Shown piece after piece: positions 1-39,603 of a DNA stretch of 39,603 bases (position 1 is the first letter of the stretch; each line of letters begins with the position of its first letter). Under the pieces are notes generated by a model that was given only the letters and a program-made list of their open reading frames with translations, searched no databases and was not told where the DNA came from. Source of the DNA: Candidatus Kapaibacterium sp. (GTDB lineage: Bacteria; Bacteroidota; Ignavibacteria; Kapaibacteriales; UBA4661); the NCBI GenBank assembly GCA_025455065.1, contig JALONG010000056.1, positions 1 to 39,603 on the forward strand. The letters are read 5' to 3'. The translations under genes and the position numbers were made by a program.

Positions 1-25
1 TCCTTTCAAAGGTTCGTGGTTGAAT

Positions 26-56
26 CCTGAAAGTTCGCGCTTCTTTCGGGTTTTTT
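26..56 (+). terminator. Intrinsic terminator of a gene lying left of the window
   Basis: An 8-bp stem, CCTGAAAG (26-33) pairing with CTTTCGGG (43-50) with one G-U pair, is followed directly by six T residues. This is the form of a Rho-independent terminator reading rightwards. The gene it serves would lie off the left edge. Confidence 0.6.
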
Positions 57-94
57 CAAATTTTTTTTGCTTGCAAAGAACTGTCAAAACTACT

Positions 95-517
95 GTAACT
101 ATTTAGTCCTCCCTGAAAAAGTCCAAGCGAAAAATGGCTTGCACAGACCGCATAAAATGGTCTCTTTGAGCGTGAAAATATTGAAAAAGAGGTAAGGCTT
201 GTATTCATCAGCCCTGCTGAAGGCAAGATATTTGCAAGGAAATGAGAAAAAATGCAAAAAACTTTGCAAGTATTTTTGCTATTTTTGAGCAACAAAGCGT
301 TATTTGACAATAGTTTAAGCACTTTTTCAGGGATGACTATGTAGCTTTTCGACGCAGATTATCATGATTAAACTGATTATGCTGATTTTGAGCAGCTTTC
401 GGGATAGTTTTCGGGTTGTCGTTTGTTATCGGTACAATCATGAAAATCTGTTGAATCATGATAATCTGTTGAATCATGATAATCTGTGTCAAAAATTTGT
501 TACCTTAAACAGTAACG
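95..517. repeat. Palindromic intergenic element, copy A (interrupted)
   Basis: First of four copies in the window (others near 9102, 33524 and 36144). The left end GTAACTATTTAG is at 95-106. The core runs from CTTTTCGACGCAGATT (345-360) to AATCTGTGTC (481-490), and the right end contains ACAGTAAC at about 510-517. The GACGCAGATTATCATGATT arm and the AATCATGATAATCTGTGTC arm are inverted repeats of each other. This copy carries a 229-bp insertion at 107-335 and an extra internal copy of a TTGAATCATGATAATCTG unit (450-485). The small ORFs inside are not credible genes. Confidence 0.75.
107..335. mobile_element. MITE-like insertion nested in repeat copy A
   Basis: The segment is bounded by near-perfect inverted repeats, CCTCCCTGAAAAAGT (108-122) and ACTTTTTCAGGGATG (321-335). 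It is flanked by ACTATTTAG (98-106) and ACTATGTAG (336-344), a probable 9-bp target duplication with one mismatch. Joining the flanks gives GTAACTATTTAG-CTTTTCGACGCAG, which matches the uninterrupted left ends of the other copies of the host repeat. No intact transposase is encoded. It could be a MITE or the remnant of a larger insertion sequence. The family is unknown. Confidence 0.6.
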
Positions 518-589
518 GGAATTTTTCGACAGGTTACGTTTGCACGCCCTGTTTTGGGGGAATCTTGGGGGCATCATATCAAGAAACCG

Positions 590-622
590 TTGTGCGATTA
601 ACAGGGAGATTTCGTATCTTTG
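590..622 (+). promoter_or_regulatory. Bacteroidetes-type promoter for ctlX-arcA
   Basis: TATCTTTG at 615-622 matches the Bacteroidetes -7 consensus TAnnTTTG. A TTG lies at 590-592, 22 bp upstream, about where the -33 element is expected. The ctlX ATG is 85 bp further downstream. The call rests on motif match and position only. Confidence 0.45.
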
Positions 623-707
623 CCAGCCAATAAGTGTATTTAAGTATATTATTTTCCTCGCTTGAATTCACGTCGCAATTATCCTCACAAATATCTTCAT
701 TACGCCA

Positions 708-1640
708 ATGCAAGTAACGAATACCGTTTTGATGATAGCGCCCGTGCGCTTTGGTTTCAATCCTGACGCAGCAGATACAAACTCCTTTATGGAAAGCGAC
801 AGTGGGCTTTCCCGGGAAGAGCGCGAAAAGATACAACTCGCTGCAAGAGAAGAATTTATGAACTTTGCCGAGACATTGCGTGGGGCGGGAATAACGGTAG
901 AAATCGTCGAGGACACGCCGGAGCCGCACACGCCGGATTCGATTTTCCCGAATAATTGGATTTCTTTCCACTCGGACAGGCGCATCGTGCTTTATCCGAT
1001 GGAGCCGGAAAACCGCCGTTTGGAGCGCCGTGCAGACATTGTTATCCGCATGGCAAACACCTTCGGATTTGAACAAACAGAGGATTTGTCGGGTTTTGAG
1101 GACACGGGTGTATTTTTGGAAGGCACAGGTAGCCTTGTTCTTGACCGCGTAAATAAGATTGCCTACGCGAACCGCTCTTCGCGGATGCACTCCGAAGCGC
1201 TTCGGGACTTCGCTCGGCGTATGGGCTATACAGCGATTGAGTTTTCATCGCGGCGCAAAGACGGCGGACAAATTTACCATACCAACGTGATCATGGCTGT
1301 CGGCGAGGGTGCTGCGGTGATTTGCAGCGAAGTCCTTCCCGACGAAAAAGAACGTGCATTGGTGCTGGATTCTCTCCGAAAACACCAAGGGACGGTTATT
1401 GAGATTACGGAAGCACAAATGAATGAATTTGCAGGAAATATGCTGCATTTGCGCACAAAGGACGGCAACAAAGTTTGGGTGATGTCCTCACGCGCTTATC
1501 AAGCCCTTTTACCGGAACAAAAAGCCGCATTGGAGCGGGATTCGACGCTTCTTCATGCGCCGTTGGATGTGATTGAGCGCTACGGCGGCGGCTCTGCGCG
1601 GTGTATGCTGGCAGAGATTTTTGTTCCTGAAAAAGTTTAG
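708..1640 (+). CDS. ctlX: Citrulline hydrolase CtlX-like (amidinotransferase superfamily)
   Basis: A 310-residue protein of the guanidino-group-modifying (arginine deiminase/amidinotransferase) superfamily. Visible family motifs are FPNNW (80-84), LEGTGSLVLDR (138-148), the catalytic His in GGQIYHTNV (H191) and the catalytic Cys in GGSARCML (C299). The length and the N-terminal TNTVLMIAPVRFGFN motif fit the CtlX subfamily, known in Francisella as a citrulline ureidase (citrulline to ornithine, CO2 and ammonia). An arginine deiminase gene follows 54 bp downstream, so the pair could convert arginine to citrulline to ornithine in the cytoplasm. The start is an ATG with no strong Shine-Dalgarno, behind a TAnnTTTG promoter. 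The superfamily is secure; the citrulline specificity rests on resemblance and neighbourhood. An arginine or dimethylarginine hydrolase is the alternative. Confidence 0.85.
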   Translation: MQVTNTVLMIAPVRFGFNPDAADTNSFMESDSGLSREEREKIQLAAREEFMNFAETLRGAGITVEIVEDTPEPHTPDSIFPNNWISFHSDRRIVLYPMEPENRRLERRADIVIRMANTFGFEQTEDLSGFEDTGVFLEGTGSLVLDRVNKIAYANRSSRMHSEALRDFARRMGYTAIEFSSRRKDGGQIYHTNVIMAVGEGAAVICSEVLPDEKERALVLDSLRKHQGTVIEITEAQMNEFAGNMLHLRTKDGNKVWVMSSRAYQALLPEQKAALERDSTLLHAPLDVIERYGGGSARCMLAEIFVPEKV

Positions 1641-1694
1641 CGGTATTTTTGTACAGGATTTTTGAAACACATTGCACACTATATTTTCCAGTCC

Positions 1695-2903
1695 ATGCCC
1701 ACAACCCAACGCCTCAACGTTACATCCGAATACGGCTTGCTCAAAACCGTGATTATGCACCGCCCCAGTGCGGAGATTGACCGCCTTTTGCCGGATAATT
1801 ACCGTACATACTTGTTCGAGGATATTCCGTATTTGAAAAAAATTCAAAAGGAGCATGACCTTTTTGCTGACCTCATTCGCTCCAAAGGCGCAGAAACACT
1901 GTATATGGAGGTGCTTTTGGAAGAAACGCTCCGTGATGAAGCCGCACGGTACGACACCTTGGAGGCAGTTGTGGCGTTGGAGCGCTGCGAAAGCATTATG
2001 AATGACCTCATGCAGATTTCCACGCCGGAGCTTGCAACGATGCTGCTTGCAGGACTTCGTGCCAATGAAGCACGAGAGCGTGGCTTCAAGGTGAGCCAGT
2101 ATCTGCCGGATGACTGGATGATGATTTCGCCTGTGCCGAATGCGTACTTTATGCGTGACCCGGCAGCGATTGTGGGCAACAGCATCATTTCATCGAATAT
2201 GTTTTATCCCGCCAGAGTGCGCGAATCCTTGCTGATTGAGAATATTTTCCGTTTTCACCCGCGCTTTTTGAAATCCGATGCTTTCGCCTACGGAACGCAA
2301 AACGATGAGCGGTACAGCTCCGTAGAAGGCGGCGATATTATCGTTTTGAATAAAGAATCCATCGCTGTCGGGTGCAGCGAGCGCACCAGCACCGAAGCTA
2401 TTGCGCGAATGGCATCGAATCTTTTCCGCAGAGGCTCCATCAAGCGCGTGTATGAAGTGCTTGTGCCGCCGAAGCGAGAATATATGCACCTCGACACGGT
2501 TTTCACGATTATCGCTCCGCAAACCATCTGCGCTCACAAACGCAGTTTTATGGAATCCCCGCAAACACGTCTGTACGAAGCAGCCGGCAACGAAAAAGGC
2601 TACAAACTGCACACCGAAGGGCGCACGTTTATGGACGTTTTGCGCGATGAATTTGGTGCACTGACCATCATCGAAGTTGCCGGAGGTGATAAATACTATG
2701 CTGACCGCGAACAGCGTACCGACGGCGCGAATGTCTTCACCATAGCGCCGGGCGTGGTTGTGGGTTACGACCGCAATCAACGTACCAATGCGGCGTTGCG
2801 TGATGCCGGTGTGGAAGTGCTGGATTTCGACGGCTCGGAACTCGTGCGCGGCTTAGGCGGAGCGCGGTGTATGACGATGCCGATTGAGCGTGAGGATGTG
2901 TAA
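1695..2903 (+). CDS. arcA: Arginine deiminase
   Basis: Hydrolyses arginine to citrulline and ammonia. The 402-residue protein has the usual bacterial ADI length. It shows the N-terminal SEYGLLKTVIMHRP motif, the substrate-loop FMRDPAAIVG, the active-site region EYMHLDTVFTI, and the C-terminal GLGGARCMTMPIERED with catalytic Cys392. The frame is open upstream to a TTG at 1662, but the ATG at 1695 gives the family's normal N terminus and was chosen. No carbamoyltransferase or carbamate kinase follows, so this is not a standard arcABC pathway here. The upstream ctlX-like gene probably consumes the citrulline. Confidence 0.93.
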   Translation: MPTTQRLNVTSEYGLLKTVIMHRPSAEIDRLLPDNYRTYLFEDIPYLKKIQKEHDLFADLIRSKGAETLYMEVLLEETLRDEAARYDTLEAVVALERCESIMNDLMQISTPELATMLLAGLRANEARERGFKVSQYLPDDWMMISPVPNAYFMRDPAAIVGNSIISSNMFYPARVRESLLIENIFRFHPRFLKSDAFAYGTQNDERYSSVEGGDIIVLNKESIAVGCSERTSTEAIARMASNLFRRGSIKRVYEVLVPPKREYMHLDTVFTIIAPQTICAHKRSFMESPQTRLYEAAGNEKGYKLHTEGRTFMDVLRDEFGALTIIEVAGGDKYYADREQRTDGANVFTIAPGVVVGYDRNQRTNAALRDAGVEVLDFDGSELVRGLGGARCMTMPIEREDV

Positions 2904-2948
2904 AGCAAGTAATCTTTCTCAAATAATGTTGAATCATCGGAGGCAATC

Positions 2949-3335
2949 ATGGCAGAGCTACGAGTATCATTTCGTGCACAGCAGGCATTAAATATGCTTG
3001 CCCCGAACGAGCGTACGCGATTACAAAAAGAGGTTGAAAAGTTTCTCAAAAGCCGCCGTTCCAAATCTTCAAAAACCAAGAGTTTTCTCGGCAATGAAAA
3101 GACTCGCATTGTCGAAACACAAGGTTTTTACTTGTTCTTTGATATTAGTTCAAATCAAGGTGAAAAAGCCCCAGAATTGGCGGACATTATTGCTACCGAT
3201 AATATCTTGATTACAGCGACTAAAGCACAATTCGAGGCTATAGAAAAGAGTACATCAACGAAACAATCGAAACCGCAAACAGCAACAAAAAAAGCAGCTA
3301 AAGTACCGAAAAAAGCTACTTCGGCGAAGCATTAA
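2949..3335 (+). CDS. Small basic protein, possible RelE/ParE-like fold
   Basis: A 128-residue protein with a good ribosome binding site (GGAGG at 2939-2943). The first 95 residues alternate helix and strand in a way reminiscent of RelE/ParE toxins: FRAQQALNMLAPNERTRLQKEVEKF, then TRIVETQGFYLFFDI, then ADIIATDNI. The last 35 residues are a low-complexity Lys/Thr/Ala tail that could bind nucleic acid. No family is recognised with certainty. Its stop is 5 bp from the start of the DUF4263 gene, so the two are probably co-transcribed. The base composition of the pair is lower in GC than that of arcA to its left. A toxin role is inference only. Confidence 0.6.
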   Translation: MAELRVSFRAQQALNMLAPNERTRLQKEVEKFLKSRRSKSSKTKSFLGNEKTRIVETQGFYLFFDISSNQGEKAPELADIIATDNILITATKAQFEAIEKSTSTKQSKPQTATKKAAKVPKKATSAKH

Positions 3336-3340
3336 GAAGA

Positions 3341-4003
3341 ATGTTTTTCTCTCACAATCTTCCATTCAAAGCAATGCTCAACGATTTAGTTTTTGATATT
3401 AGCGAATGTGCCAAAGAAGTCAAGGAGTTTGGCAAATTACTGAAAGGAAAGACGGCATTGAAAGAACGCACTGACATTCTTAAATTTTTTCGGCGCCATC
3501 AACATATTTCGGCTTTTATTGCCCTTTACGATACTCATATCACTAAATACAATAAAATCAAGCATGAGTATAATGTTGCCGGTAAATTTCAGGCGGACTT
3601 GATTGTTGGTGATTCGACGAAGCACGCTTATTGTCTAATTGAATTCGAGGAAGGTGCGCCTGGCAGTATTTTCAAAAAAAAGAGTGTTACACGGTCATTT
3701 CCTGAGTGGTCAGGGCGATTTGAGCATGGATACAGCCAAATCATTGACTGGTTCTGGTGTTTAGACGATATAAAAAAAACGACAATGTTGGAGGAAGATT
3801 TTGGGCATGGTGATTTTTCGGTACATGGCATTTTGGTCATCGGGCGTTCCGTCAATTTGTCAGATACTGACCGTCGGCGCTTACTCTGGCGGAGTAATAA
3901 AGTTGTCATTGATTCGCATATTATCACGTGTTTGACATATGATATGCTATACGAAGATATGTCCGCCAAACTTGAGCAAGTAAAAGGAATGTGGAGGCTA
4001 TAA
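3341..4003 (+). CDS. DUF4263 / Shedu (SduA)-like protein
   Basis: A 220-residue protein carrying the DUF4263 pattern: FQADLIVGD (83-91), YCLIEFEEG (97-105), then RFEHGYSQIIDWFWCLDDIKK. DUF4263 is the PD-(D/E)xK nuclease-like domain of the Shedu anti-phage protein SduA. Here D86 and E101 are kept, but the usual Lys two residues after the Glu is replaced by Glu (E103), so nuclease activity is uncertain. It is shorter than the Shedu proteins described first, with only about 80 residues before the domain. The next gene's ATG overlaps its TAA (TAATG at 4001-4005), suggesting translational coupling. An alternative start is M12 at 3374. The stretch is about 35-40% GC against about 50% in neighbours, consistent with acquisition. 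Confidence 0.7.
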   Translation: MFFSHNLPFKAMLNDLVFDISECAKEVKEFGKLLKGKTALKERTDILKFFRRHQHISAFIALYDTHITKYNKIKHEYNVAGKFQADLIVGDSTKHAYCLIEFEEGAPGSIFKKKSVTRSFPEWSGRFEHGYSQIIDWFWCLDDIKKTTMLEEDFGHGDFSVHGILVIGRSVNLSDTDRRRLLWRSNKVVIDSHIITCLTYDMLYEDMSAKLEQVKGMWRL

Positions 4004-4995
4004 TGACCCCCCAATTCTCCGTTCTCATCTGCGGTGCAGGCAATATCGCGCACCGCTTCGACACGCCCGAAGGCGAGGAAATTTTCACGCACACGAAAGG
4101 TTTTATGCGGCATGGCGGCTTTCGCGTGGCGGCAATTATTGATGAACAAATTGAACGCGCCCGCGAAGCTGCCGAGATATGGAACATTCCACACTATGGA
4201 AAGCGTTTAGAGGATGTGAGCGACCACTTGTTTGATGTGATAAGCATTTGTACGCCGGATGCCACACACAACCAGTATCTCCGCGCTGCGCTCGCACTCG
4301 AACCGAAACTAGTCTTTTGTGAAAAACCCCTCAGCGCAAGCGATGATGAGGCTTCTGCACTGGTAGATTTGTATCGTTATGCCGATATTCACCTTGCCGT
4401 AAATTATTCGCGGCGCTGGCTTTCGGATTTTCAAGAACTCAGCAAACAAGCACTTTCCGGCGCATTTGGCAAGCTCATTTCGGCGCGGATAAAGTATTAC
4501 AAAGGCTTTCTGCACAATGCCTCGCACTTTGTGGATTTGCTACAAATGCTGACAGAACCTCGCTTGCAGGTGGGTGCAATCAGCCATTCGATAGCAGATT
4601 TTTCGGAAGACGACTTAACGATTTCCGGCACAGCCCGCATGGAATCAGCGATTGCAGACGGAAGCAGTTTCCCGTTTATGTTCGAGGGTTATGATTCACG
4701 CCTGATGTCGCCGATTGAGTTGGAGGTGATATTTGAAAATACGGCTATCAAGCTCGAAGAACTGAACGGCTCGTATTTGACGGTAGCAAAACTCCGTGAA
4801 AACGAGACCTACCCGGGTTTTTACGAGTTTTCAGACCGCACCACAACGTGCGTGAGTGCATCGTTAGCGATGCAATCAGCTGTGGGCGCTATTTACAACA
4901 CCCTTGCACAAGGCACAATGCTCGCCAGCACAGGTCAAACAGCTCTTGAAACCTTGCGTCTTTGCAAACGTATGAGTTCTTTTCCTACGATTTAA
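4003..4995 (+). CDS. Gfo/Idh/MocA family oxidoreductase
   Basis: A 330-residue NAD(P)-dependent sugar or cyclitol dehydrogenase-like protein. The N-terminal Rossmann motif is VLICGAGNIAHRF, the family's EKP motif appears as VFCEKPLS, and HNASHFVDLL is in the position of the catalytic Asp/His segment. The ATG at 4003 was chosen over an in-frame GTG at 3991 because GGAGG (3993-3997) lies just upstream. The start overlaps the DUF4263 stop. A DegT-type aminotransferase follows 350 bp later on the same strand. Such oxidoreductase/aminotransferase pairs make amino sugars or aminocyclitols, so this may be its pathway. The substrate cannot be told from sequence. Confidence 0.85.
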   Translation: MTPQFSVLICGAGNIAHRFDTPEGEEIFTHTKGFMRHGGFRVAAIIDEQIERAREAAEIWNIPHYGKRLEDVSDHLFDVISICTPDATHNQYLRAALALEPKLVFCEKPLSASDDEASALVDLYRYADIHLAVNYSRRWLSDFQELSKQALSGAFGKLISARIKYYKGFLHNASHFVDLLQMLTEPRLQVGAISHSIADFSEDDLTISGTARMESAIADGSSFPFMFEGYDSRLMSPIELEVIFENTAIKLEELNGSYLTVAKLRENETYPGFYEFSDRTTTCVSASLAMQSAVGAIYNTLAQGTMLASTGQTALETLRLCKRMSSFPTI

Positions 4996-5006
4996 CCTAT
5001 TTCGTT

Positions 5007-5212
5007 ATGAAATACCGCGTTTTTCTTGAGCAAGACGACGATAAGTCTTTATTGCTACTGTTCCAAGCCTTCCCGGCTGTGTTACGCAGGGCATTACGCG
5101 GGAAGAAGCATTGGCAAATGCCAAAGAAGCGATTGCTTCTTATTTGGGCGGTTTGCGGCTGCAAGGGGAACCGATACCTTTCGGAATTGTAGAAGAATTT
5201 GTTGAAGTATGA
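5007..5212 (+). pseudogene. Frameshifted HicB-type antitoxin (UPF0150) with hicA stub
   Basis: The first frame starts MKYRVFLEQDDDKS. After loss of about one base near 5048-5050 the reading continues in another frame as IATVPSLPGCVTQG, then ITREEALANAKEAI, and ends EEFVEV at TGA 5210-5212. The two halves joined give a HicB/UPF0150 protein of about 69 residues with the typical LPGCVTQG-x-T-EEA pattern. The stop overlaps an ATG (ATGA at 5209) opening MNDLPLRKI, which looks like a HicA start but stops after nine codons. Both partners of this toxin-antitoxin pair therefore appear dead. The rest of the gap to 5345 holds no gene. Confidence 0.7.
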
Positions 5213-5345
5213 ACGATTTGCCACTACGCAAGATTTGACGGGTATTTTGAGCATTACCAATTATCCTCTGCATCCTCAAAATCCTCTCATCCGCGTTCTG
5301 TTTTTCTAAGAAGATTCCCCATTTCACTTTTCAAAGGATACACTA

Positions 5346-6677
5346 ATGTCTGCGACAATCGCAATCAAAAGTAAACTCGCCATTCATGGCGGCACACCTA
5401 TTCGCACACAGCTTTTTCCGGCGTATAACACCATTACCGACGCAGAAAAAAAAGCTGCTATGGAAGTGCTGGATTCCGGCAATCTCTCACAGTTTCTGGG
5501 CTGCTGGATGGATGATTTTTTCGGCGGTCCGAAAGTGCGCGAGTTTGAAGAAAAATGGTCAAAAATGTTTAACGCCAAGCATACTGTCAGTGTGAACTCT
5601 AACACAAGCGGCTTATTTGCTGCCGTTGGCGCGGCTGGCGTGGGTCCGGGTGATGAAATTATCGTTTCGCCTTACACCATGAGCGCGTCGGCGATTTGTG
5701 CGTTGGTTTACGGCGCTGTACCAATTTTTGCCGATATTAACCCCGACACCTTCACGCTTGACCCCAAAAGCATTGCAGAGCGCATCACACCTCGCACAAA
5801 AGCGATTATGGTGGTGCATATTTTCGGTCATGCGGCGGACATGGACCCGATTATGGAACTTGCGCGGAAGCACAATTTGGTGGTGATTGAAGATTGCGCA
5901 CAAGCACCGCTCACCACCTACAAAGGGCGCATGGTTGGGACGATTGGCGATATGGGCGTGTTTAGTTTGAACTATCATAAGCACATCCACACTGGCGAAG
6001 GCGGTATGGTCACAACCAATAGCGATACCTATGCCGAAAAACTACAACTTATCCGTAACCACGCTGAAACCTCGCTGAAAGACAAAGGCGTAACGGATTT
6101 TACTAACATGATTGGTTTTAATTATCGCCTGACCGAGATGCAGTGCGCTATCGGCAGCACCCAATTAGACCGCTTGGAAAGCTATGTTGCAGAGCGCATA
6201 GAAAATTGTCATTACATCGCATCAAAACTGTCACTAATCCCCGGCATCACGCCGCCTGTGGAGCGCGAGAGCCGTCATGTGTATTATCAGCAAGCCTTTA
6301 AGTTTGATGCCGACATTATTGGCGTTCACCGCAACGCCTTTATTCAAGCGGTGCAGGCTGAACTTCCTTCGGCGCATCTGCGTGAATCAACGGGTAGTTT
6401 GCTGGGCTATGGTTACGTTGAACCGTTATATCTGCAGCCGATGTATCAAACTATGTCCGGCACAAAATGTTCTTTCAACTGTCCACGCTACGACGGCAAG
6501 CCAAATTATGGCAAAGGTCTCTGCCCCGTAACGGAAGATATGCACTACAACAAACTCTTCAGCCACGAATATATGCGCCCCGGACTTTCCAAAGCCGATA
6601 TGGATGATTTCATCGGTGCTTTTGAGAAAGTCTATGAGCACCGCCTCGAACTTGCTCCGAAGAATGGCAAACATTAG
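5346..6677 (+). CDS. DegT/DnrJ/EryC1/StrS family aminotransferase
   Basis: A 443-residue PLP-dependent aminotransferase of the sugar/cyclitol-modifying family. Seen are the LAIHGGTPIR opening common in this family, the NSNTSGLFAAVGAAGVGPGDEIIV segment that contacts the cofactor phosphate, IEDCAQA with D183 for the pyridine nitrogen, and K212 in HKHIHTGEGG as the Schiff-base lysine. The C-terminal part has an extra Cys-containing stretch (GTKCSFNCPRY). It probably works with the Gfo/Idh dehydrogenase upstream, which would make the keto-substrate. The start ATG has only a weak AAAGGA upstream. A terminator hairpin follows the stop. Confidence 0.9.
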   Translation: MSATIAIKSKLAIHGGTPIRTQLFPAYNTITDAEKKAAMEVLDSGNLSQFLGCWMDDFFGGPKVREFEEKWSKMFNAKHTVSVNSNTSGLFAAVGAAGVGPGDEIIVSPYTMSASAICALVYGAVPIFADINPDTFTLDPKSIAERITPRTKAIMVVHIFGHAADMDPIMELARKHNLVVIEDCAQAPLTTYKGRMVGTIGDMGVFSLNYHKHIHTGEGGMVTTNSDTYAEKLQLIRNHAETSLKDKGVTDFTNMIGFNYRLTEMQCAIGSTQLDRLESYVAERIENCHYIASKLSLIPGITPPVERESRHVYYQQAFKFDADIIGVHRNAFIQAVQAELPSAHLRESTGSLLGYGYVEPLYLQPMYQTMSGTKCSFNCPRYDGKPNYGKGLCPVTEDMHYNKLFSHEYMRPGLSKADMDDFIGAFEKVYEHRLELAPKNGKH

Positions 6678-6738
6678 AAAAGGCAAAGGGGTAAGGATAG
6701 AAGGATAAAGGTGTTTTCCTCAGTGCCCCATGTAACCG

Positions 6739-6774
6739 CGAGGCTCTCAATTCTTATTGAGGGTCTCGCTTTCT
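6739..6774 (+). terminator. Intrinsic terminator after the aminotransferase gene
   Basis: A 13-bp stem, CGAGGCTCTCAAT (6739-6751) with ATTGAGGGTCTCG (6756-6768), including two G-U pairs and a TCTT loop. A T-rich CTTTCTC follows. Confidence 0.65.
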
Positions 6775-6796
6775 CAAGAATAACATTCAGCTACTT

Positions 6797-8005
6797 ATGA
6801 AAATTCTCTTACTCGAAAACATTCACGAATCAGGGGTACAAGTCCTCAAAAACGCCAATTTCGGCGAAGCAGTTGAAATCGAAACCCGCAAACAAGGCTT
6901 AGACGAAGACGATTTAATCAAAGCGCTCGACGGCGTGTCACTTTTGGGCATACGTTCCCGAACACACGTAACGGAGCGGGTTTTGGAAAATGCCAAGCAT
7001 TTGCAGGCAATCGGCGCATATTGCATCGGGACGAATCAAATTGACCTCGAAGCCGCAGCATTGCGCGGTGTTCCTGCCTTCAACGCGCCGTACAGCAACA
7101 CACGCTCGGTGGCGGAAATGGTTATCGGCGAAATTATTTTCCTTATGCGGGGGCTGTATGGTAAAATCTCCAGTCTTCATGCGGGAGAGTGGGTGAAATC
7201 CGCCGTTGGCGCACGGGAAGTACGCGGGAAAAGCCTCGGAATTATCGGCTTCGGCAATATCGGTTCGCAAGTTTCGGTGCTTGCCGAAGGGCTTGGAATG
7301 CGGGTGTACTATTACGACAGCGTGGATAAACTCAGTATCGGGAATGCCGTGAAAATGTCCTCCATGGAAGAAGTGCTACGGGTCGCAGACGTAGTTACGA
7401 TTCATGTGGACGGCAATCCCGACAACACCAACATCATCGGCGATGCGGAGTTTCAGATGATGAAAGATGGTGCGCATTTTATCAATCTCAGCCGAGGGCA
7501 CGTCGTCAATCTCGACGCACTGCATAAACACTTGCTTTCGGGTAAAATCGGTGGTGCTGCTATGGATGTTTTTCCCAAAGAACCTGCAGGAAACGAAAAG
7601 ACCTTTTCCTCACCATTTTTAGGAATGCCGAATGTCCTGCTCACGCCGCATATCGGCGGAAGCACCGAAGAAGCGCAGTACAACATCGGTGAATTTGTGT
7701 CGGGGAAATTGGTCGAATACATGAACGCCGGAAGCACCTTTGCGGCAGTGAATTTCCCGCGCATCCAGCTGCCATCGGTCAAAAACACGCATCGGCTCTT
7801 GCACATTCACAAAAACGTTCCGGGCGTTCTTTCACAACTGAACACCATTTTTGCACAAAACTCCGTGAACGTGTTGTCGCAGTATCTCGGCACAGACCCG
7901 CAAATCGGTTACGTGATTGCGGATGTGGATAAAGAATATAACGAGTCGTTACTCCATGATTTGCAAAAGGTTACGAATACGATTCGTGTGCGGATTTTGT
8001 ATTGA
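6797..8005 (+). CDS. serA: D-3-phosphoglycerate dehydrogenase
   Basis: First enzyme of serine synthesis: oxidises 3-phosphoglycerate to 3-phosphohydroxypyruvate with NAD. The 402 residues match the E. coli-type enzyme with a C-terminal ACT domain. Visible are the NAD-binding GFGNIG (151-156), catalytic Arg in NLSRGHVV (R233), Glu in KEP (E262), and His in LTPHIGGST (H285). The last 70 or so residues (NTHRLLHIHKNVPGVLSQLNTIF onward) are the serine-sensing ACT domain, so feedback inhibition by serine is likely. It lies alone between a terminator and an inverted-repeat element. Confidence 0.96.
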   Translation: MKILLLENIHESGVQVLKNANFGEAVEIETRKQGLDEDDLIKALDGVSLLGIRSRTHVTERVLENAKHLQAIGAYCIGTNQIDLEAAALRGVPAFNAPYSNTRSVAEMVIGEIIFLMRGLYGKISSLHAGEWVKSAVGAREVRGKSLGIIGFGNIGSQVSVLAEGLGMRVYYYDSVDKLSIGNAVKMSSMEEVLRVADVVTIHVDGNPDNTNIIGDAEFQMMKDGAHFINLSRGHVVNLDALHKHLLSGKIGGAAMDVFPKEPAGNEKTFSSPFLGMPNVLLTPHIGGSTEEAQYNIGEFVSGKLVEYMNAGSTFAAVNFPRIQLPSVKNTHRLLHIHKNVPGVLSQLNTIFAQNSVNVLSQYLGTDPQIGYVIADVDKEYNESLLHDLQKVTNTIRVRILY

Positions 8006-8014
8006 TATTGTTTT

Positions 8015-8183
8015 CTGGACTGGGATTTGAGGATTACAGGAATGTATGGGATTTTTCGACGCTGCAATAATCACACTGTGCAGAATTTCAGCAAGAACCC
8101 AGTGAGCTTCAAGTAATCATCAACTCTCTGTTCAATCTCTCAAAATCCCAAAAATCTTTGAAATCTCTAAAATCCCAGTCCAG
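8015..8183. repeat. 169-bp element with terminal inverted repeats
   Basis: CTGGACTGGGATTT (8015-8028) and AAATCCCAGTCCAG (8170-8183) are perfect 14-bp inverted repeats framing most of the gap between serA and hisG. The interior right half is rich in AATCC/AATCT runs, typical of degraded intergenic repeats in this phylum. No coding sequence is visible. Confidence 0.55.
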
Positions 8184-8234
8184 ACAAGTGCTGCACAACT
8201 CCCAATACCATACGCCAGAAATCACTTACAAATT

Positions 8235-9095
8235 ATGCTCAGAATAGCCATTCAAAAATCAGGACGATTAACCGAGGAATCCCTCGAACTCATGCAGGAA
8301 TGCGGTATTGACTTTGCCAAATCGGGCGGAAAACTCAAAGCCGCAGCCTACAATTTCCCCGTTGAATTTCTTTTTTTGCGCGACGACGACATCCCAGAAT
8401 ACGTCGCCGACGGTGTTGCGGATGTAGGCATCATCGGCGAAAACGTGATTGCCGAAGAACGCGCATCATTGCAGCGTCCGGTGGACATCATCGAACGGCT
8501 TGGTTTTTCGCGTTGCCGTTTGTCGTTAGCAGTGCCGAAAGGGGCTGCATACTCGTCGGTGAAAGATTTGCAGGGAAAGCGCATCGCTACGTCGTTTCCG
8601 AACATTTTGCAGGAGTTCTTGCAATCGCACGGCGTGAAAGCAGACATTCACGAAATTAGCGGTTCAGTCGAGATTGCGCCCAGCATCGGGCTTGCCGAAG
8701 CGATCTGCGATATTGTTTCCTCCGGCTCCACGCTGCTTAGTAACGGGCTGCAGGAAGTCGAAACGATTTTTCGCTCCGAAGCAGTGCTGATTTCACGCCC
8801 CTTGTCGGCGGAAAAGCAGAAAATTGTGGATGATTTGCGCTTCCGTATTCAATCCGTCGGGCGTGCCAAAAAGAACAAATACATCATCTTGAACGCAAGG
8901 AGTGAAGCGCTTCCGGCGATTATGAGGCTCCTGCCCGGCATGAAAAGCCCCACCGTTACACCGCTTGCGGAAAGTGGCTGGAATGCTGTTCATTCCGTTG
9001 TTCCCGAAGATACGTTTTGGGAAATCATCGGAAAGCTGAAAGAAGCAGGCGCGGAAGGCATTTTGGTTGTACCGATTGAAAAAATGATTTTGTAA
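8235..9095 (+). CDS. hisG: ATP phosphoribosyltransferase, long form
   Basis: First and feedback-controlled step of histidine synthesis: ATP plus PRPP gives phosphoribosyl-ATP. The 286 residues correspond to the long (HisG-L) form. The catalytic part begins MLRIAIQKSGRLTEESLELM, with GVADVGIIGENV and the PRPP-binding SSGSTLLSNGL region. The C-terminal regulatory domain (from about residue 210) includes LLPGMKSPTVTPL. No hisZ is needed for this form. No other his gene is adjacent, which is unusual for hisG. The ATG at 8235 has no clear Shine-Dalgarno. Confidence 0.95.
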   Translation: MLRIAIQKSGRLTEESLELMQECGIDFAKSGGKLKAAAYNFPVEFLFLRDDDIPEYVADGVADVGIIGENVIAEERASLQRPVDIIERLGFSRCRLSLAVPKGAAYSSVKDLQGKRIATSFPNILQEFLQSHGVKADIHEISGSVEIAPSIGLAEAICDIVSSGSTLLSNGLQEVETIFRSEAVLISRPLSAEKQKIVDDLRFRIQSVGRAKKNKYIILNARSEALPAIMRLLPGMKSPTVTPLAESGWNAVHSVVPEDTFWEIIGKLKEAGAEGILVVPIEKMIL

Positions 9096-9101
9096 TTTTT
9101 T

Positions 9102-9262
9102 GTAACTATTTAGCTCTTCGACGCAGATTATCATGATTAACCTGATTGCACTGATTTTGAGCGACTGTCGGAATAGTTTTTGGTATGTCGTTTGAATTTG
9201 AGCAATCATGAAAATCCGTTGAATCATGAAAATCTGTGTCAAAAATTTAGACCCTCAACAGG
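9102..9262. repeat. Palindromic intergenic element, copy B
   Basis: Starts GTAACTATTTAGCTCTTCGACGC seven bases after the hisG stop (the first 20 bases match the other copies closely) and ends with AATCATGAAAATCTGTGTC at 9222-9240 plus a diverged tail. Its right tail lacks the ACAGTNACG end seen in copies A, C and D. The inverted arms could fold in the hisG transcript. Confidence 0.75.
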
Positions 9263-9270
9263 ACAATTTT

Positions 9271-9288
9271 TGTTGATGTTTATCAACA
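9271..9288 (+). promoter_or_regulatory. FNR/CRP-type box or hairpin ahead of the DUF457 gene
   Basis: TTGAT-GTTT-ATCAA at 9273-9286 is a perfect match to the FNR-type consensus TTGAT-N4-ATCAA. It sits within a 7-bp inverted repeat, TGTTGAT/ATCAACA. It ends 14 bases before the ATG, just ahead of the GGAGAGG ribosome binding site. So close to the start it would fit repression or an RNA hairpin better than classical activation. Confidence 0.4.
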
Positions 9289-9300
9289 TAGGAGAGGAAA

Positions 9301-9936
9301 ATGTTTATTGGACATTATGGCGTAGCAATCGCCGCAGCAGTGATGATACCTGATGTTCCGGCACTTGTGCCACTTACGGGTGTGGCTTTTCCGGATTTGC
9401 TCTGGGGCGGAATGGTACTGGCAGGAAAAGAAAAAGTTGGCTTGAAACCCGCATCACCACTGATTACGGATGTTGAATTTACTTCATATCCGTATTCTCA
9501 TTCGCTCGTGATGACAAGTCTCATCGCTTGCGCACCTGCATTGGCGCTGGTGTCGCTGCTTTCGCTCAAAGCTGCAGTTGTATTCCTTTTGGCTTCCATA
9601 TCGCATTGGCTCTTGGATGTGCTGGTGCATCAAGGCGATTTACCCGTCGTGGGTTTTGGGCAGAAAGACCGCAAAATCGGCTTCGGACTGTGGAAATACC
9701 CGCTTGTGTCGTTTTTGCTGGAGTTTGCGACATTTGTGCTACCTGTTCTTTGGGTAATGAATCCCTTACAAGCCACTCCAATTCTTGTTTTTGGAACGGT
9801 ACTTCATGCTGCCAATGCCAACGGTTTTTTCGGGTTTAATCCCAAAGGCGCACCTTCGTCGGCGAGTGCCTTTGCAATCTTGGTATTATTCGGTTTTGTC
9901 CTCGCAACACTTGGTATTAACTGGCTTTTGCGCTAG
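9301..9936 (+). CDS. DUF457/YdjM-like membrane protein (putative metal-dependent hydrolase)
   Basis: A 211-residue membrane protein with five or six hydrophobic segments. It shows the pattern of the YdjM/DUF457 family of predicted membrane-bound metal-dependent hydrolases: MFIGHYGVAIAA at the N terminus, FPDLLWG, YPYSHSL and SHWLLDVLVH, supplying His and Asp residues facing the membrane. Function in the cell is unknown. The start has a strong GGAGAGG site. It leads a probable three-gene run with the DUF420 gene (39-bp gap) and the Ogg2 gene. Confidence 0.7.
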   Translation: MFIGHYGVAIAAAVMIPDVPALVPLTGVAFPDLLWGGMVLAGKEKVGLKPASPLITDVEFTSYPYSHSLVMTSLIACAPALALVSLLSLKAAVVFLLASISHWLLDVLVHQGDLPVVGFGQKDRKIGFGLWKYPLVSFLLEFATFVLPVLWVMNPLQATPILVFGTVLHAANANGFFGFNPKGAPSSASAFAILVLFGFVLATLGINWLLR

Positions 9937-9975
9937 AGTGTTGTACAAATATTTCACCACATTTTTTTCAGTGCT

Positions 9976-10554
9976 ATGAGTAACCTTCAAGGTCTTGCTT
10001 CGGAGAATAATCTCCTCAAAACGGTGAGCGAAAAATCACTCTCGCTCATTATTTATGCGGTCTCGCTGGTGATTTGCCTTGCGGTCGCATTCCTCATCTA
10101 TTTCCCGCAAGCGCTCTCGGTGGGCGGTGGGCTGGATGTCTCCTATTTACCGCGCTTTCACGCCTTTTTGAACGGTTCGTGTACGCTGTTGCTTATTGGC
10201 GGGTATATCGCAGTGCGGCAGAAACAATACAATCTGCACAAAACCTTGATGGTTACGTGCTTTCTGCTGTCGAGTATTTTTCTGGTGTCATATGTGATTT
10301 ATCATTCCCAAGCCCCTGCAACAAAATTCGGCGGTGAGGGCATTATCCGCCCTGTGTATTACTTCATTTTGCTGACGCATATCGTCTTGGCAGCAGTCAT
10401 ACTGCCGCTTGCGCTCTTTACCATCAGTCGCTCGTGGCGAGGTGAGTTTGCGAAGCACAAAAAAATCGCTCGCATCACGCTTCCTATCTGGGTTTATGTT
10501 ACGGCGACGGGTGTGATTGTGTATTTTATGATAGCGCCGTATTACAAGTTTTAG
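9976..10554 (+). CDS. DUF420 family membrane protein
   Basis: A 192-residue protein with five hydrophobic segments (roughly 23-45, 62-81, 88-108, 127-150, 168-188). Conserved-type histidines are at RFHAFLN, NLHKTLM, YHSQAP and LTHIVLA, the DUF420 signature. The Staphylococcus relative CtaM is needed for assembly of haem-containing terminal oxidases, and other DUF420 genes lie next to cytochrome oxidase genes. Here no oxidase is adjacent, so the role is by family only. The stop is 8 bp before the Ogg2 start. Confidence 0.82.
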   Translation: MSNLQGLASENNLLKTVSEKSLSLIIYAVSLVICLAVAFLIYFPQALSVGGGLDVSYLPRFHAFLNGSCTLLLIGGYIAVRQKQYNLHKTLMVTCFLLSSIFLVSYVIYHSQAPATKFGGEGIIRPVYYFILLTHIVLAAVILPLALFTISRSWRGEFAKHKKIARITLPIWVYVTATGVIVYFMIAPYYKF

Positions 10555-10562
10555 GCAGGAGA

Positions 10563-11228
10563 ATGAGTAATAAAAACCCCAAACACCGCTCCAAGTCTCG
10601 TGTTTCATATATCTTCACCGATGCAGACCGTGAGCGCTTCGCAGCTTTGCGTCCTGCTATTAAGGCGCGTTTGGAAGATTTTCGCCGTGTTCCGCCGGAG
10701 CAGCGTTTTTACGAATTGTGTTACTGCCTGTGTACGCCACAATCAAAAGCAGAAAATGCTGATGCAGTTGTGAAAACCCTTCAAAAGCGTGATTTTGAGC
10801 GTCTTGGGTTTGACCCCGTTCATATTCTCCGCGACAAAGCACACTACATTCGTTTCCACGAAACAAAAGCCAAACGCCTGCTCAAAGCACGAGAGCAATG
10901 GTCAGACATCGCACAAATGCTTGATTCTAGGCTTAATGGTGAAGAAAAACGTGAGTGGCTCGTGGAAAATGTTGATGGCATGAGCTGGAAAGAGGCTTCG
11001 CACTATCTGAGAAATATCGGATACAACAATCTCGCCATTTTAGACCGCCACACACTGAAACACTTGGTCAGGTGCGGTGTGTTTGAGGAAGTACCGAATA
11101 TCGCAGGTAAAGCACGGTATCTGGCTGCGGGAGAAGGTTTTAAGCGCCTTGCGGAATTTGTCGGCGCTCCAATGGATGAACTTGACCTGTATTTCTGGGC
11201 TTCGGAAGCGGGGTTGATACTGAAGTGA
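10563..11228 (+). CDS. ogg: N-glycosylase/DNA lyase, Ogg2 type (8-oxoguanine repair)
   Basis: A 221-residue HhH-GPD superfamily DNA repair enzyme that removes 8-oxoguanine from DNA and nicks the abasic site. The Ogg2 signature is clear: SWKEASHYLRNIGY-NNLAILDRH, with K143 as Schiff-base nucleophile and D161 as catalytic aspartate. Ogg2 is known mainly from archaea and scattered bacteria. It probably shares a transcript with the two membrane-protein genes upstream. GCAGGAGA is the ribosome binding site. The gene ends at a hairpin shared with the convergent pstC. Confidence 0.88.
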   Translation: MSNKNPKHRSKSRVSYIFTDADRERFAALRPAIKARLEDFRRVPPEQRFYELCYCLCTPQSKAENADAVVKTLQKRDFERLGFDPVHILRDKAHYIRFHETKAKRLLKAREQWSDIAQMLDSRLNGEEKREWLVENVDGMSWKEASHYLRNIGYNNLAILDRHTLKHLVRCGVFEEVPNIAGKARYLAAGEGFKRLAEFVGAPMDELDLYFWASEAGLILK

Positions 11229-11256
11229 AGGGCAAAGGGACGGGCTTTTCTGGTAA

Positions 11257-11288
11257 CCCGTACTACGCTGAAGAAAGCGTAGCACGGG
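11257..11288. repeat. Short hairpin repeat, copy 1 (convergent gene end)
   Basis: CCCGTACTACGCT (11257-11269) pairs with AGCGTAGCACGGG (11276-11288) with one mismatch. A second copy with compensating base changes is at 36941-36973. Both copies lie between convergent gene ends, so they may act as bidirectional terminators or mRNA 3'-end stabilisers, in the manner of REP elements. Confidence 0.65.
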
Positions 11289-11316
11289 GATTGCTCCTAA
11301 AAAGCTACTTTCCAAA

Positions 11317-12462
11317 TCATCCTCCTTGCAGTTTTTTCGCAAGGCGTTCTTTGACGAAAAGTTCGGTAATAGCATTGAGGGTAAACGAGACGATAAAGAG
11401 GAGTACACCTAAGAAAAAGAGGATGCTATAATGTGCCGAACCCCAGATAACTTCACCCATTTCGGCACCAATCGTTGCAGAAAATGTGCGCACGGGGTCG
11501 CCAATGGAAGCGGAGACCATAGCCGCATTACCGCTTGCCATGAGCGCAATCATTGTTTCACCAAACGCTCTGCCAATGCCCAGCAATACCGCCGCAAACA
11601 CGCCCGGAAATGCAGCCGGAAGCATCACCTTGTAAGCGCTTTCCCACTGCGTTGCGCCCATTGCGAGCGAGCCTTCAAGAAGTGATTTAGGGACAGCAGA
11701 AAGAGCGTCTTCGGTGATGGTAAAAACAATCGGAATCACCGCAATAGACAAGCCAATACCGCCGACAAACGCATTGAGGCGGAAATCAAACCCGAAGAGC
11801 GTTTGCAAAGCAGAACCAACATACAACAAACAGAAAAAGCCGATAACCACCGAAGGAAAGCCCGCTAAAATTTCCACCATCGGTTTGATAAATTCCCGTA
11901 AACGCACAGGTGCAAAAAATACAGCATAGAGCGCAGCTAAGATTCCAAGAGGTGCGCCGATGAAAATTGCAACAAACGTTGTTTTCGCTGTACCGATGAC
12001 GAGCGGCATAATGCCAAATTTCGGGACGGTTGAAACAGGCTGCCAGACTGTACCCAAGATGTTTGCAAGCGTTATTTCCTCCGATTTTTCGTTGTTGGTT
12101 GTGCCTTTGCTGTTGCCCGTGAGTGTAGCGGGAACAACGACATCAAGGTTATACACTTCCGGTTGAAATTCCTCCGGCGCTTGCTCCTCGCTAAGAATAA
12201 TATCGGGATTATAGATTTCCGGTTTCAGTACAGTATCTGCTTGAGTGGCTTCTGTGACAAGTTCGGCGGGGGAGGTATGCTGAGAAAATGCGCCTGTGAG
12301 CAACGGCAGTGCTTCGCGCAGCACAAAGAGCAGAATGAGGAAAATAAGAACAACGGCAAAACTCCCAATAATAGTAATGGAGCGCTCAATAAGGCGTTCT
12401 CCGAGATTATTTTTGGTGCGGAGAAACGCATGATTCTGCGGGGTTGTGGGTGATTCTTCCAT
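11317..12462 (-). CDS. pstC: Phosphate ABC transporter permease PstC
   Basis: Inner-membrane subunit of the high-affinity phosphate importer. The 381 residues are long for PstC because about 100 residues of Pro/Glu-rich, periplasm-type sequence are inserted between the first transmembrane helix and the permease core. The core has the usual order ending with the EAA loop, LLEGSLAMGATQWESAYKVMLPAAFPGVFAAVLLGIGRAFGET, and six helices. The frame is open to a TTG at 12492, but ATG 12462 was chosen because a TAnnTTTG-like element (TATATTTG) covers the TTG. It lies downstream of pstS. pstA and pstB are not present here. Confidence 0.93.
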   Translation of the reverse strand: MEESPTTPQNHAFLRTKNNLGERLIERSITIIGSFAVVLIFLILLFVLREALPLLTGAFSQHTSPAELVTEATQADTVLKPEIYNPDIILSEEQAPEEFQPEVYNLDVVVPATLTGNSKGTTNNEKSEEITLANILGTVWQPVSTVPKFGIMPLVIGTAKTTFVAIFIGAPLGILAALYAVFFAPVRLREFIKPMVEILAGFPSVVIGFFCLLYVGSALQTLFGFDFRLNAFVGGIGLSIAVIPIVFTITEDALSAVPKSLLEGSLAMGATQWESAYKVMLPAAFPGVFAAVLLGIGRAFGETMIALMASGNAAMVSASIGDPVRTFSATIGAEMGEVIWGSAHYSILFFLGVLLFIVSFTLNAITELFVKERLAKKLQGG

Positions 12463-12542
12463 AGTGCGACGCTGTTCTCTCGGAATGTTCAAATATAGTC
12501 AAAAACTCAGTATTTGTGCGTGGTTGCGGTTTGCTGACATAA

Positions 12543-13385
12543 TCAAAATTTCTTCGTCGGCAAATACCCGACTTCGCTTACAACGGCTTGCCCGCTTTGG
12601 CTGATAACCCAATCAACAAACTGTTTTACTATGCCGTTTGGGCGCTCTTTCATATAAAAATACAGCAAGCGCGAAACGGGATATGTGCCGTTCAAAATTT
12701 CCTGTTCTTGCGGCAGGACGTAGCGGCTGTTTTCCGAAAACGCCAGCGCAGCAGGTTTTACGCCGCTTGAATAGGCAATACCGCCAAAGCCGATAGCATT
12801 TGGGTCTTTCGCAACAGCGTTCACCAAAGCGCCCGTACCGACCATATGTTGCGTTTGCGGCGCAAAATCTTGCTTCTGCAACACATGTTCCTTAAAAAAT
12901 TCATATGTGCCGGAGTTGTTTTCGCGGCTATACAGCACGATTTTCGCGTCATTGCCGCCCAATTCTTTCCAATTCGTAATTTCCCCCGTAAAAATACGTT
13001 TTACCTGCCCGACAGTGAGATTCTGCACGGGGTTTGAGGTATTGAGATACACCGCAATACCGTCGCGTGCAACACGGATTTCCAAACCGTTGTACTTGTA
13101 TTTTTCCCGTAATTGCTTGACTTCGCCGGGTTTCATCGGGCGTGACGACGAGCAAATATCGGTCGTCCCGTTGATAAGCGCGGAAATTCCCGTACCGGAG
13201 CCACCGCCGGTTACTTGAAACTGCACGTTGGTTTTGTCGGGAAACATCTCCGTCCAGCGCTGTACAAGAATGACCATCGTGTCAGAGCCTTTAATCGTGA
13301 TAACAGGCTTGCTTTTTGCGGCTTGGGCAAAGGTTATTCCGGCAAAACACCAGAAAACAAGCGATATTCGGAGGAATTTCGTCAT
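12543..13385 (-). CDS. pstS: Phosphate-binding protein PstS
   Basis: Periplasmic phosphate-binding subunit feeding PstC/PstA. The 280 residues start with a signal peptide (hydrophobic to about residue 20, cleavage near FAQAA). They contain the typical IKGSDTMVILVQRW opening, the ligand-binding TGGGSGTGISALINGTTDICSSSR segment and SRENNSGTYEFF. The lysine-rich beginning of the mature protein is normal. It is the first gene of a pstS-pstC pair (80-bp gap). No Pho-box could be recognised upstream. Confidence 0.95.
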   Translation of the reverse strand: MTKFLRISLVFWCFAGITFAQAAKSKPVITIKGSDTMVILVQRWTEMFPDKTNVQFQVTGGGSGTGISALINGTTDICSSSRPMKPGEVKQLREKYKYNGLEIRVARDGIAVYLNTSNPVQNLTVGQVKRIFTGEITNWKELGGNDAKIVLYSRENNSGTYEFFKEHVLQKQDFAPQTQHMVGTGALVNAVAKDPNAIGFGGIAYSSGVKPAALAFSENSRYVLPQEQEILNGTYPVSRLLYFYMKERPNGIVKQFVDWVISQSGQAVVSEVGYLPTKKF

Positions 13386-13550
13386 AAAACCTATCGTAAT
13401 AAATCTCAGTTGAGTAAAAAATGCTGTTGGTCGGCTGCGTTGGGAAGCCGCGCCAATTTATGATTTTTTGCCGTTTTGAAGCAGACGAAAATAGCAAAAT
13501 GATATTACGTTTTGGTAATAAGGCAATACGCTGTGGCACTTCAAAAATCG

Positions 13551-13592
13551 CAAAAGCCCATATAACGGAAATTGGCGTTACATGGGCTTTTG
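13551..13592 (-). terminator. Intrinsic terminator after nuoJ-nuoK
   Basis: CAAAAGCCCAT (13551-13561) and ATGGGCTTTTG (13582-13592) form an 11-bp stem that continues, after a mismatch, through TAACG/CGTTA. On the minus strand it is followed by CGATTTTTG. It separates nuoK from pstS. Confidence 0.7.
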
Positions 13593-13607
13593 TGAAATTT
13601 TACCAGC

Positions 13608-13663
13608 ACAATGATTGAGCAGTACGATGATTGAGCAGTACGATGATTGAGCAGCACGATGAT
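13608..13663. repeat. 16-bp tandem repeat at the end of nuoK
   Basis: About 3.5 copies of the unit GATGATTGAGCAGTAC (with AC/GC variants) abut the nuoK stop codon. The last copy fuses with TTTACCAGCGC, which is the end of nuoK, and a similar TTTACCAGCAC opens the array. This suggests the array grew by slippage from the gene's 3' end. Confidence 0.8.
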
Positions 13664-13975
13664 TTACCAGCGCATCAAATTAGCATCATCAACATACACG
13701 GTTTGTTTGGTACGGAAAAGAGCAAGCATGATTGCAAGCCCTACTGCGGCTTCTGCGGCAGCAACGGTCATCACAAAAAACACAAAAATCTGCCCTGCCG
13801 TGTCGCCTAAATAGCTTGAAAATGAGACAAGCGTTAAGTTCACAGCGTTGAGCATAAGTTCGATGCACATAAAAATCATAATCGCATTGCGCCGTGTCAA
13901 AACGCCGATTGCTCCAATGCAAAAAATAACGCCGGAAAGTGCGAGATAATACTCAAGTGGTATAGACTGTGGCAT
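13664..13975 (-). CDS. nuoK: NADH-quinone oxidoreductase subunit K
   Basis: Small membrane subunit of respiratory complex I. The 103 residues with three transmembrane helices carry the conserved acidic residues in [15 protein letters not shown] and [18 protein letters not shown], which belong to the proton-transfer path. It follows nuoJ on the minus strand with a 76-bp gap. nuoL, M and N are missing downstream, where a terminator and pstS lie instead. Confidence 0.95.
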
Positions 13976-14051
13976 GATGAGGAAGAAATTGAAGTATGAA
14001 TGATAAAGTATGCAAGGTTAGGAATTTATGTGTAAACTCACTGTCCAAAAA

Positions 14052-14564
14052 CTAATTGTCTAACTGACGTTTTGCAATCACAACCGCACCGACAACCGCC
14101 GCTAAAAGCAGCAAGGACACTGCTTCAAAGGGGAAAAGATAATCGGTGTACAGCACCCGTCCTAATTCGCCGACGCTGCCCACAAGCGAGGCTTTCGGCG
14201 GAAGTTCTGTATATGCGCTTTGTTGTCCCATAAGCAAAGCGAGGAGTTGGAGTGCTAAAATGCCGACGAATACAACTACTGCTAAAGGGCGTAATTGCGA
14301 GGCTTTGGCGTGTTTAGCTTCTTCGCCGAGATTCAAAAGCATAATCACAAACACCACCAAAACCATGATTGCACCTGCATAGACGAGAATTTGCATCGTT
14401 GCCAACAGTTGCGCTTGGAGCGTCAGATACAGCCCCGACAAGCAGAAAAAATGCGCAATCAGGCACAACGCTGCGGGAATAGCATTTTTGCGGGTTATCA
14501 TCAATATCGCAGTGGCAATCGCACCTGCGGCAAATACAAAAAATGCACCGGTGGCAAGATTCAT
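14052..14564 (-). CDS. nuoJ: NADH-quinone oxidoreductase subunit J
   Basis: Membrane subunit of complex I, 170 residues and five hydrophobic segments. The family motif ATMQILVYAGAIMVLVVFVIMLLNL spans the third helix, known for its pi-bulge and conformational switching. It is the first gene of an isolated nuoJ-nuoK pair. A TATCTTTG element upstream (14683-14690) is the likely promoter. Confidence 0.95.
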   Translation of the reverse strand: MNLATGAFFVFAAGAIATAILMITRKNAIPAALCLIAHFFCLSGLYLTLQAQLLATMQILVYAGAIMVLVVFVIMLLNLGEEAKHAKASQLRPLAVVVFVGILALQLLALLMGQQSAYTELPPKASLVGSVGELGRVLYTDYLFPFEAVSLLLLAAVVGAVVIAKRQLDN

Positions 14565-14682
14565 AGCGGTAACGAAAACAATAAAGTGATGAAACTATTG
14601 GCTGTAAAGCGCTTTGTTGTGCCGGAATGGGTGAATGCCTTGAAAGAAATTTTTCACAGTGCAGACCAAACAAGAACGCGCA

Positions 14683-14690
14683 CAAAGATA
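14683..14690 (-). promoter_or_regulatory. Putative -7 element of the nuoJ promoter
   Basis: On the minus strand the sequence reads TATCTTTG, matching TAnnTTTG. A -33 TTTG is not evident. It predicts a leader of about 110 bases before nuoJ. Confidence 0.35.
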
Positions 14691-14919
14691 CAAGAAAGAT
14701 TGAATTTTTTCATGTTTTTCTGTGAGATTTCAGTTTGTCAAAGAAGAAAATTTTTCACAATAACCAAGATTTTTTTTCGTTCATTATCAAGGTTATGGTA
14801 TTTTACTGCGTTTTCCACGCTATACATACACCACCCTTACCTTGTGATGTTCGCGGTATTTTGAGATTGTTCACTTGTTCAGGTTGTTTTCTCATCGGTT
14901 GTTTTGATTTGCTACAATA

Positions 14920-14938
14920 GCCGTAAAGATTTTACGGC
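14920..14938. promoter_or_regulatory. Palindrome upstream of the chemoreceptor gene
   Basis: GCCGTAAA-GAT-TTTACGGC: perfect 8-bp arms around a 3-base centre, 123 bp before the methyl-accepting protein start. Its size and symmetry suit a dimeric regulator's operator. No regulator is identified. Confidence 0.35.
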
Positions 14939-15061
14939 ATATAAATTGCAGTTCCACTTTGAGCGGATTTTCTCCGCGTTACTTCACGATTCTCGCACTC
15001 ATGTATGCGCTGAACATCGCTTTAGCGCTCATCACCTTCGCTCTTTTTTACGAGGCTTGCT

Positions 15062-17413
15062 ATGAAAGTCGTTCATAATTTATCCATGAGTAAAAAATTT
15101 ACTCTGGTTGTTGTCGGATTGATGATACCGATAATGATTTTGTTGGTGTTCTTTATTCAAGAATCGAATAAAGCAATCCAATTCGCGGAAAAGGAGATTG
15201 AAGGGGATAATTATTTACGTCCCTTACGCGGACTTTTGACACAAATGTCCTTCCACAGGCTTTATGCGATGCGTGCCACAGCAGCCGACCCGTCGGCACA
15301 GGAATTACTTACCAAGACAAACTCCAATATCGAAACACTGCTGGGCGATTTGCGCAAGCAGGATGAACTCTACAACGCATCCCTTCAAATCGGCGGCAGA
15401 GCGAAAAAAATTGAAAATCTATGGAACATTGTGAAAGGCAAAGCCTCGTCGTTAAGCGCCGACCAAAGCAAATCTGAACACGACGCGCTGGTAGCAGAAG
15501 TGCGGTCACTTATTGTCTGGGTGGGCGACAAATCCAATCTTATTCTTGACCCCGACCTTGATTCGTACTACATCATGGATGCCACGCTCATTCGCCTGAT
15601 GGACGATATTGACCTTATGCAGCAAGCGGTTTTCAGCATTGAACGCGCCCTGCGTGCAGGTTTTCCGTCGCCCAATGACCGCTCCGATGCAAAAGTTTAC
15701 ATGGTGCTGATGAGTGCGCATACGGCAGGTTTGGAGGGTGATTTTTCAACGGCATACGACAATAATGCGCTGGGAAATTTGAAAGTAAAACTGAACGCCG
15801 GATTCCGCCAGCACTTGTCCGACAAACGCGCCTTTGCAAGCGCTGTGCAGGAAAAATATGTCATGTCGGAAATCAATCAACTCACGATTGCAGAATTGGA
15901 AACCCTAGCAAGTGCGTATTTCCGAACTGGCGATGCGCTCTGGTATAATTCCGTGAATGAACTTGACGCGCTGCTTCATGCCAGAATTGAGAGTTTTCGC
16001 TCAAAATTGTACATCAATTTAGCGATTGTTGCCGTGATTTTTGTCGTGGTTTTGCTTATTGTTCACACGATTATCACCGATGTACGCTCGTCGGTTGCAA
16101 ATCTGGTGGAAACGACAAACCGCGCCAAAGCAGGCGATTTAGCGGCGCAATCCACCATCACCGGAAACGACGAGTTTGCAGCATTAGCCGATGCCGTCAA
16201 TTCTATGATTGAGCGCATAAGAACAGGCGTTGGCGAACTTCGCGCCGAAAAAAGCACCATTCAGCGCCGCGTGGACGATGCCGTGCGCGATTCCGAATCG
16301 CAGCGTATGTACCTTTCCGAAAGCACACAAACGCTACTCCGCGAAATGGAGCATTTTGCCAAAGGTGATTTGACTGTGCGTCTCGACCACGACCGTAACG
16401 ATGACATTGGTGCGCTCTTTCAAGGGTTTAGCTTTGCTGTCGGTAATTTGCGTTCAACCGTTGAAAAAGTCTATGAAGCAGTGAATGCGACCGTGAGCGC
16501 AAGCACAGAAATTGCGGCAAGTTCTAATGAAATTTCCTCCGGCGCACGTCGGCAGATGGATGAAATCGCTTCGATTGTGGCTTCCATTGCCGAGATGAGC
16601 CAAAGTATCAACGATAACTCTCGGTTAGCAATGATGGTGGCAGATTCTGCTCAGGAAGCCGGCAAAATCGCATCACAAAGCGGTGATGTGCTTGCTGCTG
16701 CTGCTTCGGACATTACCAACGTTGCAGCAATCGTTGAACAATCAGCAAAGACTGTGCGTCATCTTGGAAGCCAAAGCCAAGAAATTGGCGAAATTATTCA
16801 AGTCATTGATGAAATTGCTGACCAGACAAATCTCCTCGCTCTGAACGCCGCTATTGAAGCCGCCCGCGCGGGTGAACAGGGCAAAGGGTTTGCCGTTGTT
16901 GCCGATGAAGTACGCAAACTTGCCGAGCGCACAACCAAAGCAACTAAGCGGATTGCCGACATGATTGAGCATATTCAAAACTCAACCGAAGAAGCTGTAA
17001 CAACGATTCAGCGCGGTATCGGCGAAGTACAGCGCGGCAAAGAATCGGCGTACCGCGCAAAGCAGTCTGTGGGCGCGATTATTGAGCGCTCCAAAAACGT
17101 GGCGGACTCTATCATGCAAGTTGCCGCCGCCACTGAAGAACAATCCCAAGTCAGCGAAGAAGTGCTGCGCAATGCCGAAATTATTAAATCTATCACCGAA
17201 AGCACTTCCGCCGGCATCATCCAAATTGTTCACGCTGTGGAGGATGTAAGCCGTCTGGCGGTACATTTGGAAGCAATGATAAAACAATTTAATATCGGCA
17301 TCAATGCTGCACGCAGACCTAATGCAACGCCCCACGCAGCCGCACCAATGCAAGCGCCACATCAACCTGCGCAAGTTAATACTGCATTTTCTGCCACAAA
17401 TTTATTACATTAA
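15062..17413 (+). CDS. Methyl-accepting chemotaxis protein
   Basis: A 783-residue membrane chemoreceptor. Transmembrane helix 1 is at about 13-32, followed by a helical extracytoplasmic sensor of about 280 residues. Helix 2 is at about 317-336, with a HAMP domain after it and a second HAMP-like unit around 425-460 ([32 protein letters not shown]). The signalling domain follows, with the conserved hairpin tip [47 protein letters not shown] near 577-625. A Pro/Ala-rich tail ends the protein. The sensor is not a recognised ligand-binding type. No che or motility genes are in the window, so its signalling partner is elsewhere. A small membrane-protein gene follows 37 bp downstream. Confidence 0.93.
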
Positions 17414-17450
17414 CGGCTCACACTTGTTTCATCTTTTTTAAGGGCAAACC

Positions 17451-17837
17451 ATGAGCTACGAATTTACACCCGAACAAAATTCACTCTTCAGCAACCTCGC
17501 CTCAAAACTGAAGACGGTGGGAATAACGTTTATCATCTTAGGTGTGTTGCAAAGTTTTCTTGCGTTTGCCAATAATGGCACGTTCGGCATCATTACAGGA
17601 GTTTTAGGCGGCATCCTCTTCGCCGTAATCGGCGTACTGATGGTGAATGCAGCGAGTTCCTTCAAACTTATCGTGGATACTGAAGGGCAAGATATTTCTA
17701 ACCTCATGCAAGCTCTTAACTCCTTGCTTTCGATGTACACCATTCAATTTTGGGCGCTTGTGGTCTCAATTATTTTAGTATTGCTCGTGGTGATTCAAGC
17801 CGTTCTAACACTCTCGTCGCTCTCACGTGGGCGGTAA
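17451..17837 (+). CDS. Small membrane protein, DUF5362-like
   Basis: A 128-residue protein with three hydrophobic segments (about 22-42, 46-68, 98-122). The soluble piece between the second and third, SSFKLIVDTEGQDISNLMQALNSL, resembles the DUF5362 family. Function is unknown. It lies between the chemoreceptor and the CobW-type GTPase genes, with only 11 bases to the next start. The family call is tentative; the gene itself is convincing from its ORF, spacing and AAGGGC site. Confidence 0.65.
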   Translation: MSYEFTPEQNSLFSNLASKLKTVGITFIILGVLQSFLAFANNGTFGIITGVLGGILFAVIGVLMVNAASSFKLIVDTEGQDISNLMQALNSLLSMYTIQFWALVVSIILVLLVVIQAVLTLSSLSRGR

Positions 17838-17848
17838 ATGAACAGATT

Positions 17849-18847
17849 ATGCCCGAAATTTCTTCTCAGCCAAGTATTCATCTCGTTACCGGATATTTAG
17901 GAAGTGGCAAAACGCAGTTTTTGTCGCGCCTTTTGGAACGACCCTTATTGCAGGAGCGCGTTGCGGTTATCGTGAATGATTTTGGAACGGTGATGTTCGA
18001 CGGACTCAAGCTGACAAGCGCTGTTCGGGGCGATAACACGGTAGAAATTCTGGATGTTCCGGGCGGATGTTTGTGCTGTTCGGCGATTGACGATTTTCAA
18101 CGTGCCTTGCACGACGTGATTGGACGCGGCGCACGGCGGATTTTTATCGAAGCCACAGGACTTGCCGATGCCGAACAAGTGCAACGCGACTTAGCATTTA
18201 TGCGCTTTCCGATTGATTCCACGCTCTGCATTGTGGATGCGCTCAATCTTCGCCGCTTTCAAAAACTTTTTCACATCGTCAATGCACAAATCAAAGCTGC
18301 CGATGTATTGCTGATTTCTAAATCTGACCTTGTGAAAAAGCCTGATTCTACGCAACTTCTGGAAGATGAACTCCGCATACTCAATCCCAGAGCAATGGTA
18401 CATCGCCTTGACAAAGGACGTGCTGATGCACCCTTGCTGTTGCAACTGTTCGCTCCGGCAGAGCGCTTTATTCCCGATATTCACCCCCATATCCAAGAAC
18501 ATCTGCTCCACGACGGCGTTACGGCATTTCGCATTGTGCTGCCTGAAAGCGTGGATTTTCCTATGCTGGAGAGAATGTTGGCAGATATTCCCATCGGTCT
18601 TGTACGCATCAAAGGGCTTCTGCGATTCGATAATTCCCCCAAGCCGATTTTGCTCAATTTTATTGCCGGAGCGTGGAATTATCAGCCGTTGGACGAGGGA
18701 ACATCGGCTCCGAATGAACTGTTTGCTATCGGTCAAAACGTTGTGATTGACGATGTGCAATCCCGCTTTCAAGCGCTTGGCGCTCGTGTCGAAGGCGGAA
18801 CGGTGAGGAGCTTGGGCTTGATTGACCATGAGCATCACACGCATTAA
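17849..18847 (+). CDS. CobW/COG0523 family GTPase (metal chaperone type)
   Basis: A 332-residue G3E-family P-loop GTPase. Walker A is GYLGSGKT (15-22), the metal-binding CxCC motif is in GGCLCCSA (C74, C76, C77), ATGLAD follows, and the guanine-specificity motif is SKSD instead of NKxD. A CobW C-terminal domain follows from about residue 225. Members deliver zinc, cobalt or other metals to client enzymes. The client is not evident here, though cysS (a zinc enzyme) is next downstream. The frame is open to 17750 inside the preceding gene, and ATG 17849 was chosen as the first start after that gene's stop. Confidence 0.88.
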   Translation: MPEISSQPSIHLVTGYLGSGKTQFLSRLLERPLLQERVAVIVNDFGTVMFDGLKLTSAVRGDNTVEILDVPGGCLCCSAIDDFQRALHDVIGRGARRIFIEATGLADAEQVQRDLAFMRFPIDSTLCIVDALNLRRFQKLFHIVNAQIKAADVLLISKSDLVKKPDSTQLLEDELRILNPRAMVHRLDKGRADAPLLLQLFAPAERFIPDIHPHIQEHLLHDGVTAFRIVLPESVDFPMLERMLADIPIGLVRIKGLLRFDNSPKPILLNFIAGAWNYQPLDEGTSAPNELFAIGQNVVIDDVQSRFQALGARVEGGTVRSLGLIDHEHHTH

Positions 18848-18901
18848 CTGTTCCGCGCAATCTCCTGTCCACAAAAAACTCGCAAATCCCGCTTTTAACC
18901 C

Positions 18902-18932
18902 TTTGTGAATCCCTGAATCTGCCGTATATTTT
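18902..18932 (+). promoter_or_regulatory. Bacteroidetes-type promoter for cysS
   Basis: TTTG (18902-18905), a 19-bp spacer, and TATATTTT (18925-18932) agree with the -33 TTTG / -7 TAnnTTTG arrangement except for the final base. The cysS ATG is 154 bp downstream. Confidence 0.4.
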
Positions 18933-19086
18933 CGGCGAGATTGTAGCTGGGATAGTGTTCGTATTTGAGCAATGCAGATTACGCTCTACTGCTCTGAAAG
19001 CCTTGGAAATAAGCGCTTGTTTGGGCTGACACCTCCCAAAACTCACTACGCAAAAACTTAACACTTTTTCGCCTTTGCTTTCGGTT

Positions 19087-20556
19087 ATGCAAATTCACCT
19101 TACCAATACCCTTTCCCGCACAGTTGAGCCTTTCAAACCCCTGCACGACGGCGTTGTACGGATGTATTCCTGCGGTCCGACGGTCTATAACACTGCACAC
19201 ATCGGCAATATGCGAGCGTTTCTGTTCACAGACCTGTTGCAGCGCGTCTTGCGCGTGGTGGGCGGTTTTAAGGTGCAATGGGTGATGAACATTACCGACA
19301 TTGACGATAAAACGATTCGGGACAGCGCTATCGGTTCACCTCTTTGGCAAGCAGATATGGGCGCTCAAACCGAGGATGCCCGTGAAAATCTCCGCACGTT
19401 CACCGAGTTTTACGCCAAAGTCTTTGTAGCGGATATTGCCGCGCTGAAAATCCACCAAGCGAGTTTTCATGCGATGCCGAGAGCAACACACTATATTCCG
19501 CAAATGCAGGAACTCATCCGCCTTATTGCTGAAAAAGGCTTTGCCTACGAGCGTGGCGGAAGCGTCTATTTCAACGTTGCAGCATGGCGCAATGCTGATA
19601 AATACGGCAAACTTTTCAAAATTGACGCGGAAAATTTTCAAGAAGGAGTACGGATTGATGCCGATGAATACGACCGCGAAAGCGTAAGCGATTTTGTGCT
19701 GTGGAAAGGCAAAAAAGACGGCGAACCCGCATGGGACTTTGAGTTTGAAGGAAAAAATATCCTTGGTCGTCCGGGCTGGCATATCGAATGTTCCGCAATG
19801 GCGCGTGAACTCTTGGGTTTGCCCTTTGACATTCACACGGGCGGCATAGATTTGTGCTTCCCGCACCATGAGGACGAAATTGCTCAAAGCAAGGCTGGAT
19901 ACGGCGTAGAGCCGGTCAATTATTGGTGCCATAACGAATTTTTGGAAGTCGAGGGCGACAAAATGTCGAAATCAAAAGGGAACTTTTATACTGTTGGCGA
20001 CCTCACTGCCAAAGGTATTGACCCGATTGATATTCGCTGGCTTATGCTTTCGGCGCATTACGGCTCGCGGCTCAATTTCACCTTTGCAGGCTTGGAAGCG
20101 GGACGCAAAGCACGTTTCAGAGTGCAGGAATACATCTATGATTTGTGGGAACGCTCCGCAGGAACGGTCGCCGCCGCAAGCACAAACACCACTGCTGAAG
20201 CGCTTCGCACGGCAGTTTTTGGCGAATTGGCAAATGATTTGCAAACGCCGAAAGCAATGGCGGAACTGTTTACGTTTATCAATCGTAACCCTGCATCCAG
20301 CGTGGAATCAAGCCTTGCAGCCGCTTTGTTGGGTTTTTTACAGGAATTGAACGACATTTTGGAAGTGTGGCAATTTACCGCACGTCCCGCACAAACGCTT
20401 GCTGTTCCACCCGAAGTAGCGGCACTCGCCGAAGCACGTTGGCAGGCAAAACGCACGAAAAATTTTGCCGAATCTGACCGCCTACGCGGGGAAATCGCTG
20501 CCTTGGGCTTTGTGGTAAAAGACACGAAAGATGGTTATACTTTGGAAGTTGCTTAA
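19087..20556 (+). CDS. cysS: Cysteinyl-tRNA synthetase
   Basis: Charges tRNA-Cys. The 489-residue class I synthetase has the zinc ligand Cys in MYSCGPTVYN (C29), the HIGN signature (39-42), the zinc-binding HIECSAMARELLG and FPHHEDEIAQS segments, and KMSKSKGN. The C-terminal helical part ends with the typical RAKKNFAESDRLR-like pattern (here RTKNFAESDRLRGEIAALGF). The frame is open to a TTG at 19075. ATG 19087 fits the usual N terminus MQIHLTNTLSR. Confidence 0.97.
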   Translation: MQIHLTNTLSRTVEPFKPLHDGVVRMYSCGPTVYNTAHIGNMRAFLFTDLLQRVLRVVGGFKVQWVMNITDIDDKTIRDSAIGSPLWQADMGAQTEDARENLRTFTEFYAKVFVADIAALKIHQASFHAMPRATHYIPQMQELIRLIAEKGFAYERGGSVYFNVAAWRNADKYGKLFKIDAENFQEGVRIDADEYDRESVSDFVLWKGKKDGEPAWDFEFEGKNILGRPGWHIECSAMARELLGLPFDIHTGGIDLCFPHHEDEIAQSKAGYGVEPVNYWCHNEFLEVEGDKMSKSKGNFYTVGDLTAKGIDPIDIRWLMLSAHYGSRLNFTFAGLEAGRKARFRVQEYIYDLWERSAGTVAAASTNTTAEALRTAVFGELANDLQTPKAMAELFTFINRNPASSVESSLAAALLGFLQELNDILEVWQFTARPAQTLAVPPEVAALAEARWQAKRTKNFAESDRLRGEIAALGFVVKDTKDGYTLEVA

Positions 20557-20662
20557 AACCTTCTTCCTGCGACTTTTATTCTGAAAACCTTACTCGTACA
20601 ATCCTACTTCAGCAATATATTCTTACCACTTGGGGATTTTCACGACATCATTTTTGACGATT

Positions 20663-23600
20663 ATGCACATTTCAAAACTCCCTCCAAAATTTCTTTACCA
20701 CATCGCCCTTGCTTGCTGCGTCTGTTTGACGGCAGCACTTTTTTCGAGCGCAACGCAAGCACAGGTGCGCTATGTCAAAACATTCACCGAATCGGTAAAC
20801 ACCTTCAGTGACCGCGAAGGCACAGCCCGCAGCCAACCTTACGGAAACAATCTCAATAATTTTTGGCTTGTGAAGCCCACAAATCCGCTTGGGACGCGGC
20901 TTATCATTCTGCGCTTTGATTCGCTCAACACCCAGCGCACACGCGATGTTGTCAGAATTTTTGCCGGAGGAACAACCCAACGCCTTGATACATCGCGGCT
21001 TCTGGCGACCATAAGCGGCGCAAATCCGCCCGGAGCAGTGATTATTCCTGACAGTGCCGTAACGGTACAGTTTGTCACCGATGGCTCTATTGCAGGAGAA
21101 ACACGCCGCGACAGCCTTACGGGCTGGACTATAACGTATTTCGCCATTACCAATGTGTTCACGGCTGCCGAAGGCGTTCTGCGTGACCGCGAGGGTGCTA
21201 CACGGCAAACGGGCTACCAGCCCAATCTGGATGCGCTTTGGCTTATTCGTCCGCAAGGTGCGCGACAGATGCTTTTGCAGTTTGATTCGCTCAATCTTGA
21301 AGAGGATTATGATTTTGTTAATATCTTCGCCGGAGTGGAAGAGCCGCGATTTATCGGCGGTTTCACCGGTTCAAGGGTGCCACCGAGTTTTGCCATTAAC
21401 GACAGCCTTGTGATTGTGCGCTTTACGACGGATTTCGGTACTTCGGGCGACGATGACCGTGTTCCTTCAGGTTGGACGTTGCGGTATGTCTCTTCCACAC
21501 GGGCAACGGTGCTGCGTCCCGACACAGACTATCTGTATTTTGGCGATGTAGTGCTTGGCGAGCAATCCCCTGTGCGGTCACTGCGGATAAGCGGTTCGTC
21601 CTTTATTGACGATATTACTGTCATTGCTCCCGAAGGCTTCAGTATTGCCACCTCCCCAACGGATGTGTTCCGCGACACCGTGCGTATTACCGTTCCGAAA
21701 AATTCCATAGCCACCTCGCGTGGACAAGTGTTCATCCGCTTCAACCCGAAACAAGCAACGGAATTTTACGACAGACTTTCGATACGAAGCGGCACCAATG
21801 AAGAATTTGTTGATTTGGGAGGCATTGGGAAACCCTTTGTTTTTTGGGAATCAACCGGTGGACCAAATAGCGGACAAATTACGACGCTCGGCATCGCGGC
21901 AGGAAATACGCTGCTAGCCGGAACACGAAGCGGCATCTACCGCTCCAATTCTAACGGTGCAGTTTGGCTATCAAGTAGCACAGGGTTAAACGCGAAAGGT
22001 GCGCAGCGTATTTACGACATTACCATCGGTCAAGCACGCGATACTATCGTGTATGTCAATACCGATGCGGGAATGTACTTCTCGCTTGATAGCGGCAAAG
22101 CATGGCGACCGCTCACAAAAGCAGGTATTCCCGAATCTGCGACGGTGTTTGCAATGGTGCAATACAGAGGGCGCTTGCTTGCAGGCACGAAGTCGGGTTT
22201 GTACCGCTATGTCTTGCTTCGTAATAGGTGGGAGCGCTCTATGCAAGGCTTCCCGAAAAACGATATTGAAGTGCGGTCTTTGACGGTGCATGACAGTAGC
22301 ATAGTTGCAGGAACGCGGGATTACGGCATATTTATTTCGGCTGATACTGCCTCAACTTGGAAGGCTATCAATGGTGAGAACAGCCGCACAAGTACTGCTG
22401 TTCCTCTGGAAGACAACGACGTTGTACACCTTACCAGTGCGAAAGGCATACTGTTTGCAATTGTGGATAATATCTACACCGAGGATGAAGTGGAGTATGT
22501 TGATTCTTCTGAGGTGCTGTCCTCCAAAGACAACGGCACAACATGGCAAGCCGAAGACCTTGAAGAAATCAATGACCGAGGCTGGTGGAAAATTTACAGT
22601 GTTCTGTTGGTCAATAATGTTTTGTACTTAGGTACGGACAATGGTGTAGCGCGTCGGCGCTTTTCCGATACTTCTTCATCAACGATTTGGAATTTCCCTC
22701 AAGACCCCGCAGCCACAGGCTTGACGGAATCTACGATTGTTAAACTGATAACGAATGGTTCGACGGTATATGCCGGAACATTGGGCGGTGTATTCCGCTC
22801 GAATAATCAAGGGCTATCATGGCAATCCGTTAATACGGGGCTAACGGCAACGAGTGTTACTGCCATGACGAATCTTCGCGGAACAGTGCTTGCGGCAACC
22901 GAAGGAAGCGGAATTTTCCGCAGCAGTGATAACGGCACAACATGGCAACAATCCAACAACGGTTTGCGCGGCGTGTTTATCGGGAATTTTGTGCAAGACG
23001 GCAGTTCCGTACTGACGTGCGTCTATAACGACCGCACACCGGATTGGGCGAATAACGGCGTATTTCGTTCATTGGACAATGGTCAGTCGTGGACGCTCAC
23101 GGGCAAATTTCCCGATAGCACCAATGTCCGTCAGATGAGTCCGCAACCGGATGTGTACTGCATTGAACGAGATGACCAAAATGTTCTCTATGCAGGAACG
23201 TTGCAGTATGACGAGAATTTTTTCTTTGCCTCAACCACAGGCGGTGTTACATGGCGCATGATAGATCTGCCGCTCGTTCTTCGGAGAGATAGCTTGGTTA
23301 AGTTGGATGTACCTATTTACGACATCGAAGACGGTCCCGGCACAGGCATTTTTATCGCCACCTACGGCGAGGGCGTATTTTGGTCACCAAACCCCTTGGC
23401 AAGACCCAAACCACAGTGGACACGCTTGCTTTTTGAGAATGATGGCGATGAGTATTACTCAAACATTTTGACAACGTTTAACGGTGATTTGTATGTCGGC
23501 ACCGAAGCAGGACTGCACTATGCCAATGCCGCCAGAACGCGCTTTATTTCGCTCAGTGATACGGTGGTCGGGGCATATCCTATTTTGTCATTGTATGTTT

Positions 23601-24496
23601 TGAATGGTATGCTCTACGCGGGAGTTTCCGAACACGGCGTTTGGCGCAGCGCTGACGGCGATACATGGGAGCAGGTGAATATCGGATTTTTCCCCGATGA
23701 CAGCCCTGAAGTGTATTCGCTCACTGCCGACGGTGTGAATATCTACGCGGGTTTGGACGGTAATGCGATTCACCGTACATCGCTCACCCAGACTGCTACG
23801 GCAGCACGGGCGCTGCTAAGTGTTCCCGAAACCTACGCCGCACAGCCGGGCGACACGCTGCGCGTTTCGGTTTTTCTTCAGGCTTCGCAAAGTCTGCCGG
23901 AACTCGCGCCAACGCTCATGCCAACGGTAACGGGTGTTCTGCGCTTTAATGCCTCGCTTTTAGAGCCTGTTGATGACCTGCAATCGGTCGTGGTCAATGG
24001 GGAACGCTTGGTGAATTTCCGGGCGCAGTTGAAATCTCCCGCACAAATACGGATGTCGCGTGATTCCTCGCTGATTACGTTCCGTTTTCGGGCATTGCTT
24101 GGAAACAGCGTCGCTACGCCACTTTCGCTGACCAATCTTTCGGCGCTGAATACGACGGTCATTAGCCGCCGTCCGGGACTTTTTACGCTGCGAGGACTGT
24201 CGGACGCAGGCGGCACAAGGCTTTTCGTGGCAGAGAGCAAACCTACGCTGGCGCTTGTACCCAACCCGACGAGCAACGCGGTCAGTATCACGCTGAAAAC
24301 CTTTGAATCCGGCATGACAACAGTGAACATTAGCAACGTATTCGGGCAGAATGTGAAAACGGTCGTAAGCGGAGAAATACTGGCAGGAGAATACGATTTG
24401 AGCGCAGCACTAAGCGATTTACCGCAAGGCGTGTATTTTGTGAACGTTCAAACGCCCACACAGCGTGTTGTTCGGCAAGTTCAACTTGTGAAATAA
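20663..24496 (+). CDS. Secreted CUB / beta-propeller protein with T9SS sorting domain
   Basis: A 1277-residue extracellular or surface protein. An N-terminal signal peptide (to about residue 33, ending SSATQA) leads into two CUB-like repeats (about 40-160 and 165-285), both with the pattern DREG, W-LV/IRP, L-FDSLN and V-IFAG. A beta-sandwich segment follows (285-395). Then comes a long sialidase/Ycf48-like propeller region (about 396-1040) with repeated FRS-x-NG-x-W units, a possible cohesin-like domain (about 1045-1185, LSVPETYAAQPGDTLRVSV), and a C-terminal type IX secretion domain (1198-1277) starting LVPNPTSNAVSI and ending in GVYFVNVQTP-x-Q-x-V-x-Q-x-QLVK. Known T9SS cargo is exported and may be cut and attached to the surface. 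The ligand is unknown; adhesion or surface binding is inference. ATG 20663 was chosen over an upstream TTG because it begins the signal peptide. Confidence 0.85.
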   Translation: MHISKLPPKFLYHIALACCVCLTAALFSSATQAQVRYVKTFTESVNTFSDREGTARSQPYGNNLNNFWLVKPTNPLGTRLIILRFDSLNTQRTRDVVRIFAGGTTQRLDTSRLLATISGANPPGAVIIPDSAVTVQFVTDGSIAGETRRDSLTGWTITYFAITNVFTAAEGVLRDREGATRQTGYQPNLDALWLIRPQGARQMLLQFDSLNLEEDYDFVNIFAGVEEPRFIGGFTGSRVPPSFAINDSLVIVRFTTDFGTSGDDDRVPSGWTLRYVSSTRATVLRPDTDYLYFGDVVLGEQSPVRSLRISGSSFIDDITVIAPEGFSIATSPTDVFRDTVRITVPKNSIATSRGQVFIRFNPKQATEFYDRLSIRSGTNEEFVDLGGIGKPFVFWESTGGPNSGQITTLGIAAGNTLLAGTRSGIYRSNSNGAVWLSSSTGLNAKGAQRIYDITIGQARDTIVYVNTDAGMYFSLDSGKAWRPLTKAGIPESATVFAMVQYRGRLLAGTKSGLYRYVLLRNRWERSMQGFPKNDIEVRSLTVHDSSIVAGTRDYGIFISADTASTWKAINGENSRTSTAVPLEDNDVVHLTSAKGILFAIVDNIYTEDEVEYVDSSEVLSSKDNGTTWQAEDLEEINDRGWWKIYSVLLVNNVLYLGTDNGVARRRFSDTSSSTIWNFPQDPAATGLTESTIVKLITNGSTVYAGTLGGVFRSNNQGLSWQSVNTGLTATSVTAMTNLRGTVLAATEGSGIFRSSDNGTTWQQSNNGLRGVFIGNFVQDGSSVLTCVYNDRTPDWANNGVFRSLDNGQSWTLTGKFPDSTNVRQMSPQPDVYCIERDDQNVLYAGTLQYDENFFFASTTGGVTWRMIDLPLVLRRDSLVKLDVPIYDIEDGPGTGIFIATYGEGVFWSPNPLARPKPQWTRLLFENDGDEYYSNILTTFNGDLYVGTEAGLHYANAARTRFISLSDTVVGAYPILSLYVLNGMLYAGVSEHGVWRSADGDTWEQVNIGFFPDDSPEVYSLTADGVNIYAGLDGNAIHRTSLTQTATAARALLSVPETYAAQPGDTLRVSVFLQASQSLPELAPTLMPTVTGVLRFNASLLEPVDDLQSVVVNGERLVNFRAQLKSPAQIRMSRDSSLITFRFRALLGNSVATPLSLTNLSALNTTVISRRPGLFTLRGLSDAGGTRLFVAESKPTLALVPNPTSNAVSITLKTFESGMTTVNISNVFGQNVKTVVSGEILAGEYDLSAALSDLPQGVYFVNVQTPTQRVVRQVQLVK

Positions 24497-24584
24497 CGGT
24501 CAATGCTTGTGAGTTATACCAATTTACGCTGAGGATTGTGCATTATTTTTTCAATGCTTTTCTCTGTAAGCAGCATAAATACTC

Positions 24585-24642
24585 GCACAGACAAGAATGT
24601 CTGTGCCACTGAAGATAACGCTGCCGTACTACGGTTTTTTTT
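24585..24642 (+). terminator. Terminator region between convergent genes
   Basis: A 9-bp stem GCACAGACA/TGTCTGTGC (24585-24606) is followed by a short CCGT-ACT-ACGG hairpin (24624-24634) with eight T residues after it (24635-24642). The second hairpin is short, so termination strength is uncertain. It lies after the T9SS gene and before the convergent NDH-2 gene end. Confidence 0.45.
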
Positions 24643-24660
24643 GTGAGTAATTGAGCGTTT

Positions 24661-25965
24661 TCACGCCGCTTTCACATCTTTGTTGCGTTCTTCCTTTATG
24701 TAGGGGCGCACAATAAGCCGTGTGCCTCTGTCGTAGCTGAAGTAATTCCAAACCCAATTTATCATCACCACAAGTTTATTCCGAAAACCGACCAGCATGA
24801 GCAAATGCAAGCCCAGCCACGCCACCCACGCCAGCCAGCCTTGGAAGCGGACTTTGTGAATGTCCACCACTGCTTTGTTTCGTCCGACGGTTGCCATTGA
24901 ACCTTTATCGAAATAGCGAAACGGCTCTAAATCTTGTCCCGCGAGGATTTTCGGCAGATTTCGTGCGAGTAGCTGCCCTTGTTGCATCGCCACCGGAGCC
25001 ACCATCGGATGCCCGTTGGGATAGCGTTCATCGGTGCCGGGCATAGAAGCTACGTCGCCGATTGCGAAAATGTTTTTATGCCCTTGCACACGATTGTAAG
25101 CATCAACGTTGATGCGGTTTCCACGCACTATTGCTGCTTTGTCAATCCCTTCCGGCATTTCACCCACAACGCCCGCCGCCCAAATAAGCGTCTTGGAGGC
25201 AATCGCAGAGCCGTCTTGGAGGCGAATGGTCGCGCCGTCGAAATCTTTCACTGCCGCGCCCAACAGCACATTTACGCCCATTTCCTGCAAAAATGCCACT
25301 GCTTTTTCACCCGCCACATCGGACATTCCATTGAGCAAACGTGGCGTTGCTTCGAGAAGATAAATTCGCATGAGGCGCAAATCCAATTCTGGAAAATCGT
25401 GTTGAAGCACGTGTTTTTTCAGTTCCGAAAGCGCTCCTGCTGTTTCTACGCCCGTCGGACCGCCACCCACCACGACAAACGTCATCAATTCTTGCCGCTC
25501 TTTTGCGTCGTCGGTGAGTGTGGCTTGCTCAAATGCCTGTAACACGGTGCTTCGGAGATTAAGCGCTTCGGAAACACTTTTCATCGGCATTGCGTTGTCG
25601 GCGACCGATTTCATGCCGAAAAAATTCGTTGTGCTGCCGCTTGCGAACACGAGATAATCATACTCAAGGTCACCAATACTTGTTTCTATCAGGTTCTTCT
25701 CCGGTACGACACGCTCCACATTGCCCCAGCGAAAGAACATATTGGGCTGCTTTTTGAACACTTTGCGAAGCGGAAAGGCGATGGAATCAGGCTCAAGCCC
25801 TGCCGTCGAGACTTGATACAACAAGGGTTGGAAGGTGTGATAATTATTGCGGTCAAATAACACGACCTGTACCGGCGTTTTCGCCAAGCCGCGTGCAAGC
25901 TGGATTCCCCCGAAGCCGCCGCCAATTATCACGACGCGGGGTTTATCTGTTTTGGGGATATTCAT
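24661..25965 (-). CDS. ndh: Type II NADH dehydrogenase (NDH-2)
   Basis: Single-subunit, non-proton-pumping NADH:quinone oxidoreductase on the inner face of the membrane. The 434 residues have the FAD-binding VVIIGGGFGGIQLARGL near the N terminus, the NADH-binding VVVGGGPTGVETAGALSEL in the middle, NIFAIGDVA, the quinone-site region PMVAPVAMQQGQLLARNL, and a C-terminal amphipathic/hydrophobic membrane anchor around LAWVAWLGLHLLMLVGFRNKLVVMINW. ATG 25965 (MNIPKTD) was chosen over a TTG at 25992; GGAGAG lies upstream. It is last in a minus-strand series from pepA. The cell also has complex I genes (nuoJK in this window). Confidence 0.93.
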   Translation of the reverse strand: MNIPKTDKPRVVIIGGGFGGIQLARGLAKTPVQVVLFDRNNYHTFQPLLYQVSTAGLEPDSIAFPLRKVFKKQPNMFFRWGNVERVVPEKNLIETSIGDLEYDYLVFASGSTTNFFGMKSVADNAMPMKSVSEALNLRSTVLQAFEQATLTDDAKERQELMTFVVVGGGPTGVETAGALSELKKHVLQHDFPELDLRLMRIYLLEATPRLLNGMSDVAGEKAVAFLQEMGVNVLLGAAVKDFDGATIRLQDGSAIASKTLIWAAGVVGEMPEGIDKAAIVRGNRINVDAYNRVQGHKNIFAIGDVASMPGTDERYPNGHPMVAPVAMQQGQLLARNLPKILAGQDLEPFRYFDKGSMATVGRNKAVVDIHKVRFQGWLAWVAWLGLHLLMLVGFRNKLVVMINWVWNYFSYDRGTRLIVRPYIKEERNKDVKAA

Positions 25966-26078
25966 GAGGTTTTCTCTCCGAAAAAATAACAATTCATTAT
26001 TGCTTCATTATCAAGACTGTCAAACGCGGAATTTGTGACATTTGTTGCGACAGGAAGGAGGAAGAAACGCATACACCG

Positions 26079-26621
26079 TTAAAAATCAAGCGTTTCCGAA
26101 GTTTTATTTTTTCTCAATACGGCACTTTTGCGCTGCCCGTTGATGTTTACATTCACAAGATTTGTTTGGTCATCGTGCAAATCCGTAAGAACAGTATTAG
26201 AAACCGTCAAAGCCTTGAATTTACTGATATTCGGCACTTCCAAATAGCACCAAACCGCATCGCCTTCAATTTCCTTGCCAATAAAAGACCAGCGTGAAAG
26301 CGGCTTCCCGTCTGCTTCAGCGCGAAAATGTTTCCGCAGATATTCTTCAATTTTGGCGGTGGTTTGTGCGGGATTTTCTTTCTGAGAGCCAATGTAAAGC
26401 TGCACTCCCGTCGTAATGCGAATAACTTCTTCCAAATCATCGGCAAAAATTTTGCACGCAACTTCTAACGAGCGTGTTTTGGGATTCAAATCTACTGTTG
26501 TAACGCTTGCATGAATCGGGTGGAGAGCCGATACAATCTGCGTTTGCACGGGAGATACTTCGCTGCAAAGACCGCACGGCAGCATAAAAAGCAGAAGGCA
26601 AATGTATCGTAAAAAGCGCAT
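26079..26621 (-). CDS. DUF6702 family exported protein
   Basis: A 180-residue protein with an N-terminal signal peptide (MRFLRYICLLLFMLPCGLCS). The mature part opens with the family pattern HPIHASVTTVDLNPKTRSLEVACKIFADDLEEVIR, followed by a segment with YLRKHFRAEADGKP and WCYLEV. This is DUF6702, common in Bacteroidota and of unknown function, usually beside peptidase or NDH-like genes. It starts 28 bp after purC and is 113 bp ahead of ndh. Confidence 0.8.
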   Translation of the reverse strand: MRFLRYICLLLFMLPCGLCSEVSPVQTQIVSALHPIHASVTTVDLNPKTRSLEVACKIFADDLEEVIRITTGVQLYIGSQKENPAQTTAKIEEYLRKHFRAEADGKPLSRWSFIGKEIEGDAVWCYLEVPNISKFKALTVSNTVLTDLHDDQTNLVNVNINGQRKSAVLRKNKTSETLDF

Positions 26622-26649
26622 GAAATCTGAAAAAATAGTAAAAAAATGC

Positions 26650-27519
26650 TTACTTCGTCAAGCGTTCAAGCGCTTCGCGGTACTTTGCTGCTGTTTTGTC
26701 CAAGATGTCCTGCGGCAAGTGTGGAGGCGGATATTGCTTGTTCCAATCCAGCGTTTCGAGATAATCCCGCAAGATTTGTTTATCGAAATTCATTTGCGGT
26801 TTGCCGGGCTGCCATTCTGACGTGAGCCAAAAGCGCGATGAATCAGGAGTTAGAGCCTCATCAATCAGAATGAGTTTACCTTCGGCATCAATCCCAAACT
26901 CAAATTTGGTGTCCGCAAGGATAATTCCTCGTTTGGCGGCATAACCAGCAGCGAATTGATAGAGCCTAAGGCTCAAATCCCGCGCCTCTGCGGCGATTTC
27001 TTTACCAACGATTCGCTCTGCTTCCTCAAAGGGGATATTTTCATCGTGTCCCGTTTCGGCTTTGGTTGCGGGAGTAAAAATAGGCGCATCCAGCCGCGAT
27101 GATTCCTGCAAGCCGCTTGGAATCTTGATGCCGCAGATTGTTTGTGATTGCTTGTACTCTTTCCAACCCGAACCCGCAATGTAGCCCCGCACAACACATT
27201 CAATCGCCAACGGCGCGGTTTTCTCCACAAGCATTGACCGTCCACGCAGGTCTTCGGCGTATTTGCGACATTTTGCGGGATACTCCTCGACATTAGTGGT
27301 GATAAGGTGATTCCGCACAATATGGCGTGTTTGCTCAAACCAGAACAGCGAAATAGTTGTTAGAATTTCACCTTTTTGTGGAACGGCTTGCGCCATGACG
27401 ACATCAAACGCAGAAATACGGTCACTGGCGACCATCAGCAGCGTCGAGTCAAGGTCATAGACATCGCGGACTTTACCGCGTCGGAATAATTGAAGGTCGG
27501 GGAAATGCGATTGAATCAT
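26650..27519 (-). CDS. purC: SAICAR synthase (phosphoribosylaminoimidazole-succinocarboxamide synthase)
   Basis: Purine biosynthesis enzyme that joins aspartate to CAIR with ATP. The 289 residues carry GKVRDVYDLDSTLLMVASDRISAFDVVMAQAVPQKG, VECVVRGYIAGSGWKEY-like (here IECVVRGYIAGSGWKEY), and the C-terminal DTKFEFGIDAEGKLILIDEALTPDSSRFW. It is the longer, yeast-like PurC form. The frame remains open to 27639, but MIQSHFPDLQLFRRGKVRD at 27519 is the normal start. It begins 19 bp after the response-regulator gene. Confidence 0.96.
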   Translation of the reverse strand: MIQSHFPDLQLFRRGKVRDVYDLDSTLLMVASDRISAFDVVMAQAVPQKGEILTTISLFWFEQTRHIVRNHLITTNVEEYPAKCRKYAEDLRGRSMLVEKTAPLAIECVVRGYIAGSGWKEYKQSQTICGIKIPSGLQESSRLDAPIFTPATKAETGHDENIPFEEAERIVGKEIAAEARDLSLRLYQFAAGYAAKRGIILADTKFEFGIDAEGKLILIDEALTPDSSRFWLTSEWQPGKPQMNFDKQILRDYLETLDWNKQYPPPHLPQDILDKTAAKYREALERLTK

Positions 27520-27538
27520 GGAAAAAGAAGAAATATGG

Positions 27539-28309
27539 TTATTTCTGCAACGCCTCGCGGACAGTCGCGCTGTAACTGCGGCTGACGGGAAAGAGTTCTT
27601 CAACGCCTTGCAAACGGACGGCATATTTTGTACCGTCAAGGCTCAGTTCTTCGACAAAACTTTTTTGCACAAGCGTGGAGCGGTGCAAACGGAGGAAAAT
27701 GCTTGTTGGCAAGGATTCTGCCCACTCTTCGAGTGTTTTTCGCATAAGTGCCGTTGAACCGTCTTTGATGTGCAGTTCGGTATAATTGTCCGCAGAGCGC
27801 ACAAACACTATGTCGCTGACGGGAACAAAGCGGCTTTTTGTACCAAATTTCAGCAATAATTGGTCATTTGCCGTAAGCGATTTGGTGCTTTCTCCGGGCT
27901 GTCCTTGCGGTGGTGTTTCGCTGGCGGACTGAGGTTTTGTGCGCTCTTGAGCATGAATGCGCAGACGACGTAAGGATTGTTCAAGACGTTCCGGCGAAGC
28001 GGGCTTCATAATATAATCCAGCGCATTGACTTCAAATGCACGGATGGCGTATTGGTCATATGCCGTGACAAACACGACTTTTTTCATGTCGGGAATATCC
28101 GGTACAAGGTCAAATCCCGTTCCACCTGGAAATTGAATATCTAGAAAAATGCCATCTGCCTGCGGAAAAGCGCTTAAAGCCTCGCGTGCCGATTCAAGCG
28201 TATCTGCTTCGGCGATGATTTCCACACCGCCACATTCTTCCAACGTGCGCTTGAGCGTGTTGCGCACACGACGTTCATCGTCAATGAGTATGACCTGTAA
28301 TGTATCCAT
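27539..28309 (-). CDS. LytTR-type response regulator
   Basis: A 256-residue two-component regulator. The receiver domain (1-120) has the acidic pair DD (10-11), the phospho-acceptor D57 in FLDIQFPGGTGF, the conserved Thr and Ala in VFVTAYDQYAI, and Lys in YIMKPASPERL. A Gln/Pro-rich linker leads to a LytTR DNA-binding domain (about 150-256) with FVRSADNYTELHI and FLRLHRSTLVQ. This is the LytR/AlgR class. No sensor kinase is adjacent. It sits between pepA (75-bp gap) and purC (19-bp gap). Confidence 0.93.
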   Translation of the reverse strand: MDTLQVILIDDERRVRNTLKRTLEECGGVEIIAEADTLESAREALSAFPQADGIFLDIQFPGGTGFDLVPDIPDMKKVVFVTAYDQYAIRAFEVNALDYIMKPASPERLEQSLRRLRIHAQERTKPQSASETPPQGQPGESTKSLTANDQLLLKFGTKSRFVPVSDIVFVRSADNYTELHIKDGSTALMRKTLEEWAESLPTSIFLRLHRSTLVQKSFVEELSLDGTKYAVRLQGVEELFPVSRSYSATVREALQK

Positions 28310-28384
28310 GACAAGTATGTTGTTACCATGTTGAAGAAAACTGCCGTACTGCTCCTGTCATATTTCTTTTACCGCACTTCTCTG

Positions 28385-29878
28385 TTAGGATTTCCACTTG
28401 CGCAGCATATCGGTCAAAAGCCGCACACCCACTCCTGATGCGCCTTTCGGGGTGTAGGGTGCATCGGAAGAGAGCATAGCCGTTCCGGCAATATCCAGAT
28501 GCACCCAAGGCATATCGCCTACAAAGCGCTTCAAGAACAGTGCGGCGGTGATTGCTCCCGCATAGCGCCCTCCGGCGTTTTTGACGTCGGTAATGTCGCC
28601 CTTGATAAGTTCTTCGTATTCCTCGTAAATCGGCAGTTCGCAGACGTATTCGTGCGTGTAATCCCCGGCAAGTTTTAAGCGGCTTTTGAGCGGTGCGTCC
28701 GTTCCCATCATCCCTGTTGTAACCGTTCCTAGCGCCACAACGCAAGCGCCGGTGAGTGTTGCAAGGTCAATGCAGGCTTGCGGCTTGTATTTCTGGGCAT
28801 AAATGAGTGCATCGGCAAGAATCAAGCGCCCTTCGGCATCGGTATTATCTACTTCCACGCTTACACCGTTGGTATAGACAATGACATCTCCCGGCACAAC
28901 AGCGCTGCCACTCGGCATATTTTCCGTCGCCGGAACAAGCGCAATCACGTTTACTTTCAAACCCAAACGCGCAATAGTAGCGATAGTGCTGATGACCGTT
29001 GCCGCGCCGTGCATATCCATTTTCATTTCTGCCATTCCCGCCGAGGGCTTAATCGAAATGCCGCCCGTGTCGAAGGTTACGCCTTTGCCGACCAGCACAA
29101 TCGGTTTATCATTTTTGCCGCCGCCCTCATACTCCATCACGATAAAGACCGGAGGGCGCTTGCTGCCTTGGTTTACCGCTAAAAGTCCGTGCATTTTGAG
29201 CGATTCAATTTTCTTTTTATCAAGCACCGTTACTTTGAAACCCGCGTCTTTTCCGGCTTTCTGAGCGGCTTCGGCGAGTTTTTCGGGATACATATCATTG
29301 TCGGGCGTGTTGGCAAGCGTTCTGGCAAGAAGTGTGCCTTGCGAGACCGTTTCGGCATACTCTGCGCCTTTTTTTACATCGGCGAGAGATTTTTTGTTCT
29401 CACTGCAAAACGTCAAGGATTCAAGCGTGTTGCCGGTACGTTCTTTGTCGGAAAAATAGCGGGTGAGTTTGTATGCTGCCAAACAAAAACCTTCGGTTGC
29501 CGCTTCGCCAAAGCCTTCAGCATCCAACGAAAGTCCGCTTGGAACGGCGATTGCGAGGGATTTTAGCTTTTTACCTGTTGCTGCTTTTGCCGCCGCCGCC
29601 GCCGCACGACGCATACTTTCCAGCGTTACTTTCTCTGCTTCACCAATGCCCACCAAAAGCAGCCGTGAAGCCTTCGCTTTGCCGCTGAGATACACGGTTG
29701 CAACGCTGTCGCGTTTTGCTTTGAAATCGCCTGATTCAAGCAACGGTTTTGCTTCGGGAAAATCAGCAATGATGCGCTTTTGTGCTTCTTTGAAGTGTTT
29801 ATCGTCGCCGGGAACAAATATCACATACGCATCGGATTTTGCTTCAGCGAGGGCGGATTGGGTAAAACTGAGTTTCAT
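28385..29878 (-). CDS. pepA: Leucyl aminopeptidase, M17 family
   Basis: Cytosolic di-metal aminopeptidase of 497 residues. The catalytic half has VGKGVTFDTGGISIKPSAGMAEMKMDMHGAA, with metal-binding Lys and Asp residues, and the family signature NTDAEGRLILADAL. The N-terminal half is the macro-like domain of PepA. The C terminus VHLDIAGTAML is typical. ATG 29878 was chosen over a TTG two codons upstream. A TATCTTGC just upstream of the gene resembles a weakened TAnnTTTG element. First gene of the minus-strand series down to ndh. Confidence 0.95.
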   Translation of the reverse strand: MKLSFTQSALAEAKSDAYVIFVPGDDKHFKEAQKRIIADFPEAKPLLESGDFKAKRDSVATVYLSGKAKASRLLLVGIGEAEKVTLESMRRAAAAAAKAATGKKLKSLAIAVPSGLSLDAEGFGEAATEGFCLAAYKLTRYFSDKERTGNTLESLTFCSENKKSLADVKKGAEYAETVSQGTLLARTLANTPDNDMYPEKLAEAAQKAGKDAGFKVTVLDKKKIESLKMHGLLAVNQGSKRPPVFIVMEYEGGGKNDKPIVLVGKGVTFDTGGISIKPSAGMAEMKMDMHGAATVISTIATIARLGLKVNVIALVPATENMPSGSAVVPGDVIVYTNGVSVEVDNTDAEGRLILADALIYAQKYKPQACIDLATLTGACVVALGTVTTGMMGTDAPLKSRLKLAGDYTHEYVCELPIYEEYEELIKGDITDVKNAGGRYAGAITAALFLKRFVGDMPWVHLDIAGTAMLSSDAPYTPKGASGVGVRLLTDMLRKWKS

Positions 29879-30029
29879 AGACAAGGAAAAAAAGAAAAGA
29901 TAATGCGGTAGATAAAGGGCGCAAGATACGATATTTCCTGTAAACTTGCGGGGAAAAGAGTAGAGCGTCGTAAAAGAGCATTGTTATTCGATGAACTCTT
30001 GGCTACAGAATATTCGTAGGTTCAAACGA

Positions 30030-32009
30030 TTAATCACGCAGTCTGCCAATATTTTTGAGAAAATCCCACTCGCTTAACCAAAGATTTGGGCTGATATTTT
30101 TCAGTACATCGGTAAAATTTTTTTCTGTGGTAAATGTGATTGAATACGGCTGAAGAACAGCATTGATAAGGTATTCAACATCATCTTTTCGCATGATTTT
30201 ATAGAATGTTTTTTCCTTTATACATTGATTTACAAAGTCTTGGTAGTGTGTTGTCAGAGCAATATCATTCAAATCAATGATTTTTTTCTTACCAAATAAT
30301 TCCTTGCAGTGATCTCGAGCCGCACGGTATCGTTGAACAGTATCATGGACATTATTATTCTCAAGTAAACGTTGAAATCGCGGGCCCAAGTCACTATATT
30401 TAGAACGTAAAACATTTTCAATGTCTTGTTTATCAGAAGAAATATCCTGGTCTTTGAGCCACAGGTGAAGAAGCATACCGGTTTTTTCAAAATCGGCACA
30501 AAGCGTTGATTCTAGCGTATATGCCTCTGTCATATACGTTGGCAGGAACGATTGTGTTAGTTCTTCTTTTATTAGCGTAGAATGTTCATCAGTAAGAAAA
30601 TCTCTATCCATTATCAGCACAGATTTTTCCCATAGCGATTTTCTATTTTTGATTTGCGAAAAAAAACGTTTATACATCGCAATTTCTCTGAACACATTAC
30701 TAATTCCATTGAGTACCCAAAAAACGTATTTTGTCGTGTTTTTGGTTAGAGATGTTCGCTGTAACAAGATATGAAGCGCTTTTGCATCATCCTCGCCTTC
30801 AACGAAAATAATACGGTCAGCTTCGATTGCATTAATAAAATCCAACCCGGTACTATCGCCCAACGAGCGAATAATCGCGTTGGTAGAAAGCGGATAAATT
30901 CCCTTAAATGATTTTTTGTCAGATGTTTTAGGGATAGGAGCAAGCTCTTTATGATTAAGGGGTCTGTAATGATTCCGAGGCGTGTGTTCCAGATGAAATA
31001 AATGCTCAGGCGACGCAGCCCGAATAAGCGATTCATTGTGTGTGGTCAGGAATACCTGATTCGTCGTCGAAAACTCCGTAATAGTGTGTAAAAGCCTTTT
31101 CTGAATATCTCTGTGAATGTGACTATCAGGTTCATCAAGAAGAATTAAGTTCATATCCGGCTCTTCGCTGTAATAGAGGCTCAGTAATATTTCAACCACT
31201 TGCAAACTACCGCTTCCTAGAAGAGCAATATCTTTCTGTGTATCATTTGTGCCTATTTGAAATTCAATGACTACTCGTGTATCGCGTTGGGCATCGCTGT
31301 TAAAATGAAATGTAATGCCTGTCTGATTGTCAAAAAGAATATCATTCAAACTCCGTAGGAAATTCGTATATAATGTCCTGTCGGTATGATGATAAATAGC
31401 ATAAAGGCGGTTACGCAAGACACTTACCGATTCACGTTTGAGTATATTTGCCTTGATAATCGGTGCCGTAGTAAAGTCTTCAATTTGCTGAATCGCCGAA
31501 ACAGGGGAAGCATATAGAATACCAATCGGATTCGGCAATTTTTTGAAAAACGCATTGAATGCTGCAAAATCGTATGTACTAAAATTCTTCAAAACGATAA
31601 CATATGTTGAGCCGGAACTTCTTATTTCAAAACTAATGTTCAACTCTTGTTTATCTTGTCGCAGTGCCGCTCCTAATACGATGGGAATCGAGGTATTTCG
31701 CTGGTAAAAAATATCGGAAAAATTGGGGCTGCGGACACTCGTAATTTGGTCAAAAGGAAAATACTTATTTTGAGTATTACCTAAAATATAATCGCCTTTT
31801 TGGTAGGATGTAGCTCTTTTTCCACTTCTGCCTACCTTTGCTCGCTGCAACAATTTTGCAAAACACTCCTGCCACAGGGCTATCGCCTCTAATACGGTTG
31901 TTTTACCAGAATTATTCGTGCCAGTAAAAATATTAATATCCGCATTAAGGTCTATTGTAACGTCTCGGAATGACTTAAAATTTTGAATATGCAGAGAATG
32001 GATATTCAT
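30030..32009 (-). CDS. OLD-family ATPase/TOPRIM nuclease
   Basis: A 659-residue protein with an N-terminal SMC/RecF-like ABC ATPase and a C-terminal TOPRIM domain. MNIHSLHIQNFKSF is followed by Walker A GTNNSGKT (30-37), a signature-like LLGSGSLQVVEILL, Walker B LILLDEPDSHIH and the switch LTTHNESLIR. The TOPRIM part has the Glu in IIFVEGEDDAKAL and DxD in LIMDRDF. OLD proteins are ATP-driven nucleases; many act in phage defence, alone (class 1) or with a UvrD helicase partner. No partner is adjacent, so this is a solitary form. It is about 37% GC against about 50% in pepA, suggesting acquisition. ATG 32009 was chosen because it gives the canonical start of the ATPase domain. Confidence 0.85.
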   Translation of the reverse strand: MNIHSLHIQNFKSFRDVTIDLNADINIFTGTNNSGKTTVLEAIALWQECFAKLLQRAKVGRSGKRATSYQKGDYILGNTQNKYFPFDQITSVRSPNFSDIFYQRNTSIPIVLGAALRQDKQELNISFEIRSSGSTYVIVLKNFSTYDFAAFNAFFKKLPNPIGILYASPVSAIQQIEDFTTAPIIKANILKRESVSVLRNRLYAIYHHTDRTLYTNFLRSLNDILFDNQTGITFHFNSDAQRDTRVVIEFQIGTNDTQKDIALLGSGSLQVVEILLSLYYSEEPDMNLILLDEPDSHIHRDIQKRLLHTITEFSTTNQVFLTTHNESLIRAASPEHLFHLEHTPRNHYRPLNHKELAPIPKTSDKKSFKGIYPLSTNAIIRSLGDSTGLDFINAIEADRIIFVEGEDDAKALHILLQRTSLTKNTTKYVFWVLNGISNVFREIAMYKRFFSQIKNRKSLWEKSVLIMDRDFLTDEHSTLIKEELTQSFLPTYMTEAYTLESTLCADFEKTGMLLHLWLKDQDISSDKQDIENVLRSKYSDLGPRFQRLLENNNVHDTVQRYRAARDHCKELFGKKKIIDLNDIALTTHYQDFVNQCIKEKTFYKIMRKDDVEYLINAVLQPYSITFTTEKNFTDVLKNISPNLWLSEWDFLKNIGRLRD

Positions 32010-32062
32010 TATAGCTGAGTATTGTTTGATTGGAAATTCATTACGCTGCAACACAATGAAAA

Positions 32063-32070
32063 CAAATATA
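32063..32070 (-). promoter_or_regulatory. Putative -7 element of the OLD gene promoter
   Basis: The minus strand reads TATATTTG, a full match to TAnnTTTG, about 55 bases before the ATG at 32009. No clear -33 motif is seen. Confidence 0.4.
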
Positions 32071-32124
32071 ACCGAAAAAAATCACTCATAAAATTACACG
32101 TTTTTCACAACGAAGCCAAACCCC

Positions 32125-33231
32125 TCACACAAACGGCGTTTTCACAATTTCCGCCGGAAATTCCTTCCCGCGAACCGACAAATGAATAACCCCACCAACC
32201 GCACTGTGAGCCGCTTCCACATAGCCCATACCGATACCGATGTTCAGCATCGGCGAGATACCGCCGCTTGTTACCGTGCCAATGTGTTTGCCGTCCGCGT
32301 GCAGTGTGTAGCCTTGACGCGGGATGACTTTTTCTTGTTGCAGTTTGAACCCGACGAGCTTCCGCTTTACGCCTTGTTCTTTCACGCTTGCAATGGATGA
32401 CTTACCCGTAAAATCGTCTTTGGTGAGTTTTGTAATCCAGCTCAAACCCGCTTCCAGTGGATTGGTGCTTTGGTCAATGTCATTGCCGTACAAAGCAAAA
32501 CCTTTTTCCAGACGCAAGGTATCACGCGCTCCCAAGCCGCATGGCTCAATGCCGAACTCCGCTCCGGCTTCCACAATGCTGTTCCACACCTTCGCTGCAA
32601 CGTCCTCGCCACCGCGAAAATACAGCTCAAAGCCAAGTTCGCCTGTGTAACCGGTGCGAGAAAGAATCATCGGCACATCGGCAAGCGTTCCTTCTTGAAA
32701 GGTGTAGTATGCAATCGGCTCTAAAGCAGTCGTGGTCAGCTTTTGCAGCGTTTCGAGCGATTTCGGACCTTGCACGGCAAGCAGATTGTATTCCGCGCTC
32801 AAATCACGAATTTCCACATCGCTCATGTTCTGCGCCAATTCCCGCATCCACGCTACATCTTTGGCGATATTGGAAGCATTGATAACGAGAAAAAAGTGGT
32901 CTGCGCGGCGATACACCAGCAAATCGTCCACAATACCGCCGTCTGCGTAGCACATTGCAGAGTATTGTGCCTTGCCGATGTCAAGTTTTGATGCGTCGTT
33001 TACGGTAAGTTTTTGCACAAAATTAAGCGCATTCTTACCGTGAATTTCGACCTCGCCCATATGAGAGACATCAAAAAGACCGACTCCACGCCGCACGGCA
33101 AAATGTTCGTGCAAAATTCCTTTGCTATAATTGACAGGCATATCGAAGCCGCCAAAGGGAATAATTTTAGCGCCGAGTGCTTTGTGAATGTCGTAAAAAT
33201 TCGTGCGAAGCGAGGGTGTAACTGCGTCCAT
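32125..33231 (-). CDS. gcvT: Aminomethyltransferase (glycine cleavage T protein)
   Basis: Transfers the methylene group from the aminomethyl-lipoyl H protein to tetrahydrofolate. The 368 residues begin with RTNFYDIHKALGAKIIPFGGFDMPVNYSKGI and contain GLFDVSHMGEVEIHG, the folate-site YTGELGFELYF segment and GLGARDTLRLEKGFALYGNDID. All are standard for GcvT rather than the related YgfZ or dimethylglycine dehydrogenase. gcvH and gcvP are not adjacent. A tRNA-Ser gene and its terminator lie just upstream, so gcvT is transcribed separately. Confidence 0.96.
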   Translation of the reverse strand: MDAVTPSLRTNFYDIHKALGAKIIPFGGFDMPVNYSKGILHEHFAVRRGVGLFDVSHMGEVEIHGKNALNFVQKLTVNDASKLDIGKAQYSAMCYADGGIVDDLLVYRRADHFFLVINASNIAKDVAWMRELAQNMSDVEIRDLSAEYNLLAVQGPKSLETLQKLTTTALEPIAYYTFQEGTLADVPMILSRTGYTGELGFELYFRGGEDVAAKVWNSIVEAGAEFGIEPCGLGARDTLRLEKGFALYGNDIDQSTNPLEAGLSWITKLTKDDFTGKSSIASVKEQGVKRKLVGFKLQQEKVIPRQGYTLHADGKHIGTVTSGGISPMLNIGIGMGYVEAAHSAVGGVIHLSVRGKEFPAEIVKTPFV

Positions 33232-33284
33232 TTGTTTTGCTGAAAAAGGTTAAAAAATGTGATGACACACAAACAACATGATAC

Positions 33285-33320
33285 GAAAAAAGCCGCTCAT
33301 CGCAAGGATTAAACGGCTTT
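33285..33320 (-). terminator. Intrinsic terminator after tRNA-Ser
   Basis: On the minus strand AAAGCCG (33320-33314) pairs with CGGCTTT (33295-33289), followed by further T residues. It is placed 10 bases after the tRNA. Confidence 0.6.
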
Positions 33321-33329
33321 CGGTGGAAG

Positions 33330-33411
33330 CGGAAGGTGAGGGACTCGAACTCTCATGAGCTTGCGCTCGGCAGTTTTCAAGACTGCTGCAATACCATTAT
33401 GCGAACCTTCC
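33330..33411 (-). tRNA. tRNA-Ser (anticodon UGA)
   Basis: The acceptor arms GGAAGGT and ACCTTCC pair over 7 bp. The anticodon arm is GCAGT-CTTGAAA-ACTGC with anticodon TGA, reading UCA. A long variable arm, GAGC-GCAA-GCTC, is the class II hallmark of serine tRNAs. The T arm GAGAG-TTCGAGT-CCCTC has one A-C mismatch. The 3' CCA is not encoded. Confidence 0.92.
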
Positions 33412-33523
33412 ATGCCGTGCAGAATCGCTAAGATTGATGTTCTGTACGGGCTACAAATATACGAGTTTTTTTCTGCTCTTCAAAATTCACACGAAAAAAT
33501 TTTGCCTTGTTACTACATTTGTG

Positions 33524-33689
33524 CGTAACTGTTTGGCTCTTCGACGCAGATTATTATGATTAAACTGATTACGCAGATTTTGCGAGGCTTTCGAGGCAGT
33601 TTTTGGTTGTTGTTTGTCTTTGAATAATCATGAAAATCTGTTGAATCATGAAAATCTGCGTCAAAAATTCATGATATAAACAGTGACGT
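33524..33689. repeat. Palindromic intergenic element, copy C
   Basis: Begins GTAACTGTTTGGCTCTTCGACG and has arms GACGCAGATTATTATGATT (33543-33561) and AATCATGAAAATCTGCGTC (33644-33662). It ends near ACAGTGACG (33680-33688). It fills most of the gap between the tRNA and the 3' end of the endonuclease gene. Confidence 0.75.
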
Positions 33690-33702
33690 TTGTGCAGCAA
33701 TC

Positions 33703-34599
33703 TTACTGCGCCATAGCCAGCGACGTGGATTTACGGCTTTCGATGGCATCTTGTATTTTTTTCGGAACGGCGGTCAGGAAATCGTAGCCCGTGCGCTGTT
33801 CAATTTCATCCACCGTTGTTTGATATTGCCGCCATTGCTCACTTTTGATGCCTTCCACGTTTGGCATAATTGCTGCTAAGACAGTCGTATTTTCATTCAC
33901 ATCGTTAACTTTTTGCCCACTTTCCAACACAACGATAATCTTAAAACAATGGCTGGGAACGGCAACATTATTGCGCTTGCCGATAGTCTGATAATTTTTC
34001 GGAAAAATACCGCCGCAGATAATGTACAATTCTTTCTTTTTTCTTACAGAAAGAAATTGACAAAATTCCTCCAAACGCAGCCAGGGACCGGCGTTTAGGT
34101 CGTGGTATTGTGGCAGAAGGTTGGTCGTGTAAAATGTTGCATCGTTGTCTTCACGAGAAGCAGTGCGCTCTTCGGAGCGAACCATATGCCCTCTGTCGAA
34201 GCCTGTGTTGCTGTAATCTTGGTGGCGAACTTTGTAAAATTGCGGTGGCAAATCGGGGTCGGGCATGAACTGACCTTGCTTGCGCTCGGTATCGCCGAAG
34301 TAACTTGCGTTCAAATTTGAACTCACCCAATTCGGAACATTTTTCGTGCCGTTGTAAGAAAGAGCGTATTGCTTGCGCTTCAGTAAATATGCGGGTTCGC
34401 CGTCGCCACCTGTTGGTATGCCCATTTCAAGGTGGATTGTTCCGGTGGCATTACTTGCACCGTTAGAGCCGGGCGTGGGCTGTTCGCTTGGTGTTTGCTG
34501 CTGGTTTTTCTTGTTGCATTGCGTGAAAATCTGCACACCGAGAAGCACCAAAACAAGACCAATAGCGGCGTTGCGGGAAAGTGTTTTTTTGTTTGCCAT
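33703..34599 (-). CDS. DNA/RNA non-specific endonuclease (NUC family), exported
   Basis: A 298-residue His-Me finger nuclease. The NUC signature is FDRGHM (134-139, general-base H138), followed by ATFYTTNLLPQ and LNAGPWLRLEEF with the metal-ligand Asn. A hydrophobic N-terminal segment (about 12-27) precedes a low-complexity Gln/Pro/Ser linker, so the enzyme is probably exported or membrane-anchored. C28 lies after FTQ, a poor lipobox. Such nucleases degrade external or intruding nucleic acid. The frame is open to 34980, across the gapA start, but ATG 34599 has a clear CAGGAGA site and begins the signal segment. Confidence 0.88.
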   Translation of the reverse strand: MANKKTLSRNAAIGLVLVLLGVQIFTQCNKKNQQQTPSEQPTPGSNGASNATGTIHLEMGIPTGGDGEPAYLLKRKQYALSYNGTKNVPNWVSSNLNASYFGDTERKQGQFMPDPDLPPQFYKVRHQDYSNTGFDRGHMVRSEERTASREDNDATFYTTNLLPQYHDLNAGPWLRLEEFCQFLSVRKKKELYIICGGIFPKNYQTIGKRNNVAVPSHCFKIIVVLESGQKVNDVNENTTVLAAIMPNVEGIKSEQWRQYQTTVDEIEQRTGYDFLTAVPKKIQDAIESRKSTSLAMAQ

Positions 34600-34728
34600 G
34601 AATAAATCTCCTGAAAACGCAGTACCAAAAGAACGCACTATTTTTTGTGCGCAGCAACTGATTACAAAGATAGCAAAGCCCGTCAAATGACGACACGTTT
34701 TCTGTGGGAATATGCGGCGTTTTTTTTG

Positions 34729-34736
34729 TATGTTTG
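34729..34736 (+). promoter_or_regulatory. Putative -7 element of the gapA promoter
   Basis: TATGTTTG matches TAnnTTTG 86 bases before the gapA ATG. The -33 motif is unclear. Confidence 0.4.
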
Positions 34737-34749
34737 CATGGTTTGATAA

Positions 34750-35814
<1,065 letters not shown>

Positions 35815-35835
35815 TTCCATACCGAAAAAAAGCAC

Positions 35836-35876
35836 AAGAGCCTCACCGATACTTGTTTGGTGAGGCTCTTTTGTTT
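35836..35876. terminator. Bidirectional terminator between gapA and the DUF2256 gene
   Basis: A perfect 12-bp stem, AAGAGCCTCACC (35836-35847) with GGTGAGGCTCTT (35859-35870). It is followed by TTGTTT on the plus strand and by a T-rich run on the minus strand, serving both convergent genes. Confidence 0.8.
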
Positions 35877-35877
35877 C

Positions 35878-36048
35878 TTACGCAGGTCTCGCCTTTTCGG
35901 TCTGCACAGATTGTTTCTTCCCGCGACACGCATCGCTGCAATACTTCACTTCATCCCAATTCTTCTCCCATTTTTTGCGCCACGTAAAGGGACGACCGCA
36001 GACAGCACAAATTTTCGTCGGCAAATCGGATTTTTTTTGCATTTTCAT
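35878..36048 (-). CDS. DUF2256 zinc-ribbon protein
   Basis: A 56-residue protein with four cysteines, [19 protein letters not shown] and VKYCSDACR (C-x2-C and C-x3-C), the DUF2256 signature. The family is small, basic and of unknown function, often linked to photolyase/cryptochrome genes; none is adjacent here. ATG 36048 gives the family's usual length. The frame is open to 36135, but that extension shows no family resemblance. Confidence 0.8.
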
Positions 36049-36143
36049 AGTCAAGCATCCAAGAGATAATTCCAACAAAATGTCATACAGCCGCTTCCAG
36101 TCACGCTTTTGCAGAACAGCCGCACCGATGTACACGATGTTTT

Positions 36144-36298
36144 GTAACTATGTAGTCCTTCGACGCAGATTTTCATGATTACACTGATTACGCTGATTTT
36201 GAGCATTGTTCGGGTGATTGTTTGTATCCGGTACAATCATGAAAATCTGTCGGATCATGAAAATCTGCGTCAAAAATTTGTTACCAAAACAGTTACGA
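36144..36298. repeat. Palindromic intergenic element, copy D
   Basis: Begins GTAACTATGTAGTCCTTCGAC, has arms GACGCAGATTTTCATGATT (36162-36180) and AATCATGAAAATCTG-type sequence on the right ending at CTGCGTC near 36271, and closes with ACAGTTACG (36290-36298). It is the least altered copy and occupies the divergent gap between the DUF2256 gene and the lipoprotein gene. Confidence 0.75.
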
Positions 36299-36314
36299 TT
36301 TTTTTTACGCAGTT

Positions 36315-36905
36315 ATGCAACGGGAACATTTCAATACCGCTTCATTTCAAGCACCGCCCACGCACTTGCAGCCACATCGTCCTGCAAAGCGCATACAATC
36401 ATGCTTGATGCTCATGTTTTGCGTGGTGGCGTTGTCGTGTGTTGCGGTATCGTGTTTTAATCCTTTTGCGCCGCGCTTAGTGCTGCAAAGCAGTGGTACG
36501 CTCTTAGGCGACCAGCGCACGACTGAGGGCGTATTCCAGAATTTCCGTTACGCCTACATTTTCAAAGATACGCTGACTTACGGGCAGCTTCTCGCGCCAA
36601 ACTTTGCGTTTATTTACCGCAACTACGAGCGCAATGTGGATGCCACGTGGGGGCGCGATGAAGAGATGTTCTCCACCAACGGGCTTTTCCGCACCGCACA
36701 GGCACTGGATTTGGTTTGGAACGAAATTATTTTTTCAAGCGGAGATTCGCTTTCCATGACCATTCAGCGCGGTTTTAATCTTACCGTTACGTTCAACACC
36801 AACGACGTTTTGCGTTTGGACGGGCGTGTCAATCTCAATCTCATCCGCGAGAAACCAAGCGATGTGTGGATGATTCGGCGCTGGCGGGATGAGTCGAATT
36901 TTTAG
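36315..36905 (+). CDS. Putative lipoprotein of unknown function
   Basis: An ORF of 196 residues. A hydrophobic stretch ends in a lipobox-like AVSC (Cys47), preceded by the basic RPAKR. The mature part of about 150 residues has several aromatic-rich stretches (FRYAYIFKDTLTYGQLLAPNFAFIYRNYERN) and ends NLIREKPSDVWMIRRWRDE, a pattern like NTF2-fold lipoproteins of this phylum. The start is uncertain: ATG 36315 gives a long leader, TTG at 36366 a normal lipoprotein signal, and ATG 36408 too short a one. No family was identified. Confidence 0.65.
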   Translation: MQREHFNTASFQAPPTHLQPHRPAKRIQSCLMLMFCVVALSCVAVSCFNPFAPRLVLQSSGTLLGDQRTTEGVFQNFRYAYIFKDTLTYGQLLAPNFAFIYRNYERNVDATWGRDEEMFSTNGLFRTAQALDLVWNEIIFSSGDSLSMTIQRGFNLTVTFNTNDVLRLDGRVNLNLIREKPSDVWMIRRWRDESNF

Positions 36906-36940
36906 TGGAAAACCCTCGTGATTCTTCTCTGCCAGAGCAG

Positions 36941-36973
36941 CCCGTACTACGCCGAAGAAGGCGTAGCGCAGGG
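36941..36973. repeat. Short hairpin repeat, copy 2 (convergent gene end)
   Basis: CCCGTACTACGCC (36941-36953) and GGCGTAGCGCAGGG (36960-36973) mirror the element at 11257-11288, with paired changes that keep the inner stem. It again lies between two convergent gene ends. Confidence 0.65.
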
Positions 36974-37002
36974 AATGGAGTGTCTCAACGGGCACGTTTA
37001 AT

Positions 37003-39381
37003 CTACTCTTTTTTCACCAGAAGACCACGCAAAACTTCAATTCCTTTTTCCAGCACTTCGTCGCGTCCGGCACGGATGCCGGCTATGGTGGGTTTGACTT
37101 CGACATCAGGGATAATGCCGATGCGTTGGAGTTGTCGCCCGTCGGCGTGGCGGACTTCTTGTCCAGTGAATTGTACTTCTATACCTCCGGGAAGGACTGT
37201 TGAGGTAACTGTTCCATCTGTTCCATTCGTGGGTGTACCAACAAAAATAGCTTGTGCTGTCGATTGTAATTGTAAACAAATATGTTCTGCCTGACTCATT
37301 GCTTTTGCATTGATGAGAACAATAACTTTGCCTCTGTAAAGTGGCTTATTTCTATTTGGCTCAATATATTGCTCAAATGAATGAAATGATTGCTGTTCCA
37401 TATCCTGAAGTGAAGAGTATCGGGAAGGATTAATAATCGGCTCAGAAAACCTCGCAGTCATAACTCGCTTATCAGTCAGCCTGGATGCAATTTCCCAGCC
37501 AATACCGTGAGCATATCCTCGCAAATCAAAGATGACCCCTTTTGTATCTTTGATAACTGTAAATAAAGAATCACACTCTGCTAATGAAATTCTTCGTAAA
37601 TCAGCATATCCAATCTCTTTTGTCAAAAGTCTAATATATGGAAGTTTGTAGGGCTCTATTGGCTGTAATGATGGAATTGTGTGAGCTAATGTAACATTTC
37701 TGACTGAATTACTCGGAGTTCGTACAGTAATTTGCGTACTATCATGCCACTTACCTATAAGCAAATAGTGTGAATGAACTCTTTCGATACCTGCTTGTAG
37801 CGTAGAATAAGAAAATTCTTGTAAATAGTCATTCATTACTTCCTGGATAGGTTGTAAGTTAATATGAGTAATTATATCACCTACACTAATTCCACTCTGT
37901 TTCATTCTTTCATCAAGAATACCTGTAATCACTGTTCTTTGCTCTACATATTGTAAAAGAAGTGGCAAATAATCGCGTTCATATCGTTCATTGGCAATGC
38001 CAAATTTATTTGCAAAAACCTGGAATTTTACCTGTGCGTGTGAGTCATTTAACCTACCAACTAATTCCCGTATCACGTGAGCATATTCGAGTGAATCCCG
38101 AGCATTTTCAACTTTGGGAATAAAATCAAAAAATGTTTGTTCCCAAGATTTGTTCATATAATTTTTGTAAGAAAAAAAATATGTGATAACATTCCAAAAT
38201 CGAAACAGAGCGAGAAAGCGATATTCTTTGGAAGGAAACAGCATAGATTTATAGGCATCCTCCATACTTGAAGTATAATACTGATACTGTTTACTGGGTG
38301 GAGGAGTATAAGGAGTAATATTTTTTTGTTGAAGTAGTTTGTATGCAAACTGTACACAAGTATCAGAGATTCTAGGTACACTAAACTGATTAATAATAAC
38401 ATTTGGTTTGAATACTTTTTCTGTTTGATAATATGAATACTCGGATACCCTCAAGCATCCATGAATACTATCTGATAAAGAGATATCAATAATCTTTCCT
38501 GATTTCGGAATTAGCTTGCTGCCGTGATTAATAACAAACACATCGCACTGTTCTTGCAATGCTGAAATAATATCATCTACACCAAAGGTATAGTAATTCA
38601 CAAGAATTATCATTGGCAATGTGGAAGTATATTGGGTCTTTTTATGAATGTACTTTCCTTCATTTTGCATTATTTCTTTCGGACATTTTTCAAATCGTTC
38701 TGTCATTATATCGGTAAAATCATAAACCGATTGGGGGCAATACCGATGAAAGATGCGCATCTGTGATGGAGGTAGAAATATACCGTTTCTAATATAGTAG
38801 GCAAGCGCTTTGCTAAGTACATGATGATTAAAAGATAGCTGTTCACGCATTATTTGTGCAGAATATTGAATCGTAGAATCTCCGCGTAAATCAAGAATAA
38901 TTCCTTTAGCATTTTCTGATGATTGTAAAAAGAGAGAGCTGAGGTTTTCTGCTTTCTGTTCTGCTGTGAAATGTGTGCTGAATGATAGTGGTACATGAAT
39001 ATACATAATACTATCACGCATATTGGAGATAATTTGATATTGAGGGTTGGATTTGACAATGGAAGATGTTGATATATATTCAACAAAAGAATAAGGATCA
39101 TTAAGTGATAAAAGCATAGAGTTGAGAGCAGAGGCATAATCCTTTGCATTGTTTGCTTTTTCAATCTTTGGCAAAGTTTCTACAAGTATAGAATCCCATG
39201 AAGTTGCGGATGAGTTTATAAATTTAGGATGGAGGAATTTAACTGCTCCCCAAATCTTACAAGCGCCAAGAAATTGATGCTGTTTATCAAATTTCATTGC
39301 TGTTTGACAATGTAATTTTTGTGCAGAAAAAATTATACATAAGCCCAATACTAGCTTCTGAGCGATACTATACATTTTCAT
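37003..39381 (-). CDS. Tandem S41-peptidase-like protein, exported
   Basis: A 792-residue protein with a signal peptide (MKMYSIAQKLVLGLCIIFSA). It contains two S41 (C-terminal processing peptidase)-like halves. The C-terminal half (about 385-792) has the helical prodomain FWNVITYFFSYKNYM, a PDZ-like MKQSGISVGDIITHINLQPI, KGVIFDLRG and a catalytic-type Ser in LINAKAMSQAEH (S696), then GTPTNGTDG. The N-terminal half (about 30-375) repeats the prodomain (WGAVKFLHPKF) and KGIILDLRG, but has LVNYYTFGVDDI where the Ser should be, so it looks inactive. Bases 37250-39381 are about 35% GC, while the last 75 codons are about 53%, so the gene is mosaic. The substrate is unknown. Confidence 0.82.
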   Translation of the reverse strand: MKMYSIAQKLVLGLCIIFSAQKLHCQTAMKFDKQHQFLGACKIWGAVKFLHPKFINSSATSWDSILVETLPKIEKANNAKDYASALNSMLLSLNDPYSFVEYISTSSIVKSNPQYQIISNMRDSIMYIHVPLSFSTHFTAEQKAENLSSLFLQSSENAKGIILDLRGDSTIQYSAQIMREQLSFNHHVLSKALAYYIRNGIFLPPSQMRIFHRYCPQSVYDFTDIMTERFEKCPKEIMQNEGKYIHKKTQYTSTLPMIILVNYYTFGVDDIISALQEQCDVFVINHGSKLIPKSGKIIDISLSDSIHGCLRVSEYSYYQTEKVFKPNVIINQFSVPRISDTCVQFAYKLLQQKNITPYTPPPSKQYQYYTSSMEDAYKSMLFPSKEYRFLALFRFWNVITYFFSYKNYMNKSWEQTFFDFIPKVENARDSLEYAHVIRELVGRLNDSHAQVKFQVFANKFGIANERYERDYLPLLLQYVEQRTVITGILDERMKQSGISVGDIITHINLQPIQEVMNDYLQEFSYSTLQAGIERVHSHYLLIGKWHDSTQITVRTPSNSVRNVTLAHTIPSLQPIEPYKLPYIRLLTKEIGYADLRRISLAECDSLFTVIKDTKGVIFDLRGYAHGIGWEIASRLTDKRVMTARFSEPIINPSRYSSLQDMEQQSFHSFEQYIEPNRNKPLYRGKVIVLINAKAMSQAEHICLQLQSTAQAIFVGTPTNGTDGTVTSTVLPGGIEVQFTGQEVRHADGRQLQRIGIIPDVEVKPTIAGIRAGRDEVLEKGIEVLRGLLVKKE

Positions 39382-39402
39382 AGTGAGAGCCTTTATCGAA
39401 GG

Positions 39403-39442
39403 AAAAAAAATGAGCCGATTATTACAGAAGAATAATCAGCTC
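39403..39442 (-). terminator. Minus-strand terminator of an absent upstream gene
   Basis: GAGCCGATTATT (39412-39423) and AATAATCAGCTC (39431-39442) form a 12-bp stem with one mismatch. On the minus strand it is followed by eight T residues (39410-39403). The gene it would serve should lie to the right, where an insertion sequence now begins. Confidence 0.6.
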
Positions 39443-39504
39443 AAAAATATTGAAATCTTTTTGATTAGCAATGATCGGTTAAACATCGACAATCAGTCGG
39501 CATA

Positions 39505-39603
39505 GTGAGCTGCTCCCCAAAATTCGGACAGGTAGCTTAGGTAAAAACTAAGCGTTATATTTGCCGAAAACGAGGAGTCAATCATGGCGAAAAAACGTAT
39601 CAA
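39505..39603 (+). mobile_element. IS3-family insertion sequence, left end (cut by window edge)
   Basis: TGAGCTGCTCCCCAAAATTC from 39505 resembles the left terminal inverted repeat of IS3-family elements, which start with TG. An orfA-like reading frame begins 79 bases inside. The right end and any target duplication are outside the window. Confidence 0.7.
39584..39603 (+). CDS. IS3-family transposase OrfA, N-terminal fragment
   Basis: Only MAKKRI is visible before the window ends. The CGAGGAG ribosome binding site and the basic MxKKR opening, placed just inside an IS3-like end, are typical of OrfA, the helix-turn-helix half of the transposase. Confidence 0.65.

Follow-up and report, generated by a model that had tools for sequence, protein, structure and literature searches.

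Two small genes, here called orfA and orfB, lie between an arginine deiminase gene and an oxidoreductase gene of Candidatus Kapaibacterium sp., and the question raised by this locus is what their products are and whether they work as a unit. The window, i.e., the whole stretch of DNA that was analysed, comprises 39,603 nucleotides (contig JALONG010000056.1) of a genome of 5.6 Mb in 131 contigs. An initial annotation had proposed an uncharacterised two-gene defence or toxin-antitoxin module, consisting of a RelE-like protein and a degenerate Shedu-like protein with a DUF4263 domain, inserted in front of a metabolic gene.

Layout and Base Composition of the Locus

The features around the two genes are as follows:

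708-1640, forward strand: gene for a DDAH-type protein (Pfam and sequence annotation of the window)
1662-2903, forward strand: arginine deiminase (ADI) gene, its stop ending at 2903
2904-2948, forward strand: left junction, a 45-bp spacer between the ADI gene and orfA, with GGAGG at 2939-2943 (sequence)
2949-3335, forward strand: orfA, 128 aa, partner with a predicted RelE/ParE fold, the core of which spans about residues 1-90; a Lys-rich tail of low confidence occupies about residues 104-128
3341-4003, forward strand: orfB, 220 aa, short SduA (DUF4263/PF14082) nuclease core with D86, E101-F-E103, and Q133
3374-4003, forward strand: orfB from its probable true start, ATG 3374, 209 aa
4001-4005, forward strand: TAATG, overlap of the orfB stop and the oxidoreductase start (sequence)
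4003-4995, forward strand: Gfo/Idh/MocA oxidoreductase gene (PF01408, 6.7e-18), the host gene behind the cassette
5346-6677, forward strand: DegT-type aminotransferase gene (window annotation)

The pair is lower in GC than its flanks, as had been noticed initially: orfA and orfB stand at 0.403 and 0.398, whereas the two preceding genes have 0.512 and 0.519 and the two following ones 0.495 and 0.489, and GC as low as the cassette's is found in 8% of the 1055-bp windows of this contig. The overlap described between orfB and the next gene is also real, the oxidoreductase ATG at 4003 sharing one base with the orfB TAA at 4001-4003. Control of the oxidoreductase start by the cassette, as supposed in the initial annotation, is hypothetical; the ATG of that gene is preceded by a separate GGAGG. 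The 5-bp spacing given for the two cassette genes holds if orfB starts at 3341, but with the likelier start at ATG 3374 the gap becomes 38 bp. The later start is preferred because the nuclease of a sister species starts at the position of window residue M12 (34-bp gap to its partner), because Met occupies this position in 52 of 58 aligned nucleases (a partly circular count, as the script chose the ATG nearest the match), and because residues 1-10 of orfB were poorly predicted by AlphaFold2. A 9-bp direct repeat, AGCAAGTAA, is present at 2904-2912 in the left junction and at 3975-3983 inside the 3′ end of orfB; it may be due to chance or may be an insertion scar.

The Locus in Related Genomes

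Two relatives from the same genus (G007 and G003) have the oxidoreductase homologue immediately behind the ADI homologue, and the cassette would not fit between them. In a sister species of the same genus (G001), diverged copies of orfA and orfB, both open, are directly upstream of the same oxidoreductase; identity to the window is 27-31% for the partner (E 3.3e-6), 41-42% for the nuclease, and 72% for the oxidoreductase, and the contig ends shortly upstream of the cassette copies. Two further relatives (G004 and G002) have a different gene upstream of the oxidoreductase, presumably endonuclease III-like by its look. Overall, the nuclease was found in two of 61 genomes searched across the genus, family, and order, the window's own genome included. 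Insertion in front of a metabolic gene is the natural reading and fits the adjacency of the ADI and oxidoreductase genes in two relatives, although ancestral presence followed by loss in those relatives is also conceivable.

G004 also carries an ordinary YoeB toxin gene (L010, 3246-3512, reverse strand; PF06769, 2.5e-30), located upstream of this oxidoreductase at a distance of about 750 bases.

The Second Gene Encodes a Predicted Shedu Nuclease Core

orfB carries the SduA_C domain (PF14082, 1.5e-23; 84.1 bits, cut-off 27) and matches the PADLOC SduA model PDLC00379 at 4.6e-75, a model matched by all 46 nucleases of alignment A6. The AlphaFold2 model of orfB, made from 46 sequences, has a mean pLDDT of 93.4 and shows the PD-(D/E)xK-type fold of the solved Shedu structures. 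It aligns with residues 203-408 of E. coli SduA at Z 13.6 (8ps4_A, rmsd 3.6, 182 residues aligned) and with the nuclease domain of B. cereus Shedu at Z 13.3 (8ti9_B, rmsd 3.8, 177 residues aligned). Because these are the best matches, followed by nicking and restriction enzymes at Z of about 8, orfB is, as modelled, a Shedu core without the N-terminal half. PDB profile searches by sequence with the nuclease returned no Shedu entry; the fold search did find Shedu. Type I Shedu is described as combining the nuclease and an N-terminal regulatory domain in one protein (PMC12137116; PMC12409362), and reviews present Shedu as a single-protein system in which this N-terminal domain presumably determines what is sensed (PMC12409362; PMC12904381). 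With only 209-220 aa, orfB has no such fused N-terminal regulatory domain.

The initial annotation had correctly read E-F-E (E101-F102-E103) in orfB where E-x-K would be expected, and had taken the nuclease to be degenerate. The second point does not stand. In all 58 aligned nucleases, the window's among them, E42, F50, D86, E101, F102, E103, S109, F111, Q133, G168, and R180 are invariant, and E-F-E, being shared by 58/58, is a constant of the branch rather than a sign of decay. The E-x-K active-site motif is absent from orfB, and these proteins are therefore classed as a branch of PF14082 with E-x-E rather than as typical Shedu nucleases. E-x-E sites occur in active PD-(D/E)xK enzymes, for example BamHI.

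Other PF14082 genes of the phylum served as controls. A search of 296 genomes found the domain in 25, at 30 loci. The 29 loci other than the window's, mostly long, gave no partner match within 1.5-kb flanks, which barely reach the upstream gene of the longest controls (L117, L118, L123) and are cut by contig ends at L115 and L117. Read by pattern and by eye in unaligned sequences, 25 of these controls have E-x-K, three have E-x-E (L112, L113, L114), and one is unreadable (L101). The three are short DUF4263 proteins (L112, 1378-2055; L114, 1237-2049; L113) with E-x-E and no RelE-type partner match; E-x-E is therefore not tied to the partner, and these loci are possibly further stand-alone or differently partnered branches.

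The First Gene Encodes a Protein with a Predicted RelE/ParE Fold

For orfA itself no significant Pfam match was found, and NCBIfam and PADLOC models gave no useful match to the partner. At the level of the family, matches with E up to 0.1 were obtained to the PHROG ‘RelE-like toxin’ for 25 of 53 partners (best 9.4e-7) and to ParE_toxin for 14 of 53 (best 3.1e-4), and the partner family profile searched against the PDB finds an archaeal RelE (1wmi, 6.2e-6) and YoeB (2e-4). The AlphaFold2 model of orfA has a mean pLDDT of 75.1, with block means of 90-96 for residues 1-30 and 71-90 for residues 31-90. Its best Foldseek match was E. coli RelE (E 4.6e-3, with nothing at 0.001 or better), while VIA-align gave Z 11.3 to M. 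tuberculosis RelE1 (9g12_B, rmsd 2.2, 82 residues aligned) and Z of at least 8 for 71 of 771 aligned chains. Judged by title, nearly all of the best 50 rows are toxin or toxin-antitoxin entries (RelE, ParE, YoeB, YafQ, HigB). The predicted model thus has the RelE/ParE (BECR) fold, which bears out the RelE-like features ascribed to the small protein at the outset; the Lys-rich tail described there is likewise real, and is found in the window partner and its sister copy. Known Shedu N-terminal domains are not among the matches listed for the orfA model, which has no bearing either way.

The window partner is a weak member of its family (HMM E 0.02; 8-29% identity to the other 52 sequences in alignment A7). 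It is placed mainly by its predicted fold and by its sister homologue, a weakness that counts against the split-Shedu reading given below.

Despite the fold, the partners lack the R-x-G-[DN]-Y-R-type motif of the RelE/ParE toxin family. The motif is present in none of 53 partners and in all nine ordinary, unpaired RelE relatives from the 30 whole genomes described below (8/8 without L200, whose frame was chosen by a pattern containing YR; L193, L201, and L202 were left out of the comparison). [GA][HK]R near the C-terminus occurs in one of 53 partners and in six of the nine relatives. The partners have a signature of their own, of the D-I-V-x-x-x-R-L type, which 36 of 53 carry and none of the nine relatives does. 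Column 61 of the partners, which aligns by eye with RelE R61, holds Arg in 45/53 partners and Tyr in the window partner; column 53 holds Tyr or Phe in 49/53 and Arg in the window partner. An ordinary RelE toxin was rejected as a reading on account of the lack of the canonical motif in the 53 partners and the Tyr in the window's R61-type column.

The Two Genes Occur Together Across Bacteria

Loci were collected from named genomes (63), viral contigs (5), and plasmids and a phage; the five viral loci came from an alignment scan, a single-protein scan of these contigs having been unproductive. Short SduA genes were the starting point for these loci and for the 30 whole genomes alike, and the partner HMM was trained on the neighbours of such genes at 24 loci. 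In the resulting set of 73, from which the duplicates L025, L027, and L074 were removed, the partner HMM matches upstream on the same strand at 69 loci, and at 45 of the 49 outside training. The weakest matches counted are those of the window (E 0.02), L084 (4e-4), and L023 (1e-3, over two frames), and at L061 the best match is downstream and the second-best directly upstream. Among the four loci without a match, L020 has an overlapping small upstream ORF that the HMM does not recognise, and L040, L088, and L089 have incomplete nuclease frames. When only full-length nucleases are considered, a RelE-like partner is directly upstream at 58 of 59 loci (35 of 36 outside HMM training).

The 30 whole genomes contain 40 PF14082 matches, of which 38 have a partner 93-193 bases upstream (domain to domain); the paired matches are in frames of at most 345 aa, and the two unpaired ones in frames of 434 and 419 aa. 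The same genomes contain 62 partner-type matches (E up to 1e-4), 24 of them without an adjoining PF14082 match. Twelve of these 24 were examined: nine are ordinary RelE-type genes, L193 adjoins the first part of an SduA gene that is cut off there, L201 is downstream of a paired module, and L202 has an in-frame stop. Co-occurrence of the homologues, a check suggested with the initial annotation, is thus found both across loci and within whole genomes, and chance neighbourhood was ruled out by the 58/59 and 38/40 pairing set against 0/29 in the controls.

The two genes are inherited together and probably made together, a view based on their overlapping codons and correlated divergence. Stop and start overlap by four bases in 24 and by one base in one of 56 scored pairs, with starts picked by a script. 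Partner and nuclease distances correlate at r 0.82 over 45 loci, the highest of 2000 permutations reaching 0.23; since many of the loci are close cyanobacterial relatives, both r and the counts are inflated. The partner is the more variable of the two (mean identity 0.23 vs. 0.43 for the nuclease). Going by record titles, the branch presumably spans some nine or ten phylum-level bacterial groups.

Disruption is unevenly distributed. A full-length partner is located beside an incomplete nuclease at nine loci (L036, L038, L051, L054, L072, L086, L090, L092, L093), seven of which have an internal stop, frameshift, or deletion, L072 and L086 merely ending early; several of these contigs are draft metagenomes, where assembly errors are possible. 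The reverse case, a frameshifted partner with an intact nuclease, was seen at one locus (L023).

Some cyanobacteria and planctomycetes have longer proteins in which the RelE-like part forms the C-terminal domain. In two cyanobacterial examples (L046, 1760-3004; L047, 1799-3004), the N-terminal domain is REase_AHJR-like (PF18743) and adds a second nuclease-type domain to the operon. A second RelE-like fusion protein was found downstream of the paired module in a Gemmataceae locus (L061, 4605-5417), with no adjoining SduA found.

The pair is also present on 13 plasmid records, eight of them predicted conjugative, and in two Vibrio phage records. In the plasmid records opened, the nuclease was named and the partner was not; a depositor of the Vibrio phage labelled the two neighbours ‘RelE-like’ and ‘Shedu__SduA’. 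Matches to plasmid and phage records are at only 32-42% protein identity, and no DNA match was found in E. coli genomes; on these grounds, known plasmids, phages, and E. coli were rejected as recent donors. In Vibrio phage PQ189353 (L024, 3705-6943), the RelE-like and SduA genes adjoin a GajB/UvrD-like helicase gene, and the three are situated between replication and lysis genes in what looks like a phage-borne defence slot.

A Probable Split Shedu and Its Alternatives

The nuclease comes without the sensing and restraining part ascribed to other Shedu proteins, and the protein of the preceding gene without its toxin motif. Read most simply, this is a split (two-subunit) Shedu, in which a stand-alone nuclease core is served in trans by an upstream, diverged RelE-fold partner as regulatory or sensing subunit. 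We consider this reading probable, with appreciable room for error. A wider proposal is more tentative and slightly less likely than not: that the pair represents a widespread, hitherto undescribed two-component Shedu branch, in which an E-x-E DNA nuclease has taken on a RelE fold, minus its toxin motif, as the subunit for sensing and control. The RelE-fold partner would take the place of the Shedu N-terminal regulatory or sensing domain, bind the nuclease, and hold it inactive as long as the cell is healthy; it may sense, restrain, or do both. On the appearance of phage DNA or some other sign of phage, the partner would activate the nuclease or bring it to its target, and the nuclease would cleave phage DNA with its PD-(D/E)xE site. 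In the two Kapabacteria-type partner copies, the Lys-rich tail may add DNA binding. We infer binding, cleavage, and phage defence by the pair, and its presence on plasmids and in Vibrio phages fits a defence role. The partner may be dispensable for the nuclease, as L023 keeps an intact nuclease beside a frameshifted partner.

Of the module first proposed, two genes with RelE-like and Shedu-like folds have held up, both folds having been obtained by predicting each protein singly. Its toxin-antitoxin side, in the ordinary sense, is disfavoured because of the contrast in the RelE motif (0/53 vs. 9/9) and the incomplete nucleases beside intact partners. In a classical arrangement, the RelE-like protein would be a toxin that cleaves mRNA, with the nuclease-like protein as antitoxin, as the predicted fold of orfA and the PHROG (25/53) and ParE_toxin (14/53) matches might suggest. 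However, no partner has the motif present in every ordinary relative, the presumed R61-type column is Arg in 45/53 but Tyr in the window, and an antitoxin would need no invariant nuclease residues. The nine full-length partners beside incomplete nucleases, against one reverse case, also argue against the partner as a toxin held by the nuclease. No gene for a cognate DNA-binding antitoxin adjoins orfA, whose neighbours are the Shedu-type nuclease core and arginine deiminase. Together, this makes the classical arrangement very improbable. Hardly better placed is the idea that one operon supplies two proteins active against phage, with the RelE-fold protein as RNase and SduA as DNase. Each predicted fold is that of a nuclease and most partners keep Arg in the R61-type column (45/53), but the lack of the canonical motif in 53/53 partners makes this highly improbable too.

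The same 9 vs. 1 bias in disruption is what would be expected if the nuclease were the dangerous part, that is, if the toxin-antitoxin relationship were inverted: the free nuclease would be the toxin, the RelE-fold protein its dedicated inhibitor, and the purpose addiction, not phage sensing. A partner gene that comes first, reading frames that often overlap, and carriage on plasmids and phages are consistent with such a system. However, at L023 an intact nuclease persists with a frameshifted partner, fusions of the partner to other domains suggest a role beyond inhibition, and a member of the nuclease family, VcSduA, is reported to protect against phages (PMC12137116). We regard the inverted arrangement as unlikely, though it is the strongest competitor of the split Shedu. 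Finally, the cassette could be decaying or domesticated and functionless in this genome, and the window partner is indeed atypical (Arg at column 53, Tyr at column 61). But both frames are open in the window and in the sister species, at 27-31 and 41-42% identity, and the window nuclease retains every invariant residue; loss of function is the most remote of these alternatives.

Relation to Known Systems

Shedu (SduA) of E. coli and B. cereus (8ps4/8ps5, 8ti8/8ti9) shares the nuclease-domain fold, PF14082, and the PADLOC SduA match with orfB, which differs in having no fused N-terminal regulatory domain, E-x-E rather than E-x-K, and a small partner gene upstream. orfA resembles the RelE/ParE superfamily toxins (PF05016, PF06769, and others) in its predicted fold, from residue 1 to about residue 90 (Z up to 11.3), but its family has its own D-I-V-x-x-x-R-L-type signature instead of the R-x-G-[DN]-Y-R-type motif, and its neighbour is a nuclease rather than a DNA-binding antitoxin. 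The proposed defence operon ptuXYZ, one protein of which has a BECR fold, likewise places a RelE-superfamily protein in a nuclease-containing, defence-like operon, but it has three genes, including those for a DUF262 protein and a PtuA-like ATPase, and no DUF4263 nuclease is named in the parts of its description covered here (PMC11980606). A review describes Shedu types I and II as single-protein systems (PMC12409362).

Among the literature matches listed, covering titles and the beginnings of abstracts, there is no report of the pair, whose novelty relative to type II Shedu is provisional. Gu et al. 2025 and Loeff et al. 2025 are said to be the two main Shedu papers, and the former reportedly defines type II. 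If the split-Shedu reading is true, the sensing and cutting of Shedu become separable for study, a toxin fold has taken on a regulatory role, and the sensor of Shedu, otherwise an interchangeable N-terminal domain, also occurs as a protein of its own. Annotation that names the SduA gene alone, as in the plasmid records, would then miss half of the system.

Elsewhere in the window, a large AAA ATPase gene (AAA_21/AAA_15; 30030-32054, reverse strand) lies in a second low-GC stretch at about 29.8-32.3 kb. Its best PADLOC matches are NsnB, mad3, AbiLi, AriA, and GajA (1e-18 to 1e-20), making it a possible further defence gene.
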